Shown piece by piece: positions 1 through 64,000 of a DNA stretch of 64,000 nt. The DNA is taken from the NCBI RefSeq assembly GCF_024346455.1, contig NZ_JAGQCY010000001.1, positions 248,001-312,000 of the forward strand, read 5' to 3'. The DNA comes from Cyanobium sp. Aljojuca 7A6. Its GTDB lineage: Bacteria > Cyanobacteriota > Cyanobacteriia > PCC-6307 > Cyanobiaceae. Position 1 is the first letter of the stretch; each line of letters begins with the position of its first letter. The notes under the pieces are model-generated. The model searched no databases. It was not told the DNA's origin and worked only from the letters and a program-made list of their open reading frames with translations. Both the position numbers and the translations under genes were made by a program.

Positions 1-1297
1 CCTGCAGCACGAGGATGACTTTGTCGAGCGCGCCCAGGCCCTGGCCCAGGCCGAACTCGGCTTCAGCCTGCCCCTGCCGATCCTGGAGAAGGCCTGGGTC
101 AGCCAGCTCGACATGCGCAGCCTGTTCGCCTGGTGCGTCTTCGAAACCTACGAACAGACCAGCGACGGCTTCTTTCGCGACGATCCCCTGCATGGCCAGC
201 CCGGCAGCCCGGCAGCGGAGGAATTCAACGCCTTTCTGCTCTCCTGCGGCTTCCACCTGCTGGATGCCACCCCCTGCGCCGACGGTCGCCTGGCCCATGC
301 CATCGCCTTCGCCCTGCGGCTGCCGTTCAGCTCGGTGCGCCGCAGGCCCCATGCCGGTGCCCTGTTCGATGTGGAGAACACGGTCAACCGCTGGGTCAAG
401 ACGGAACATCGCCGCTACCGGGAGGGCGTTCCCAACCCCGCCCACGACGACACCCGATACCTGAAGGTGGTGCTGTATCACTTCAGTTCCCGCGACCCCT
501 CCCACGAGGGCTGCGCCGCCCATGGCAGTGACGACGCCCTAGCCGCCAGCTGCGGCAGGCAGCGACTGATGGAGTTCCAGCAGGCGGTGGAGAACAGCTT
601 CTGCTGCGGCGCCTCCGTCGACCTGCTGCTGCTGGGCATCGACACCGACACCGATGCCATCCGGGTGCACGTGCCGGGCATGGACGGCAGCACCCGCCTG
701 GATCACTGGCTGGATGCCACCACGGTGTATGAGGCGACACGCCAGCTGCACCCCGAGGAGGCCCGGCGCCGGATCGCTGAACTGGTGACGGCGGCGGCGG
801 CCAGCAGCCCCGATCCGGGCATGGTGCGCCTGATCGCCCGGCTGCTGGAGAACAACATCTCCCAGATCGACTACGTGCGCCAGTACCACCACGGCTGCTA
901 TTCCGATGCCGGCCATGCCGAGCGCTTCATCGGCGTGGGGATCGGCTTCAAGGAGATCCACCTGCGCAATCTCACCTACTTCGCCTACATGGACACCGTC
1001 GAAGAGGGAGCCCCGGACATGGACGTGGGGGTGAAGATCTTCAAGGGGCTCAATGTGTCGCGTGGCCTGCCGGTGCCGGTGGTGGTGCGCTTCGATTACA
1101 ACGGCAAGGTGCCCGGGGCCCGGGAGCGGGCGGTGCGCCATGCCCAGCGGGTGCAGGAAGCGATCGAGAACCGTTACCCCGAGCTTTTCTCCCAGGGCCT
1201 GCTGCATGCCCTGCTGACCGTGCGCGACCAGGAACGGCACACGCCCGCCGAGGCGGTAGGTTCCAGCATCAGCCTCACCACCGCAGGAGGACACTGA
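1..1297 (+). CDS. csoSCA: Carboxysomal carbonic anhydrase CsoSCA (5' end cut by window)
   Basis: Carbonic anhydrase bound inside the alpha-carboxysome shell; it converts bicarbonate to CO2 next to Rubisco. The reading frame is open from base 2, so the N-terminus lies outside the window; 431 codons are present against roughly 500-570 in the family. Zinc-site residues of the family are visible: a C-A-D-G-R segment (Cys at base 275, then Asp and Arg) and a later His (base 521) and Cys (base 551) about ten residues apart. The C-terminal half reads smoothly to the stop. It is followed after 2 bp by csoS4A, the usual cso order. Family recognition is firm; the zinc assignment is by motif position only. 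Confidence 0.95.
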   Translation, partial: LQHEDDFVERAQALAQAELGFSLPLPILEKAWVSQLDMRSLFAWCVFETYEQTSDGFFRDDPLHGQPGSPAAEEFNAFLLSCGFHLLDATPCADGRLAHAIAFALRLPFSSVRRRPHAGALFDVENTVNRWVKTEHRRYREGVPNPAHDDTRYLKVVLYHFSSRDPSHEGCAAHGSDDALAASCGRQRLMEFQQAVENSFCCGASVDLLLLGIDTDTDAIRVHVPGMDGSTRLDHWLDATTVYEATRQLHPEEARRRIAELVTAAAASSPDPGMVRLIARLLENNISQIDYVRQYHHGCYSDAGHAERFIGVGIGFKEIHLRNLTYFAYMDTVEEGAPDMDVGVKIFKGLNVSRGLPVPVVVRFDYNGKVPGARERAVRHAQRVQEAIENRYPELFSQGLLHALLTVRDQERHTPAEAVGSSISLTTAGGH

Positions 1298-1299
1298 CC

Positions 1300-1602
1300 A
1301 TGTTGATCTGCAAAGTGGTCAAACCCCTCGTCTCGACCAATCGCATCCCCGATTTCGAGCACAAGCACCTCCAGGTGGTCCAGGACGGCAGCACCCAGAA
1401 AGTGGCCGTGGATGCGGTGGGCTGCATCCCGGGCGACTGGGTGATCTGCGTGGGCAGCTCGGCGGCCCGGGAAGCGGCAGGGAGCAAGTCTTATCCCAGC
1501 GATCTCACGATCGTGGGGATCATCGATCACTGGGATCCCGAGGCCGGCAAGGCCAGCCCACCCCCGGCCGAGACCCCGACCAGCCAAGGAGGAGCCGCCT
1601 GA
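1300..1602 (+). CDS. csoS4A: Carboxysome shell vertex protein CsoS4A
   Basis: A 100-residue pentamer-forming bacterial microcompartment vertex protein (EutN/CcmL family) that caps the corners of the icosahedral shell. It starts MLICKVVKPLV and carries the family's G-C-I-P-G-D-W-V turn and the D-L-T-I-VGIID strand near residues 65-75. The C-terminal 20 residues are Pro/Ser/Thr-rich. A purine-rich AGGAGG lies just upstream of the ATG, and the stop overlaps the next start (TGATG), suggesting translational coupling with csoS4B. Confidence 0.95.
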   Translation: MLICKVVKPLVSTNRIPDFEHKHLQVVQDGSTQKVAVDAVGCIPGDWVICVGSSAAREAAGSKSYPSDLTIVGIIDHWDPEAGKASPPPAETPTSQGGAA

Positions 1603-1853
1603 TGGAAATCATGCAGGTCACCGGCTCCCTGGTCTGCTCCCAGCGGGTCCCCGGCCTGGAACACTGGAACCTGCGGGTGCTGCGCAGCACCAAGGGCAAG
1701 TTCAGCGTGGCGGTGGACCCCGTTGGCGCCGCACCCGGCAACTGGGTGTTCACCGCCAGCGGTTCGGCCGCCCGCTTCGCCTGCGGCAACCCGGAGACGC
1801 ACACCGATCTCACCATCGGCGGCATCATCGATTTCTGGGAGCCGGACGGGTAG
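1602..1853 (+). CDS. csoS4B: Carboxysome shell vertex protein CsoS4B
   Basis: Second BMC-P pentamer, 83 residues, paralogous to the preceding gene (shared V-PGL-H-NL/VL and DLTIGGIIDFWE patterns). Most alpha-carboxysome operons carry both paralogues. The ATG uses the A of the csoS4A stop, so the two are read as a coupled pair. It ends 80 bp before the next shell gene. Confidence 0.95.
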   Translation: MEIMQVTGSLVCSQRVPGLEHWNLRVLRSTKGKFSVAVDPVGAAPGNWVFTASGSAARFACGNPETHTDLTIGGIIDFWEPDG

Positions 1854-1933
1854 GCGCCGGGGGGTACCGCCACCGGGCGGCCCGCCTCCTTTCGATTGTC
1901 TCCACTCCAGTTCCTCCTCCCCGCGCCCGTCCC

Positions 1934-2557
1934 ATGGCCAGCCGCACCCCCCGCACCGGTCCCGACGCCACTCCCACCCCGGTGACGCCGCAGGTTGATC
2001 CAGGTGCCGTGGCTGGCACCCCGCCACCAGCCCTGCCACCAGCAGCAGAGGCCAAAGCGGTGGCCAAACCGGCGGATCCCAAGCCGGTGGCCGCCACCAA
2101 GGCCCCCCGGGCGGCCCGCGCCACTGCGCCGGCCCGCCAGCCGCGCCGCACTCCCGCCACCACCGCCCGCTCCAGCGCCTCCAGCCCCAGTCGCCGCGGC
2201 AGCGGCGGCGCCGGCACCCCCCCCACGACCCCCACTCCCCGTACCTCCCCCATGGCCACCATCCACGGCATCGCCCTCGGTCTGATCGAAACCCGTGGCC
2301 TGGTGCCGGCGATTGAGGCGGCGGACGCCATGACCAAAGCAGCGGAAGTCACCCTGATCGCCCGCGAATTCGTCGGTGGCGGCTACGTCACCGTGATGGT
2401 GCGCGGAGAAACCGGTGCCGTGAACGCGGCCGTGAGGGCCGGCGCCGATGCCTGCGAGCGGGTGGGCGACGGCCTGGTGGCCGCCCACATCATTGCCCGT
2501 CCCCACAGCGAAGTGGAGCCGGCCCTGGCGGCCTCCGGCGTCGGCCGCAGGGGTTGA
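1934..2557 (+). CDS. csoS1E: BMC-H shell protein with long N-terminal extension (CsoS1E-like)
   Basis: The last ~100 residues, from MATIHGIALGLIETRG onward, form one bacterial microcompartment hexamer domain like CsoS1A, with the GLVPAIEAADAM helix and PHSEVE near the end. The first ~105 residues are low-complexity Pro/Ala/Thr with scattered Arg/Lys. This architecture matches CsoS1E of alpha-cyanobacteria. A 207-residue product is about twice a plain CsoS1. The extension is probably disordered and may bind cargo or other shell parts (inference). Translation could in principle restart at the internal ATG at 2252, which would give a plain ~101-residue hexamer. Confidence 0.85.
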   Translation: MASRTPRTGPDATPTPVTPQVDPGAVAGTPPPALPPAAEAKAVAKPADPKPVAATKAPRAARATAPARQPRRTPATTARSSASSPSRRGSGGAGTPPTTPTPRTSPMATIHGIALGLIETRGLVPAIEAADAMTKAAEVTLIAREFVGGGYVTVMVRGETGAVNAAVRAGADACERVGDGLVAAHIIARPHSEVEPALAASGVGRRG

Positions 2558-2562
2558 TCCCC

Positions 2563-3030
2563 ATGGACGCCGCCCATCCGCGCGTCCTCGGCTACCTGGG
2601 CCGCGCGCTGAGTCTGGAACTGTCCGCCGTGCAGCAGTACATGACCCAGGCCTCCCTCGTGGAGCTCTGGGGCGAGGCCGAGGCCGCCGAACGCTTCCGC
2701 CAGGAAACGGTGGAAGAGCTGCGGCATGCCGAACGGCTGGTGCAGCGCATGCTCCAGCTTGGGGTGGTCCCGGCCGCGTCCCAGCTGCGGCCCGTGGGCC
2801 ACGCCGCCGATCTGGTGGGTCTGCTGCGCCTTGATGCTGACCTGGAGCAGGATCTGATCCAGCACTACGCCGAAGCCACGCGCTTCTGTCTGCTGATCGG
2901 CGATCGCAACAATGAAGCCTTCTTCCGGACGCTGAGGGACGAAGAACTGCAGCATGGGGAGGCGCTGGCGGCCTGGCTGGGCAGCCTGGGCAACGCCCAG
3001 TCCAGGTCCCTGCAAAGGGCCACCTTCTGA
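2563..3030 (+). CDS. Carboxysome-associated ferritin-like protein
   Basis: A 155-residue four-helix ferritin-like protein related to bacterioferritin, found at this place in many cso operons. Metal-ligand patterns are visible: Glu in SLELSAVQQY, E-E-L-R-H-A-E near residue 50, and D-E-E-L-Q-H-G-E near the C-terminus. I chose ATG 2563; a TTG at 2554 would overlap the csoS1E stop and add three residues. A role in iron or oxygen handling near the carboxysome is inferred from family and location; the exact function is not settled. Confidence 0.85.
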   Translation: MDAAHPRVLGYLGRALSLELSAVQQYMTQASLVELWGEAEAAERFRQETVEELRHAERLVQRMLQLGVVPAASQLRPVGHAADLVGLLRLDADLEQDLIQHYAEATRFCLLIGDRNNEAFFRTLRDEELQHGEALAAWLGSLGNAQSRSLQRATF

Positions 3031-3041
3031 CGTCCCTCCCC

Positions 3042-4886
3042 TTGCCGGACACCCTTCCCCTGTCGATCCAGCTCAGCTGGCTGATCCCCCTCTACGGATT
3101 CAGCGGCATGCTGCTCTCGCTGCCCTGGGCAACCGGCTGGGTCAAACGCAACGGTCCCCGTCCGGCCGCCTACCTCAACCTGCTGGTCACCCTGCTGGCG
3201 GTGCTGCACGGCAGCCTCGTACTGCGCGACGTGCTGGCCCTCGGTCCCCAGCACCTGGACATCGCCTGGTTCGCAGCGGCCGACCTGGACCTGCGCATCG
3301 GCTTCGATCTCTCGCTCACCAACCTGGCGGCCCTGGAGCTGGTCACCTTCATGAGCCTGGTGGGCCAGGTGTTCGCCCTGGGCTACCTCGACAAGGAATG
3401 GTCCCTGGCCCGCTTCTACGCCCTGGTGGGGTTCTTCGAAGGGGCCATGGCCGGGGTGGTGCTGAGCAGCAATCTGTTCATGAGTTATTTCCTGCTGGAG
3501 ATGCTCACCCTGTCCACCTATCTGCTGGTGGGCTTCTGGTACGCCCAGCCCCTGGTGGTGACCGCCGCCCGCGATGCCTTCCTCACCAAGCGGGTGGGGG
3601 ATGTGCTGCTGCTGATGGGCGTCGTCACGCTGTCGGCCTGGGCCGGATCCCTGGAATTCAACGACCTGTACGCCTGGTCCGCCAGCGAAACCCTGCCGGC
3701 CCTGGGGGCCACCCTGCTGGGCCTGGGGCTGATCGCCGGGCCGATGGGCAAATGCGCCCAGTTCCCGATGCACCTCTGGCTGGATGAAGCCATGGAGGGC
3801 CCGAACCCGGCCTCGATCCTGCGCAACTCCGTGGTGGTGACCTGTGGCGCCGTGGTGCTGCTGAAGCTGATGCCGCTGCTGCGCATCTCGCCGGTGGCCA
3901 TCGACGTTCTGCTGGCGGTCGGCACGATCAGCGCGGTGGGCGGGGCCCTGGTGGCCATCGCCCAGGTCGACCTGAAGCGGGCCTGCTCCTATTCCACCAC
4001 CTCCTATCTGGGGCTGGTGTTCGTGGCCATCGCCCTGCAGCAGCCGTTCATCGCCCTGCTGCTGCTCTTCTCCCATGCCCTGGCCAAGGCCGTGCTGTTC
4101 ATGAGCGTGGGCAGCGTCATCGCCACCACCAACTGCCAGGATCTCACCGAACTGGGCGGCCTGGGGTCACGGATGCCCGCCACCACCTCCGGCTTCCTGG
4201 TGGGGGCGGCGGGCCTCACCGGCCTGTTGCCCCTCGGCTGCTTCTGGAGCTTCGGGCTGATGGTGGAGGGGCTGAGCTCCAGGGCCCCGTTCTTCGCCGC
4301 CGTGGTGCTGCTCACCAACGGCCTGACGGCCCTTAACCTGACGCGGGTCTACCGCCAGGTGTTCCTGGGATCCCCCCAGCCCAAGACCCGCCGCACCCCC
4401 GAGGTGAACTGGCTGATGGCCCTGCCGATGGTGACCGTCTCGGTGCTGGTGCTGGTGACGCCCCTGGCGATGGCCCGCATCGACAGGGTTCCCGGCATCG
4501 GGGCCTTCTCCAGCGTCACCGCCCTGGCGCTGGTGGGCAGCGGCCTGGCCGGTCTGCTGGCCGGCAGCCTGGTGCCGCTGGACACCTTCTGGTCCCGCTC
4601 CGTGCTGCGGCCCCTGCGCCTGCTGCAGGACCTGCTGGCCTTCGACTTCTACACCGATCGCATCTACCGGGCCACGATCGTGGCCTTCGTGGCCGGCCTG
4701 GCCCGGATCACCAATGGCTTCGACCAGCTGGTGGTGAACGGGCTGGTCAACCGCATCGCCGACGTCTCGATGGCCTCCGCACAGAGCCTGAAGCTGGGGG
4801 TCAGCGGCCGGATGCAGACCTACGTCTTCACCGTGGTGGCGGCGATCGTGGTGCTGATCGGCAGCCTCTCCTGGCTGGGGGGCTGA
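3042..4886 (+). CDS. ndhF4: NDH-1 subunit NdhF4 (CO2-uptake form)
   Basis: Membrane antiporter-like subunit (NuoL/NdhF family, 614 residues, strongly hydrophobic with about 14 helices) of the constitutive CO2-uptake NDH-1MS' complex in the thylakoid. Assignment to type 4 rests on the neighbouring ndhD and chpX. Conserved charged positions typical of proton-channel subunits are present (KCAQFPMHLWLDEAMEGPNPAS; HALAKAVLFMS). The start is TTG at 3042, 11 bp after the ferritin-like gene; the next in-frame ATG (3108) would cut into the first helix. Confidence 0.92.
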   Translation: MPDTLPLSIQLSWLIPLYGFSGMLLSLPWATGWVKRNGPRPAAYLNLLVTLLAVLHGSLVLRDVLALGPQHLDIAWFAAADLDLRIGFDLSLTNLAALELVTFMSLVGQVFALGYLDKEWSLARFYALVGFFEGAMAGVVLSSNLFMSYFLLEMLTLSTYLLVGFWYAQPLVVTAARDAFLTKRVGDVLLLMGVVTLSAWAGSLEFNDLYAWSASETLPALGATLLGLGLIAGPMGKCAQFPMHLWLDEAMEGPNPASILRNSVVVTCGAVVLLKLMPLLRISPVAIDVLLAVGTISAVGGALVAIAQVDLKRACSYSTTSYLGLVFVAIALQQPFIALLLLFSHALAKAVLFMSVGSVIATTNCQDLTELGGLGSRMPATTSGFLVGAAGLTGLLPLGCFWSFGLMVEGLSSRAPFFAAVVLLTNGLTALNLTRVYRQVFLGSPQPKTRRTPEVNWLMALPMVTVSVLVLVTPLAMARIDRVPGIGAFSSVTALALVGSGLAGLLAGSLVPLDTFWSRSVLRPLRLLQDLLAFDFYTDRIYRATIVAFVAGLARITNGFDQLVVNGLVNRIADVSMASAQSLKLGVSGRMQTYVFTVVAAIVVLIGSLSWLGG

Positions 4887-4895
4887 GCCGGAACC

Positions 4896-6428
4896 ATGCT
4901 GAGCGCCCTGCTGCTGATTCCCTTCGCCGGCGCCCTCGGCCTGCTCTGCTGGCCAGGCGAGCTGGCCACCGAGCGCATTCGCCGCGCCGCCCTCGGCCTG
5001 CTGGTCCTGCAGCTGCTCTGGAGCCTGCGGGTGCTGCTGGCCTTCGATCCCGGCCAGTCGGGCCTGCAGCTGCAGGAGTCCTTCGCCTGGGTCGACAGCA
5101 TCGGCCTCGATTACCGCCTGGGGGTCGATGGCCTGGCCATGCCGCTGGTGCTGGTCAACGCCGCCCTCACCCTGGTGTCGGCGATCTGCACCCGCGACCT
5201 CAGCCAGCGTCCCCGGCTCTACTTCGCCCTGCTGCTCGGGATCAGCGGAGCGGTGAACGGGGCGTTCCTCTCCGAGAACCTGTTGCTGTTCTTCCTCTTC
5301 TACGAGCTGGAACTGATTCCCCTCTGGCTGCTGATCTCCATCTGGGGCGGCGCCAACCGGGGCTATGCGGCCACCAAGTTCCTGATCTTCACCGCCATCT
5401 CAGGCTTCCTGATCCTGGGGGCCTTCCTGGGCCTCGCCCTGGTCACCGGCCAGGCCGATTTCGGCATCCACCCGGTGACCACCGCCCAACTGAGCATGGG
5501 CCCCCAGCTGGTGCTGCTGGGGGCCCTGCTGATCGGCTTCGCCATCAAGATCCCCCTGGTGCCCTTCCACACCTGGCTCCCGGATGCCCACACCGAGGCC
5601 TCCACGCCGGTGTCGGTGCTGCTGGCGGGCGTGCTGCTGAAACTGGGTACCTACGGCCTGCTGCGGTTCTGCCTGGGGATGTTCCCGGAGGCCTGGGCGT
5701 TGCTGGCGCCATGGCTGGCGGGCTGGGCGGCGGTGTCGGTGCTGTACGGCTCCCTGGCGGCCATTGCCCAGCGGGACATGAAGCGGATGGTGGCCTTCAG
5801 CTCCGTGGGCCACATGGGCTACATCCTGCTGGCCGCCGCCGCCGCCACCCCCGTGAGTCTGCTGGGGGCCGTCTTCCAGATGGTGAGCCACGGCCTGATC
5901 TCCGCCCTGCTGTTCCTGCTGGTGGGCGTGGTCTACCGCAAGACGCGCACCCGGGATCTGGAGGTGCTGCGCGGCCTGCTCAACCCCGAGCGGGGCCTGC
6001 CCTTCACCGGCACCCTGATGATCCTGGGGGTGATGGCCAGCGCCGGCATGCCCGGCATGGCGGGCTTCATCTCCGAATTCCTGGTGTTCCGCGGCAGCCT
6101 GGCCGCCTTCCCGGTGGCCACCCTGCTGTGCATGGTGGGCTCCGGGCTCACGGCGGTGTACTTCCTGCTGCTGGTGAACCGGGCCTTCTTCGGCCGGCTG
6201 GCGGTGACCCCACCCAGCGGCGATGCGGTGGCCGACTCCCGCCTCGAGGTGCGATTGCCGGCGGTGGCCCTGCGCGAGACCCTGCCGGCCCTGGCCCTGG
6301 CCAGCGGTGTGGTGGGCCTGGGGGTGCTGCCCTGGGGGCTGGGCAAGCTGAGCGAACAGGCCACCACCGCCATGGCCCAGTTGCCGGCCCTGGTGGCGGC
6401 GATCCAGGGCGGAGGGCTGCTGTCATGA
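4896..6428 (+). CDS. ndhD4: NDH-1 subunit NdhD4 (CO2-uptake form)
   Basis: NuoM/NdhD-type membrane subunit, 510 residues, partner of NdhF4 in the CO2-uptake NDH-1. Seen: Glu in the FYELELIPLW helix, KIPLVPFHTWLPDAHTEA, and SSVGHMGYILL, all standard for the family. It begins 9 bp after ndhF4 and its TGA overlaps the ATG of chpX by 4 bp. The membrane arm is thought to couple proton movement and electron transfer to unidirectional CO2 hydration. Confidence 0.93.
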   Translation: MLSALLLIPFAGALGLLCWPGELATERIRRAALGLLVLQLLWSLRVLLAFDPGQSGLQLQESFAWVDSIGLDYRLGVDGLAMPLVLVNAALTLVSAICTRDLSQRPRLYFALLLGISGAVNGAFLSENLLLFFLFYELELIPLWLLISIWGGANRGYAATKFLIFTAISGFLILGAFLGLALVTGQADFGIHPVTTAQLSMGPQLVLLGALLIGFAIKIPLVPFHTWLPDAHTEASTPVSVLLAGVLLKLGTYGLLRFCLGMFPEAWALLAPWLAGWAAVSVLYGSLAAIAQRDMKRMVAFSSVGHMGYILLAAAAATPVSLLGAVFQMVSHGLISALLFLLVGVVYRKTRTRDLEVLRGLLNPERGLPFTGTLMILGVMASAGMPGMAGFISEFLVFRGSLAAFPVATLLCMVGSGLTAVYFLLLVNRAFFGRLAVTPPSGDAVADSRLEVRLPAVALRETLPALALASGVVGLGVLPWGLGKLSEQATTAMAQLPALVAAIQGGGLLS

Positions 6429-7585
6429 GACCGATCCCCCGTTCCCCCAAACCGCCCCTCACCTTCAGCGGCGGGCTGCCCTCCAGCAACGACCTGGTGG
6501 AGACCCTGCTGGCCGGACGCACCCTGCTGGCCGAGTCCCCCGATCACCTGAGCCAGGTGGTGGACGTGCTCGAGAGCTACGGGGAGGTGCTGGACGCCTA
6601 CAGCATCAACCTCATCTACCAGGCCGAGAAGCAGTTCCTGAATCCCTTCCCGGTGTTCCGCTTCCTCGACGGTGACCACAGCCCGGCGAAGATCTGGCGC
6701 CATCTGCTGCACGACCGGATCAACTTCGAATATGCGGAGTACTGCCAGAAGGCGATGCTCTGGCACGGCACCGGCGGCCTCGATGCCTACCTCGACAGCG
6801 AGGCGTTCGCCGCCAACTGCGCCGCCATCGTCGCCCACAAGACCCGCCGCGACCCCCTGCTGGCGGCCCTCAACCCGCTGTTCCCCCAGTTCCTGAGCGA
6901 ACTGATCCGCTCGGCGGCCACCACCCATGCCCTTGGCCAGTTCTGGCGGGTGATGAGTGATCTGTTCCTGGATCTGGCCCGGGCCGAGCGGGACGGGCGG
7001 GTGGACTCGATCGCCGCGGTGGTGACGTTCATCAAGGAGGGCCTGGTGGCGGCGGCGGGGGGCCCGATCACCTACGCGGTGGAGATCGCCGGCACCCGTT
7101 GCTGGGTGCTCCCCCCCGAGGCGGGCCTCACCTTCCTGATGGATGTGGCCGTCCCGTACGTCGAAGCGGTGTTCCTGCGCGGCACCCCGTTCCTGGGCAC
7201 CGTGTCCTTCAACGCCCAGGCCCAGCAGATCTCCCCCGACCAGGCCCAGTTCATGTATGGCGCCCTCTACGCCGACCCGTTGCCCACCATGGGCTCGGGT
7301 ATCCCGCCCAGCCTGCTGATGCAGGACATGTACCGCCACCTGCCCGACCGCCTGCACCAGAGCTACCTGGCCGGCATCCGCGGGGCCGGGGACGTGCGGG
7401 TGAAGATCTGCATGACGTTCCAGAAGGCGATGTTCTGCGTCACCAACGCCGCTATCGCCGGCACCTTCCCCCATCCGCTCGACAGCGACATCCCGGCGCA
7501 GCAGGCGGCCAACCGGGCCTACGCCGCCGCCTGGGCCGCCCGCCTCTGCGTGGCCCGCACCGACTGTCTCGACGATCCGGGCTGA
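6425..7585 (+). CDS. chpX: CO2 hydration protein ChpX (CupB)
   Basis: The 386-residue hydrophilic subunit that sits on NdhF4/NdhD4 and carries the zinc-dependent CO2-hydrating activity. Recognised from segments such as SYGEVLDAYSINLIYQAE, FLNPFPVFRF, EYCQKAMLWHGTGGLD, and VRVKICMTFQKAMFCVTNAA near the end. With ndhF4 and ndhD4 it forms the constitutive lower-affinity CO2-uptake set (CupB type) rather than the inducible CupA set, judged by cso linkage. The ATG overlaps the ndhD4 stop. Confidence 0.93.
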   Translation: MRPIPRSPKPPLTFSGGLPSSNDLVETLLAGRTLLAESPDHLSQVVDVLESYGEVLDAYSINLIYQAEKQFLNPFPVFRFLDGDHSPAKIWRHLLHDRINFEYAEYCQKAMLWHGTGGLDAYLDSEAFAANCAAIVAHKTRRDPLLAALNPLFPQFLSELIRSAATTHALGQFWRVMSDLFLDLARAERDGRVDSIAAVVTFIKEGLVAAAGGPITYAVEIAGTRCWVLPPEAGLTFLMDVAVPYVEAVFLRGTPFLGTVSFNAQAQQISPDQAQFMYGALYADPLPTMGSGIPPSLLMQDMYRHLPDRLHQSYLAGIRGAGDVRVKICMTFQKAMFCVTNAAIAGTFPHPLDSDIPAQQAANRAYAAAWAARLCVARTDCLDDPG

Positions 7586-7600
7586 TCTAGGGTCGGATCC

Positions 7601-7846
7601 ATGGACCAGCCCTGGACCCGACGGCCCCGACCGGATCGGCTCGAGCGCCGCATCGAGTTCGATGACTACGAACGCACCCGCACCTTCCTGGAGCGCCTGA
7701 ACGTCCTCTCGGAGCAGGAGGGCCGCTTCCCCGACATCAGCTTCGGGCGCACCTACGTGAACCTCACCGTGCGCGCCGAAGCCGACGAGGACCCCATCGG
7801 CGAACCGGAGGAAACCTTCGCCAAGGCCATCGATGGACTCCTCTAG
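7601..7846 (+). CDS. acRAF: Rubisco assembly factor acRAF (PCD-like)
   Basis: An 81-residue pterin-4a-carbinolamine-dehydratase-like protein. In alpha-carboxysome operons this family (acRAF) helps assemble form IA Rubisco and lacks dehydratase activity. The [19 protein letters not shown] helix and [15 protein letters not shown] strand fit the PCD fold. The classical dehydratase His-His pair is not seen; 'SFGRTYVNL' stands where enzymes have the H-x-x-V-Y-N-x-V type strand. Its 3' end overlaps cbbX by 14 bp. Confidence 0.85.
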
Positions 7847-8801
7847 CGACGAGGCTGCCGACGCCGCTGGGGCGGCCGCGGCCCAGGACACAACGCTGGT
7901 GGACCTGCGGGCGGCCTATGACGCCGCCGGCATCAAGGAGGGTCTCGACCAGCTCGACCGGGAACTGATCGGCCTGCGTCCGGTGAAGGCCCGGATCCGG
8001 GAGATCGCCGCCCTGCTGGTGATCAACCGGGCCCGCACCCAGGTGGGGCTCGAAACGGCGCCCCCCAGCCTTCACATGTCGTTCACCGGCAGGCCCGGCA
8101 CCGGCAAGACGACGGTGGCAGCGCGGATGTCGAAGATCCTGCACGGGCTCGGTTACGTCCGCAAGGGCCATGTGGTGACGGCCACCCGCGACGATCTGGT
8201 GGGCCAGTACATCGGCCACACCGCCCCAAAAACCAGGGAAATGCTCAAAAAAGCAATGGGCGGCGTGCTGTTCATCGACGAGGCCTATTACCTCTACAGG
8301 CCCGAGAACGAGCGGGACTACGGCGCCGAGGCGATTGAGATCCTGTTGCAGGTGATGGAGAACAACCGCAACGATCTGGTGGTGATCTTCGCCGGTTACA
8401 AGGAGCGGATGGACATCTTCTACCAGAGCAACCCGGGCCTCTCCTCGCGGGTGGCCAACCACATCGACTTCCCCGACTACTCCGCCACGGAACTCCTGGC
8501 GATCGCCCAGCTGATCCTGGCGGCGGAGAACTACCGCTTCAGCCAGGAGGCGGGCGCGGCCTTCGCCGAGTACATCCAGCGCCGCATGCAGCTGCCTTTC
8601 TTCGCCAATGCCCGCTCGATTCGCAACGCCATCGACCGGGCCCGCATGCGTCAGGCCAACCGCCTGTTCAGCGGCATGGGCCGGGCCCTCACCAAAACCG
8701 ACCTGATGACGATCGAGGCCGACGACATCACCGCCAGCCGGGTGTTCCATGGGGAAGTGGAAGGGCTGGATCCGGCCCAGCCCCTGACCGGCGCCGGCTG
8801 A
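7833..8801 (+). CDS. cbbX: Rubisco activase CbbX (AAA+ ATPase)
   Basis: Red-type/alpha-carboxysome Rubisco activase, 322 residues. Seen: Walker [10 protein letters not shown] at about residues 86-94, Walker [12 protein letters not shown] at about 143, pore-loop-like GYVRKGHVV, and the sensor/arginine-finger stretch [14 protein letters not shown]. It removes inhibitory sugar phosphates from Rubisco. It closes the + strand operon and ends 3 bp from the converging end of dnaA, leaving no room for a separate terminator. Confidence 0.93.
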
Positions 8802-8804
8802 CGT

Positions 8805-10238
<1,434 letters not shown>

Positions 10239-10329
10239 CAGGAGCCCACGACGCGAAGGCCGAATATAGGCATCCCGCGCCCGGAGGTTCGTCTTTAATG
10301 AATCCTTCAGCGACGCCCGTCCGCCTCCG

Positions 10330-11466
10330 ATGGTTCAGCCCCGTTTCCTGTCCCGCCTCACCCTCCTGGCGGTCGCGGCAGGCCTGCTGACCTCCTGCAC
10401 CAGCACCCGTCTGGCCCTGCCGGGCCTGCCGGGCCTGCCGAAGCCCGAGCAGCCCCCCATCAGCGATGCGGGACCGGCGCCCATGCTGCAGCCCAGCAGT
10501 TCCGTGATCGTGGACGCCGTCGAGAAGGCCGGCCCGGCCGTGGTGCGCATTGACACGGTCAAGCGCACCGTGAACCCCCTGGGGGGGATCTTCGGACGGG
10601 GTCCGGCCATCCAGCAGCAGCAGGGCCAGGGATCGGGCTTCATCACCCGCTCTGACGGGGTGCTGCTCACCAATGCCCACGTGGTCGAGGGGGCCAGCGA
10701 GGTGAGCGTGACCCTGCCCGACGGCCGCAGCTTCACCGGCAAGGTGCTGGGGGCCGACCCCCTGACCGACGTGGCGGTGGTGAAGGTGGTGGCCTCCAAG
10801 CTGCCGGTCGCCACCCTCGGCGATTCCAACAAGGTCAGGCCGGGGGAACTGGCGATCGCCATCGGCAACCCCCTCGGCCTCGACAACACGGTGACGGCTG
10901 GGATCATCAGCGCCATCCAGCGCACCAACGCCGTGGGGGAGGGCCAGCGCGTTCCTTACATCCAGACCGACGCCGCCGTGAACCCCGGCAACAGTGGCGG
11001 CCCCCTGATCAACGATCGCGGCCAGGTGATCGGCATCAACACGGCCATCCGCCAAGCGCCGGGGGCCGGCCTGAGCTTCGCGATCCCGATCAACACGGCC
11101 CGGCAGATCGCCGCCCAGATCCTCGAGCGCGGCTATGCCAGCCATCCCTATATCGGTGTGCGCCTCCAGGCCCTCACCCCCCAGCTGGCCAAGGAGATCA
11201 ACGCCACCACCAGCGAGTGCCGTCTGCCGGAGGTCAATGGTGTGGTGGTGGTTGAGGTGATGGCCAACAGTCCGGCGGCCCGGGGCGGGCTCAAGCCCTG
11301 CGATCTGATCGAGAAAGTGGGCGACAAGTCGGTCCGCAACGCCTCGGAGGTGCAGCTGGGAGTGGATCGGGGCAGGGTGGGCGAGTCCCTGCCGATCACG
11401 GTGCTGCGCAACGGCTCCAGGCAGAACCTCACCGTCCGCCCCGCCGAACTGCCTCGCGAGGGTTGA
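10330..11466 (+). CDS. HtrA/Deg-type trypsin-like serine protease, lipoprotein-like
   Basis: Periplasmic or membrane-anchored protein-quality-control protease of the DegQ/HhoA group, 378 residues. The catalytic triad is visible: His117 in TNAHVVEG, Asp147 in LTDVAVVKV, Ser222 in GNSGGPL. One PDZ domain follows (about residues 275-370). The N-terminus is a signal peptide ending in LLTSC, a lipobox, so lipid anchoring is likely. Divergent from dnaA. Cyanobacteria often have three Deg proteins (HtrA, HhoA, HhoB); which one this is cannot be decided here. Confidence 0.93.
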
Positions 11467-12104
11467 GACCATCCAGAGGCCGGGGCAACGGACCAGCCCA
11501 GCTGGTGATGCTGGCCCGCTGGCCGGCGCCGGGGCGTTGCAAGAGCCGCCTCGTCCCAGGGGTGGGCAGGGGCAGGGCCGCCGCCATCCAGGCCCGCCTC
11601 ACTCAGCACGGGCTGGCGGCTGCCGCCCAGGCCCGCGAGGCCATGGCCGGGGGGGGACTGGAGCTGGTGCTGGCGGCGAGCGGCCTGGGGCCCAGGGCCG
11701 CCGGGCGCTGGGGCCGCCTGCTCGGCGTCGACCGGGTTGTGGAGCAGGGCAGCGGCAGCCTGGGGTTGCGGATGCAGCGTCAGATGCTGCGGGGCTGCCG
11801 GGAAGGGGCGGCGGCGGTGGTGCTGATCGGTAGTGACCTGCCGGCGCTGGCGGCCGAGGATCTGCTGGAGGCCTTCCGGGCACTGCAGCACAGCCCCGTG
11901 GTGCTGGGCCCCGCCGGCGACGGGGGGTACTGGCTGATCGGCCGGAGCCGGGCCGCGCCCCAGCTGTTCGCGGGCATCGACTGGGGCAGCGACCGGGTGC
12001 TGGCGCAGACCCTGCGGCTGGCAGGGCAGGCGGGCCTGGCCACGGCCCTGCTGGCGGAGCGCCACGATCTCGACCGCCCTGCCGACCTGGACCCATGGCG
12101 ATGA
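11463..12104 (+). CDS. TIGR04282-type glycosyltransferase (DUF2064)
   Basis: Predicted nucleotidyl/glycosyl transferase of the GT-A fold family DUF2064. Diagnostic: LARWPAPGRCKSRLVPGVG near the N-terminus, IGSDLPAL, and GPAGDGGYWLIG. Start options: TTG 11463, which overlaps the htrA stop, or ATG 11508 just before the ARWPAPGR motif; the family usually begins only a few residues before that motif, so 11508 is quite possible. It overlaps the next gene, a TIGR04283 glycosyltransferase; the two families are commonly paired. Substrate unknown. Confidence 0.85.
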   Translation: MRPSRGRGNGPAQLVMLARWPAPGRCKSRLVPGVGRGRAAAIQARLTQHGLAAAAQAREAMAGGGLELVLAASGLGPRAAGRWGRLLGVDRVVEQGSGSLGLRMQRQMLRGCREGAAAVVLIGSDLPALAAEDLLEAFRALQHSPVVLGPAGDGGYWLIGRSRAAPQLFAGIDWGSDRVLAQTLRLAGQAGLATALLAERHDLDRPADLDPWR

Positions 12105-12847
12105 GGCCGCCCCTGAGCGTGGTGATCGCCGCCCGCGACGAGAGCCGGGGCCTGCCCGCCCTGCTGGCGGATCTGGCCACGGCATCCGAGCTGGTGCTGG
12201 AGGTGCTGGTGGTGGATGGGGGCAGCCGGGATGGCACCCCGCTACTGGCCAGCCTGGCGGGCGCCCGGGTGCTCCACGACGGCAGCGGCCGAGGCGGCCA
12301 GCTGGCCGCCGGGGTGGCCCACAGTGCCGGATCCTGGCTGTTGCTGCTGCACGGAGACGTGCGTCTGCCGCCGGGGTGGGCCCGGGCCATCACAGCGGCG
12401 ATCGCGGCCGGCGAAACCAGTGCCTGGGCCTTCCGGCTGCGCATCGCCGGCGATGGGCCGGCCCTGCGCCTGGTGGAGCTGGCGGTGGAGCTGCGCAGCC
12501 GCTGGCGCCAGCTGCCCTACGGCGATCAGGGACTGCTGCTGGCCCGGGGGCTCCATGACGCCGCCGGTGGGGTGGCGCCCCTGCCGCTGATGGAAGACAT
12601 TGAGTTTGTTGAGCGCCTGCGGCGCCAGGCCAGAATCCGAACCCTCGCCCCTGCCCTGCAGGTGAACGGCCGGCGCTGGCAGCGGCTGGGGGTGTGGCAG
12701 ACGGTGCTTGCCAACGCCCGACTCAGGCGCGCCTGGCGCCGTGGGGCGCCAGCGGCGCAGCTCGCCGAGCGCTACTACGGTCCCGCCGCTCAGGGGGCAT
12801 ACCAGAAGGCACAGCGGCGCTGCAGCGGCTCCAGCTCCCAACCCTGA
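12095..12847 (+). CDS. TIGR04283-type family 2 glycosyltransferase
   Basis: GT2 glycosyltransferase, 250 residues: LSVVIAARDESRGLPALL, then the VVDGGSRDGT nucleotide-sugar site, GRGGQLAAG, LLLHGDVRLPP (DxD-like), and YGDQGLLLAR with PLMEDIEF. These are the marks of the TIGR04283 group that pairs with TIGR04282. Start ATG overlaps the upstream gene by 10 bp. Its last 58 bp overlap, in antisense, the end of the converging GNAT gene. Role probably in a cell-surface or carotenoid-type glycoside, but the substrate cannot be told. Confidence 0.85.
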   Translation: MAMRPPLSVVIAARDESRGLPALLADLATASELVLEVLVVDGGSRDGTPLLASLAGARVLHDGSGRGGQLAAGVAHSAGSWLLLLHGDVRLPPGWARAITAAIAAGETSAWAFRLRIAGDGPALRLVELAVELRSRWRQLPYGDQGLLLARGLHDAAGGVAPLPLMEDIEFVERLRRQARIRTLAPALQVNGRRWQRLGVWQTVLANARLRRAWRRGAPAAQLAERYYGPAAQGAYQKAQRRCSGSSSQP

Positions 12848-13260
12848 GCGGCGTAGAAGCCCACCACGCCTGGGTCGGCGAACAAGCTGACCCGATCGAT
12901 CCCCATGGACCGCAGTTGCTCGAGCACGTAGTCCATCAACTCCTTGCCCAGGCCGGCCCCCTGGTAGCGGGGATGGACGGCCACATCCCAGACGGTGGCC
13001 TCCACCACCCCGTCACCGGTGCAGCGGGCGAAGCCGACCAGCCGCGGCAAGCGGGCGTCATGGCGCCAGAGCCCCACCTGGAGAAGACTGTGCTGGAGGG
13101 CCTTGCGCACCCGCCGCAGGGGGCGGCGGCTCCAGCCCACCGCGTCGCAGAGCGCCTCGAGTTCGATCAGGTCGATCGGGCGCGTCTGGCTGAGCACCAG
13201 CTCCAGGTTGGGATTGGGGGTGGTACAGAGCCGGTGCGCGGACCCGTAGAGATCGGTCAT
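12790..13260 (-). CDS. GNAT family N-acetyltransferase
   Basis: A 156-residue acetyltransferase. The acetyl-CoA loop is visible as VHPRYQGAGLGKELMDYV, preceded by the VWDVAV strand and followed by VSLFADPGVVGFYAAQGWE. The chosen start ATG at 13260 gives the normal GNAT length; the frame stays open upstream without a clear site. Substrate unknown. It converges on and overlaps the GT2 gene. Confidence 0.85.
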   Translation of the reverse strand: MTDLYGSAHRLCTTPNPNLELVLSQTRPIDLIELEALCDAVGWSRRPLRRVRKALQHSLLQVGLWRHDARLPRLVGFARCTGDGVVEATVWDVAVHPRYQGAGLGKELMDYVLEQLRSMGIDRVSLFADPGVVGFYAAQGWELEPLQRRCAFWYAP

Positions 13261-13402
13261 CAACGGCAGGGTCTCGGGCACGGCGTGAGGGCTACGCGTT
13301 CTGAAGATCCTGGCGGATGCAGGCTTGACTACGGCAGGGTAGGGAATCCCACCGGCGACCGTCCTGAGCGTCCCCTCCACCAGCTCCGATCGGCCCCTGC
13401 TG

Positions 13403-14170
13403 GTGGGCGTGCATGGCTGGCTGCTGGCGGGCCGGCTGTGGCATCCCCTGAGGCGGGAACTGGCGCCGCGCTGGTCGCTGTGGCGCCCGGATCTGCCTGG
13501 TTTCGGGGGCAGCGTGCGGCCCCGGGGTCTGCAGGCCAGCTTGGCCAGCTACGGCCGCTGGCTGGCGGAGGCCGCCCAACGGGAAGCCGCCGGCCGGCCG
13601 GTGGTGTTGCTGGGCCACTCCCTGGGGGGAAGCCTGGCGCTCCATGCGGCGCCCCTGCTGGGGGAGCAGCTGCGGGGTCTGGTGCAGATCGCCGTGGGGG
13701 GCGGTGTGTATCAGCCGCGGCCCTTCGCCCGGGTCCGCCGGGGAGGGGCCGCCTTTCTGCGCTGGCGACCGGTCTGGGCCGCCCAGCTGCCCGGTACAGA
13801 CGCGATCCGCAGCCCGCTGGTGGCCGAAGGCCGCGCCGCACGGGGACTGCTGGCCTGCAGCACCAACCGTGGCGCCGTGCGCCAGCTGCCCCGGCTCGCC
13901 GCCGAACTTCGGGTGCCCAGCCTGTGGATCGCCGGCAGCCGCGACCAGGTGATGCAGCCCCGCTATGTGCGCCATCTGGCCGGCTACAGCCCCGATCACC
14001 AGCTCGCCATCCTCAACGGCCTTGGGCACCTGCCGATGGGCGAACAACCGCGCCAGCTGGCCGCCCTGATCGACACCTGGCTGGAGGAGGGCCTGGAGCT
14101 GCCCACGCAGATCCAAGGGCCTCAGAGCGTGGCCAGCCCTTTTTCCTGCAACTCCGCCAACTGGGCGTAG
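13403..14170 (+). CDS. Alpha/beta hydrolase
   Basis: Alpha/beta-hydrolase fold enzyme, 255 residues: oxyanion region VHGWLLAGRLWHPL, nucleophile elbow LLGHSLGGSLAL, Asp in AGSRDQVMQPR, and His in LNGLGHLPMGEQP. The start is taken as GTG 13403; upstream codons in frame are also open so the N-terminus may be longer. The last ~49 bp overlap the converging ABC exporter gene, and the C-terminal ~20 residues encoded there are not family-like. Substrate not predictable. Confidence 0.82.
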   Translation: MGVHGWLLAGRLWHPLRRELAPRWSLWRPDLPGFGGSVRPRGLQASLASYGRWLAEAAQREAAGRPVVLLGHSLGGSLALHAAPLLGEQLRGLVQIAVGGGVYQPRPFARVRRGGAAFLRWRPVWAAQLPGTDAIRSPLVAEGRAARGLLACSTNRGAVRQLPRLAAELRVPSLWIAGSRDQVMQPRYVRHLAGYSPDHQLAILNGLGHLPMGEQPRQLAALIDTWLEEGLELPTQIQGPQSVASPFSCNSANWA

Positions 14171-15921
14171 AGCCCCCCGACGGCACGCAACTCACGGTGG
14201 TTGCCCTGCTCGATCAGACGACCGCGGCGCAGCACCAGGATGCGATCGGCGGCTTCGACGGTGGCCAGCCGGTGGGCGATGACGATGGCGGTGCGGCCGC
14301 TGAGCAGGGTGTCGAGGTCGCGCTGCAGGGTGGCCTCGGTGGAGGGGTCCATGAAGGCGGTGGCCTCGTCCATCACCAGAACGGAGGGGTCGCGGATCGC
14401 CACCCGCGCCACGGCCAGCAACTGGCGTTCGCCGGAGGAGAGGTTGCCGCCCCGCTCCCGCAACTCGGTGGCCAGGCCATCCCCCAGCCGGCCAAGCAGG
14501 GGGGTGAGGCCAAGATCACCGCAGATGCGCTCCAGAGCGGCCTCACTGATGTCGGCGTCGAGGCGCAGGTTGTCGGCCACGTTGCCGCTGAACAGGAACG
14601 TGTCCTGCAGCACCACCCCCAGGCGGCGGCGCAGGGTGGCGATGGGAAGCTCGCGGATGTCCACCCCATCGAGGCGGATGGTGCCCTGCTGGGGTTCATA
14701 GAGCCGGCAGAGCAGCCGGATCACGGTGGTCTTACCGGATCCGGTGGGACCCACGATCGCCACATGCTCGCCAGGGGCGATGCGGAAGGAGAGATCGGTG
14801 AGGATCGGATCGTCGGGGCGGTAGGCGAAGGAGACGTTCTCGAACTCCACTTCGCCGGGGCTGAAGCGTTCGGCGCCGGAGAGCACGGCGGCGGGGCTGC
14901 GCTGGCTGGCGGGTAGATCGGCGATCTCGATCGGCTGCTCGAGCAACTCACCGATGCGCTCGACGGCGGTGAGCCCCCCCTGGATCTGGGTGAAGCGCTC
15001 CGCCAGTTGCCGCAGGGGGTCGAACACCCGCTGGGAGAAGAGGATGAAGGTGGTGAGGGTGCCCAGGCCCATCGCCCCGCCGGTGACCATGGCGCCGCCG
15101 AGGGCCAGCACCATCGCCACGGCCGCCAGGGCTACCCACTCGATGAACGCCGAGATGGAGCTGTCGTAGAAGATCGTGCCGGTGACGGCCTGGCGATAGG
15201 CGTCGGTGGTGTGGGAGAAGCGCTCGCCGTTGACGGCTTCCCGCCGGAACATCTGCACCACCTCCAGTCCCTGCAGATTTTCCTGCAGGTCGGCGTTGAG
15301 CTGGCCCAGCTCCTCCCGCACCCGGTAATTGGCCTTGCGGTAACGGCCCTGCAACCAGAGCACCCCCATGGTCACGGGCACCTGGCTGGCCAGCAGCAGC
15401 AGCCCCAGCCGCCACTCGATCGACAGCATGGTGAGGCCGATCACCAGCAGGGTGACCAGATCGGAGAGCACCCCCACCGCACCACTGCCGAACACCTCCG
15501 CCAGGGCATCGACGTCGCTGGTGAGGCGGGTGAGCAGCTTGCCCACCGGCGTTCGGTCGTGGAAACGCAGCGACAGGGCCATCGCGTGGCGGAACAGGTC
15601 GTCACGGATGCGGGCGGTGAGCCGCTGTCCCACCACCTGCACGTTGTAAGTCTGGGTGCCCTGCAGGGAAAGCCGCAGCAGCACCGCCGCCAGCAGCAGC
15701 AGCACCAGCAGCCGCAGGGCCACCGGCACCGGCAGGGGGGCCAGCCAGGACAGCACCTCCTCGCCCCGTAGCTTGGAGATCACCTGGCCCACCAGCAACG
15801 GCTGCACCGAGGCCGCCAGGGCCAGGGGGATCAGCAGGAGCAGGGACAGCAGCAGACGCTTGCGATCCCGACCCAGATAAGGCAGAAGACGCCGCAGTCG
15901 CTGGCCATCGAGGCTGCTCAT
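14122..15921 (-). CDS. ABC exporter (fused permease-ATPase, MsbA-like)
   Basis: A 599-residue half-transporter: six-helix type 1 exporter domain (residues ~1-320, with [23 protein letters not shown] coupling region) and an ATPase domain with Walker [10 protein letters not shown] (~391), signature LSSGERQLL, Walker [13 protein letters not shown] and IAHRLATV. It probably works as a homodimer exporting lipids or drugs. Its ATG overlaps the hisG stop by 4 bp (ATGA), so the two are likely cotranscribed although functionally unrelated. Confidence 0.92.
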
Positions 15922-16586
15922 CGGGCGGAGACCTGGATGGCAGCGACGCGCTCGATCAGGCCCTGGAGGGCTCCGTCATCGAGGCGCAGGGCCAGGGGAT
16001 GGCCGATCAGACGGGCCGTGCTGGTGAACAGATCCTCGATCGCCACCAGGCCGTTGTCCCGAAGGGTGCGGCCGGTGGCCACCAGGTCGACGATCGCCTC
16101 GGACATGCCCGTGATCGGTCCGAGCTCCACCGATCCGGTGAGGTGGATCAGCTCCACCGGCAGATCCAGCTGGTCGAAGAAGGCCTCGGCGCAGCGGGTG
16201 AACTTGCTGGCCACGCGGCAGTGGGCCGGCAGATCGGCGGCCCGCCGGTAGCCACTGGTGGCCTTGACCGCCACCGCCATGCGACAGCCGCCGAAGCCGA
16301 GGTCCACCAGCTGGGCCACAGGGAGCTGGTGCTCCCGCAGCACGTCGTACCCAACCACCCCGAGCTGGGCCTGGCCATAGGCCACATACACAGGCACATC
16401 GGCGTTGCGCACCAGCAGGGCCCTGGCCGTGCCACAGCGGCTCGGCACCATCAACAGACGGTTGTCCTCGTCCAGCAGATCGGAGAAATCCAGACCGGCC
16501 GCCGCGAAACGGCGCACCGAATCCTTCAGCAGGGCGCCTTTGGCCAGGGCGATGGTGATCGGGGATCGCTGGTTGGCGGTGATCAT
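15918..16586 (-). CDS. hisG: ATP phosphoribosyltransferase HisG, short form
   Basis: First enzyme of histidine synthesis, condensing ATP with PRPP. At 222 residues it is the short form lacking the C-terminal regulatory domain, which requires the HisZ subunit (not in this window). Seen: [39 protein letters not shown], and the PRPP loop [17 protein letters not shown] at 16586 was chosen over the longer open frame because the family begins there. Confidence 0.95.
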
Positions 16587-16615
16587 GGAAGCCAGCAGCA
16601 ACCTGGACTGTAACG

Positions 16616-17374
16616 ATGCAGGATCATCGCCAAGACCCGCCCCAGGCCCCACTGCAGGTGGTGCTGCTGCCGGTACTGCGGGACAACTACCTGTTCGTGC
16701 TCCATGACGGCCGGCAGGCGGCGGTGGTGGACCCGGCGGTGGCGGATCCGGCGATCGCCTGGCTGAAGCAGCGGGATCTGGAGCTGGTGGCGGTGCTGCA
16801 GACCCACCACCACAGCGATCACATCGGCGGTACCCCCGCTCTGCTGCGGGAATGGCCCCGCTCTGAGGTGGTGGCGGCCCTGGCCGACCGGGAGCGGATC
16901 CCCTTCCAGACCCTGGGGGTGGCCGGCGGTGACCGCTTCACCCTGTTGGGCCAGCCGGTGGAGGTGCTGGCGGTGCCAGGCCACACCCGGGCCCACCTGG
17001 CCTTCCACCTGCCCGTGCAGGGCGAGCTCTTCTGCGGCGACACCCTGTTCGCCGCCGGCTGCGGCCGGCTGTTTGAGGGAAGTCCCGAGCAGATGCACCA
17101 CTCCCTGGGCCTGCTGGCGGCGCTGCCGGAGACCACCCGGGTGTGGTGCGCCCATGAGTACACCGCCTCGAATCTGCGCTGGGCCGCGGCCGAACGACCG
17201 GGGGATGGGGCCATCGCTGAACGGCTCCAGACGGTGCTGCTCGCCCGGGCCCAGGACAGACCCACCATCCCCAGCAGCATCGGCGAGGAGCGGCGCACCA
17301 ACCTGTTCCTGCGGGCGGCGGATGGCCAGGAACTGGCCGCCCTGCGGCGCAGCAAAAATGAATGGACGGATTGA
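16616..17374 (+). CDS. gloB: Hydroxyacylglutathione hydrolase (glyoxalase II)
   Basis: Metallo-beta-lactamase-fold enzyme, 252 residues, that hydrolyses S-lactoylglutathione in methylglyoxal detoxification. Binuclear metal motif [10 protein letters not shown] at residues 63-72, His in [12 protein letters not shown], Asp in [17 protein letters not shown], and His in [12 protein letters not shown]. Divergent from hisG with 29 bp between start codons. Confidence 0.93.
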
Positions 17375-17433
17375 ACGGCGGCTGCCGACTTGGGGGCGTA
17401 TTGGGGCGGGAAGAATGATGGCCCTGCGCTGAA

Positions 17434-17449
17434 TGTGTTGCACAACACA
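17434..17449. promoter_or_regulatory. Perfect 16-bp palindrome upstream of the partner-switching operon
   Basis: TGTGTTGCACAACACA is a perfect inverted repeat, of the form TGTGT-N6-ACACA. This is the spacing used by CRP-family regulators (TGTGA-N6-TCACA), with one changed position per half. It lies 77 bp before the STAS gene ATG. A possible -35 TTGCAG (17464) and -10 TAATGT (17489) follow, which would put the palindrome about 60 bp upstream of a start point. Binding by a CRP-like factor is inference. Confidence 0.45.
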
Positions 17450-17518
17450 ACCCAGAGTGCGTCTTGCAGGACAGTGGCCCAACCCAGGTAATGTCACTTG
17501 ACTCAATTTCCAGCGGTC

Positions 17519-17890
17519 ATGATGCAGACGGCTTCGATCCGATCGGACGATGTCCTGGAGGCCGATGGCTCCATCAAGCTGCGCAAGGTTGTGCTTGCAG
17601 GTCGCCTCGACATGCTGGGCATGGAAGACATTGCCCTCAAGCTCACATCGTTGACAGCCATCAAGCCACTGCGTGTCATTGTCGATCTGCGCGATGTCAG
17701 TTTTCTGGCCTCCATCGGCATCCGCAGCATCATCTCCAGTGCCCGCGCCCTGGACCAGAAGGGTGGCCGCATGGAGCTCCTTCTCGGCGACATCGAACTG
17801 GTGAAGGCCACGCTGGAATCCACGGGGATCGATGACGTGATCCCGATGATCAGCGATGAGGAGCAGGCCGAACGGGAAGCGCTGTCCTGA
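17519..17890 (+). CDS. STAS-domain anti-sigma factor antagonist (RsbV-like)
   Basis: A ~123-residue STAS protein, the phosphorylatable switch of a partner-switching system. Seen: RLDMLGMEDIALKL, VIVDLRDVSFLASIGIRSI, with the Ser in ASIGI as the expected phosphorylation site, and ALDQKGGRMELLLG. Start taken at ATG 17519; TTG 17498 or ATG 17522 are alternatives. It is followed by a HATPase kinase and a PP2C phosphatase on the same strand, giving a complete RsbV/W/U-type set. Confidence 0.88.
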   Translation: MMQTASIRSDDVLEADGSIKLRKVVLAGRLDMLGMEDIALKLTSLTAIKPLRVIVDLRDVSFLASIGIRSIISSARALDQKGGRMELLLGDIELVKATLESTGIDDVIPMISDEEQAEREALS

Positions 17891-17900
17891 ACCTCGACCG

Positions 17901-18350
17901 ATGGCGCCACCGCAGCCCGACGCTCTCCGTCTTTCCGTGCAGCCCAGCCCCCTCGAGCTGCGCCGCTGCTCCGTCTGGCTGACGGACAACTGCCAGAACC
18001 AGTCCGTCCCCCCCGGACCCACAGGCAAGCTCGATCTCTGTCTCAACGAGGTGCTGGCCAACCTCATCGACCACGGCGGGGCTGCCGATTTCAACTGTCC
18101 GGTGGATCTGACCCTGGAGTTGGCCGACTGCGGCGATCGGGGGCTGGCCACCCTCACCATCACCGATGCCGGCCCGGCCTTCGATCCCCTCGGCGTCAGG
18201 CGCGGGCCCTTGCCAAGCAGCCTCCAGGAGGCGGAGCCCGGCGGTCTGGGGCTACTCCTGGTGAGTCGTTTCATGGATGAACGCAGCTACGAGAGGGCCG
18301 GGGGCAGGAACGTGCTTAAGCTCGGCATCTACTGGCCGAAAGGACCCTGA
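17901..18350 (+). CDS. HATPase anti-sigma / serine kinase (RsbW-like)
   Basis: A 149-residue GHKL ATP-binding protein like RsbW. N-box CLNEVLANLIDHG, G1 box ITDAGPAFDP, and G2-type EPGGLGLLLVSRFMDE are visible. Such proteins phosphorylate the STAS partner and bind a sigma factor or other target. ATG 17901 lies 10 bp after the STAS stop; an upstream in-frame start would overlap that gene. The output target is not in the window. Confidence 0.88.
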   Translation: MAPPQPDALRLSVQPSPLELRRCSVWLTDNCQNQSVPPGPTGKLDLCLNEVLANLIDHGGAADFNCPVDLTLELADCGDRGLATLTITDAGPAFDPLGVRRGPLPSSLQEAEPGGLGLLLVSRFMDERSYERAGGRNVLKLGIYWPKGP

Positions 18351-18356
18351 TCTGGA

Positions 18357-19604
18357 ATGTGCGTCGAGCCCTCACTCTCCCTTGATTCCTCGACCACCAA
18401 TTCCCTTCCCTTTCAGGAGATTCCACTCTTCCGGAATGTCAGGCCCGACCAATTGATGGCGGCGCTGAATCGCTGCGATGTGCTGCCCTTGGCGGCAGGC
18501 CATGTGCTGCTCACCCCTGGCCAGACCAACGAGGACATCTTCATCATCCTGGCGGGAACGGTCACCGTTCACCTCGGCGCCGAGGGCTCCAGGGGGAAGG
18601 GAATTGCGATTCCCATCGGGCAATGCATCGGCGAGTTCTCCGCTATCGACGGAAGGCCGGCGTCGGCCATGGTGCGGGCAGAGGATGAGGCGGTCGTCCT
18701 GAGGATTCCCCAGCAGGTGTTCTGGACGCACATGGTGCAACTGCCGGGGGTGGCTCGCAACATGATGATTTCCCTGGTGGAGCGCACCCGGCTCACCAAT
18801 CAACTGACGCTCGCCGCCCAGAGAGAAGCCCTGGAACTGTCCCATCTCCGCAAGGAAATGGACCTGGCCCGGGACCTGCAGCTGGGCATGTTGCCGCCGC
18901 AGGGCTGCTTGTTTGCCGAGCATCCAGACATCGAGATTGCCACTCTCATGGAGCCTGCGACCACGGTGGCAGGGGATTTCTTCGACGCCTTTTTCGTCGA
19001 GACGAACAAACTCTTCGTCTGTATCGGCGACGTCTCCGGCCATGGTCTGGGGGCCGCGTTGTTCATGGCTCGCACGGTTGGGCTGCTCAGGATTCTTGCG
19101 AACACGGAGTCATCCCCGGACGCCGTCCTGCGGCGCCTCAATGACAGCCTCACGGAGGGGAACGAAGCGTCCCTTTTCGTCACGATGTTCTGTGGCTATC
19201 TGGATGTGGACTCAGGCCTGTTCACCTACTCCAATGGTGGCCACTGCCCGCCCCTGCTGCAGCAACAGCACGAGATCCATCCGATTCCGATGCCAAAGGG
19301 TGTGGTGGTCGGTGTGTATCCCGACCGAACCTATCGAAATCTGACCCTGCAGCTCGAACCCGGAGACCTGCTGATGGTGTACACCGACGGTGTCACCGAA
19401 GCTGAAAACATTCAAGGGGAACCCTTCGGTATTCAGGGTTGCCAGCGGCTGCTTGCTCAGGCGGGTCAGGTTCCCCTGAATGCGTTGGTTGACGAACTGC
19501 GCCACCGATTGCGGGGCTTCACCAACAGCCAACACCTTGAAGACGACTGCACATTGCTGCTGCTGAGGCGGCGCCTGGTGCCCGGCCTCAGGGAGGGGAG
19601 TTGA
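18357..19604 (+). CDS. cNMP-binding PP2C/SpoIIE-type phosphatase (RsbU-like)
   Basis: A 415-residue phosphatase expected to dephosphorylate the STAS protein. N-terminal cyclic-nucleotide-binding fold (residues ~20-140: FRNVRPDQLMAALNRCDVLPL, VLLTPGQTNEDIFIILAGTV, CIGEFSAIDGRPASAMVRA), a helical linker (EMDLARDLQLGMLPP), then the SpoIIE phosphatase domain with metal sites ETNKLFVCIGDVSGHG, YTDGVTEAEN and a late DDC. The linker matches those of known RsbU phosphatases. Whether the sensor domain binds cAMP or cGMP is unknown. It starts 6 bp after the kinase gene and its end overlaps a converging gene by 17 bp. Confidence 0.9.
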   Translation: MCVEPSLSLDSSTTNSLPFQEIPLFRNVRPDQLMAALNRCDVLPLAAGHVLLTPGQTNEDIFIILAGTVTVHLGAEGSRGKGIAIPIGQCIGEFSAIDGRPASAMVRAEDEAVVLRIPQQVFWTHMVQLPGVARNMMISLVERTRLTNQLTLAAQREALELSHLRKEMDLARDLQLGMLPPQGCLFAEHPDIEIATLMEPATTVAGDFFDAFFVETNKLFVCIGDVSGHGLGAALFMARTVGLLRILANTESSPDAVLRRLNDSLTEGNEASLFVTMFCGYLDVDSGLFTYSNGGHCPPLLQQQHEIHPIPMPKGVVVGVYPDRTYRNLTLQLEPGDLLMVYTDGVTEAENIQGEPFGIQGCQRLLAQAGQVPLNALVDELRHRLRGFTNSQHLEDDCTLLLLRRRLVPGLREGS

Positions 19605-20772
19605 CGCTTTCGGCGCTGCGCCCCAGCGGCAGGGTCACCAGCGAGCGTCCACCAGGAAACAACAGCGCCGACTCTCCGGAGCGGAACCGCAGCCGTCCCC
19701 GCCGGCCGTGGGGGTGGTCCGCCTCCAGGGGCGCCCGCCAGCGCAGCCGGTGGTCACCGAGCTGCACTTGGTAGAGCCATTCCCGGCCGAGGAACTCACG
19801 GCCCGTGATCCAGGCCGGTCCCTCCTCCTCGGGCAGAAACTCCAGGGCCTGGGGGCGAACCATCACCTCGATGGCCTCCGGTCCCTCCCCGACCGCTGTT
19901 CCCCTGGCAGCCGGCTCGAGATCCCCAAGAACGGTCTGCAGCCGGCGACCTCGCCAGCAGGCCGGTAACAGGTTGGACTGGAGGACGAACTGGCCCACGA
20001 AGGCGGTAGCGGGCTGGTCGACCAGTTCGCGGGGCGGGGCGCACTGGTGCAGCACGCCATCGCGCAGCACCCCCACCCGGTCGCAGATCGCCAGGGCTTC
20101 CTCCGGATCGTGGGTGACCATCAGGCCGCTGGCGCCGCAGCGGGCCAGCACAGCTGGAAGCTCGCTGCGCAGCCGCAGCCGGACCTCCACATCCAGGTTG
20201 GAGAAGGGCTCATCCAGCAGCACCACCGAGGGCGAGGGCGCCAGGGCCCTGGCCATGGCCAGCCGCTGGCGCTGGCCGCCGGAGAGTTCGTGGGGGTAGC
20301 GGCGCTCCAGCCCGCCCAGGCCCAGCAGATCGAGCAGCCAAGCCACCCTGGCGGTGTCCTGGCCGCGGCGCAGGCCAAAGCAGGCGTTGCGCCAGGCGTC
20401 GAGATGGGGGAACAGGGCATCGTCCTGGAACACCATGCCAACGCCCCGACGCTCGGGGGGCAACAGCCTCTCCGGCCCCGCCACTTGCTGGCCGCCGATG
20501 TCGATGTTGCCGCGGCCAGGGCGCTCGAAGCCGGCGATCAACCGCAGCAGGGTGGTCTTGCCGCAACCGGACGGGCCCAGCAGTCCCACCAGTTCCCCCG
20601 CACCGAGAACGAGGTCAATGCCCTTGAGGGTCCAGGAGGAGACGTCGCGGCCCGGGTAGCGGTACCAGAGGTCTTCGATGCGGACGTGGTCGCGCGGGGC
20701 GACGTCCGCGGGGGTGGAGGCCGTAGCGGCTGGCGTGGCGGAAGGCGAGGCGATGGTGGTGGAAGAAGCCAT
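19588..20772 (-). CDS. ABC transporter ATPase, FbpC/FutC-like
   Basis: ATPase subunit of an import ABC system, most like the iron(III)/thiamine type (FbpC, FutC). Walker A GPSGCGKTT, Q-loop MVFQDDALFPHL, signature LSGGQRQRLAMARAL, Walker B VVLLDEPFSNLD, H-loop MVTHDPEEAL, then a C-terminal TOBE-like region (~270-394). The start may be ATG 20772 or an upstream codon at 20790. No permease or binding protein is adjacent, so the substrate is open. Ends overlapping the PP2C gene. Confidence 0.87.
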   Translation of the reverse strand: MASSTTIASPSATPAATASTPADVAPRDHVRIEDLWYRYPGRDVSSWTLKGIDLVLGAGELVGLLGPSGCGKTTLLRLIAGFERPGRGNIDIGGQQVAGPERLLPPERRGVGMVFQDDALFPHLDAWRNACFGLRRGQDTARVAWLLDLLGLGGLERRYPHELSGGQRQRLAMARALAPSPSVVLLDEPFSNLDVEVRLRLRSELPAVLARCGASGLMVTHDPEEALAICDRVGVLRDGVLHQCAPPRELVDQPATAFVGQFVLQSNLLPACWRGRRLQTVLGDLEPAARGTAVGEGPEAIEVMVRPQALEFLPEEEGPAWITGREFLGREWLYQVQLGDHRLRWRAPLEADHPHGRRGRLRFRSGESALLFPGGRSLVTLPLGRSAESVNSPP

Positions 20773-20801
20773 AAGATCCCAGTCCTGCATTGTTGCCCGT
20801 C

Positions 20802-21230
20802 ATGAGTTCCAACGCAGGCGGGGGTGACGAAAGGCACAGCCCCTTGTCTCATCCGGTCAACACGCCGGCCGCACCGGCCCCGGTGGGCCCCTACAACCAG
20901 GCCGTGCTCGCCGCTGGCGTTCTCTACTGCTCCGGCCAGATCGCCCTGGATCCGGTGAGCGGCACGCTGGTCGGAGACGGCGACGTGGAGGCCGAGACCG
21001 TCCAGGTGCTGAGCAACCTGCAAGCGGTACTGGCCGCCGCCGGCTGCAGCCCCGAGCACGTCGTGCGAACCACCGTGTATCTGGTGGACCTGAACGATTT
21101 CGCCCGGGTCAACAGCCTGTACGCCGCTGTCTTCGGAGCCGGCGTGGCTCCGGCGCGGGCCTGTGTGCAGGTGGCCGCCCTGCCGAAGGGGGCGCGGGTG
21201 GAGATCGACGCCATCGCCGTCATCGCCTGA
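20802..21230 (+). CDS. ridA: RidA family deaminase
   Basis: RidA/YjgF enamine-imine deaminase, 142 residues, which clears reactive 2-aminoacrylate-type intermediates. Signature PVGPYNQAVLAAGVLYCSGQI, then AVLAAAGCSPEHVVRTTVYL and the Arg-containing APARACVQVAALPKGARVEIDAIAV are all present. ATG 20802 gives a 15-20 residue longer N-terminus than typical RidA; a later start cannot be excluded. Divergent from the ABC ATPase, with 29 bp between start codons. Confidence 0.93.
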   Translation: MSSNAGGGDERHSPLSHPVNTPAAPAPVGPYNQAVLAAGVLYCSGQIALDPVSGTLVGDGDVEAETVQVLSNLQAVLAAAGCSPEHVVRTTVYLVDLNDFARVNSLYAAVFGAGVAPARACVQVAALPKGARVEIDAIAVIA

Positions 21231-21298
21231 GGCGGTTCTCAGCGAAGGCTCAAAGTCCTCCGCTGGCTGGGGGGGCCGGACTGAGGCAACCTGGACCT

Positions 21299-21574
21299 AT
21301 GGAGACCCCCTTCGGCACCTGGTTTCACGAGGTGGTGGTGATGACACCGGGCCGCTTCGAAGAGGCCGTCGATGCGGTGCTGGCGGTGCAACAGTTCAAG
21401 ACGGTGGTGCTCCACCTCAGTGCGATGGCGCCGGAGGAGGCCCAGCGCACGATCGACTTCGTGTCGGGCGGCGTCTTCGCCATGGACGGTCAGTCGGAGC
21501 GCCTCGGGGACACGGTGTTCCTGTTCGCACCGGCTCTGGTGACGATCAGCCGGGATGGGGACGACAGGGACTGA
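21299..21574 (+). CDS. Minimal SepF-domain protein
   Basis: A 91-residue protein that is essentially one SepF core: FEEAVDAVLAVQQFKTVVLH, MAPEEAQRTIDFVSGGVFAMDG, GDTVFLFAP. SepF (Cdv2, YlmF) tethers FtsZ to the membrane through an N-terminal amphipathic helix and a long linker. That part is missing here, the protein starting about 15 residues before the domain. It may be a second, non-anchoring SepF-like protein. The classic cyanobacterial SepF is ~190 residues and often next to proC; neither is nearby. Confidence 0.8.
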   Translation: METPFGTWFHEVVVMTPGRFEEAVDAVLAVQQFKTVVLHLSAMAPEEAQRTIDFVSGGVFAMDGQSERLGDTVFLFAPALVTISRDGDDRD

Positions 21575-21654
21575 GCAGCCTGTGAGGACTGGGAACCCCG
21601 CCCTTGTGGGGCCCTCAACGGGGCAGTAACACGGGCACTGGTCCTGTTCTGCCC

Positions 21655-22191
21655 ATGAAGCGATCCACCGGCCTGGCCCTGCTGGCCCTCGCCTGGGGCC
21701 TCACCGCTCCCCTGGCTGGCCCTGGCCCGAGCGCCCTGGCCTTGGGAACCGGTAGCGGGCAGATGGTGCTGGTCCGCACCGAGCGGCAACTGCCCATCAG
21801 CGGCGATCCGATCTGGGAACTGCAGCTGCTGCTCCCAGGCCAGCCGCCACGGGCCTACGAAGCCCTGGTGGGACGCGCGCGGCGCCAGGACGGCGACCGT
21901 GGCCGGCTGGGCAGCAAGGCGCCGTTACCGCGCGGCCGCTACGCCGTGACCGAGATCACGCCCGTGCAGCCGACGGATGAGGCGGAACTGGGCCGCTTTC
22001 TCTGGATCGGCCTGGAACCGGACTTCCCCACCGCTCGCCGGGGCCTGGGCATCCATCACGATCCCAGTGCCGGCCGGGGGCGCGGCAGCGGCACCGACGG
22101 CTGTATCGGCCTGATCCACGGCAACGACCTGCTGGTGCTCGGTGATCTGCTGCGGCGCAGCGGCACCACCGAGCTGCTGGTGCGGGACTGA
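21655..22191 (+). CDS. L,D-transpeptidase (YkuD-type)
   Basis: A 178-residue exported peptidoglycan-modifying enzyme. Signal peptide at the N-terminus (MKRSTGLALLALAWGL..). YkuD catalytic features: GIHHDPS, then SGTDGCIGL, in which Cys is the nucleophile and His the partner; the usual S-x-G-C-[IV]-R motif ends in G-L rather than R here. It starts at ATG 21655; a GTG 51 bp upstream would precede the signal peptide and is less likely. Confidence 0.85.
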   Translation: MKRSTGLALLALAWGLTAPLAGPGPSALALGTGSGQMVLVRTERQLPISGDPIWELQLLLPGQPPRAYEALVGRARRQDGDRGRLGSKAPLPRGRYAVTEITPVQPTDEAELGRFLWIGLEPDFPTARRGLGIHHDPSAGRGRGSGTDGCIGLIHGNDLLVLGDLLRRSGTTELLVRD

Positions 22192-22198
22192 GCGGCGC

Positions 22199-22429
22199 TC
22201 AGGCGCGGCCGGCCAGGGCCTCCTGCAGCCGCGGCTCCAGTTCCCGGCGCTGGGCCGGATCTCCCACCAGCATCAGGGTCCCGGTACCGGGCCACCAATT
22301 GAGCCGCAGGTTCGAGACGCCGTCCTCGACAACCAGCATCTCGAAGGAACCCTGGTGCACCCAGTGACCGATGCAGCCAAGGCCCTCGACCAAGGCCTGG
22401 AGTTCCTCCAGGGTTCCGTTGAAGGTCAC
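22199..22429 (-). CDS. Small conserved-looking hypothetical protein
   Basis: A 76-residue protein I do not recognise. It begins MTFNGTLEELQALVEGLG, has a central Trp-containing stretch (LRLNWWPGTGTLMLVGD), and no signal or membrane segment. The GTG start overlaps the stop of the upstream Trp-rich gene by 4 bp (GTGA), and codon use looks like the neighbours, so it is probably a real translated member of the FAH / Trp-rich / this-gene group. Confidence 0.6.
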   Translation of the reverse strand: MTFNGTLEELQALVEGLGCIGHWVHQGSFEMLVVEDGVSNLRLNWWPGTGTLMLVGDPAQRRELEPRLQEALAGRA

Positions 22430-22725
22430 AGGGCCATGGTGGAGTTCAAAGAGTTTAGGGAGTTCGGCGGTATCGGCCCAGCCATCACCGGCCCATCCGC
22501 TGGCCCCTGGTCTTGCGGCAGCTGCTGCCAGCCCGGTTGCCAGGCCTGGCGGTCGCGCAATTCACCCAGGGGAACGAGCAGCCGGTAGCCGGGGTCCAAC
22601 ACCGCCTGCAGTTCCACGCTCCGCTCCTGGCCGCGGCCCCGCTGGCCCAGCAGCGCGAAGTGGCGGTAGCCGCCGCTGCGCTCGGCCCGGGCGGGCGTGG
22701 CCGTCCAGGCGGCTGAAAGCTTCAT
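22426..22725 (-). CDS. TIGR02450-like Trp-rich small protein
   Basis: A 99-residue protein resembling the TIGR02450 'tryptophan-rich conserved hypothetical' family: an early AAWTATPA, GYRHFALLGQRG, then VELQAVLDPGYRLLVPLGEL followed by RDRQAWQPGW. Function unknown. ATG 22725 is used, overlapping the FAH-family stop (TGATG); GTG 22728 adds one residue. It reads into the next small gene with a 4-bp overlap. Confidence 0.65.
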   Translation of the reverse strand: MKLSAAWTATPARAERSGGYRHFALLGQRGRGQERSVELQAVLDPGYRLLVPLGELRDRQAWQPGWQQLPQDQGPADGPVMAGPIPPNSLNSLNSTMAL

Positions 22726-23561
22726 CACGCGGAGGGCGAGCGGCGAGCGGCGATGGGCTCCTCGATCACCGGGTTGCGCAGCACACCAATGCCTTCAATC
22801 TCCACCTCGACCGTATCGCCGCTGCGCAACCAGCGGGGCGGGTCAGCGGCCATGCCGACGCCGCTGGGGGTGCCGGTGAGGATCACGGTGCCGGCCAGCA
22901 GGGTGGTGCTGGCACTGAGGAATTCGATGATCACCGCCACCGGGAAGATCATGTCGGCGGTGCTGGCCGCCTGCACCGTTTCGCCGTTGAGGCGGGTCTG
23001 CAGGGCCTGGCTCTGGGGATCGGGGATCGCCGCGGCACTCACCAGGCAAGGGCCAAGGGGCGCGAAGCTGTCGAAGCTCTTGCCGCGGCACCACTGCCCG
23101 CCGCCGAGGCGGGGCTGTTTCTGCCAGTCGCGGGCACTGACATCGTTGGCGCAGGTGTAGCCCAGCACCACCTCCAGGGCTTCGGAACGCGGCACGTTCC
23201 GACAGGTGCGACCGATCACCACCGCCAGTTCCCCCTCGTAGTCCACCTGGTGGCTGGCCAAGGTGGTGGGCAGGGTGATGGGGGCCTCCGGGTGCTGCAC
23301 CGCCCCGGGCGATTTCATGAACAGCACCGGATAGGTGGGGATCGCCGCGCCGGTCTCGGCGGCATGGCGGCGGTAGTTCAGACCGATGCAGAGGATGGCC
23401 CGGGGCTCCAGGGGGGCCAGGATCCGCTCCACCACAGCCGGTTCCCCGCTGGGCACCAGTTCGCCGAACAGATCACCCTTCAGGCGCTCCAGGCCGCCGT
23501 CGGGATGGTGGCAGGCGTGGTGGATCCCGCCTGCCACCTCCTGATAGCGCACGATCTTCAT
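22725..23561 (-). CDS. Fumarylacetoacetate hydrolase family protein
   Basis: A 278-residue FAH-fold enzyme (acylpyruvase / 2-keto-4-pentenoate hydratase group). Seen: AILCIGLNYRRHAAE, PVLFMKSPGAVQ, the metal-site strand DYEGELAVVIGR, GYTCANDVSARDWQ, and the C-terminal ILTGTPSGVGMA. Likely acts on small oxo-acids. The exact substrate (acylpyruvate, oxaloacetate) is not determined by sequence. First gene of a three-gene overlapping minus-strand group, divergent from malic enzyme. Confidence 0.88.
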   Translation of the reverse strand: MKIVRYQEVAGGIHHACHHPDGGLERLKGDLFGELVPSGEPAVVERILAPLEPRAILCIGLNYRRHAAETGAAIPTYPVLFMKSPGAVQHPEAPITLPTTLASHQVDYEGELAVVIGRTCRNVPRSEALEVVLGYTCANDVSARDWQKQPRLGGGQWCRGKSFDSFAPLGPCLVSAAAIPDPQSQALQTRLNGETVQAASTADMIFPVAVIIEFLSASTTLLAGTVILTGTPSGVGMAADPPRWLRSGDTVEVEIEGIGVLRNPVIEEPIAARRSPSA

Positions 23562-23699
23562 AGGGGCCTCACAGGGACGTCGCGGAGGGCTCAGCAGCGG
23601 AACCGCCACCGGCGCCGAACGGCCACTCTCGCCCGGCAGACCGGAACGGGCCCGTCAGCCCGTGGATGATGGGGGCGCCAGCGGAACCAGGAGCACGCC

Positions 23700-25454
23700 G
23701 TGGTCGCCGAACCCCGTCGCCAGCGGAGCACCACCCTCCGGGGCGCCGAGCTGCTCAATGATCCGCTGCTCAACAAGGGCACCGCCTTCAGCCGGGCGGA
23801 GCGGCGGGACCTGGGGCTGGAGGCCCTGCTGCCCTGGCAGGTGGAGACGATCGAGGCCCAGGTGGAGCGCTGCCGGCTGGCCTTCGGCGCCATGGGCAGC
23901 GACCTGGAGCGCTACGCCTACCTCCAGACCCTGAGGGAGCGGAACGTCACCCTGTTCCACCGCTTCCTCGCCGACCACATCGAGCTGGCGATGCCGATCG
24001 TCTACACCCCCACGGTGGGGCAGGCGATCCAGCACTTCAGCCACACCTACCGCAGCCCCAGTCAGGGGATCTACCTGGCGGCGCCGCAGCAGGACCGGCT
24101 CGAGCAGCTGCTGGCCCAGGCCTGCGGCGGCTGCACCGGCCGGGCGCCGGCCCTGCTCCTGGTCACCGACGCCCAGGGAATCCTCGGTATCGGCGACCAG
24201 GGGGTGGGGGGCATCCAGATCTGCCAGGGGAAGCTGGCCGTCTACACCCTCTGCGCCGGGCTGGATCCGGCCCGGGGGCTGCCGGTGATGCTCGATGTGG
24301 GCACCGACAGGCCTGAACTGCTCGCCGATCCCTGCTACCCCGGCCTGCGCCAATCCCGGCTGCAGGGGGAGGCCTACACCGCCTTCCTCGATGGCTTCAT
24401 CACGGCGGTGCAGCGGGTGTGCCCCGGCGCCCTGGTGCACTGGGAGGACTTCGGCGCCTCCCATGCGCGCCCGGTGCTGGAGGCCTACCGGCACCGGGTG
24501 CCGAGCTTCAACGACGACATCCAGGGCACCAGCAGCGTGGCCGCCGCGGCGATCCTGGCCGGCCTGCGGGGCCTCGGGCAGCAGCTGGCCGACCAGCAGA
24601 TCGTCATCTTCGGGGCGGGCAGCGCCGGCTGCGGCATCGCCGAGCGGCTCTGGCGCCTGCTGCAGCGGGGGGGGCTCACGGCGGCCGAGGCCGCCGATCG
24701 CCTCTGGCTGATCGATCGCGACGGGCTGATCCACGCCGGCAGCCATGGGCTTGCTGACGGCGCCCGGCCGTTTGCCAAGTCGCCGGATCAGCTGGCGGCA
24801 CGGTTCGGGGCGCAGGCCGGCGACGGCGGCCACGGCCCTGGCCTGCAGGCCGTGATCGAAGCGGTGCGGCCGGGGGTGCTGATCGGCACCTCCACCGCGG
24901 CCGGGGCCTTCGACCAGGCCGTGGTGGAAGCGCTCTGCAGCGGCGGGGTCCGGCCGATCGTTCTGCCCCTCTCCAATCCCACCCACCTGGCGGAGATCAC
25001 CCCGGACAACCTGCTGCGCTGGAGCCAGGGCCGGGCCCTCGTGGCCACCGGCAGCCCTTTCGCATCGGTGACCTGCACCGGCAGCGCTGGCCAGCCGATC
25101 CAACGGGTGATCGGCCAGTGCAACAACTGCTTCGTGTTCCCAGGCCTGGGCTATGGGGCCGTCGCGGTGGGCGCGACGGAGGTGAGCGACGCCATGATCG
25201 ACGCCAGCATCGAAGCCCTGGCCCGGGTGATTCCGGCTGCCAGTGATCCTGAGGCGCCACTGATGCCTCCCCTTTCGGCCGTGCAGGCGGTGTCGCAGGC
25301 CGTGGCCGAAGCCGTGGCGATCGCGGCGGTGCAGGAGGGCCTGGCGCGCCGGGCCAGCACGGCCGAGGACGCCAGGAGCAGGCTCGAAGACTGCCGATGG
25401 AGCCCCGCTTACGCCGAAATCCTGGCTTGCGATGCGCCGCCGGAGCCGGCCTAG
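23700..25454 (+). CDS. NAD-dependent malic enzyme
   Basis: Oxidative decarboxylating malate dehydrogenase (MaeA/SfcA-type long form, 584 residues). Seen: LNDPLLNKGTAFS, MPIVYTPTVGQA, the malate loop DVGTDRPELLADP, FNDDIQGTSSVAAAAIL, the dinucleotide fold IVIFGAGSAGCGIAERL, and LSNPTHLAEITPDNLLRW. The enzyme makes pyruvate from malate, which could feed the PFOR encoded 10 kb downstream (inference). Start GTG 23700; the purine signal upstream is weak. Confidence 0.93.
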   Translation: MVAEPRRQRSTTLRGAELLNDPLLNKGTAFSRAERRDLGLEALLPWQVETIEAQVERCRLAFGAMGSDLERYAYLQTLRERNVTLFHRFLADHIELAMPIVYTPTVGQAIQHFSHTYRSPSQGIYLAAPQQDRLEQLLAQACGGCTGRAPALLLVTDAQGILGIGDQGVGGIQICQGKLAVYTLCAGLDPARGLPVMLDVGTDRPELLADPCYPGLRQSRLQGEAYTAFLDGFITAVQRVCPGALVHWEDFGASHARPVLEAYRHRVPSFNDDIQGTSSVAAAAILAGLRGLGQQLADQQIVIFGAGSAGCGIAERLWRLLQRGGLTAAEAADRLWLIDRDGLIHAGSHGLADGARPFAKSPDQLAARFGAQAGDGGHGPGLQAVIEAVRPGVLIGTSTAAGAFDQAVVEALCSGGVRPIVLPLSNPTHLAEITPDNLLRWSQGRALVATGSPFASVTCTGSAGQPIQRVIGQCNNCFVFPGLGYGAVAVGATEVSDAMIDASIEALARVIPAASDPEAPLMPPLSAVQAVSQAVAEAVAIAAVQEGLARRASTAEDARSRLEDCRWSPAYAEILACDAPPEPA

Positions 25455-25565
25455 GTCCGCCGTGGGGCCGGCCTGCTGAAGCAGTGGCATCAATAAGACC
25501 TGTTTCGCCCACTCGCATCGGCCACGGCCCTGGCCTTAGCACCTTGGTCAATCACCCCCCGCGCG

Positions 25566-27149
25566 ATGGGCTTTTTCGTCCGGCTCACCGACGCCATCGC
25601 CGCCCGTCAGTCGCTCCTGGTCACCGGCCTTGACCCCAATCCGGAGATGCTGCAGGCCTGGGCCCACCGCCGCGGCATGGGGGGCCGCTCGTTTCTTTCC
25701 CAGGCGCGCCACTGGATCAAGGCGGTGGTGGAGGCCACCGCTGATCACGTCTGCGCCTACAAGCCCAGCCTTGGTTTTTACCAGGCCCTCGGCCCCGTCG
25801 GCCTGGAGCTGCTGCGGGAGGTGCGGGAACTGGTCCCCCTCGACATCCCCCTGATCATCGATGCCAAGCATGGGGACCTGAACAGCTCCTCGGCCCTGGC
25901 CCATTACCTGTTCCGCGACCTCGGTGCCGACGGCGTCACCCTCTCCCCCCTGGCCGGCCAGGACATTGCCGCCCCGTTCCTGCTGTACCCGGAAAAGGCG
26001 GTGGTGATCACTTGCCACAGCTCCAACGCCGCCGCCAGGGTGCTGCAGCACCACCCCGACGAGGACGACCCCCTCTACCTGCGCATCGTGCGGGAAAGCC
26101 AGCTCTGGGCCACCCCCGACCAGCTGCTGCTGGAGGTGGGCACCAGTGACCCCGCCATCCTGGCCCGGGTGCGCCAGGAGGCGCCGGAGCGTTTCCTGAT
26201 CCTGCGCAGCCTCTGGGGTGAGGAGGACCGGCTCGATGCCCTGCTGGAGGCCGGATTGAGCCCGTCCGCGGACGGCCTGCTGATGCCCCTGCCCCAGAAC
26301 CTGCTGGTGGAGGACGACATCGCCGAGCGGTCGGCCGCCCTCAAACAGCGCATCAGCGAACGTCGGGACCGCTGGCTGGAGCGGCGGGCGCAGGACCAGA
26401 GCGATGTCTGCAGCCTGTGGCTGCCGGACCGCCTTCAGGACAGCGCCAGCCAGGCCGGCGCGGCCGCCAATGGCGCTGGCGTCGGCGGTGCCGTCGCCAA
26501 TGGAGCCGGAGATCCCCTGGCCAGCCTGATCGTCGATCTGTTCGACATCGGCTGCCTGCTGTTCGGCGACTACGTGCAGGCCTCCGGGGCCGTCTTCAAC
26601 TACTACGTGGACCTACGCCAGATCATCTCCGATCCCAACCTCTTCCACCGGGTGCTGCATGCCTACGCCGGCCAGCTCGGAGAGCTGGTCTTCGACCGCA
26701 TTGCCGGCATTCCCTACGGCTCCCTGCCCACCGCCACCGGGCTGTCGCTGCAGCTGCACAAGCCCCTGCTCTACCCCCGCAAGGAGGTGAAGGCCCATGG
26801 GGCCCGCCGCCTGATCGAGGGGGACTTCGAGGAGGGTGATCGGGTGGTGGTGGTGGACGACATCCTGATCACCGGCACCAGCGTGCTCGAGGGCATCGCC
26901 AAGCTGGAAAGTTCCGGCCTGGAGGTGGAGGACGTGGTGGTGTTCATCGACCATGGCGGCCAGGCGGACACCAGCGCCCGCCAGCGGCTCGCCAAGCAGG
27001 GCTACCGCTGCCACGCCGTGCTCGACATTCCGCGTATCACAGGGGTGCTGCATGCGGCCGGGCGGCTCAGCGATGCGCAGGCCGCCACCCTCGGCCATGC
27101 CCCTGCGGCGAGGGCGTTGGGCGTCGAGGGGCTACTGGCCAGCTCGTAG
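25566..27149 (+). CDS. pyrF-pyrE: Bifunctional orotidine-5'-phosphate decarboxylase / orotate phosphoribosyltransferase
   Basis: A fused UMP-synthesis enzyme of 527 residues, with the domains in the order opposite to animal UMPS: N-terminal OMP decarboxylase (residues ~1-280, type 2: LVTGLDPNPEML, IDAKHGDLNSSSALAHYLF with Lys/Asp) and C-terminal orotate phosphoribosyltransferase (~310-527, with the PRPP motif VVVVDDILITGTS). A Gly/Ala-rich linker (~300-318) joins them. This order is known in cyanobacteria. Confidence 0.92.
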   Translation: MGFFVRLTDAIAARQSLLVTGLDPNPEMLQAWAHRRGMGGRSFLSQARHWIKAVVEATADHVCAYKPSLGFYQALGPVGLELLREVRELVPLDIPLIIDAKHGDLNSSSALAHYLFRDLGADGVTLSPLAGQDIAAPFLLYPEKAVVITCHSSNAAARVLQHHPDEDDPLYLRIVRESQLWATPDQLLLEVGTSDPAILARVRQEAPERFLILRSLWGEEDRLDALLEAGLSPSADGLLMPLPQNLLVEDDIAERSAALKQRISERRDRWLERRAQDQSDVCSLWLPDRLQDSASQAGAAANGAGVGGAVANGAGDPLASLIVDLFDIGCLLFGDYVQASGAVFNYYVDLRQIISDPNLFHRVLHAYAGQLGELVFDRIAGIPYGSLPTATGLSLQLHKPLLYPRKEVKAHGARRLIEGDFEEGDRVVVVDDILITGTSVLEGIAKLESSGLEVEDVVVFIDHGGQADTSARQRLAKQGYRCHAVLDIPRITGVLHAAGRLSDAQAATLGHAPAARALGVEGLLASS

Positions 27150-27192
27150 AGTGGTACGGCGTCCCTGAAAAACCCGGGCGCCCCCTTCCGCC

Positions 27193-27414
27193 ATGCCCCA
27201 GGTCCAGGGTCAGCCCCCCACGATCGGCGAGCTTGAGGCGAAATATTCCCTGTACTGCAAGGCGATGCGGCTGCTGCTCAAGCAGGGCAGCACCCTGGAG
27301 GCAATCCAGCGGACGGTGTGCTGGAGCCGGCTGGAACAGCTCCACATCTGCCTCCCGAGCCGCTACAAATCCCCCGACTATCTCTACGCCGTGCTGAAAC
27401 GCGACCTGCGCTGA
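27193..27414 (+). CDS. Small hypothetical protein, probable picocyanobacterial family
   Basis: A 73-residue, soluble, Leu/Arg-rich, mainly helical protein that I cannot assign. Notable stretch: KYSLYCKAMRLLLKQGSTLE and a C-terminal SRYKSPDYLYAVLKRDLR. It has its own ATG 43 bp after pyrF-pyrE and a clean stop, with amino-acid composition unlike a chance GC-rich frame (few Arg/Pro/Ala runs), so it is likely real. Function unknown. Confidence 0.6.
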   Translation: MPQVQGQPPTIGELEAKYSLYCKAMRLLLKQGSTLEAIQRTVCWSRLEQLHICLPSRYKSPDYLYAVLKRDLR

Positions 27415-27483
27415 TCGCAGGGCCGCTGATTCCCCTGCCAGGATCAACGGGCGCAAAGGGTCGGTGCCCGCTCAGGCGATTCC

Positions 27484-30400
27484 GTGAAGTCGATCTCCGA
27501 TCCGTTCCTGCGTCGGCCCGTGCTGACGCTGGTGCTCAGTCTTCTGGTGCTCCTCGGGGGCCTGATCAGCTTGCCCGGGCTGAAGGTGGAAAACCTGCCT
27601 CCAATCGCCCCCGGCCGGGTGTCGGTGAGCGCCAGCTATCCGGGCGCCAGCCCCGAAGTGGTGGAGCAGGGGGTCACCAGCCTGCTGGAGAAGCAGTTCA
27701 ACGGTCTGGAACGGCTGGATTCGATCCGCTCCACCAGTTCGAGCAACGGCAGCAGCATCTCCCTCGGCTTCGAGGGGGGGAATCCGGAGCTCAACCAGAT
27801 CAACACCCAGAACGAGGCCGCGGTGGTGAGCCGCCAGCTGCCGGCCCAGGTGTCCCGCTTCGGCGTGCAGGTGCGGCGCACCTCCGACGACCTGCTGATG
27901 GTGCTCAGCTTCAGCGCCAGCCGCGACCTCTACGACGACGTCTTTCTGAGCGGCTGGGTGGATCAAGTGATCCGCGACAGGTTGCAACGGGTGCCCGGCG
28001 TGGGGGAGGTGCGGCTGTTCGGCGGTAGTTCGCTCGCCTTCCGGCTGTGGCTGGATCCGCTGCGGCTGGAACAACGCGATCTCACCATCGCTGAGGTGCG
28101 GGACGCCCTCGAGGAGCAGAACGTGCTGGCCGCCCTGGGCCAGGCCGGCGTCGCCCCCTCCCCCGACGACCAGCTGATCACCCTGCCCCTGCGGATGGAA
28201 GGGCGGCTGCGCAGCGCCCAGGAATTCGAGGGTCTGGTGATCGACCGCAGCGCCAACGGTGGCGTCACCCTGCTGAAGGATGTGGGCCGGGTGAGCCTGG
28301 GCAGCGAGAACTACGAATCGATCGCCACCGACCTCAAGGGCAAGACGGCGGTGGCTGTGGGGGTCTTCCAGCGGGACGGCAGCAACGCCCTGGAGGTGAG
28401 CCAGGGCATCAATCGGGCCCTCGAAGCTCTCGGATCCAGCTTTCCGCCGGGTGTGGATCTGCAGGTGATCGTTGATGAGGCGGCCTCGATCCGCACCAGC
28501 ATCGACCGCACCACCGCGAGCCTGCGGGAGGCGGTGCTGCTGGTGTTTCTGGTGCTGCTGCTGGGGCTCGGCAACAGCCGACTCGCCCTGATCAGCGCCT
28601 CGGCGGTGCCGGTGGCCCTGATCGGATCCCTGGCCGTGCTGCGCCTCAGCGGCGATTCGATCAACACCCTCACCCTGTTCGGCATGGTGCTGGCCAGCGG
28701 CCTGGTGGTGGACGACGCCATCGTGGTCAGCGAGGACATTGGCCGCCGCCTGGAGAACGGCCGCACACCGCTTCAGGCCGCCCAGGAGGCCATGGCGGAA
28801 CTGGGCGGCGCGGTGATCGCCACCTCCCTGGTGCTGATCGTGGTGTTCCTGCCGGTGCTCACCTTGCAGGGCACCCTGGGCCGCCTTTACGCCCCGATCG
28901 CCCTGACGATCGGCGCCACCATCGTCTTCTCCACCTTCAACGCCCTCACCTTCACCCCGGTGGCCGCCAGCCGGCTGCTGCACGCCGAGCGTCGCGAGCC
29001 GGGCTGGCTGCTGCGCTGGATCGATCCGCCCCGCCGGGCCCTGGAGCGGCTGGAAGGCCCCTACGACCGGCTGCTGACCCGGGTGTTGGGCTGGCGGCGG
29101 CGGGTGGTGGCCGGCCTGCTGCTCGGTCTGCTGCTCACCGGGCTGGCGCTGCAGCAACGGCCCACGGCCTTCATTCCCCAGGAGGACAGCGGCCAGCTGA
29201 GGGGTGTGGTGTTGCTCCAGGACGGCATCGCTTTGCCGCGCACCCAGAAGGTGATGGACCAGGTGCGGGCGGTGGTGGCCGAGGAACCGCTGATGCGGTT
29301 CGCCAACTTCTATGCCGGACGGTCCTTCGGGGACAGCTCCCCCAACAAGGGCATCTTCTTCCTGCGGTTGCGCCCGATCGAGGAACGCAGCGGCAGCGAC
29401 CAGAGCGCGGCCGCCGTGGCCGAACGACTCAACAAGCGTCTGCGCCAGACAATCACCGACGCCACCGTGATCGTGAGCGAATCCCCCACCGTACGGGGCT
29501 TCAGCAGTGAGAGCGGCCTGGAGTTCGACCTGCTCGACACCAGCGGTGGCCGCCTCAGCCTGGGGGAATTCCAGCAGGAGGCCGAGGCCTTCATCGCAGC
29601 GGCCCGGGAGACCGGTGCCTTCGAGCAGGTGGGCACCCGCTTCAGCGCCGACGCCCCCCTGCTGCGCCTGATCCCCGACCGGCTGCGCATGGCCTCGCTC
29701 CAGGTGGACCTCGATGAAGTGGTGAGCGTGCTCGGGGCCAGCTTCGGCAGCGATTACGTCAACGACAGCTTTGAAGGCGACCAGGTGCGCAAGGTGATCA
29801 TCCAGCTGGAAGGCGGCTCCCGACGAAACGCCGACGATGTGCTCGCTCTCCAGGTGCGCAACCGGGACGACCAGCTGATCCCCCTGGCCCAGATCGTGCG
29901 GGTGGAGGCGGGCACCGGCCCCACCACGATCAATCACACCCGTCTGGTGCGCTCGATTAGCATCCGGGCCCAGCCTGGCCCCGGGGTGAGCAGCGGCCAG
30001 GCCATCGCCCTGCTGGAGCAGCTGAAGCAGGACAGGGGCAGCACGGCCACCGATCTCGAGTGGGCTGGCCTGGCGCGGGAGGAGGCCAGGGCCGGGGGCG
30101 GCAATCTCCAGGTCTTCGCCCTGGCGGTGCTGGTGATGTTCCTGGTGCTGGCGGGTCTCTATGAGAACTTCGCCGATCCCTTCATCATCCTGGCGACGGT
30201 GCCGATGGGGGTGCTCGGAGGGGTGCTGGGTCTGGCGCTGCGGGGCCTGCCCCTCGACGTCTACGGCCAGATGGGCCTGCTGGTGCTGGTGAGCCTGGCG
30301 GCCAAGAACGCGATCCTGATCGTCGAATTCGCCAACCAGCGCCTGGCCGAGGGGATGCCCCTCGACCAGGCCGTCCACGGCGCCGCCGTCGCCCGTCTGC

Positions 30401-30621
30401 GGCCGATCCTGCTCACCGCCTTCTCGTCGCTGGCGGGCTTCCTGCCGCTGCTGTTCGCCACCGGCGCCGGCTCCGCCAGCCGCACCAGCATTGGCACAGT
30501 GGTGTTCTTCGGGCTCCTGCTGGCCACCACGCTCACCCTGTTCCTTGTGCCCACCCTTTACCGGATCATCAAGGGTTGGGAGCTCAGCCTGGGCGCCGGT
30601 CGCCCGGCGCCGCAGCCCTAG
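27484..30621 (+). CDS. RND efflux transporter, inner-membrane pump (AcrB-type)
   Basis: A 1045-residue hydrophobe/amphiphile efflux RND pump: N-terminal helix, two large periplasmic loops, and 12 expected membrane helices. Characteristic segments: ASYPGASPEVVEQGV, GMVLASGLVVDDAIVVSEDI with the proton-relay Asp pair, and the last cluster GLLVLVSLAAKNAILIVEFA. GTG start at 27484. No membrane-fusion protein or outer-membrane channel is adjacent, so partners must be elsewhere. Its last 4 bp overlap the converging TraB/GumN gene. Confidence 0.93.
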   Translation: MKSISDPFLRRPVLTLVLSLLVLLGGLISLPGLKVENLPPIAPGRVSVSASYPGASPEVVEQGVTSLLEKQFNGLERLDSIRSTSSSNGSSISLGFEGGNPELNQINTQNEAAVVSRQLPAQVSRFGVQVRRTSDDLLMVLSFSASRDLYDDVFLSGWVDQVIRDRLQRVPGVGEVRLFGGSSLAFRLWLDPLRLEQRDLTIAEVRDALEEQNVLAALGQAGVAPSPDDQLITLPLRMEGRLRSAQEFEGLVIDRSANGGVTLLKDVGRVSLGSENYESIATDLKGKTAVAVGVFQRDGSNALEVSQGINRALEALGSSFPPGVDLQVIVDEAASIRTSIDRTTASLREAVLLVFLVLLLGLGNSRLALISASAVPVALIGSLAVLRLSGDSINTLTLFGMVLASGLVVDDAIVVSEDIGRRLENGRTPLQAAQEAMAELGGAVIATSLVLIVVFLPVLTLQGTLGRLYAPIALTIGATIVFSTFNALTFTPVAASRLLHAERREPGWLLRWIDPPRRALERLEGPYDRLLTRVLGWRRRVVAGLLLGLLLTGLALQQRPTAFIPQEDSGQLRGVVLLQDGIALPRTQKVMDQVRAVVAEEPLMRFANFYAGRSFGDSSPNKGIFFLRLRPIEERSGSDQSAAAVAERLNKRLRQTITDATVIVSESPTVRGFSSESGLEFDLLDTSGGRLSLGEFQQEAEAFIAAARETGAFEQVGTRFSADAPLLRLIPDRLRMASLQVDLDEVVSVLGASFGSDYVNDSFEGDQVRKVIIQLEGGSRRNADDVLALQVRNRDDQLIPLAQIVRVEAGTGPTTINHTRLVRSISIRAQPGPGVSSGQAIALLEQLKQDRGSTATDLEWAGLAREEARAGGGNLQVFALAVLVMFLVLAGLYENFADPFIILATVPMGVLGGVLGLALRGLPLDVYGQMGLLVLVSLAAKNAILIVEFANQRLAEGMPLDQAVHGAAVARLRPILLTAFSSLAGFLPLLFATGAGSASRTSIGTVVFFGLLLATTLTLFLVPTLYRIIKGWELSLGAGRPAPQP

Positions 30622-31535
30622 GGATCGGGTCGCCAGGCCCCAGCCACGAACCGCTCCGGCTTCAGCCCCTGGTTCCTGAGCAGGGCGATCAGCCCCTGGT
30701 CCCCCAGCAGGTGCATCAGACCCACCACCACCAGCGTGTCGTCGGGGCGCCGCAGCAACTGCTGCACCGGAGCCACCCAGGCAACGTTGCGCCGGACCAC
30801 CAGCCGCTGGTGCAGGTCGGGGCGCTGAAGGTAGTCCCCGAGCAGGAGGGCCTCGAGCCCGGCCAGGTCGCCAGCCCGCCAGGCGCCTTCCAGGGCGTCA
30901 AGCCGGGGCCCGACACCGTCCAGTTCCTTGAGTGTGACCGCCAGCAGTTGCATCTGCTCCGCCCGGGGCAGGCCATCGAACAGCTCAAGCTGCTCGGCGG
31001 GTGTCTCCAGGCCATCGATCGGCTTGCGGTCAGCGGCGGCCCTGGCCTGGAGCTGGCCCTCCACGCCGCTGTCCGGGGAGTAGCCCCGCTGCAGGAATTC
31101 GGCGGAGGCCAGCAACAGGGCCACCGCCCAGGGCTCGAAGCGATCGATCGCCACCTCCGGCAGCCCCAGGCCCGCCAGCCTTGGCTGAAGGGCCCGCCAG
31201 GAGGCCGCCGGCAAGCTGTCGTGCAGCGATCGGCCCTGGGGATCGATGGCCCGCCCCAGCAGTTCGCCGGCCAGGTCCGCCGGACTGATGGCGTCCATGT
31301 CGAGCTCCATCACCAGCCGCTCCGCCTCGCCATAGGCCTGGCCGTAGGACGGGGGCAGGGCCGCCCGGTCGCGGCGCAGCTGGTGCAGGGAGCCGGCAAT
31401 GAACACCGTGCCGGCGCCATCGCGCAGCCGCCAGAGCGTGCCCACCTCAGCGGCCGCCACTGGAACGGCGGCCAGCAGCAGGGCCAGCACAGCCAGGGAG
31501 CGGCCCAGCAGCGACGCGGGCATGGGCAGCAGCAT
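30618..31535 (-). CDS. TraB/GumN family protein
   Basis: A 305-residue exported protein of the TraB/GumN fold (related to the Tiki/ChaN-like superfamily). A signal peptide near the start (SLAVLALLLAAVPVAAAE), then GTLWRLRDGAGTVFIAGSLHQL with the first GSLH motif, ERLVMELDMD, the second motif VVVGLMHLLGDQGLIALL, and the end LKPERF. Function in bacteria unclear; possibly a metal-dependent protease. ATG 31535 (or 31523) is preferred. It lies 51 bp after hypE on the same strand and might be cotranscribed. Confidence 0.83.
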   Translation of the reverse strand: MLLPMPASLLGRSLAVLALLLAAVPVAAAEVGTLWRLRDGAGTVFIAGSLHQLRRDRAALPPSYGQAYGEAERLVMELDMDAISPADLAGELLGRAIDPQGRSLHDSLPAASWRALQPRLAGLGLPEVAIDRFEPWAVALLLASAEFLQRGYSPDSGVEGQLQARAAADRKPIDGLETPAEQLELFDGLPRAEQMQLLAVTLKELDGVGPRLDALEGAWRAGDLAGLEALLLGDYLQRPDLHQRLVVRRNVAWVAPVQQLLRRPDDTLVVVGLMHLLGDQGLIALLRNQGLKPERFVAGAWRPDP

Positions 31536-31586
31536 CGACACCGTGCCCCGGACGCTAGCGACGCGGCTTGACGCACCCGTCACGCC

Positions 31587-32612
31587 TCAGCAGATCCGTG
31601 GCAGCAGCTCACCGCTGAGCGGAATCAGCACCCGCTCGCTGCCGAAGGGGGTGCGCAGCAGCACCCGGCCCCGGGGCGGGCCAGCCGCCACCCGGCCGAT
31701 CCAGGCTCCCCCCGCCGGAGCCAGCAGCGCCAGGGCCCGCTCCCGATCCGCCTCGGGCACCACCGCCAGGAAGCGTCCTTCGTTGGCCAGATGCAGGGGA
31801 TCGAAGCCCAGCAGCTCACAGGTGCGCCGCACGGTCTCCTCCACCGGCAGGCAGTCCTCTTCGATCTGCAGCTCCAGGGCGTTGGGGGCCGCCAGTTCCT
31901 GCAAGGCGCTGGCCAGGCCACCTCTTGTGAGATCCCGCAGGCAATGGAGCCGCACCCCCGCCACCAGCAGCGCCTCCACCGCGGGCCACAGGGGCATGCA
32001 GTCGCTGGCCAGGGGAGGCTGCAGATCCAAGCCATGGCGGGCGGCCAGGATCGCCACCCCGTGGCGGCCCAGATCGCCGCTCACCAGCAGCTGGTCGCCG
32101 GGGACGATCGCCAACGGATCAATCGGGTCGACCACCTGCAGCAGACCGATGCCACTGGTGTTGAGGAACGCCCCATCCCCCTTGCCCCGCTCCACCACCT
32201 TGGTGTCGCCGGTGACGATGCTCACCCCGCAGTCCCGGGCCGCCTCCACCAGCGACGACACGATCCGACGCAGCAGGGCGATCTCCAGCCCTTCCTCCAG
32301 GATCAGGCCCAGGCTCAGCACCAAAGGCCGGGCGCCGGCCATGGCCAGGTCGTTGGCGGTGCCCGTCACCGCCAGGCTGCCGATGTCGCCCCCTTCAAAC
32401 TCCAGGGGGTGCACCACGTAGCTGTCGGTGGTGAAGGCCAGGCGCCCGTGGGGCAGGGACAGGCGGGCGGCATCGTGCAGCACCTGGTCGGGGTCGGCAT
32501 AAAGGCGGCGCAGTTCGCCGTCGATCAGCTGCTGCATCAAGGTGCCGCCACCGCCGTGGGCCAGCTGGATCCGGGGCCTGGCAAGCGGGGCCGGCTCAGC
32601 CACGGCGGCCAT
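31587..32612 (-). CDS. hypE: Hydrogenase maturation protein HypE
   Basis: PurM/ThiL-fold ATPase that dehydrates the carbamoyl group on its C-terminal Cys to a thiocyanate, the source of CN ligands for the NiFe site. 341 residues. Seen: LAHGGGGTLMQQLI, TDSYVVHPLEFEGGDIG, TGDTKVV, and the essential C-terminal PRIC ending exactly at Cys. ATG 32612 overlaps hypD by 17 bp. Confidence 0.96.
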   Translation of the reverse strand: MAAVAEPAPLARPRIQLAHGGGGTLMQQLIDGELRRLYADPDQVLHDAARLSLPHGRLAFTTDSYVVHPLEFEGGDIGSLAVTGTANDLAMAGARPLVLSLGLILEEGLEIALLRRIVSSLVEAARDCGVSIVTGDTKVVERGKGDGAFLNTSGIGLLQVVDPIDPLAIVPGDQLLVSGDLGRHGVAILAARHGLDLQPPLASDCMPLWPAVEALLVAGVRLHCLRDLTRGGLASALQELAAPNALELQIEEDCLPVEETVRRTCELLGFDPLHLANEGRFLAVVPEADRERALALLAPAGGAWIGRVAAGPPRGRVLLRTPFGSERVLIPLSGELLPRIC

Positions 32613-33693
32613 AGCGGTGATAGGCCGCGCAGGCCCCCTCCGACGACACCATCGGCGCCCCCAGCGGATGCTCGGGGGTGCAGGTGGCACCGAAGGCCGG
32701 GCAGTCCATGGGCCGGGCCCGCCCCTGCAGGATGGCGCCACTGATGCAGACGCCCGCTGGCTCCGGAGCGCCCGCCGGCGCTTCTGGCAGATCGCTGAAG
32801 CGAGCTCCGGCCTCCAGGCCCCGAAAGGGCGCCCTCAGCCCCAGACCACCTCCCGGGATGGTGCCGAAGCCCCGCCAGGGCCGGTCCACCGGCTCGAACA
32901 CGGACTCCAGCAGGCCCCGGGCGGCCGGATTGCCCGGCTGGCGCACCACCCGGCCGTAGGCATTCGCCACCCGGGCCTCCCCCCGCTCCAGCTGCCGCAC
33001 GCAGGCCACCAGGCCCCGCATCAGATCCAGGGGCTCGAAGCCGCTCACCACCACGGGCACCCGGTGCCGATCCACCAGCTGCTCCAGCTCCGTGGTGCCC
33101 ATCACGGCGCAGACGTGCCCCGCCGCCAGGAACCCCTGCACCTGGTTGCCCTCGGCCGTCAGGATCGCCGCCATGGCGGGGGGCACGCGCACATGGGCCG
33201 CCAGCAGGGAGAGGTTGGACACGCCTGAGGCCATCGCCTGCCGCACCAGCAGGGCCGTGGCCGGGGCCGTGGTCTCGAAGCCCACCGCCAGGAACACCAC
33301 CTGGCGATCCGGATGGCGCCGGGCCAGGGCCAGGGCCTCCAACGGGGAGGTGAGCAGGCGCACGTCGCCCCCCTCGGCCCTCACCCCCAGCAGGTCGCCA
33401 CCGGCCTCGCCGCCCGGCACCCGCAGCATGTCGCCGTAGGAGCAGAGGATCACCTCCGGCCGGCGGGCCAGGGCCCGGGCCGCATCGATCGTGGCGGCGG
33501 GGGTGACGCAGACCGGGCAGCCGGGGCCATGGATCAGCCGCAGCCCGGGGGGCAACAGCTGGTCGAGCCCCCAGCGGACGATGGCGTGGGTCTGGCCGCC
33601 GCACACCTCCATCAGGGTCCAGGGGCGGCGGCTGATCGCGGCCAGCTCATCCGCCAGCTCCCGCACGGCGGCCACCTCGGCCGTCAGCGCCAC
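32596..33693 (-). CDS. hypD: Hydrogenase maturation protein HypD
   Basis: [4Fe-4S] scaffold on which the Fe(CN)2CO unit is built with HypC. About 365 residues. Family segments: TLMEVCGGQTHAIVRWG, GPGCPVCVTP, ILCSYGDMLRVPG, AVGFETTAP, and a Cys-rich C-terminus (CISGAIL, MDCPAFGATCTPEHPLG). No ATG at the family N-terminus; GTG 33693 (or 33705) fits and overlaps the end of the upstream DHOD-like gene by 10 bp. Confidence 0.95.
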   Translation of the reverse strand: MALTAEVAAVRELADELAAISRRPWTLMEVCGGQTHAIVRWGLDQLLPPGLRLIHGPGCPVCVTPAATIDAARALARRPEVILCSYGDMLRVPGGEAGGDLLGVRAEGGDVRLLTSPLEALALARRHPDRQVVFLAVGFETTAPATALLVRQAMASGVSNLSLLAAHVRVPPAMAAILTAEGNQVQGFLAAGHVCAVMGTTELEQLVDRHRVPVVVSGFEPLDLMRGLVACVRQLERGEARVANAYGRVVRQPGNPAARGLLESVFEPVDRPWRGFGTIPGGGLGLRAPFRGLEAGARFSDLPEAPAGAPEPAGVCISGAILQGRARPMDCPAFGATCTPEHPLGAPMVSSEGACAAYHRYGRRG

Positions 33694-34732
33694 AGGACCG
33701 TCCACCAGGGGGTGGTTGCCCCGTCGGCATCGGTGGGAAGGAACGTCTGGACGGCGCGCATGTACTGGGAGCGCTCGTACTCGCTCGGATCGGGACAGCG
33801 CTGCTGACTCATGCAGCCGATCAGCTCCCGGGCGGTGGCGTGCTCGTGCTCCAGCAGCCACTGGCTCAGCTCCTCCTCCAGTCCGGTGAGCCGACTGGGA
33901 CCATGGCGCAGCAGGGCGGCCACCACCTGGGTGATGGCGGCGCCGGCCATCAGCAGGCGCACCACGTCGGTGCCGCGATGCACACCGCCGGTGGCCGCCA
34001 GATCCAGCGGGTGGCGGCCGTGCAGCAGGGCGATCCAACGCAGGGGCAAGCGCAGGTCGTGGGGGGTGGACAGCAGCAGGTTGGGCCGCACCTCCAGTTC
34101 CTCGATGTCGATGTCGGGCTGATAGAAGCGGTTGAACAGCACCAGGCCATCGGCCCCGACGGCGGCCAGCCGTTTGGCCATGGAGCCGAAGTTGGTGAAG
34201 AAGGGGCTGAGCTTCACCGCCAGGGGCAGCGACACCTCGGCGCGCACCTCGGCGACGATCTCCAGCACCTGGTTCTCGATCGCCGCGCTGGAGAGGTCCG
34301 GATCGGTGGGAACGGAATAGATATTCAGCTCCAGGGCGCTGGCGCCGGCCGACTCCATGCGCCGCGCCACCTGCACCCACTGGCCGGGGTGGGCGCCATT
34401 GAGACTGGCGATCACCGGCACCGACAGGCGGGAGCGGGCCTGCTCAATGTGGCGCAGGTAGAGGTCGTGGCCGACGTGGAAGATCGAAGGCTCGGGGAAA
34501 TAGCTGAGCGCCTCGCCGTAGCTGTCGGCCCCCTGGAGGCTCACCCGGTGCAGCTCCAGCTGATCACGCTCGATCTGCTCCTCGAACAACGAATGCAGCA
34601 CCACGGCGGCGGCGCCGGCCTCCTCCAGGCGCAGCAGATGGTCGATGTCCTCACTCAGGGGGGCCGCGGCCCCCACCACCAGCGGGCTGCGCAGCTCCAG
34701 GCCCAGGTAGGTGACGGAAAGATCGGGACGGG

Positions 34733-34736
<4 letters not shown>
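33684..34736 (-). CDS. Dihydroorotate dehydrogenase-like protein (NifJ-linked)
   Basis: A 350-residue FMN-binding TIM-barrel protein of the DHOD-like group often found beside pyruvate:ferredoxin oxidoreductase. Seen: LGLELRSPLVVGAAAPL, VIASLNGA, ALELNIYSVP, PLAVKLSPFFTNF and LAATGGVHRGTDVVRLLMAGA. Its ATG overlaps the nifJ stop by 4 bp and its own stop overlaps hypD, so it sits inside one overlapping operon. The actual reaction is unknown; a redox role with PFOR is inferred from repeated linkage. Confidence 0.88.
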
Positions 34737-38364
<3,628 letters not shown>

Positions 38365-38368
<4 letters not shown>

Positions 38369-38592
38369 GGGGGATCGTCGTCGACAAGGCTGAGGGCCAG
38401 GCCCACGTGCACCAGCACCCGATCGCCCACGGCCGCCTCGGGCAGGCAGGCCAGGCTCACCTGCTGACGCACCCCACCGAAATCCACCTCGGCCATGCGC
38501 CAGAGGCCGGCCTCGGCCCCGCTGGGCTCAAGCGCCCCCGGCGGCGGCTGGATCCGGATCGAGAGGATGCGAGCGGGCACGGCCAGGCACAT
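38365..38592 (-). CDS. hypC: Hydrogenase maturation chaperone HypC
   Basis: A 75-residue HypC/HupF chaperone, start MCLAVPARIL with the essential Cys2 that carries the Fe(CN)2CO unit to the large subunit. Later segments VDFGGVRQQVSLACLPE and GDRVLVHVGLALSLV fit the family. ATG 38592 lies 65 bp inside the 3' end of hypF in another frame; its stop overlaps nifJ by 4 bp. Confidence 0.95.
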
Positions 38593-41104
38593 GCGGAGGA
38601 TTCGGCTCGTGGACACTCCACCCGGTTGTAGGCGCGCTGGCCGGATCTGCCCACGGACCGCCCACCGCCCAGATCTGTCCCAGGGCCAGCCCGCCGTCGT
38701 TGCAAGGCACCGCCTCCGGCCAGAACGGCTGCAACCCCCTGGCCCGCAGCGCCGCGATCGCGGCCTCCAGCAACAGCCGGTTCTGGAAGCAGCCCCCCGC
38801 CAGGGCCACCGGCACGCCGCCGCTGCTGGCCACGGGGGGGCCCCGCAAGGCAACGGCGAGGGCGGCCGTCTCAGCCAGGGCCGACGCCAGGGCGTGGTGG
38901 AAGCGGGCAGCACACAGCGCCGGCGGCTTGCCGGCGGCGATCGCCGCCAGCAGAGCCTCCAGCAACGGCTCCCAGTCGAGCCAGCCCAGGCTTGGTCCGC
39001 CGGCGACGGTGCCCCCCGCGACGGCCCCGGGCGGCACCAGGGGCAGGGGCCAGCGCGCCAGCTCAGCGGGGGCAGAGGCGGCGGCCCCCTGCAGCCGCAG
39101 CCCCCCCTCGCCCTCATAGCTCTGCACCTGCACCAGCCCCAGCAGGGAGGCGACCGCGTCGAACAGCCGGCCGACGCTGGTGCTCAGGGGGCTGTTGCAG
39201 CCGCTGGCGATGGCCTGCAGCAGCAGGGGGCGCTCGCCGGCCGAGAAGGCGGCCAGGGTGTGGCGAGCGCCGGGGTGAGCCAGGGCCCAGGAGCCGGCGG
39301 CGGCCAGGAGCCCCAGGGCCGCCCGGCGGGGTTCCGCCATGGCCCGCTCACCGCCCGGCAACGGGAAGGGCCTCAGGGCCACCAGTCGCTCGCAGGGGGA
39401 GACGCCGGCCCCATCCAGCAGCAGCAGCTCCCCACCCCACAGCTGGGGACCGCCATCGGCGGCAGGGGCTGGGGCGTAGCCGAGCCCATCCCAGGTGACG
39501 GCCAGCAGGGGCGACCGCAGCCCGTGCTCGGCCAGCACCGCCAGGCCATGGGCCCGGTGGTGCTGCACCGTCTGCCGCGGCCACCGCTGGTCGGCGGCGA
39601 GCTGGTGGCTGAGGTAGCCAGGGTGGGCATCGCAGGCGATGGCCGTCACCTGCTCCCCCCAACGCTGCTCGATCGCCGCCAGACCCTCGGCCAGACGGGA
39701 GAGCAGGCGCCCCTCGGCCAGGTCGCCCAGGTGGGGGGCCAGCCACAGCCGCCCGTTCAGCGCCAACGCCGGCGCACTCTTGAGATCCCCGCCAAGGGCC
39801 ACCACCCCCTGCGGCATCCCCCCTGGAGACGCCACCAGGGGCAGGGGCTCGGGGGCATAGCCGCGGGCCCGGCGCAGCAGGGCTGGCCGGCCATCGATCA
39901 GCTGCAGCACCGAATCATCCAGGGGCCGGGCGATGGCGCGGTCGTGAACCAGAAAGACGTCGGCGATGGGGCTGCCACTCCCGTCCCCCAGCCGCTCCAG
40001 GGCCTCGGAGGGATCAGTGCAGAGCGGCTCGCCGCTGGGGTTGCCGCTGGTGGCCACCAGGGGCCGGCCGAAGGCGCGCGCCAGCAGGTGATGCAGCGGC
40101 GAGGCCGGCAGCATCGCCCCCAGGCACGGGCTGCCCGGGGCCACGCCCGGCAGGGCTTCCGGGGCCCCAAAAAGGCGACGCAGCAGCACGATCGGGGCGG
40201 CGGGATCGACCAGGGCCCGCCGCTCCTCGGCCTCGAGGCGGCCATAGGACGCCATGGCGTCGGCCTCGGCCACCAGCAGGGCGAAGGGCTTGGCGGGCCG
40301 GCGCTTGCGACGCCGCAGCCGCGCCACCGCCTCGGCGTTGGTGGCATCCACCAGCAGCTGGAAGCCGCCCACCCCCTGCAGGGCCAGGATCTCGCCGGCG
40401 GCGAGCCGCTCGCAGCAGGCCCCGATCAGACCGGCGCTGCTGCCATCACCGTCTGCAGCCGCCAGGGGCCTACCTGCCCCATCCCAGAGCGCCAGCCGCG
40501 GACCGCACACCGGGCAGGCGATCGTCTCGGCGTGGAAGCGGCGATCGGCCGGATCCAGGAATTCCCGGCGGCAGGCGGGGCAAAGCGGGAAGGGCGCCAG
40601 GGTCGTTTGGGCCCGGGCCCAGGGCTCGGCGGTGGCGAGGCTGAAGCGGGGGCCGCAGTCGCAGCAGCTGATGAAGGGGTAGCCGCAGCGGCGATCGGCC
40701 GGATCGGCCAGCTCGGCCAGGCAGGCGCTGCAGGGGGCCCGATCAGCCACCAGGGCCGCCGCCACCAGATCGATGCCGAGGGGCTGCGCCGCGCCGCCCA
40801 GAATCCGGACCCCCGGCGGGCGCGCGCCGCCTCTCCGCCCCGGCGCCGGCAGCCAGAGCGGATCCAGCCGCTCCAGCCGGGCCCCGGGGGGCAACTGCAG
40901 CGGCAGGCGCCGCAGGAACGTCTCCAGGGCGGCCCGTTCCCCCTCCAGCTGCAACCGCACCACGCCAGGGCCGTTCTCCACCTCCCCGCTGAGTTCCAGG
41001 TCGCAGGCCAGCCGGTGCACCAGGGGCCGGAAGCCCACCCCCTGGATCACCCCGCGGCACTCCAACTGCAGCCGTACCCGTCCGGCCCCAGGCGACCTGC
41101 TCAC
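38528..41104 (-). CDS. hypF: Carbamoyltransferase HypF
   Basis: Makes carbamoyl-AMP from carbamoyl phosphate and transfers it to HypE. 858 residues, longer than the usual ~750-780. Order: acylphosphatase domain (CRGVIQGVGFRPLVHRL), two zinc-finger motifs (CSACLAEL..CCDCGPR and CPACRREF..CPVCGPR), YrdC-like domain, and Kae1-like C-terminal domain (HHRAHGLAVL, VTWDGLGYAP). The family normally ends near DGGLALGQ; here about 48 extra Pro-rich residues follow and run over the hypC start. ATG overlaps the hypB stop by 4 bp. Confidence 0.95.
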   Translation of the reverse strand: MSRSPGAGRVRLQLECRGVIQGVGFRPLVHRLACDLELSGEVENGPGVVRLQLEGERAALETFLRRLPLQLPPGARLERLDPLWLPAPGRRGGARPPGVRILGGAAQPLGIDLVAAALVADRAPCSACLAELADPADRRCGYPFISCCDCGPRFSLATAEPWARAQTTLAPFPLCPACRREFLDPADRRFHAETIACPVCGPRLALWDGAGRPLAAADGDGSSAGLIGACCERLAAGEILALQGVGGFQLLVDATNAEAVARLRRRKRRPAKPFALLVAEADAMASYGRLEAEERRALVDPAAPIVLLRRLFGAPEALPGVAPGSPCLGAMLPASPLHHLLARAFGRPLVATSGNPSGEPLCTDPSEALERLGDGSGSPIADVFLVHDRAIARPLDDSVLQLIDGRPALLRRARGYAPEPLPLVASPGGMPQGVVALGGDLKSAPALALNGRLWLAPHLGDLAEGRLLSRLAEGLAAIEQRWGEQVTAIACDAHPGYLSHQLAADQRWPRQTVQHHRAHGLAVLAEHGLRSPLLAVTWDGLGYAPAPAADGGPQLWGGELLLLDGAGVSPCERLVALRPFPLPGGERAMAEPRRAALGLLAAAGSWALAHPGARHTLAAFSAGERPLLLQAIASGCNSPLSTSVGRLFDAVASLLGLVQVQSYEGEGGLRLQGAAASAPAELARWPLPLVPPGAVAGGTVAGGPSLGWLDWEPLLEALLAAIAAGKPPALCAARFHHALASALAETAALAVALRGPPVASSGGVPVALAGGCFQNRLLLEAAIAALRARGLQPFWPEAVPCNDGGLALGQIWAVGGPWADPASAPTTGWSVHEPNPPHVPGRARSHPLDPDPAAAGGA

Positions 41105-41841
41105 CCGGCGACGGGCACCCGCTCCAGGCCGAGGGCCGCCAGCAGCTCGGTGATGCCCTCTCCGCTGCGGGCGGAGACCTCCACGATCCGGGCCTGGGGG
41201 GCCACACGGGCCACATTGCGGCGGGCCTCGGGCGCATCAAAGCCGCAGGCGTCGGCCAGATCGCCCTTGCTGATCACCACCACATCGGCGGAGTGGAAGG
41301 TGGCCGGGTACTTCAGGGGTTTGTCCTCCCCCTCGGTGACCGACAGCAGCACCACCCGCTGGCTTTCCCCCAGATCGAAGGCGGCCGGGCAGACCAGGTT
41401 GCCGACGTTCTCGATCACCAGCAGCTCAAGGCCGGCCAGGGGATGGCCGAGGTGATCGAGCTCGTGCAGGGCCCGGTGCACCATGGCCGCCTCCAGGTGG
41501 CAGGCCTGGCCGGTGGTGATCTGCAGGGCCGGCACCCCGGCGGCCCGCAGGCGACGGGCGTCGTTGTCGGTGGCCAGATCCCCCACGATCACCGCCATGG
41601 GATGGCGAGCCTCCGGGGCGGAAGGGGCCAGCTCCAGGGCGAGCCGCTCCAGCAGGGCGGTCTTGCCGGAGCCGGGGGAAGACAGCAGATTGATCACCCG
41701 TACGCCCGCGGCGGCGAAGTGCTCGCGGTTGGCCGCCGCCTGGGCGTCGTTGTGCACCAGCAGGCGCTGGCCCAGTTCCAGGTGCCGGTGGGGCTCGATG
41801 GCGGCCGCCACCGGTTGGCCGCAATTGCAGTCGACACACAT
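41101..41841 (-). CDS. hypB: Hydrogenase nickel-incorporation GTPase HypB
   Basis: GTPase that loads Ni into the hydrogenase large subunit with HypA. 246 residues from ATG 41841. N-terminal metal motif MCVDCNCG, no His-rich nickel-storage tract, then P-loop SSPGSGKTALLERL, GDLATDNDARRL, ITTGQACHLEA (nickel Cys/His), and G-domain motifs ENVGNLVCPA and VISKGDLAD. Start chosen because the family begins at this Cys motif; an ATG/11-residue longer form (41874) is possible. Confidence 0.96.
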   Translation of the reverse strand: MCVDCNCGQPVAAAIEPHRHLELGQRLLVHNDAQAAANREHFAAAGVRVINLLSSPGSGKTALLERLALELAPSAPEARHPMAVIVGDLATDNDARRLRAAGVPALQITTGQACHLEAAMVHRALHELDHLGHPLAGLELLVIENVGNLVCPAAFDLGESQRVVLLSVTEGEDKPLKYPATFHSADVVVISKGDLADACGFDAPEARRNVARVAPQARIVEVSARSGEGITELLAALGLERVPVAG

Positions 41842-41876
41842 CGCAGGTTCGACCCCCAGACAGGAGAGCAGCACGG

Positions 41877-41893
41877 AAAAGCCCCGCCGGGGC
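41877..41893 (-). terminator. Rho-independent terminator after the outer-membrane protein gene
   Basis: On the - strand GCCCC-GGC-GGGGC is followed directly by TTTT: a short GC stem with a U-tract. It lies 70 bp beyond the stop of the outer-membrane protein gene and only 35 bp before the hypB ATG. It would end the outer-membrane transcript, and leaves little room for a hypB promoter. Confidence 0.65.
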
Positions 41894-41962
41894 CCGGCTT
41901 CACCCGAAGGTTAGGCACGGAGCTCAGGCGAGGCCCTGATGACCACCGGGGCCATCAGCTGA

Positions 41963-43018
41963 TCACCAGAGGCCACGGATCGGCGCGGGGGCCGGCTCGG
42001 GCTGGAAGATCGGCATGGGAGCCGGTGCGGGCTGGAGGATGGGTTCCGGCGCAGGAGCGGGGACCACCGCCACCGGGCGGGCCCCGAAGCGATAACGGAA
42101 GCCGATCTTGCCGCCAAAGCTGTTGAAGGAGTCGAAGGTGAGGTTCTCGGTGGTGTACCCACCAGCGCCCTGATAGACGCCCTCCAGATAGACGTCGGAG
42201 TTGTAGCTCATGGCATAGCTGACGCCGACCTTGGCCTGCCAACCGAACAACCCCTTGTTGACACTGTTGGTGGGGAAACCGTTGAGGCTGAAGCTGGGGG
42301 TGCTCAGGTTGGTGTACCCGATACCACCGCCGACGTAGGGCGTCCAGCGGCTGTTGGTCTCGATGTCGTAGTAGAGGCTCGCCAGCACATCATTCTTGTT
42401 GATGGTGCCCGAGACGTTGTTGGAGAAGGGCAAAACGCTGAACGCCCCGAAGCCGATCGGATTGGCCGCACCGACGGAGTTGAGGCTGGCCCGGCTATAG
42501 CCATACGTGAGTTCGGCGCGCAGGGCACCGAAGTCGTAACCGACGCCGACATCACCGGAGAAACCACCGCCGAGGTGCAGCTTGGTGGAGTTGTTGTTGC
42601 CGAAGTTGAACAGCAGAGGAGAAAAGAAGGGTGAAACAAACCCGCCATCGCTCTTCACCGTCTGGTCACTCGGCTGTTGGTAACCGGCCCCGATGGTGAG
42701 GTACCACCCCTTGGCGGAATACACCTCCTTCACCTCTGGCTGGGGAAAGCTCTGGGCCACGAGGGTGGCGCCTTGAGCAGGGTCCTGGGGAGCAAGGCTT
42801 GTGGCCGGATCAACCGCAGCACCGCTGTCGCCAGCTTCAGCGAGACCTGAAAGATGGGCGGCCGATTCCGTTGAGAGCAGATCCGCCTCTGGCTCGGACC
42901 GTTCACCCAGCGTTCGGACATCCGCCATTGCGGGACCACCGAAAAGAAGGCCGCCGGTTGCGGCGAAGCCGACTCCACGGATCAACGTTCGCTTCAACGT
43001 GCCTGTGAAATAAGTCAT
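41963..43018 (-). CDS. Outer-membrane beta-barrel protein with Pro-rich tail
   Basis: A 351-residue exported protein: signal peptide (residues ~1-32, GGLLFGGPAMA), an acidic low-complexity stretch to ~90, then alternating aromatic strands typical of an OmpA/OprF-type eight-strand barrel (GWYLTIGAGYQQPS, GDVGVGYDFGALRAEL, PYVGGGIGYTNLS, FGGKIGFRYRFGARP). It ends in a Pro/Ala/Glu tail (~317-351) of the sort that links a barrel to a periplasmic domain, but no such domain follows. A good ribosome site AAGGGAG lies before the ATG. It interrupts the hypA-hypB order and looks like an independent transcription unit. Confidence 0.8.
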   Translation of the reverse strand: MTYFTGTLKRTLIRGVGFAATGGLLFGGPAMADVRTLGERSEPEADLLSTESAAHLSGLAEAGDSGAAVDPATSLAPQDPAQGATLVAQSFPQPEVKEVYSAKGWYLTIGAGYQQPSDQTVKSDGGFVSPFFSPLLFNFGNNNSTKLHLGGGFSGDVGVGYDFGALRAELTYGYSRASLNSVGAANPIGFGAFSVLPFSNNVSGTINKNDVLASLYYDIETNSRWTPYVGGGIGYTNLSTPSFSLNGFPTNSVNKGLFGWQAKVGVSYAMSYNSDVYLEGVYQGAGGYTTENLTFDSFNSFGGKIGFRYRFGARPVAVVPAPAPEPILQPAPAPMPIFQPEPAPAPIRGLW

Positions 43019-43131
43019 GGGGGTGAATTCGTCTTACTCCCTTAATGAATAAACCCCGCCATGGGCGAATTGATACCCCGTAGACCAGCAAAAGGCCTGG
43101 CACAGAATGGTGCAAAAAATGAAAAGTTGCA

Positions 43132-43146
43132 CGGAATTGCATTCCG
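43132..43146. promoter_or_regulatory. Inverted repeat upstream of the outer-membrane protein gene
   Basis: CGGAAT-TGC-ATTCCG is a perfect 6-bp inverted repeat with a 3-bp centre, about 115 bp before the outer-membrane protein ATG in AT-richer DNA than its surroundings. Its size suits a repressor or activator operator. No identity for the regulator can be given. Confidence 0.35.
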
Positions 43147-43196
43147 CCCCAGGCATCAACGCCACTCTGCAAGTGAGCTTAGAATGATTTGATTAT

Positions 43197-43224
43197 CTGC
43201 AGATCGTTAGCCAACGATCTGCAG
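43197..43224. promoter_or_regulatory. Perfect 12-bp inverted repeat between hypA and the outer-membrane gene
   Basis: CTGCAGATCGTT and AACGATCTGCAG flank a 4-base centre. The repeat lies 45 bp after the hypA stop. It could be the transcript-end hairpin of hoxFUYHW-hypA, but what follows on the - strand (ATAATCAAATCATT) is not a clean U-tract, so a protein-binding operator or an RNA-processing hairpin is equally possible. Confidence 0.5.
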
Positions 43225-43269
43225 CATGTCTGTAGGGCGCCTAATCCGCCGCGTTGCCTTGGCCCCCGC

Positions 43270-43611
43270 TCAGTCGAGCTCCAGGGAGGCCAGCTGCAGC
43301 TCCTTGCCCCGCAGCAGCTCCCGGCTGATGCGGCCGCAACGCGGGCAGTCGCAGCAGCCATCGTGCGCCGGGAACGGCTGGCTGCAGGCGGCGCAGAAAC
43401 ACGCGGCGGGCACCGCCTCGATCACCAGCCGGGAACCGGCGGCGATGGTGTCCGCCATCACCACCGTGTGGGCCAGGCGCAGGGCCTCGATCTCCACCCC
43501 CGCCAGGCTGCCCACCCGCAGGGTGATGGCCGCGATGCGGCGGGCCCCGTGCAGGGCAGCCTGTTCCAGAGCCTGCTCCCGCACCGCATCCATCAGGCTG
43601 AGTTCATGCAA
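43270..43611 (-). CDS. hypA: Hydrogenase nickel-incorporation protein HypA
   Basis: Ni/Zn metallochaperone partner of HypB, 113 residues. The family start MHELSLM is encoded with a TTG initiation codon at 43611; His2 is the Ni ligand. Zinc motif CFCAACSQPF..CCDCPRCG at ~70-93. The TTG overlaps the hoxW 3' end by 8 bp, so translation is likely coupled and weak. Usually hypA is followed by hypB; here a non-hyp gene intervenes. Confidence 0.93.
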   Translation of the reverse strand: MHELSLMDAVREQALEQAALHGARRIAAITLRVGSLAGVEIEALRLAHTVVMADTIAAGSRLVIEAVPAACFCAACSQPFPAHDGCCDCPRCGRISRELLRGKELQLASLELD

Positions 43612-44023
43612 GCAACCAGCCCTGCAGTAATTGGCGCGCCTGGGGCAGCTGGCGCCGCAGCTGCGGCGAGAAGCACTCTCCCCAGGAGAAGTCGAAGGCC
43701 GGCACCAGCAGCTCGTGGGCCGGCACGCAGCGGTTGAAGAGCTGCTCGGCCAGGGCCAGCAAGCGGGCGGGCGCCACCCGGTGCGTGTCCCGCTCCCAGC
43801 CGTCTGAGGCCACCACGGGCCGCAGCAGGCAGGAGCTGCGGGGCGGCGCCAGCCAGGCGTCAACGATCAGCAGCCGATCGGCCGCCGCCACCGCCTCGGC
43901 CAGCTCGGGGGTGAGCTGGTGGCGCTGCAGACCCAGACCCTCCACCAGGTGCCAGCCCACCCCGTCATCGCCCCGCAGGGGGTTGCCGATGCCGATCAGC
44001 AGCGCCCCCTCGCAGCACTTCAT
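43604..44023 (-). CDS. hoxW: Hydrogenase maturation protease HoxW
   Basis: Endopeptidase that trims the C-terminal tail of HoxH after Ni insertion. 139 residues: [21 protein letters not shown] with the Asp metal ligand, then LLIVDAW and a late [13 protein letters not shown]. It fits the HoxW group of M52 proteases. ATG 44023 overlaps the hoxH stop by 4 bp (ATGA), so protease and substrate are made together. Confidence 0.92.
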
Positions 44024-45462
44024 CCCCGCAGGCGTTCGGCCAGCACCGTGCCATCGGCGGCCAGCAATTGCAGCCGCAGCGGCATCTGGCCGGCGGCATG
44101 GGTGGAGCAGGAGAGGCAGGGGTCGAAGCAACGGATGCCCGCCTCCACCCGGTTGAGCATCGCCTCGGGGATCTCGGCGCCGGCGGGCACCGGATCGGGG
44201 ATGTATTCCTGGGCGATCTGGTGCACGGTGCGGTTCATGGCCAGGTTGTTCTGGCCGGTGGCGATGATCAGGTTGACGCTGGTGAGCAGGCCGTCGTCAT
44301 CCACCTTGTAGTGGTGGAAGAGGGTGCCCCGAGGCGCCTCACTCACCCCCACCGCCTCATTGCGGTTGAGGGAGGCGCGCAGGCGGATGCGGCCGTGCAT
44401 CAGCTCGGGGTCTTGCACCAGGATCTCGATCGCCTCCAGGCAGGCCACGATCTCCACCAGCCGCGCGTGGTGGTAGGCGAAGCTTGACGTGGCGGTCTGG
44501 CCGCTGCGCTGGCGCAGCTCCGCCAGCTCCCGGTCGGCCCAGGGGGTGCCGACGCTGTCGCAGACGTTGAGCCGGGCCAGGGGGCCCACCCGGTAGATCC
44601 CGTCCGGATAGCCGAGGGGCTTGTAGTAGGGGAACTTGAGGTAGCTCCAGGGTTCCACCGCCTCGCCGAGGAACGCGGCATAGTCGTCCTCGCTGAGCTG
44701 GTCGGCCACGATCGCCCCGTTCGAATCACGGAAGCGAAGGCCGCCGTCGATGTGCTCCCAGAGCCCATGGGGGGTCACCAGGCCCATGAACAGGCTGGGG
44801 AAATCGCCGAAGACCCGCTGCTCCTTCTGCAGGGGGCCATCGAGCAGCTTTTTGTAGAGCTCCAGCGCCAGGGTCACGGTGGCGCGGGCCTCCGGCAGGC
44901 GCTCCAGGATCCAGTCCCTGGCCTCCTGGCTCAGGGGGGAGCGCACGCCCCCGGGCACCGCCCAGGCGGAGTGGATCTTGCGGCCGCCCAGCAGCTCCAG
45001 GATCTGCTGGCCGAACTGGCGCAGGCGGATGCCGGCCCGGGCCAGGTCCGGGTCGGCGGCCATCAGGCCGAAGACATTGCGTTTGGCCGGATCGCTCTCC
45101 CAGCCCAGCAGGAAATCGGGGCTGCTGAGGTGGAAGAAGGAGAGCGCGTGCGACTGGGTGAGCTGGGCCAGGTTGAGCAGCCGCCGCAGCTTGTCGGCCG
45201 CCGGGGGGATCGAAATCGCCAGCAGTTTGTCGCCGGTCTTGGCGGCCGCCAGCAGGTGACTCACCGGGCAGATGCCACAGATGCGGGCCGTGATGCCGGC
45301 CATCTCGGTGAAGGGGCGGCCCTCGCAGAACTTCTCGAAGCCCCGATACTCCACCACGTGGAAGCGGGTATCGGTGAGGTGGCCGGCGGCGTTGAGGTGG
45401 AGGGTGATCTTGGCGTGGCCCTCGATGCGGGTCACCGGGTCGATGATGACGGTGCGGGTCAT
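44020..45462 (-). CDS. hoxH: Bidirectional [NiFe] hydrogenase large subunit HoxH
   Basis: Catalytic subunit holding the NiFe(CN)2CO site, 480 residues. N-terminal Ni-ligand motif [11 protein letters not shown] and C-terminal [10 protein letters not shown] give the four Cys ligands. About 25 residues after the C-terminal motif form the extension removed by HoxW, so the gene encodes an unprocessed precursor, as expected. ATG 45462 is 10 bp after hoxY. Confidence 0.97.
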
Positions 45463-45472
45463 GGCGGAGTCC

Positions 45473-46066
45473 TCATCCGAAGCGCAGCATGGCGGAGCCT
45501 TCCTGCGCAGGCCGCTCACCGGCCAGCAGAGGCGTGATCGCCTCGCGGATGCGCTCGGCGGAGGGGGGGCAGCCCGGCAGGTAGAGATCCACCGGGATCA
45601 CCTCGTGCAGGGGCAGCACCCTGGGCAGGAGTTCGGGGACGATGCCGGGGGCGAAGGGCAGCTGGCCCGTGGCGTCGGCCAGCTCCAGGTAGCCGCGCTC
45701 CAGCACGGCCTTGGCGCTGTCGTGGCCGCCATCGAGCAGGTTGCGCAGGCCCGGCACGTTGGCCGTCACGGCGCAGTCGCCGAAGGAGATCACCAGGGCG
45801 GTGCGCTGGCGCAGCTGCAGGGCCAGCTCGAGGTTGTCGACGTTCGCCACCGCCCCCTCCACCAGGGCGATGTCGACGGCCTCGGGGTAGATCTTGACGT
45901 CAGTGCCGACCGGCGAAAAGACCACATCCACCTTCTCGGCCAGATCGAACAGGAACTCGTCGAGATCCAGGAACGACATGTGGCAGCCGGAGCAGCCCGC
46001 CAGCCAGACGGTGGCGAGGCGGAGCTTGGCGGCGGGTGGGGAGGGGGCCATGGGGTGGGGGGTCAC
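45473..46066 (-). CDS. hoxY: Bidirectional hydrogenase small subunit HoxY
   Basis: Short hydrogenase small subunit (197 residues) carrying one [4Fe-4S] cluster; ligands from [25 protein letters not shown] and [12 protein letters not shown]. Forms the hydrogenase module with HoxH. The GTG start at 46066 overlaps the hoxU stop by 4 bp; ATG 46051 would remove five residues. Confidence 0.96.
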
Positions 46067-46782
46067 TGGTTGTGCCAGCGGCGCTGTTCGCGGGCGGTGC
46101 GCAACAGGGCGGGCAGGGTGGTGTTGGGCTGCTTCTCAGCGGTGGTGTCGCTGTTGCGGAACAGGGCGCCGGTGGGGCACACATCCACGCACTTGCCGCA
46201 GGAGGTGCAGGCCTGCACCTGGCCCCAGGGCTCATCGAGGCCGGCGACGATGTGGCAATGGCCGCCGCGGCTGCCGATGTCCCACACATGGGCCCCCTCG
46301 ATCTCGTCGCACACCCGCACGCAACGGGTGCAGAGGATGCAGCGGTTGTGGTCGAGGGTGAACTGGGGGTGGGTGGCGTCCACCGGCCGCTGGGGGTACT
46401 GGTAGGGGAAGCGGGAGTGGTCCATGCCCACGGTCACGGCCATGTCCTGCAGCTCGCAGTGGGTGTTGGCCACACACACGGCGCAGACGTGGTTGCCCTC
46501 GGCGAAGAACAGCTCCACCGTCATGCGCCGGTACTCCCTGAGCCGGGGGGTGTGGGTGTGCACCACCATGCCCTCGGCGGCGGCGGTGCTGCAGGCGGGC
46601 AGCAGCTTGGTCGAGCCCTCCACCTCCACCAGGCACAGCCGGCAGGAGGACACCGGGGTGAGGCCTTCGAGGTGGCAGAGGGTGGGAACGTTGGCTTCCG
46701 CCGCCCGGGTGGCCTCCAGCAGGCTGGCCCCCGCCGGCACTGCCACGTCCTGGCCATTGACGTTGAGAGTGATGACGCTCAT
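46063..46782 (-). CDS. hoxU: Bidirectional hydrogenase diaphorase subunit HoxU
   Basis: Iron-sulfur subunit (239 residues) linking HoxF to HoxY. Order: [2Fe-2S] ([29 protein letters not shown]), the His/Cys cluster ([15 protein letters not shown]), and two [4Fe-4S] motifs ([13 protein letters not shown] and [14 protein letters not shown]). Homologous to the N-terminal part of NuoG. ATG overlaps the hoxF stop by 4 bp. Confidence 0.96.
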
Positions 46783-48392
46783 CGCTCCACCCCCCCGGCG
46801 GCGACGCAGGCCGCAGGCTCGCGGCAGGCGGCTTCGTACTCGTGGCGGAACCAGCGCAGGGTGCTGAGCACGGGATTGGGGGCCGACTGGCCCAGGCCGC
46901 AGAGGCTGGTGACCTTGACCATCTGGCAAAGGGCATCGAGCCGCTCCATGTCGGCGGCGGTGGCCCGGCGCTCCACGAAACGATCGAGCAGCTGGGCCAG
47001 CTGCACGGTGCCGGCGCGGCAGGGCACGCACTTGCCGCAGCTCTCGTTGACGCTGAAGCCCATGAAGTGGCGCGCCACCTCCGGCATCGAGGTGCTCTCC
47101 CCCATCACCACCATGCCGCCGGAGCCCATCATCGAACCGAGCTCCAGCAGGCTTTCGTAGTCGACGGGGGTGTCGAGCCGTTCGGCCGGAATGCAGCCGC
47201 CTGAGGGGCCCCCCGTCTGCACCGCCTTGATCGGCGAGCCATCGGGCACGCCGCCGCCGATCACCTCCACCACCGTGCGCAGGGGGGTGCCCATCGGCAC
47301 TTCCACCAGGCCGGTGTTGACCACCGCTCCGGACAGGGCGAACACCTTGGTGCCCTTGCTGTGCTCGGTACCGATGGCCCCGTACCAGTCGCCCCCCTGG
47401 CGCAGGATCGCCGGCACGGCGGTGAAGGTCTCGACGTTGTTGATCAGGGTGGGGGCGCCCCAGAGGCCCGACTGGGCCGGGAAGGGGGGCCGGGGCTGGG
47501 GCATGCCGCGCTGACCCTGAATCGAGAGCAGCAGGGCCGTCTCCTCACCACACACATAGGCGCCGGCGCCCACCCGCACCTCCAGCCGCAGGTTGAAGCT
47601 GGTGCCGTCGATGTGGTTGCCCAGCAGGTGCCGGCTGCGGGCCTGCTGCAGGGCCAGCCGCAGCCGTTCGATCGCCAGGGGGTATTCCGCCCGTACATAG
47701 ACGAAACCCCGCTCGGCGCCGACGGCGTAGGCGGCGATCGCCATCCCCTCAATCAGCCGGTGCGGGTCGCTCTCCAGCACGCTGCGGTCCATGAAGGCGC
47801 CGGGGTCCCCCTCATCGGCGTTGCAGACCACGTAGCGGGGGCCAGGGGGCTGGAGGGCCACGGTGTCCCACTTCAGGCCTGTGGGGTAGCCGGCACCGCC
47901 CCGGCCGCGCAGGCCGCTGCGGCGCACCTCATCGCGCACCTGCTCGGGGGTGAGCTCCTGCAGAACGCGGTGCAGCTGGGCGTAGGTGCCGAAGGCAATG
48001 GCGTCGTCGATGGATTCGGGATTCACCTGGCCGCAGCCCTCGAGCACCACGGGCTGCTGCAGGGCGAAGAAGGGGTCTTCCAGATCAAGCCGATGGGCCG
48101 CCAGGGCGTCGCCGCTGCCGCAGGGGTGGCTGGTGGCAAGGCTGGCGGCGATCAACGCCCCGGCCTGCTCCGGCTCCACGCCACCGAAGAGCTGGCTGGG
48201 GCCGGGTCCATCACAGGCCACCAGGGGGCCGCTGCCGCAGAGGCGCAGGCAGCCCACTGGTTTGATCGTCAGCGCCTCAGCGTCGAGGCCGGCAGCGTCC
48301 CGGGCGCCCTCGAGGGCCGTGCGCAGGGCCTGACCACCGGCGGAACGGCAACCGCTGGCGTCGCAGCAGCGCAGCTGCGGGGGGACGGACAT
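46779..48392 (-). CDS. hoxF: Bidirectional hydrogenase diaphorase subunit HoxF
   Basis: NAD(P)H-binding diaphorase subunit, 537 residues. N-terminal thioredoxin-like [2Fe-2S] remnant (CDASGCRS.., CLRLCGSG), NAD-binding GRGGAGYPTGLKW, FMN-binding CNADEGDPGAFMDR, GAYVCGEETALL, and C-terminal [4Fe-4S] ESCGKCVPCRAG with a late CGLG. ATG 48392; the nearest upstream gene on the same strand is a substrate-binding lipoprotein, 54 bp away, not hoxE as in standard hox operons. Confidence 0.97.
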   Translation of the reverse strand: MSVPPQLRCCDASGCRSAGGQALRTALEGARDAAGLDAEALTIKPVGCLRLCGSGPLVACDGPGPSQLFGGVEPEQAGALIAASLATSHPCGSGDALAAHRLDLEDPFFALQQPVVLEGCGQVNPESIDDAIAFGTYAQLHRVLQELTPEQVRDEVRRSGLRGRGGAGYPTGLKWDTVALQPPGPRYVVCNADEGDPGAFMDRSVLESDPHRLIEGMAIAAYAVGAERGFVYVRAEYPLAIERLRLALQQARSRHLLGNHIDGTSFNLRLEVRVGAGAYVCGEETALLLSIQGQRGMPQPRPPFPAQSGLWGAPTLINNVETFTAVPAILRQGGDWYGAIGTEHSKGTKVFALSGAVVNTGLVEVPMGTPLRTVVEVIGGGVPDGSPIKAVQTGGPSGGCIPAERLDTPVDYESLLELGSMMGSGGMVVMGESTSMPEVARHFMGFSVNESCGKCVPCRAGTVQLAQLLDRFVERRATAADMERLDALCQMVKVTSLCGLGQSAPNPVLSTLRWFRHEYEAACREPAACVAAGGVER

Positions 48393-48414
48393 GGGGAACC
48401 GGGGGCGCCTATGG

Positions 48415-48427
48415 CCTTGCTAGCCAC
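48415..48427 (-). repeat. 13-bp element before hoxF, identical copy before hoxE
   Basis: On the - strand GTGGCTAGCAAGG, 22 bp before the hoxF ATG. The same 13 bases occur 20 bp before the hoxE ATG (54586-54598). Contains the palindrome GCTAGC. I saw no third full copy in the window. A shared regulatory element or a recombination footprint are the main readings. Confidence 0.6.
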
Positions 48428-48446
48428 GAAATCGGCGCCGCGCTGT

Positions 48447-49454
48447 TCATTTCGTTTGGCCCAGCCGCTGGATGAGGCTGTCCGTCGTGGTCGGCAGGGG
48501 GGTGCTGGCCGGGATCACGCCACTGTCGTAGAGCACCTGACGGATTTTCTCCAGGAGCGGGGGCAGGTTGTTCTGACGCGGGTCCAGCAGCTCGTACTGC
48601 TCCTGGGGACCGGGGTAGCGGATGCCATCCCACAGGGCCGCGTTCGCTCCGGAATCAAGGCCGAGGTGCTGAGCGATCTCTCGGCGCACCGCCGCCGGGC
48701 GGTGGCTCTCCTCCGCCCGGACCGCCTGCCAGCCCTGAAGCAGGGCCAGGACCGCGTCGGGATGCAGGCGGAGCAGCTCGGGTTCGACGGCGAGCACATC
48801 CAGGATCTCGTAGGGGAGTTGCCGGCTGCTGAACAGGGTGGCCAGCGGCTGGGAGCGCAGCAGTTGCTCGCTCCTGGGGGGGTAGGCCACCACCGCCTGC
48901 ACCTGCCCCTGCCGCAGGGCCGCCTCCCAAGCGGCAGCGGGCAGGAAACGCAGCTGGGACGCCTCGGGGGGGGGCAGAGCCTCGGACTCGAAGGCCCGGG
49001 CCAGAAAGTAGCGGGAGAGGCTGCTGCGGTCGAGGGCAATCGGCCGGCCCAGCAGGCCCTTCAGCTCCGTCACCCCCGGGCGGGCCAGCAGTTGATCACC
49101 ACCGCGGGATTCATCGATGACGTACACAATCACCGGACACCGCTCCGGAGCCACCCCACAGATGTTGACGGCCTCGATCGAGGTGGTGGCAATCGCCTGG
49201 GCCCGCCCCGCGATGTAGGCCTCCATCGTGCCCGCCGAGTCGGCGAAATTGCGCAGATCGAGATTGAGCCGGCGGGGATCGTACTGATTGCTTTGCTTCG
49301 CCAGGGCGAAGTAGGCGTACCCCGGCCATGGGTTCATCGCCAGCACGATCCGGGGAGGCTGGGGCTGGCAGCCCATCGCCACAACCAGCAGCAGGGATCC
49401 CAGCGCGGCTAAGCAGCCGAGCCGGCGCCGCCAGGGCCGAAGGCGCCTCCCCAG
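48447..49454 (-). CDS. Orphan substrate-binding lipoprotein (NMT1/SsuA-like)
   Basis: Periplasmic binding protein of the nitrate/sulfonate/thiamine-precursor (SsuA, NMT1) type: RIVLAMNPWPGYAYFALAK, TSIEAVNIC, LLGRPIALDRSSLSRYFLARA, AVVAYPPRSEQLL. A basic segment (RRLRPWRRR) and hydrophobic helix end in VVAMGC, a lipobox. The start codon is unclear: no ATG, GTG or TTG lies just before the signal peptide. CTG 49454 is used as a placeholder; TTG near 49602 or ATG 49664 would add a long unnatural leader over the divergent gene. No permease or ATPase is nearby, so it may act as a sensor part rather than a transporter. Confidence 0.75.
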   Translation of the reverse strand: MGRRLRPWRRRLGCLAALGSLLLVVAMGCQPQPPRIVLAMNPWPGYAYFALAKQSNQYDPRRLNLDLRNFADSAGTMEAYIAGRAQAIATTSIEAVNICGVAPERCPVIVYVIDESRGGDQLLARPGVTELKGLLGRPIALDRSSLSRYFLARAFESEALPPPEASQLRFLPAAAWEAALRQGQVQAVVAYPPRSEQLLRSQPLATLFSSRQLPYEILDVLAVEPELLRLHPDAVLALLQGWQAVRAEESHRPAAVRREIAQHLGLDSGANAALWDGIRYPGPQEQYELLDPRQNNLPPLLEKIRQVLYDSGVIPASTPLPTTTDSLIQRLGQTK

Positions 49455-49635
49455 CGGAAAGGCGATGGGGGCGTGAACACCGATGGGAGGTGGCCCTAGA
49501 AATATAGAGAAAGTATGATGGATTACCGACGCGAACGTTGCCGTTCCGCCGCAGTCCGCCGCCCGTCTCCCCCTGCCCTCACTGCCCCCTACCGACGAAC
49601 GCAACGACCGGAAGGGGCGCTCTCTGGTCGTTGGC

Positions 49636-52269
49636 GTGGTGGCGATCGGACTCCTCGGCACCATCCTGCTGGCCTGGAACAGCTACACCCAGGCCAGCAA
49701 GGAGCACGACCTCCGGGAGGAACCCACAGCCGATCTGGTCCGCAACGCCCTGTTGCGAAAACTGGCCAGCACGGAATCGGTGCTGCGCAGCCTGGCTGGA
49801 CTGGAGCTGGCCTCGGAAGCAGTCACCCTCTCCGAGCTGGAACGGTTCGTCGGGTCCGTGGCGAACGACGGCCGCAGCCTCGACGGCATCGGCACCATGG
49901 GCTATGCCACCGCCGAGTCCGGGAAGGCCCCGATCCGCCTGATCGCGCCGCTGGATGCCAGCAACCGCCGTCTGCTGGGAAGCGATCTCTGGTCGCAGGT
50001 CCTCGACCCCGGCCAGGGCCTGCGGCAAGACAGCGCACCCAGCCAAGGCTGGCTCCTGCCTGGCCGGTCCGGGCCGGGACAGCCAACGTTCTTGGTGCAG
50101 ATCCTTGCCTTTGGCGGCAGCCCCACCGCCGCCGGTCCTGGGCCCACACCCCCCACCCGCTGGGCCTTCGCCACCCTGCCGCTGCGGGACCTCCTGCGGG
50201 CGGCCCTGCACCACCCGTTGATCCAGCTGAAGGAGCCTGTCATCCTGCAACTCTACAGCGGCGAGCGGGCCAACCCCAACCAGCTTCTTTACGACTCCCG
50301 CAACCTCCCCCGGGCCGGCGTGCTGCCCCATGCGAAGTCACGGCTGCTCGAGACCGGAGGCCAGCGCTGGCTGTTGCTGGTTCAGACACCCCTGCAAGTC
50401 TCCGGCCCTTGGCTGCCCACCTGGGGGGCCGTGCTGCTGCTGGGACTGGCGACCAGCGTCCTGGCGGGCCTGCTGAGCCAACAAGTCCTGAAAGGGAGCC
50501 AGGCGATCGAACGGGAGGAGCGGAACCTGGGCGCCATGCGGCGCAACTGGGAAGCCAGTCTGGAATGGTTCCACCTGTTTCGCCAGGCCTTTTCCCTGAT
50601 CCAGGAAGGCGTTGTGATCACCGACAGCACGGGGTCGATCCTGACCTGCAACGAGGCCTACTCCGCCATCACCGGCTACGCGCTGGAGGCGCTGGTGGGC
50701 CGCAACCCCCGCATGATGAAATCCGGCTACCAGGGCACGGCGTTCTATGCGGCGCTGTGGGAGCAGCTGCGCGCCAGCGACCGTTGGCAGGGGGAGATCT
50801 GGAACCGGCGTTCCAGCGGGGAGATCTACCCCGCCTGGATGCAGATGGGGGTGGTGCGCGATGCGTCCGGCGCCCCCAGCCATTTCGTGGCAGCTCTGGC
50901 CGATCTGACAAGCCTGCAGGAGAAGGACCGCCAGCTGGAATACCTGGGCTATCACGACCCCCTCACCAGGCTGCCCAATCTGCAGATGGCCGAGCTGCGG
51001 CTGGGTCAGTTGTGCCAGCAGACGCAACCGCTGGCGCTGATCTGGATCGAGCTGGATGGTCTCAAGCGCATCGAGGAAAGCTTTGGCCAGGCCAAGGGGG
51101 ATCAGCTGCTGCAGGTCATCGTCGAGCGGCTGGGCCGTTTCGTGGGCCCCACGGACGTCTTGGCCCAGGTCGGCAGGAGTGAATTCCTGATCGTGCATTC
51201 GCTGGATCCGGCCGATCCCACGGGCCTGCAGTTGGCCCATCACATTGTTGGCGGCTTGAGCGATCCGATGGCACCAGTGGAAACACTGGAACAGGCCCTT
51301 TCGGCCTGGGCCGGAGTGAGTTGCTTCCCCAAGGACTCCAGGGAGCCGGAAACCCTGCTCCTGTTCGCAGCCACGGCCCTCGGGCAGGCCCGACGCCTGG
51401 GGCCCCAGGCGATCCTGCCCTACACGGCCGAGATGACGATCCGCAGCCGCCACCGCCTGGCCATCGAAGCCCACCTGAAACGGGCGGTGGAAGCCGACCA
51501 GCTGGAACTTTTTTACCAGCCCCAGGTGGATGGCCAGGGGACGCTGCTGGGGGCCGAGGCCCTGCTGCGTTGGCGCAGTCCGAAGTTCGGTCTCGTTTCA
51601 CCGCTGGAGTTCCTCCCCATCGCCGAGGCCAGCGACCTGATCCACCGCATCGGCGCATGGGTGCTCGAAGACGCCTGCCGCCAGTGGCAGGCGTGGGTGC
51701 AGGCCGGCCTGACCCCGGGCCGGCTGGCGGTGAACCTCTCCAACCGCCAGTTTCAGGATCCAAAGCAGAGCGTGCCCCAGCTGGTGGCGGCGTGCCTGGC
51801 CCGCACCTGCCTTGAGGCCCACTGGCTGGAGCTGGAGATCACCGAGAGTTGCCTGATGCCGGCTCTGGGCACGCGCGAGCAGCTCCTGGAACTGGAGGCC
51901 ATGGGAGTAGAACTGGCGATCGACGACTTCGGCACCGGCTTTTCGTCCCTGAGCACCATCCATAGGTATCCGATCAGCAAGCTGAAGATCGATCGCTCCT
52001 TCGTGGATGGCGTTGACACCAACCCCACCTCCCAGTCGATCGTGCGCGCCACCCTGGCCATGGCCCGAGGGCTGGGGGTGAACACCCTGGCCGAGGGGGT
52101 GGAGCGCCCCGAGGAGCTGGACTTCCTGCTGCGCTGTGGCTGCCCCGCCTTCCAGGGCTATCTGTTCAACCGTCCCCTGGCCGCCGCCCAGTTTGAAGCC
52201 CTGCTCCAGAAGGGCGCGGCCGCCGGCCCGGCGCCCGGCGGCGAGCCGGCCAGGGTGCACCACTCATGA
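49636..52269 (+). CDS. Membrane CHASE-like/PAS/degenerate-GGDEF/EAL protein
   Basis: An 877-residue c-di-GMP enzyme. N-terminal helix, ~250-residue periplasmic sensor (CHASE-like), second helix (~265-285), PAS domain (~325-430), GGDEF-like domain whose signature at ~513 is GRSEF, with no RxxD inhibitory site, and an EAL domain with GAEALLRWRS (Glu641), NLSNRQF, LELEITES, IDDFGTGFSS (763) and LKIDRSF. So the cyclase half is probably inactive and the phosphodiesterase half looks intact. GTG 49636 is the first usable start; an earlier non-standard start would add basic residues before the first helix. Divergent from the binding lipoprotein and overlapping the next gene by 4 bp. Confidence 0.88.
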   Translation: MVAIGLLGTILLAWNSYTQASKEHDLREEPTADLVRNALLRKLASTESVLRSLAGLELASEAVTLSELERFVGSVANDGRSLDGIGTMGYATAESGKAPIRLIAPLDASNRRLLGSDLWSQVLDPGQGLRQDSAPSQGWLLPGRSGPGQPTFLVQILAFGGSPTAAGPGPTPPTRWAFATLPLRDLLRAALHHPLIQLKEPVILQLYSGERANPNQLLYDSRNLPRAGVLPHAKSRLLETGGQRWLLLVQTPLQVSGPWLPTWGAVLLLGLATSVLAGLLSQQVLKGSQAIEREERNLGAMRRNWEASLEWFHLFRQAFSLIQEGVVITDSTGSILTCNEAYSAITGYALEALVGRNPRMMKSGYQGTAFYAALWEQLRASDRWQGEIWNRRSSGEIYPAWMQMGVVRDASGAPSHFVAALADLTSLQEKDRQLEYLGYHDPLTRLPNLQMAELRLGQLCQQTQPLALIWIELDGLKRIEESFGQAKGDQLLQVIVERLGRFVGPTDVLAQVGRSEFLIVHSLDPADPTGLQLAHHIVGGLSDPMAPVETLEQALSAWAGVSCFPKDSREPETLLLFAATALGQARRLGPQAILPYTAEMTIRSRHRLAIEAHLKRAVEADQLELFYQPQVDGQGTLLGAEALLRWRSPKFGLVSPLEFLPIAEASDLIHRIGAWVLEDACRQWQAWVQAGLTPGRLAVNLSNRQFQDPKQSVPQLVAACLARTCLEAHWLELEITESCLMPALGTREQLLELEAMGVELAIDDFGTGFSSLSTIHRYPISKLKIDRSFVDGVDTNPTSQSIVRATLAMARGLGVNTLAEGVERPEELDFLLRCGCPAFQGYLFNRPLAAAQFEALLQKGAAAGPAPGGEPARVHHS

Positions 52270-54059
52270 GGCTCCCCCACGGCAGCCTGACTCCGCGCCA
52301 GGGGCTGCTTCTGGCGCTGTTGGCCGGGCTGACCGTGCTGGGCAACGTGAGCGTGGTGCCCCTGTTCTTCAGCATCCAGTTCCTGCTCGGATCGATCGCC
52401 GCCACCTTCACCCTGCTCTGGCGACGGGGCTGGTGGAACGTGGCCTTCACCATCGTGGCAAGCCTCTACACCTGGAAGATCTGGGGGCACCCCTGGGCGA
52501 TCGTGATCTTCGGCGCCGAGGCCCTCTGGCTGGCGGTGTTCGTGAATCGCTTCAGCGGCCCGCCTCAGAACGATCTCAAGGGCCGCCTCATCCTGGCCGA
52601 CATCGCCTTCTGGCTCCTGGTGGGGACACCGCTGGTGTTCTTCCTCTACGGCCACGTGCTGCACATCGATCCGGCGAATGTGGCCGTGGTGGCCGCCAAG
52701 CAGGTGGTCAACGGCATCGCCAACACCGTGGTGGCCTTCCTGCTGTTCGTGCTGCTGCAGGTGCGGCGCAACTGGCAGGGCCAGGGGCTGCTGCCCCTGC
52801 GGGGCCTTGTGTTCTCCTTGGTGCTGGCCGCCATCACCCTGCCTTCACTTGGCGTCACCCTTCGCTCGGGCAACCTGCTGCAGAGCGCCACCCAGCAGGG
52901 GGTTCTGGAAAATCTGCGCAGCGTCGGCGAAGCCGCCGCCCGCATCGATCCCCTCCAACTCGGCGAACCCTCCCGGGGACTTCCCGCCAGCAGCGGCGCG
53001 ACAGCGTTCCTGCTCATCGACAACGAGGGTACCCGGATCAGTTCCAACCCCGGGCTCTTCCTGCGCCTGGAGGACAATTTTTCCCCCGCCTCGCCTGAGC
53101 ACATCCTGGTGAGTGGGCTGCAGATCCTCGTTCCAAGAGGAAACAGTCCTGCCCTGAAGGTGTGGGTCAACGGCTACTGGAGCACCACGTTGACTTCGGC
53201 CCGTTATCTGGTCCAGGTCGTGCAACCCGCCGCGCCGATGGTGCTGAGCCTCCAGGAGCAAAGCACCAGCCTGCTCCTGACCGTCATGTGGATGATGTTG
53301 GTGGGGGTCCTGCTCAGCGAGGTGGTGGCCACGGTGGTGGAGGGCCAGATGCAAACCCTCCGCCTCTCCTTGTTGGAAACGCCCAGATCGCCAGCCCTCA
53401 ACGGCAGCCTGGCCAGTGAGGCCCCGGCCGCCAGCAGCCGCATCGTCGAGGTCCAGGACCTGGCCAGCCGCCTCCAGGAACAACACAGAAAAGTGGCGCA
53501 AATGAGTCAGGACTTCACTGACGTGAGCGCCAGATTGAAGCAATGCTCCGAGCGACAACGCCTCCTCAGCAGCACCGATCCCCTGACGGGAATCAACACC
53601 CGCTCGAACTTGGAGCACGTCCTGAAACGCGTCGCGCAACGGTCCCGTTCCTGTTCTGTTCCCCTGTCCTGCCTGGCCTTTTCCGTGCATGGTCTGCGGC
53701 CGATCAATACCCTCCACGGGATGCAGAAAGGCGACGAAATCCTGCGGCACTTGATCGCCAGCGTGCAGCAGTTTCTGCACGCCAACGACGAACTGTTTCG
53801 TCTTGGAGGCAGTGCATTTCTGGTGCTGCTCTGGGACCAGCGCCTCGAATCGGCCCGCACCACGGCGGAGCAGATCCGCAAGGTCGTCAGCGAGACCGAC
53901 CTACCCCCGTGCGACGGATCGTTGCCGCAGCTGACGATGAACGCCGGGATGAGCCTGCTGGCCGCCTCGGATACCACTGGGCAGGAGATGTTCTCCAGGG
54001 TGGAGCTGGCCCTGAACCAGTCCCGCGACCTGGGGACGAATCAAGTGGTGGTGCGCTGA
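52266..54059 (+). CDS. Membrane sensor protein with degenerate GGDEF domain
   Basis: A 597-residue protein: about six N-terminal membrane helices (residues ~10-205), a periplasmic Cache-like segment (~210-330), another helix (~335-355), a coiled-coil-like stretch (RLQEQHRKVAQMSQDFTD), and a C-terminal GGDEF domain (~440-597) opening SSTDPLTGINTRSNLEHV. The catalytic signature at ~514 is GGSAF in place of GGDEF, so cyclase activity is doubtful; it may bind GTP or c-di-GMP or act as a partner of the upstream EAL protein, to which it is coupled by an ATGA overlap. Its last 19 bp overlap the converging end of hoxE. Confidence 0.82.
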   Translation: MRLPHGSLTPRQGLLLALLAGLTVLGNVSVVPLFFSIQFLLGSIAATFTLLWRRGWWNVAFTIVASLYTWKIWGHPWAIVIFGAEALWLAVFVNRFSGPPQNDLKGRLILADIAFWLLVGTPLVFFLYGHVLHIDPANVAVVAAKQVVNGIANTVVAFLLFVLLQVRRNWQGQGLLPLRGLVFSLVLAAITLPSLGVTLRSGNLLQSATQQGVLENLRSVGEAAARIDPLQLGEPSRGLPASSGATAFLLIDNEGTRISSNPGLFLRLEDNFSPASPEHILVSGLQILVPRGNSPALKVWVNGYWSTTLTSARYLVQVVQPAAPMVLSLQEQSTSLLLTVMWMMLVGVLLSEVVATVVEGQMQTLRLSLLETPRSPALNGSLASEAPAASSRIVEVQDLASRLQEQHRKVAQMSQDFTDVSARLKQCSERQRLLSSTDPLTGINTRSNLEHVLKRVAQRSRSCSVPLSCLAFSVHGLRPINTLHGMQKGDEILRHLIASVQQFLHANDELFRLGGSAFLVLLWDQRLESARTTAEQIRKVVSETDLPPCDGSLPQLTMNAGMSLLAASDTTGQEMFSRVELALNQSRDLGTNQVVVR

Positions 54060-54565
54060 GGCAGGCCAGCGGCCTCCAGCCGGGCGTCGAGCGCCTCGCT
54101 CTGGTCGACGGGCAGCCGCGTGATCAGTTCCCCATCCACCACCAGCACCGGCGCCTGCCCGCAGGCCCCCAGGCAGCTGACGTGCTGCAGGGCCCAGACG
54201 CCATCCCCCGACGGATCGTCGAGACGCACCCCCAACCGCTGCTCGATGCGGGCCGCCACCTGCCCACCTCCCTTCACATAGCAGGCGGTGCCGAGGCAGA
54301 CGGCACAGCGGTGGGCGGTGGGGGGCTTGAGCCGGAAGAGGTGGTAAAAGCTGGCCACGCCGTGGACGCGGCTCAACGGCAGCCGCATCCCGGTGGCCAC
54401 GTCCCGCAGGGCCTGCGGTGCCAGGTAGCCGTGGAGCTCCTGCACCTGGTGCAGCACCTCAATGAGCGCGTCGGCGCGGGCGCCATGGCGACGGATCACC
54501 TGGGCAATGCGCGGATCTGGGCCGGCGGCGACCTGATCGGTGCTGGCTGCGGTTGAAGCGGTCAT
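54041..54565 (-). CDS. hoxE: Bidirectional hydrogenase subunit HoxE
   Basis: The NuoE-like [2Fe-2S] subunit of the cyanobacterial Hox diaphorase, 174 residues from ATG 54565. Cluster ligands in HRCAVCLGTACYVKGG and VSCLGACGQAP; helical N-terminal part HGARADALIEVLHQVQELHGYL. It normally lies directly before hoxF; here 5.6 kb of other genes separate the two. A strong GGGGAGG ribosome site precedes the ATG. Confidence 0.95.
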   Translation of the reverse strand: MTASTAASTDQVAAGPDPRIAQVIRRHGARADALIEVLHQVQELHGYLAPQALRDVATGMRLPLSRVHGVASFYHLFRLKPPTAHRCAVCLGTACYVKGGGQVAARIEQRLGVRLDDPSGDGVWALQHVSCLGACGQAPVLVVDGELITRLPVDQSEALDARLEAAGLPQRTTT

Positions 54566-54585
54566 GCCGTCGTTGTCCCACCTCC

Positions 54586-54598
54586 CCTTGCTAGCCAC
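54586..54598 (-). repeat. 13-bp element before hoxE, identical copy before hoxF
   Basis: GTGGCTAGCAAGG on the - strand, 20 bp before the hoxE ATG and just upstream of its ribosome site. Identical to 48415-48427 before hoxF. Flanking bases differ, so the identity is confined to these 13 bases. Confidence 0.6.
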
Positions 54599-54880
54599 AC
54601 CTGGGGCCATGGTCAGCAAGACCGCAGCAGGACTGCAGCGGCCATGACGACGGACGAGAAGCAGGCCGCTACCTATAGTCGAAGATTTGTAGGTAATCAC
54701 GCGATGAACCCTTGCATTCAGGCTCAGATCCCGACCACAGTGTTGCGTTTTATTTTGCCTTTCCGTGCGTCTGCCCTGGCGTGCGAAAAGGACATCAACG
54801 GCCTGCAGAGCAGCTCCGACAGCCACGCAGAAAGCCTCAGCCAATAAAGGCCTTCACCTCTGGCACGGTGAAATGCATAG
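54599..54880. other. Non-coding region between hoxE and the PAS-GGDEF gene
   Basis: Together with the elements on either side this is a 352-bp divergent intergenic region, clearly less GC-rich than the coding DNA (for example AAGATTTGTAGGTAATCACG and GTTGCGTTTTATTTTGCC). I see no convincing gene; the open frame at 54644-54847 has no family-like features. It probably carries the hoxE promoter (a TATAGG-like box on the - strand near 54670) and the leader of the + strand gene. Confidence 0.5.
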
Positions 54881-54920
54881 CAAATGATTAGCCGTCTCAT
54901 TTGTTAGTCCGAATCATTTG
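54881..54920. promoter_or_regulatory. Spaced inverted repeat over the PAS-GGDEF start
   Basis: CAAATGATT (54881-54889) and its exact complement AATCATTTG (54912-54920) are 22 bp apart; a third half TCATTTG lies between (54897-54903). The right arm ends on the TTG start codon of the PAS-GGDEF gene. This could be an operator or an RNA hairpin that hides the start. Inference only. Confidence 0.35.
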
Positions 54921-56948
54921 AATTCTTCCCAACCTCGATACCATCCAAGATTCGTCGTCTCGGCCGTTGCCCTGATCGGCCTTTTTCTGCTGGATCTGGC
55001 CCTGACAAGAATCCTGGGCACTACCCTGTTCCAATACTACTGGATTCCCGTGGTGCTGGCAGCTTCCTTCTCCACGCCGCGCCAGGTGGGTTGGATCACG
55101 AGTCTGGCGATCGCCCTCACCGTCGCCTGGTCACTTCAGGCTCCCCAGGCCTCAACACTGGAACTGATGCTGCGGCTGGCCGGCCTGATCGGGCTGGCCT
55201 GGGTGTCGATGCATCTGGCTCGCGAACTGCAGGCGAAGGAACGCAGCAACCGGCAACTCAAGGAGCATTACCAGTTGCTGGCCGAGAACGCCCCGGATGT
55301 GGTCCTCAGCAGCGACAGGGACGGGCGGATCGCCTGGGTCTCCCCGTCGGTGCGGCAGCTGCTGGGCCATGACGCCTGCCAGTTGCAGGGTCGGACCATC
55401 GACGAGCTGCTGCTGGAGGCGGACCGCGGGCAGCTGGATCAAGCCATCGGTCGGGTCCTGCAGGGGAACAGCAGCCTCTGCGAGCTGCGCTTCCGGGCCG
55501 CTGATGGGGGCAGCCGCTGGGTCTCCATGGCGCTGCGTCCGGTGCTCGCACCCGATGGGGAGGTGATGGGCATCGTCGGCAGCTGGCGCGACATCCAGGG
55601 GGAGGTGGAGGCCCGTCAGGCGGAGGAGCGCACCAAGGCGGCCCTGGCGGCTTCGGAGGAACGGCTGCGCCTCACGATGGAGAACGCTTCAACCGGCATC
55701 GCCCTGCTCGATGCCTCAGGCCATTTCCTGTCCATCAACCCCACCGGCTGCGGGCTGCTCGACCGCGACCTGGCTGGGCTGGAGGGCCACACCTGGCAGG
55801 CCTTCTCGCCGGCCGCCGACCAGGCCAGCGAAGCCCCGCTGATGGAAGCTCTGCTCAGCGGCCAGCACCCCTGTTATCGCCTGCGCAAGCGCATCCTCCA
55901 GAGGGCCGGCAGCTCCATCTGGGTGGACTGCAGTGTCTCCTGCTCACGCCGTCCCGACGGCAGCCTGGCCTTCGTGATCGCCCAGTTCAATGACGTGACC
56001 GAGATGGTTCAGGCGGAAGCCGCCCTGGCCACCTCGGAGGAGCGCTACCGGCTGCTGGCGGAAAACTCCAGCGATGTGGTGCTCCTGATCAAGGACGGGG
56101 TGATCAGCTGGATTTCCCCCTCGCTCACCTGCATGCTGGGCTGGCAGCCGGAGGACTGGATCGGCCATCCCCTCAGCCGCTTCATCCCCGCCGATGAGCA
56201 ACCGGTCCTGGAACGCCACCTCCGTACCCTGGCCAGCGGTCAGACGGTGGTCAGCCGGCTGCAGGCCCTGGCCCACGACCACAGCCAGCGCTGGGTGGAA
56301 CTGCATGCCAGCTCCCACCGGGATCCGCTGGGCCGTCTCGACGGCATCGTCGGGTCGTTCCGAACGGTGGATCAGGAGGTGGCCGCCGAAAGGGAACTGG
56401 CCCGCCGCGCCTGCACCGACGAACTGACCGGCCTGGTGAACCGCCATGAGGCGCTGGAGCAGATCACCGCCATCGCCGTCCGCGTGCTGCGCCATGGCGA
56501 TGCCACCGCCGTGCTGTTCTGTGATCTCGACAACTTCAAGGAGATCAACGACACCTTCGGCCACATCCCGGGCGACGAACTGCTCCGGACCGTGGCCACC
56601 AGAATCCGCATCGGCCTGCGCAGCGGCGACATGGCCGCCCGCATCGGTGGCGACGAGCTGATGGTGGTGCTGCAGGGGGTGCGGAGCCTGAACGATGCGA
56701 TGGCGATCGCTGAAAAGCTGCGTCGGGCCGTGGCCGAACCGATCCCCACCAGTGCCGGCTACCTGTCAATCACCCTGAGCATCGGCGTGACCATGGTCCA
56801 ACCCGGCGAAAACCCCGACGAAATCATCTCCAGGGCCGACCGCGCCATGTACCGGGCCAAGCAGACCGGGCGCAACCAGGTGCTGCCTTTCACCGAACAG
56901 AGCGGTGCCGCTGAAAACCGGAGCGCCGCCTGGCAGCCGGTGCTCTGA
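54918..56948 (+). CDS. PAS-PAS-PAS-GGDEF diguanylate cyclase
   Basis: A 676-residue membrane diguanylate cyclase. Two to three N-terminal helices (~12-100), three PAS domains (~115-235, ~245-365, ~370-490), then GGDEF (~505-660) with the active signature GGDEL at ~577 and an RSGD inhibitory site exactly five residues before it. It should make c-di-GMP from GTP with product inhibition. Start is TTG 54918. It is divergent from hoxE, the third c-di-GMP-type protein around the hox genes and the only one with an intact cyclase signature. Confidence 0.92.
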   Translation: MNSSQPRYHPRFVVSAVALIGLFLLDLALTRILGTTLFQYYWIPVVLAASFSTPRQVGWITSLAIALTVAWSLQAPQASTLELMLRLAGLIGLAWVSMHLARELQAKERSNRQLKEHYQLLAENAPDVVLSSDRDGRIAWVSPSVRQLLGHDACQLQGRTIDELLLEADRGQLDQAIGRVLQGNSSLCELRFRAADGGSRWVSMALRPVLAPDGEVMGIVGSWRDIQGEVEARQAEERTKAALAASEERLRLTMENASTGIALLDASGHFLSINPTGCGLLDRDLAGLEGHTWQAFSPAADQASEAPLMEALLSGQHPCYRLRKRILQRAGSSIWVDCSVSCSRRPDGSLAFVIAQFNDVTEMVQAEAALATSEERYRLLAENSSDVVLLIKDGVISWISPSLTCMLGWQPEDWIGHPLSRFIPADEQPVLERHLRTLASGQTVVSRLQALAHDHSQRWVELHASSHRDPLGRLDGIVGSFRTVDQEVAAERELARRACTDELTGLVNRHEALEQITAIAVRVLRHGDATAVLFCDLDNFKEINDTFGHIPGDELLRTVATRIRIGLRSGDMAARIGGDELMVVLQGVRSLNDAMAIAEKLRRAVAEPIPTSAGYLSITLSIGVTMVQPGENPDEIISRADRAMYRAKQTGRNQVLPFTEQSGAAENRSAAWQPVL

Positions 56949-56953
56949 ATGGC

Positions 56954-57607
56954 TCAGGAGCGGCGGAAATAGGCCGCCCCCTTGCCTCGGCTGGCGGCCG
57001 TTCCATAGATCTTCGAAGCTGGGAAATACTCGGCCTCCAGCTGCACCGTGGCGGCCGCCTCTTCTCCGGCCGTTTCAGCAATGAACTGCAGGGTGAGATC
57101 CATACCCGAGGAGATGCCGGCCGCCGTCCAGATCGCCCCATCGCGGGTGAAGCGCTCCTCCACCACTTCCACATCGCCGAAGGCGCGCAGGCGCTCCAGG
57201 GAGGCCCAGTGGGTGGTGGCCCGCTTGCCCATGAGCAGGCCGGCCGCCTGCAGCAGGAAGGCCCCGGTGCAGACCGAGAGCACCGCCCGGCAGCGGGCCG
57301 CCTGTTCGCGGATGAAGCCGATCAGCTCGGCATTGTTCACCTCCGTGCGGGTGCCAAGGCCGCCCGGCACCAGCAGCACATCCAGGGGCGGAGCCGTGGC
57401 GAAGCTGGCCTGGGGCAGCAGCACCAGCCCCTTGGCGCAGGTGATCGGGGCCTCGCTCTGGCCAATCAGCAGACACTGTTCGGGTCCGCCGCTCTGGCGC
57501 GCCCACAGGGTGGCCATCTCCCAGGGCCCGATGGCGTCGAGTTCCTCCACCCCCGGGAACAGCAGGAGGCCGAAGATTCCGACGCCAGTGGACGCGGCTG
57601 GATCCAT
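56954..57607 (-). CDS. DJ-1/PfpI family protein
   Basis: A 217-residue class I glutamine-amidotransferase-fold protein of the AraC-associated / isocyanide-hydratase-like group: GIFGLLLFPGVEELDAIGPWE, LLVPGGLGTRTEV, nucleophile elbow SVCTGAFLLQAAGLL with Cys, then ATTHWASLERLRAFG and TAAGISSGMDLTL. No DNA-binding domain is attached. Likely a stress or small-molecule hydrolase; substrate unknown. Confidence 0.87.
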   Translation of the reverse strand: MDPAASTGVGIFGLLLFPGVEELDAIGPWEMATLWARQSGGPEQCLLIGQSEAPITCAKGLVLLPQASFATAPPLDVLLVPGGLGTRTEVNNAELIGFIREQAARCRAVLSVCTGAFLLQAAGLLMGKRATTHWASLERLRAFGDVEVVEERFTRDGAIWTAAGISSGMDLTLQFIAETAGEEAAATVQLEAEYFPASKIYGTAASRGKGAAYFRRS

Positions 57608-57696
57608 CGTTGGCCCCGCCCGCAAGCGTATGAAACGGTTCAAGTTTCCCATCAGCCGCCAAACCGCAGCGAAGATCAAGACCAGGCCCGGGAGCG

Positions 57697-58860
57697 ATGG
57701 CGATGGGGACAGCCACGACAACGACCAGACGTTGGCGGCAAGGGCTGTTGGCCCTGGCCCTGGCCGCCCTGCTGAGCCTGGTACCGCCCGCCGCCGCCGC
57801 TGCCGCCGCGGAACTGCAGGTGTTCGTGCGCGAGGGCTGTCCCCACTGTGCCGCCGCCAAGGCCTTCCTGCCCGAGCTGCAGCGGCAGCGGCCGGCCGTG
57901 CAGGTGCGGCTGCGTGACGTGGGGATCGATCCGCAGGCCCGCGACGACCTGCTGCGCCTTTCAAAGCAGGCGGGTATCCAGGCCCCCGGCGTGCCCGCGT
58001 TCGCGTATGCGGGCCGGCTGCTGGTGGGCTTCGATGACGCCGGGGGCCGCGGGCAGGACCTGCTGGCCCTGGTGGAGGCGCCCAGCACGGACAACCCAGG
58101 CGAAGACGCGGCCGGTGCCACAGAGCTCAGCCTCGGCCCCCTGGGCCGCCTCAGCGTCGACGGGCAGGGCCTGCCGTTGTTCACCCTGGCGATGGGGCTG
58201 CTGGACGGCTTCAATCCCTGCGCGATGTGGGTGCTGCTGTTCCTGCTGTCACTGCTGGTGCATTGGCAGAACCGTCGCCGCATGGCCCTGGTGGCGGGCA
58301 CGTTCGTGCTGGTCAGCGGTGCGGTCTATTACGCCTTCATGGCCGCCTGGCTGAACGTGTTTCTGCTGCTGGGCTGGTCTACCGGGCTGCGGCTGGTGCT
58401 GGCCGGCCTGGCAATCACGGTGGGGGTGGTCAACGTGCTGGACAGTCGGCGCCAGGGCAGCGGCTTCAGCCTCTCGATCCCGGCGGCGGCCAAGCCAGGC
58501 CTCTACGCCCGCCTGCGCAACGTCGTCCAGTCACGCTCCCTGCTGCCGGCCCTGGCCGCGGTGGCGGTTCTGGCGGTGGTGGTGAATGCCGTGGAGTTGC
58601 TCTGCACCGCCGGTCTGCCGGCGATCTACACGGCGGTGCTCAGCCAGCAGAACCTGCCGGCCAGCGCCCACTACGCCTACCTGGGCCTCTACATCCTCGG
58701 TTACATCGCCGACGACAGCCTGATGGTGGCCGCCGCCGTGCTGGCCCTGAGCAGCAATAAGCTCACGGAAGCCGGTGGCCGCTGGCTGAAGCTGATCAGT
58801 GGCGGGGTGATGCTGGCGCTGGGGCTGGCGTTGCTGCTGCGGCCCGGATGGCTGCTGTGA
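57697..58860 (+). CDS. Fused glutaredoxin-like / CcdA-like membrane redox protein
   Basis: A 387-residue protein: signal-type N-terminus, an exported glutaredoxin-like domain with VREGCPHCAAAKAF (CPHC active site, ~45-125), then a membrane domain of about six helices with GLLDGFNPCAMWVLLFLLSLL and a second conserved Cys in AVELLCTAGLPAIYT. The two Cys fit a DsbD/CcdA-type transmembrane thiol relay, so it may move reducing power across a membrane to periplasmic or lumenal proteins. GTG/ATG near 57697 gives the best start. Confidence 0.83.
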   Translation: MAMGTATTTTRRWRQGLLALALAALLSLVPPAAAAAAAELQVFVREGCPHCAAAKAFLPELQRQRPAVQVRLRDVGIDPQARDDLLRLSKQAGIQAPGVPAFAYAGRLLVGFDDAGGRGQDLLALVEAPSTDNPGEDAAGATELSLGPLGRLSVDGQGLPLFTLAMGLLDGFNPCAMWVLLFLLSLLVHWQNRRRMALVAGTFVLVSGAVYYAFMAAWLNVFLLLGWSTGLRLVLAGLAITVGVVNVLDSRRQGSGFSLSIPAAAKPGLYARLRNVVQSRSLLPALAAVAVLAVVVNAVELLCTAGLPAIYTAVLSQQNLPASAHYAYLGLYILGYIADDSLMVAAAVLALSSNKLTEAGGRWLKLISGGVMLALGLALLLRPGWLL

Positions 58861-58863
58861 GGC

Positions 58864-59163
58864 TCACCCCAGCAGCGCCTGCACGCTGGCCAGCTTGTCG
58901 TCGAGGCTCTGGTCGCGGTCGGTGCGGGTGTTGATCGTCACGGTGGTGAAGATCCGCGGGCAGCCCATGGCGTGCACGGCGGCATGGCAGGCCTCGATCG
59001 CCGCCATCACCGGCGCCCACTCGCCCTCGATGGCGGTGCCGTTGGGGTGCAGCCGGATCGTCAGCCCGGCCTGCTGCAGCACCCGCTCGCAGGTGGCCAC
59101 GTAGGACGCCAGGCTCACCCCCACACCAATCGGCACCACACAAAGATCAACGATCACCTTCAT
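58864..59163 (-). CDS. MTH1187 family thiamine-binding protein
   Basis: A 99-residue small ferredoxin-fold protein of the MTH1187/YqgV family (MKVIVDLCVVPIGVGVSLASYV, HPNGTAIEGEWAPVMAAIEACH, RIFTTVTINTRTD). Members bind thiamine or are of unknown role. It converges on the redox membrane gene with 3 bp between stops. Confidence 0.88.
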   Translation of the reverse strand: MKVIVDLCVVPIGVGVSLASYVATCERVLQQAGLTIRLHPNGTAIEGEWAPVMAAIEACHAAVHAMGCPRIFTTVTINTRTDRDQSLDDKLASVQALLG

Positions 59164-59424
59164 GCTGGAAGCTGGCAGGGGCCATGCCGATCATCACCAG
59201 GTGCCGATGCTGAACAGCAACTGCAACAGGGCAAAACCCGCCAGACAGGTGGCGGCTAGGAGCGGAGCGACATGAACCAATTTTCCAATCCCTCGTTGGT
59301 GCTGGTCTAGGCCGGGCGCAGCCCCTGAGAAAGGCCAAAGAGAGACTGCGTGTGGAGAGCCACAGACACAGTTAGTGATGAACTTTTGTCCTGCGTGCCC
59401 TGCATCGAAGCCCGACTTTCAGCC

Positions 59425-60109
59425 TCAGGGATGGGGGACGATCAGTTCAAGACCCTGCCCTGTGGGCCTGGCCACGGGCCGGAAGCCCCGTAAACGCCCA
59501 GGCACCTGGGCAGCGAGCACCACCCCTGTCGGGTCGGTGGCGAGTCCGGCCTCCCGCAGCCGCTGCACGGTCCACCAGTTGCAGTTGCGGGTCCACAGAT
59601 AGGTGCCATGGGCCAGGACAAAACGACCCCCATGGCCGGGCCGCCATGGCAGGGGGGGCGCGTCGCCCGCCTGCGGGTGTGCGCTGGGCCGAGCGCTCCA
59701 GGGCGGTGAGCAGGGCCTGCAGGGTGGGGGCCCCCACCCGACGCTGCCGCACGGCGACCGTTCCCTCCAGCCGCGGGGGATCGGGGTGGGCGGCGAGGAA
59801 CAGCACCGAGTCCGTGGGCAGAACCAGGGCGGAGAAGACGCTCTGGGGGCTGCGGTCGGCGCCATGGAAGTAACGCCGGTCGCCCCAGGCGACTTCCACG
59901 AACGGGGCCGCCTCCGCCCCCGGGGGGCCGAGGCGCCAACCTGGCGGCTGCTGCACCACGATCGAGGTGTGGTGACCCCAATCCGCCACCAGCACGGTGT
60001 AGGGCCCCGGAGGGGGCAACGGCAGCGGCGCCAGCTGGGCGCGGGGCTCGGGTCGCGCGATGGCCTGCAGCAGCGGCCGGCCCACCAGCTCCAGCAGGAG
60101 CGCCAGCAT
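59425..60109 (-). pseudogene. DUF2459 protein, interrupted by a frameshift in a seven-C run
   Basis: The N-terminal two thirds (from ATG 60109) read as DUF2459: signal-like start, then [14 protein letters not shown] and [15 protein letters not shown]. At 59652-59658 (seven C on the coding strand) the frame shifts: the remaining DUF2459 sequence [27 protein letters not shown] lies in the next frame, ending at 59425. Removing one C restores a ~227-residue protein. Unshifted translation ends at 59447 with an unrelated tail. May be a sequencing error, a true null allele or a slippery phase-variable tract. Confidence 0.75.
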
Positions 60110-60143
60110 CAGGAGCGCACTCCCATCCCAGAAGCACCAACGA

Positions 60144-60227
60144 TGGGGGCAGGGGGACTTGAACCCCCACAGCCTTGCAGCCTGCGGATTTTAAGTCCGC
60201 TGCGTCTACCAATTTCGCCATGCCCCC
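60144..60227 (-). tRNA. trnL-UAA: tRNA-Leu (anticodon UAA), intronless
   Basis: Class II tRNA of 84 nt. Acceptor arms GGGGGCA and TGCCCCC pair fully; D-arm ATTGGTAGACGC; anticodon stem GCGGA-CTTAAAA-TCCGC gives UAA; long variable arm; T-arm GGGGGTTCAAGTCCCCC. The 3' CCA is not encoded. Many cyanobacteria have a group I intron in this tRNA; here the anticodon loop is uninterrupted. Confidence 0.95.
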
Positions 60228-60268
60228 GCGCCTGGATCCTAGATTCACTCCACTTCGCGACACCCCTG

Positions 60269-60520
60269 GTGGCCCTGAGCGGACCTCTGAGCGGCCTTTC
60301 GCTCGACACCCTGCTTGTGATCGGTGCCTACCTGGCTCTGGCCGGGGCTTACCTGGTGGTGGTGCCCCTGGCCCTCTACTGGTGGATGCACAGGCGCTGG
60401 ACCGTGATGGGCAAGATCGAGCGCACCGCCATTTATGGGCTGGTGTTCCTGTTCTTCCCTGGGTTGATCCTGTTCTCCCCCTTCCTCAACCTGCGCATGG
60501 CCGGCCAGGGCGAGGCCTGA
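60269..60520 (+). CDS. ndhL: NDH-1 subunit NdhL
   Basis: Small cyanobacterial/chloroplast NDH-1 membrane subunit, 83 residues, with two helices: [22 protein letters not shown] and [23 protein letters not shown]. NdhL anchors the oxygenic-photosynthesis-specific domain used in ferredoxin-driven cyclic flow and CO2 uptake. Start GTG 60269 (or 60317). Directly upstream of a DUF3007 gene and trpA, a known cyanobacterial order. Confidence 0.92.
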
Positions 60521-60523
60521 TCC

Positions 60524-60859
60524 TTGACTCGCGCACAGGCGATCCTGCTGGGATTGGTGGTTTTCGGCATCGGCGGGGGGGGCTACTGGGTGTTCCGCTC
60601 CAGCGGCCTGGAGGGCTTCTCCCCCGGCATCGCGGCTTCGGCCGTGCTGATGCTCGTGGTGCTGGGCTGGACGGCCAGCTACCTGCTGCGGGTGCTGGGC
60701 GGCAAGATGACGTACATGGAGCAGCGGCGCCGTTACCGAGCCGCCTACGACGCCGTCACCGACGAGGAGCTGCAGCGCAAGTTCGACGCCATGAGCCCCG
60801 AGGAGCAGGCCAAGCTGCTGGCCGAGGTGGGGCAGCTGCAGGCCGATGCGGAGATGTGA
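60524..60859 (+). CDS. DUF3007 family membrane protein
   Basis: A 111-residue protein with two helices (~6-24 and ~36-58) and a charged C-terminal part (YMEQRRRYRAAYDAVTDEELQRKF, MSPEEQAKLLAEV). The family is cyanobacterial/plastid and of unknown role, commonly beside ndhL. TTG start 3 bp after the ndhL stop. Confidence 0.85.
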   Translation: MTRAQAILLGLVVFGIGGGGYWVFRSSGLEGFSPGIAASAVLMLVVLGWTASYLLRVLGGKMTYMEQRRRYRAAYDAVTDEELQRKFDAMSPEEQAKLLAEVGQLQADAEM

Positions 60860-60903
60860 AGACGACCCCATAGGCTCAGGGGCCCGTCCTGCCCTCCGGC
60901 CCG

Positions 60904-61749
60904 ATGAGCGTCGCTGCCACCGCCGGCCCTGCCACCGCCCCCACGCCGATCCAGCAGCGCTTCGCTGCCCTGCGGGCCGAGGGGCGCTGTGCCCTGATGC
61001 CCTTTCTGATGGCGGGGGATCCCGATCTGACGGTCACCACCGCCAGCCTGCTGGCCCTGCAGGCCGCCGGCGCCGACCTGATCGAACTGGGCATCCCCTA
61101 CAGCGATCCGCTGGCGGATGGCCCGGTGATCCAGGCCGCCGCCAGCCGCGCCCTGGCCTCCGGCACCACCCCGGGGCGGGTGCTGGACATGCTGGGCTCC
61201 CTGCGGGGCCAGCTCACCCTGCCGGTGGTGCTGTTCACCTACAGCAACCCCCTGCTCAACCGGGGTATGGAGAGCTTCTGCCGCGAGGCCGCCGCCGCCG
61301 GTGCCGCCGGCCTGGTGGTGCCCGATCTCCCCTTGGAGGAGGCTCAGAAACTCTCCGGCATCGCGGCCGGCCATGGGCTGGATCTGGTGCTGCTCGTGGC
61401 CCCGAACACCCCGGCCGAGCGCATGGCCCGCATCCACACCGCCAGCCGCGGCTTCACCTATCTGGTGAGCGTCACCGGGGTGACGGGGGTGCGCACCAGT
61501 CTGGAAACGCGGGTGGGTCCGCTGGTGCAGCAGCTGCGGGAGCTGGGACCCACGCCGGTGGCCGTGGGCTTCGGCATCGCCACCGGCGAACAGGCCCTGC
61601 AGGTGCGCCGCTGGGGCGGCGACGGCGCCATCGTGGGCAGCGCCCTGGTGCGGCGCATGGCCCAGGCCCACCAGAGCGGGGCCGATGTGGCCGACGCTGC
61701 CGGTGTCTTTGCCGCCGAGCTGCGCGCCGCCCTCGATCAGCCGCTTTAG
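60904..61749 (+). CDS. trpA: Tryptophan synthase alpha chain
   Basis: TIM-barrel enzyme (281 residues) splitting indole-3-glycerol phosphate. Catalytic Glu in [21 protein letters not shown] and Asp in [12 protein letters not shown], phosphate site [10 protein letters not shown] and [12 protein letters not shown] are visible. Lies 44 bp after DUF3007. Confidence 0.97.
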
Positions 61750-61754
61750 CCGGG

Positions 61755-61835
61755 CTACAGCACAGGAGCGCAGGCGCTCAACGACAGCAGCAGCACCAGG
61801 GCGGCGAGCAACGACGCTGGGGCAAGCCAGGCCAT
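61755..61835 (-). CDS. Possible 26-residue membrane/lipoprotein-like peptide
   Basis: A short - strand frame, ATG 61835, of 26 residues: MAWLAPASLLAALVLLLSLS then ACAPVL. It is one hydrophobic helix ending in a lipobox-like LSAC. It fills the gap between trpA and the methyltransferase gene. Only hydrophobic character and position support it. Confidence 0.25.
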   Translation of the reverse strand: MAWLAPASLLAALVLLLSLSACAPVL

Positions 61836-61891
61836 GGGACGCGGGGCAGGGGTTCGCATGGCCGGAGAACAACTGATCCCATGATGGGCCG

Positions 61892-62530
61892 ATGGACCCC
61901 GATTCCCTGCCGTTTTCTCCCGCCTGCCTGCGTAACCAGGAGCCGATCCTGACGCAGCTGCGCCGGTGGATGCCCCCGGAGGCCAGGGTGCTGGAGGTGG
62001 GCTCGGGCAGCGGCCAACACGCCATCCACATGGCCCGCCATCTGCCGGGGGTGTGCTGGCAGCCCAGTGAGCGCTCCGAATCCCTGACCGGACTGGCCGG
62101 ACGCATCGCCCTGGAGGGCCAGGCGGGCCTGGCCCCCGGGGCCCGGGTGGCACCGCCGCTGGCGCTGGATGTGACCGAGGCCCACTGGCCGGCCGGGCCC
62201 TTCGAGGTGGTTTTCACGGCCAACACGCTGCACATCATGCCGGCGGCCGCTGTGCCCTACCTGCTGGCCGGCAGTGCCCGGGTACTGACCGTCGATGGCC
62301 TGCTGCTGATCTACGGCCCGTTTCGCTACGGCGATAGCCATACCGCCGCCAGCAATGGGGCCTTCGATGCCCATCTGCAACAGCTGGATCCGGCCATGGG
62401 GGTTCGCGACGCCGAGGAGCTCCAGGCCATGGCCTCCCGCCTGGGGCTGCACCTGCAGGCCGATGGGGCGATGCCGGCCAACAACCGCCTGCTGGTGTTT
62501 CAAAAGAGCCAAGAAGGGCGCGGAGAATGA
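61892..62530 (+). CDS. DUF938 SAM-dependent methyltransferase
   Basis: A 212-residue class I methyltransferase-fold protein: SPACLRNQEPILTQL, SAM motif VLEVGSGSGQHAIHMARHLP, WQPSERSE, VVFTANTLHIMPAAAV, LLIYGPFRYG. The DUF938 family is predicted from sequence only; substrate unknown. Confidence 0.88.
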   Translation: MDPDSLPFSPACLRNQEPILTQLRRWMPPEARVLEVGSGSGQHAIHMARHLPGVCWQPSERSESLTGLAGRIALEGQAGLAPGARVAPPLALDVTEAHWPAGPFEVVFTANTLHIMPAAAVPYLLAGSARVLTVDGLLLIYGPFRYGDSHTAASNGAFDAHLQQLDPAMGVRDAEELQAMASRLGLHLQADGAMPANNRLLVFQKSQEGRGE

Positions 62531-62566
62531 AAGGCTGAGGGACGTTCCTCTCCCACCCCGCGGCCC

Positions 62567-62833
62567 ATGAAATTCGTCCTCTGGGGCACCTACGTCGCCG
62601 ACGCCCTTGAGCGCCGCACCCCCTACCGCGACGAGCATCTGGCCGGACTGAAACGCCAGAAAGAGGAGGGTGTGCTGCTCACCCTGGGGCCCACCGCCGA
62701 CACCAGCCACGTCTTCGGCCTCTACGAAGCCGACGAGCAGGCGACGGTGGAGAGCCTCGTCAAAGGTGACATCTACTGGCGCCAGGGCATCTGGACGGCC
62801 GTGGAGATCTATCCCTGGATCCAGGCCTTCTAA
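62567..62833 (+). CDS. YciI-like protein
   Basis: An 88-residue dimeric ferredoxin-like fold protein of the YciI group: MKFVLWGTYVADALERRTPYRDEHLAGLKRQ.., then LLTLGPTADT and VKGDIYWRQGIWTAVEIYPW. The Asp/His pair of the putative active site is in YRDEHL. Catalytic role in the family is unproved. 36 bp after the methyltransferase. Confidence 0.85.
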   Translation: MKFVLWGTYVADALERRTPYRDEHLAGLKRQKEEGVLLTLGPTADTSHVFGLYEADEQATVESLVKGDIYWRQGIWTAVEIYPWIQAF

Positions 62834-62854
62834 GCCACGCGGAAGCGAGGGGCT

Positions 62855-63250
62855 TCAGCTGCGGGGCCAGCCGGCCTGGGCCTGCTGCCACACCCAGGCG
62901 GCCACCGCGTCGGCCCCGCCGTCACCGAGGGCCTCGCCGTAGCCGCCCATCTGGCCGATTCCTGCGGCGGCGATCGTGGCGATCACCGCTGGATTGGCGG
63001 CGCCATTGCGCTCCAACGCTGCCAGCTTCAATGTCTTGCCGCGGCGGATGATGTTGCCCCCCTGGGCATGGCAGCCGATGCAGTGGGCCTCAAACAAGCG
63101 GCCGCCCGTATCTCGACGGGCGACCTCAGAATCGAGGGCCTCCAACGCGAAGGCTGGCCCTGGGAAGCCAAGGGCCGCTGGCGGCAGGATCAGGGCCAGC
63201 AGCAGAAGCAGGCCCACCAACAGCGACAGCAGCGGACGCCAGCGGATCAA
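62855..63250 (-). CDS. c-type cytochrome, c6-like
   Basis: A 131-residue class I cytochrome c with signal peptide (~1-35), heme motif CIGCH (FEAHCIGCHAQGGN), and probable axial Met in GIGQMGGYGEAL, like cytochrome c6 paralogues (c6B/c6C). May carry electrons in the thylakoid lumen or periplasm. The start overlaps the CyAbrB stop by 4 bp, so the regulator and cytochrome are cotranscribed. Confidence 0.87.
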   Translation of the reverse strand: MIRWRPLLSLLVGLLLLLALILPPAALGFPGPAFALEALDSEVARRDTGGRLFEAHCIGCHAQGGNIIRRGKTLKLAALERNGAANPAVIATIAAAGIGQMGGYGEALGDGGADAVAAWVWQQAQAGWPRS

Positions 63251-63609
63251 TCCTCTTCGTCGGCGCTGCCGGCGGGGATCAGGCGAATCTGTTTGCGGCC
63301 GAGCTTGATCTCGAACTCATCGCCGGGCTTGAGATCAAGCATGGCGGTGTAGGCCTTGCCGATGAGCAGATTGCCGTTGCCCTGCACCGTGGCCACATAG
63401 CTGAGTTTGCGGCCGCCTTTGCCGACCTTGCCGGCCGCACCGAATTCGACCCCTTTGGCCTCCAACAGGGCCTCGTAGAAGGCGGTGAAGTTCAGGCGCT
63501 CGGCGCCATCCTTCTTGGTGGAAACATAGCCACAGGCCCGTACGATCTCCGACTTGCCGACATCGCCGAGTTCCTTGACCTTGGCCAGCAATTCCGATCC
63601 AGTCAGCAT
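63247..63609 (-). CDS. CyAbrB-type transcriptional regulator
   Basis: A 120-residue cyanobacterial AbrB protein, DNA-binding domain at the C-terminus: N-terminal helix SELLAKVKELGDVGKSEIVRACGYVS, then LLIGKAYTAMLDLKPGDEFEIKLG. CyAbrB proteins are known regulators of carbon/nitrogen genes and of the hox operon in Synechocystis, so this one could act on the hydrogenase genes here (inference). Confidence 0.92.
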   Translation of the reverse strand: MLTGSELLAKVKELGDVGKSEIVRACGYVSTKKDGAERLNFTAFYEALLEAKGVEFGAAGKVGKGGRKLSYVATVQGNGNLLIGKAYTAMLDLKPGDEFEIKLGRKQIRLIPAGSADEED

Positions 63610-63712
63610 GGTATGTACGCGGTGTCGTGAGTGAGGTTAGAACTAAAACATACACCAGCGTGATCAGCCTTGTGCCGAAAGCGGCGACAATCCATGCACA
63701 TTCACCGCCGCG

Positions 63713-64000
63713 ATGCTGCCGATCCGTCCACTGCGCCCCGATGATTGCCTGCAACTGATCGCCGTGTATCACGAATCGGTCATCAGCCAGGCCGGGAACC
63801 TCTACAGCCCGTTACAGATCGAGGCCTGGTCACAACAGGCGAGTCGCAATGATGACTTCCGGTCGTCATTGCTACGCGGCCATGGGTTGGTGAGCTGTGC
63901 CAACGACGACGACACGATCATCGAAGCGTTTGCCCTTCTTGATCCCAGCGACCGGCTCGCCCTGCTGTACTGCCGTGGCCGCTCCAGCCGCCAGGGACGC
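63713..64000 (+). CDS. GNAT-like acetyltransferase (3' end cut by window)
   Basis: From ATG 63713 the frame stays open to the window end (96 codons). It begins MLPIRPLRPDDCLQLIAVYHE, typical of GNAT proteins, with SPLQIEAWSQQ and AFALLDPSDRLALLYC following; the acetyl-CoA loop would lie beyond the window. Divergent from cyAbrB. Confidence 0.65.
   Translation, partial: MLPIRPLRPDDCLQLIAVYHESVISQAGNLYSPLQIEAWSQQASRNDDFRSSLLRGHGLVSCANDDDTIIEAFALLDPSDRLALLYCRGRSSRQGR

Follow-up and report, generated by a model that had tools for sequence, protein, structure and literature searches.

The window analysed here, a 64,000-nucleotide stretch of the Cyanobium sp. Aljojuca 7A6 genome, carries a hox locus in which hoxE, hoxF, hoxU and hoxH were recognised by their Fe-S, FMN and NiFe domains, and hoxY by its position between hoxU and hoxH, its name resting partly on the usual gene order of such clusters (Table 1). 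The usual order, with hoxE directly before hoxF, is broken: the two genes stand 5,648 bp apart, whereas 39 of the 52 genomes compared have at most 396 bp between them. As the initial annotation had described, the interval is occupied by a lipoprotein gene on the hox strand and two membrane GGDEF/EAL-type genes on the opposite strand, and its gene calls and coordinates hold, including the 54 bp between the lipoprotein gene and hoxF and the 19-bp overlap of hoxE with the second GGDEF gene, which is exact. A third c-di-GMP gene, absent from that annotation, is located beyond hoxE, and c-di-GMP genes flank hoxE on both sides.

Table 1. Genes and sequence features of the interrupted hox locus (positions in the window)
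Feature	Coordinates	Strand	Remarks
hoxH, large subunit	44020..45519	-	Pfam NiFeSe_Hases 5.4e-27; order same in relatives
hoxY	45473..46066	-	Start approximate; beside hoxH in relatives too; named by position
hoxU	46063..46782	-	Start inferred; Fer2_4, NADH-G_4Fe-4S_3 and Fer4 domains
hoxF	46779..48392	-	Complex1_51K 1.7e-47; NADH_4Fe-4S 2.7e-31
TGGCTAGCAAGG, candidate promoter/operator	48415..48426	-	Starts 34 bp before hoxF ATG
SBP, SsuA/TauA/NMT1-type solute-binding lipoprotein (predicted)	48447..49514	-	Start uncertain, frame open to ATG 49664
EAL gene, membrane CHASE-PAS-GGDEF*-EAL protein, predicted c-di-GMP phosphodiesterase	49636..52269	+	Start uncertain
GGD2, membrane protein with degenerate GGDEF	52266..54059	+	GGDEF 1.6e-20; GGSAF in the window
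hoxE	54041..54565	-	2Fe-2S_thioredx 3.1e-39; HoxE model NF005747 1.9e-51 (below its cut-off)
hoxE/GGD2 overlap, read as probable insertion scar	54041..54059		HoxE tail QRTTT-stop antisense to GGD2 C-terminus
TGGCTAGCAAGG, with -10-like part TAGCAA	54586..54597	-	Starts 32 bp before hoxE ATG
GCTGACC, -35-like	54611..54617	-	13 nt before TGGCTA; CTGACC 17 nt before TAGCAA
PAS-PAS-PAS-GGDEF gene (GGDEL)	54918..56948	+	Divergent from hoxE; outside the cassette

The product of the SBP gene matches NMT1_2 (1.4e-4), TIGR03427 (6.3e-21) and TIGR01728 (7.5e-12), in each case below the cut-off of the model, and its match in the PDB is the taurine-binding protein 6ssy (7.1e-6). A Cys stands in a lipobox-like position, and the predicted lipoprotein status follows the lipobox rule, which we take to apply here. 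The divergent EAL gene encodes EAL (3.1e-63), GGDEF (7.7e-22) and PAS_9 (8.5e-11) domains; its GGDEF motif is degenerate (GRSEF) and its EAL motifs are retained. A CHASE domain scores 7e-4 in the window protein, below the cut-off, and 5.2e-11 in the homologue L083. In clade relatives the GGD2 motif reads GGSEF, GGSKF or GGNEF. The cassette was also considered as a transposon or insertion sequence, a candidate rejected because the Pfam domains of its three genes include no transposase and because, among the best 25 of 30 inverted pairs, none links both ends of 48380-54070 as terminal inverted repeats would.

A solute-binding protein gene adjoining a membrane GGDEF-EAL gene, as seen both at hox and at the clpC locus discussed below, recalls the NspS-MbaA type of system, whose solute-binding protein belongs to the polyamine (PotD-like) family and, by binding the receptor, changes its enzymatic output. 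The SBP falls outside this family, as it matches the NMT1_2, TIGR03427, SsuA and taurine families and a taurine-binding structure. In an excerpt of work on Vibrio cholerae, NspS-MbaA is described as a solute-binding protein with a membrane GGDEF-EAL protein whose GGDEF is altered (PMC8967002). Unlike the system of that excerpt, the cassette combines an SsuA/TauA/NMT1-type predicted lipoprotein with a CHASE-like sensor part, has divergent genes and adds a pseudo-GGDEF protein. The cassette is probably a signalling unit of its own; by analogy with NspS and MbaA, its lipoprotein may modulate the EAL phosphodiesterase on binding a small solute.

Of the 53 genomes that have both hoxE and hoxF, 52 were used to measure the distance between them, taken from aligned ends and so a few bases off gene-coordinate distances; G040, with the two genes on separate contigs, was left out. 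Gaps above 5 kb (5,330-5,680 bp) occur in 10 of the 52, all within one 15-genome picocyanobacterial clade, and the others span 29-396 bp in 39 genomes and 808-877 bp in three. In the rpoB tree, the 15 genomes with the cassette or its traces form one group (100/99), outside which G027 and then G014 branch next, both with contiguous hoxEF. A HoxF search of further genome contigs gave none above 82%, hence no clade member among those. The initial annotation had allowed for an interruption that is universal and old in all relatives; among the genomes searched, the split is confined to one clade, and the two genes are contiguous in its sister species. There is no appreciable likelihood that the split is an artefact of assembly or binning, for which the caution of that annotation is the one argument: the same arrangement stands on one contig in ten genomes, G040 has the gene order of the window, a contig boundary separating its SBP gene from its EAL gene, and pseudogene pieces are found in G023, a one-contig genome.

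The HoxE tail reads PQRTTT in 13 of the 15 clade genomes, with one change in G009 and G023, and in none of 10 outgroup HoxE sequences. Because all 15 genomes share a HoxE tail antisense to GGD2 and the sisters are contiguous, the cassette probably entered once. The ancestor of the clade would have received the three-gene cassette at the 3' end of hoxE, and the join would have handed hoxE a new tail and stop antisense to GGD2, giving the 19-bp overlap. The PAS-PAS-PAS-GGDEF gene is older than the cassette at hox, since it adjoins hoxE in G027 (full match) and G014 (partial match), both of which are without the cassette there.

Variation in hox gene order is not unprecedented. In the parts of the literature covered here, cyanobacterial hoxEFUYH clusters are reported with interspersed ORFs or scattered genes and with variable order (PMC5186783, PMC4463661), and one genome, of Group 7, has hoxE apart from hoxFUYHW (PMC5186783). 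The present locus resembles these clusters in having bidirectional [NiFe] hydrogenase genes in an altered order. It differs from the splits described in those parts in that hoxE keeps its strand and its place in the row and is split off by a cassette with opposite-strand genes, and in that one gain and several losses could be traced.

The proposal that a cassette had inserted and stayed was supported as to insertion, a single event in one clade, and only partly as to persistence, as all three cassette genes are open in 8 of the 15 genomes. In three others they are broken: GGD2 of G040 (597 residues) runs into a stop at residue 568, G038 has a broken SBP gene, and G002 three broken genes. The cassette is gone from the remaining four, which retain pseudogene pieces (G009, 809-bp spacer; G023, 872 bp) or scars, made of the ends of GGD2 and SBP in G025 (139 bp) and of the SBP end in G041 (97 bp). 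These differing junctions and remaining scars suggest that the cassette was lost about four times. On the rpoB tree, losses pair with an intact partner in G023 with G018 (99/97), G041 with G004 (100/100) and G025 with G012 (91/94); the hoxFHY tree again places G023 with G018 and puts G041 with intact G003. Several forks are weak, and the hox trees put G025, G041 and G009 elsewhere than rpoB. The idea that cassette-free G025 and G041 represent the ancestral state is contradicted by their scars and the common HoxE tail. Living relatives include the states before, during and after the splitting of an operon by a signalling cassette.

The hox genes were kept throughout. No in-frame stops occur in hoxE, F, U, Y or H of six genomes with cassette loss or strong decay, and all 15 clade genomes have an open hoxU frame, that of G012 being followed to the contig end. 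Nine pairwise comparisons among cassette-bearing genomes gave dN/dS ratios of 0.22-0.50 for the genes of the cassette and of 0.06-0.23 for hoxE, F and H, the cassette being under looser constraint than hox; the neighbour genes DJ1 (0.04-0.40) and GRX (0.11-0.31) overlap the cassette range. The place beside hox may nevertheless bring a benefit, as the cassette is whole, open and under purifying selection in 8 of the 15 genomes.

The initial annotation had offered a functional tie to hydrogenase expression as its other reading. Cassette signalling would then control the enzyme, either through capture of hoxFUYH by the SBP promoter or through c-di-GMP. The SBP gene on the same strand 54 bp upstream of hoxF, the purifying selection on cassette genes and the c-di-GMP genes on both sides of hoxE are consistent with such control. 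We nevertheless regard it as quite unlikely, as the cassette is gone in 4 of 15 genomes and has broken genes in three with hox kept, relatives of the cassette are found next to clpC instead of hox, and the titles and abstract openings among the literature matches listed show no such link. A required tie is unsupported, since hoxE, F, U, Y and H are open without an intact cassette, and a single regulatory unit made up of the c-di-GMP genes on either side of hoxE was rejected because the PAS-GGDEF gene is older and the cassette was lost without loss of hox. The cassette thus looks like a tolerated passenger and not a needed partner, a caution against inferring function from gene neighbourhood alone. 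We consider it likely that a self-standing cassette inserted once and was lost repeatedly, with no required link to hox; the split may have been tolerated through an element before hoxF.

The 3.13-Mb genome contains exactly two copies of this element, TGGCTAGCAAGG, one before hoxE and one before hoxF, and the TGGCTA core does not vary at either gene in any of the 15 clade genomes. At hoxE it forms part of a conserved CTGACC-N17-TAGCAA; GCTGACC precedes hoxE in 14 of 15 clade genomes and GCTGTCC in G038, with identical spacing in all 15. At hoxF the -10-like part stands without the -35-like part, and a sigma-70 scan of 48300-55000 found no promoter. Of the 15 clade genomes, 8 lack the 11-mer TGGCTARCAAG at hoxF and 4 lack it at hoxE. 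Genome-wide enrichment of the element was rejected: the 11-mer has 34 matches in 24 genomes (one in 21 of the 24) against 46 for the reversed pattern, and the 12-mer with one mismatch has 16 in its own genome against 13 for the control. Placement is what sets the element apart, with 16 of the 34 matches before hoxE and 7 before hoxF, as assigned by hand. Judged from sequence, hoxF carries a candidate promoter/operator element common to hoxE. Possession of its own copy, with putative promoter activity, may be why the split was tolerated, and suggests that the interruption was perhaps survivable because both halves of the operon bear the hox-specific cis element. Alternatively, hoxF could be transcribed from a promoter of the SBP gene, on the same strand 54 bp away. 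The hoxF element is possibly older than the insertion; its age can only be inferred, because the nearest outgroups (G014, G027 and J7-Johnson) are without it and the farther G029 and G035 have it. The two-copy element offers a lead to hydrogenase control in picocyanobacteria.

Perhaps, instead, the locus is a noncontiguous operon in which the hoxE transcript runs antisense through both GGDEF genes into SBP-hoxFUYH, and the c-di-GMP and hydrogenase genes influence one another at the RNA level. Two opposite-strand genes inside same-strand pathway genes, the overlapping ends of hoxE and GGD2, and a single weak minus-strand terminator-like site between hoxE and hoxF (53617-53601, 5 pairs) would fit this reading, which we hold to be improbable. 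No terminator-like site was found between SBP and hoxF, and Rho is not known from cyanobacteria, which was counted in its favour. Against it speak the separate copy of the hox element at hoxF and the removal of the antisense genes in four lineages whose hox genes are still open. In the excerpted account of the noncontiguous operon menE-menC-MW1733-ytkD of S. aureus, pathway genes are likewise parted by one or more genes on the opposite strand (PMC7154746). The hox locus differs from that account in the promoter-like element of its downstream part, and the comparison here is of gene arrangement. There is a slim chance that the insertion made such an operon, in which the phosphodiesterase and hoxE-hoxFUYH mRNAs would be mutually antisense and cells would choose between signalling and fermentative hydrogenase; if so, the deletions in sister species would be natural reversions, providing matched pairs for the rise and vanishing of an operon.

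As to the origin of the tolerated cassette, four outgroup genomes (G014, G027, G029 and G035) carry related SBP/EAL pairs between gldA and clpC. Relocation of the gldA-clpC cassette of sister species to hoxE-hoxF in the clade is a tentative possibility, somewhat doubtful on balance. The gldA-clpC site is filled in these four genomes and empty in each of the six clade genomes checked (gldA is 21 bp from clpC in G000), SBPs of the hox and clpC types group together (100/99), the two types occur together in 0 of 99 genomes, and an AU test does not reject hox nested with G014/G027 (p 0.46, on a tree leaving out G049 and five distant rows of the first SBP tree). However, outgroups G016 and G020 also have an empty gldA-clpC, the four clpC copies have ECL where hox copies and another paralogue have EAL, clpC rows tend to cluster (80/66 in the first SBP tree, 45/0 in the reduced set, 93 in the EAL tree), and the clpC locus lacks GGD2, whose nearest relative is in G020 (43%). 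The SBP tree holds nine hox rows, G038 and G002 being below the length filter, and the EAL tree ten, without G002. Simple relocation from clpC is neither shown nor rejected; in the alternative, the cassette at hox would be a relative acquired separately by horizontal transfer, with loss of the copy at clpC. A recombined hoxE derived from the G029/G035 lineage was set aside, the hoxE tree lacking the resolution to decide: AU tests holding the clade with G014 and G027, or with G029 and G035, give p 0.26 and 0.16, respectively. For hoxF and hoxH, the grouping with G029 and G035 is rejected (p 0.0002 and 0.0005).

The three-gene cassette between hoxE and hoxF is a genuine insertion, confined to one clade, and its history can be read from living relatives. 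In the window, 5,648 bp separate the hoxE stop from the hoxF start, and the initial annotation's distances (54 bp from the lipoprotein gene to hoxF; 19-bp overlap of hoxE and GGD2) proved exact on re-measuring. Among 99 genomes (the window's own and 98 relatives, designated by G numbers), hoxE is present in 53, all with hoxF, and the two share a contig and strand in 52. The gap between their aligned ends exceeds 5 kb in 10 of these 52 (G000, G002, G003, G004, G006, G008, G012, G013, G018 and G038), measures 808-877 bp in three (G009, G023 and G034) and 29-396 bp in 39; the interruption is thus not universal among relatives, a possibility the initial annotation had raised. In G040, the same genes are split over two contigs, with the break between SBP and EAL. 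The non-clade genome G034 has a different interruption (locus L096, 9307-10190), in which the gap holds a 233-codon opposite-strand open frame.

Features of the split hox locus in the window
Feature	Position	Strand	Remark
hoxE	54041-54565	-	
hoxFUYH	48392 down to 44020	-	
SBP, solute-binding-type lipoprotein gene	between hoxF and hoxE	-	
EAL, CHASE-PAS-GGDEF-EAL gene	between hoxF and hoxE	+	
GGD2, membrane GGDEF gene	between hoxF and hoxE	+	
TGGCTAGCAAGG	48415-48426		starts 34 bp before hoxF
TGGCTAGCAAGG	54586-54597		starts 32 bp before hoxE

Sequence comparisons indicate that the cassette was gained once. In an rpoB tree, all 15 genomes that carry the cassette or remnants of it cluster together (support 100/99); next to this cluster stand G027 and then G014, where hoxE directly precedes hoxF. 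The HoxE C-terminus is PQRTTT in 13 of the 15, shows one change in G009 (RTIT) and G023 (RITT), and is found in none of 10 outgroup HoxE proteins. Because the DNA of this tail is antisense to the GGD2 end, the cassette probably joined hoxE close to its last codons, and we read the 19-bp overlap as the scar of that join. The insertion is a case of hox operon rearrangement, a kind already known: excerpts describe seven gene arrangements, hoxE lying elsewhere in one (PMC5186783), and interspersed ORFs (PMC4463661). In Synechocystis, according to a further excerpt, the hox genes make up a single operon whose regulators include SigE and cyAbrB2 (PMC11368403). Among the matches listed in the literature surveyed, no title or abstract opening describes a c-di-GMP cassette inside hox.

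The earlier proposal that a cassette inserted and stayed holds in full for its first half and in part for its second: the cassette is lost or broken in several genomes. Between hoxE and hoxF, G041 has 97 bp containing the SBP gene end, G025 139 bp containing the ends of GGD2 and SBP, and G009 and G023 809 and 872 bp, respectively, with broken pieces of both genes. The junctions are not alike, and the rpoB tree gives G041, G025 and G023 an intact partner each; in a hoxFHY tree, G023 pairs with G018 again, G041 with intact G003, and G025 adjoins a group having three intact members. Four independent losses are thus the simplest count, although several forks are weak. All three cassette genes are in pieces in G002, as is SBP in G038, while GGD2 of G040 stops at residue 568 of 597; all three are open in 8 of 15 clade genomes. 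No in-frame stops occur in hoxE, F, U, Y or H of G002, G009, G023, G025, G038 or G041. With hox open where the cassette is gone or broken, the suggested functional tie, taken as a required signalling link to the hydrogenase, is not supported. The cassette is under selection, but more loosely constrained than hox: dN/dS (NG86, nine pairs of cassette-bearing genomes) was 0.22-0.50 for SBP, EAL and GGD2 and 0.06-0.23 for hoxE, hoxF and hoxH (flanking genes: OMP 0.13-0.26, PAS-GGDEF 0.15-0.25, GRX 0.11-0.31, DJ1 0.04-0.40). In the G000-G040 pair, dS was 0.51 for SBP, well over the 0.20 of hoxF, a possible sign that the cassette has recombined internally.

The split may have been tolerated since hoxF bears its own copy of a candidate element of hoxE. 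The 12-mer in the table has exactly two copies in the 3.13-Mb genome, and its TGGCTA is kept before both genes in 15/15 clade genomes, including before hoxF in all four deletion genomes. Alternatively, hoxE RNA might cross the cassette to hoxFUYH as in a noncontiguous operon (PMC7154746). We consider such read-through improbable, and it is testable. As for the candidate element, TGGCTA at hoxE is preceded by GCTGACC in 14 of 15 clade genomes and by GCTGTCC in G038, with a constant spacing of 13 nt, and CTGACC and TAGCAA therefore lie 17 nt apart. This -35-like part is absent before hoxF, and a sigma-70 scan found no promoter. The 11-mer TGGCTARCAAG, absent at hoxF in eight and at hoxE in four of 15 clade genomes, gave 34 matches in 24 genomes (16 before hoxE, 7 before hoxF), and its reversed-pattern control 46; in five outgroup genomes it lies before hoxE, 32-33 bp ahead of an in-frame ATG. 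G029 and G035, with contiguous hoxEF, carry the 12-mer upstream of hoxF, where it has one and two mismatches (five at hoxE); it is absent from this place in G014, G027 and Synechococcus sp. J7-Johnson. We thus infer that a hoxF start site of its own may be older than the cassette, which requires losses in the nearer outgroups.

EAL motifs mark c-di-GMP breakdown and GGDEF motifs its synthesis. Across the 10 clade proteins compared at every motif, the EAL motifs are intact save for a single change in G012 and another in G003. The GGDEF site of the clade EAL proteins reads GRSEF, GRNEF or GRGEF, and the window's GGD2 has GGSAF, that of G004 GGSKF and that of G003 GGNEF, against GGSEF in the remaining seven full copies. 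Because the EAL motifs are kept and the GGDEF motifs altered, the predicted cassette activity is breakdown, not synthesis. The cassette recalls NspS-MbaA, where, in an excerpted account, the binding protein switches MbaA between synthesis and breakdown of c-di-GMP (PMC8967002); the cassette is at most a putative member of this type. As there, an SBP gene adjoins that of a predicted membrane GGDEF-EAL protein, but the SBP falls on the SsuA/TauA/NMT1 side and the sensor part is CHASE-like. A triple-PAS GGDEF (GGDEL) gene (54918-56948), divergent from hoxE, predates the cassette and is broken or shortened in G002, G025 and G038.

The closest relatives of the SBP/EAL pair lie between gldA and clpC in G014, G027, G029 and G035 (SBP 41-47%, EAL 39-42% identity); the names are ours, the models matched being glycerol dehydrogenase and ClpB/ClpA families, below cut-offs. 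That site is empty in all six clade genomes checked of the 15 (spacing 3-21 bp) and in outgroups G016 and G020, and the SBPs of both sites form one group against other paralogues (tree, 100/99). A move of the cassette between the two sites, which an AU test does not reject (p 0.46), is conceivable but somewhat doubtful, as the four clpC copies (L082-L085) have ECL where the hox copies have EAL, and GGD2's nearest relative is in G020 (43%). Replacement, not relocation, may be the origin. Further clusters of solute-binding-protein and GGDEF/EAL genes occur in G020, G029 and G049 (loci L086, L087 and L088), and such pairs seem to recur across the family.
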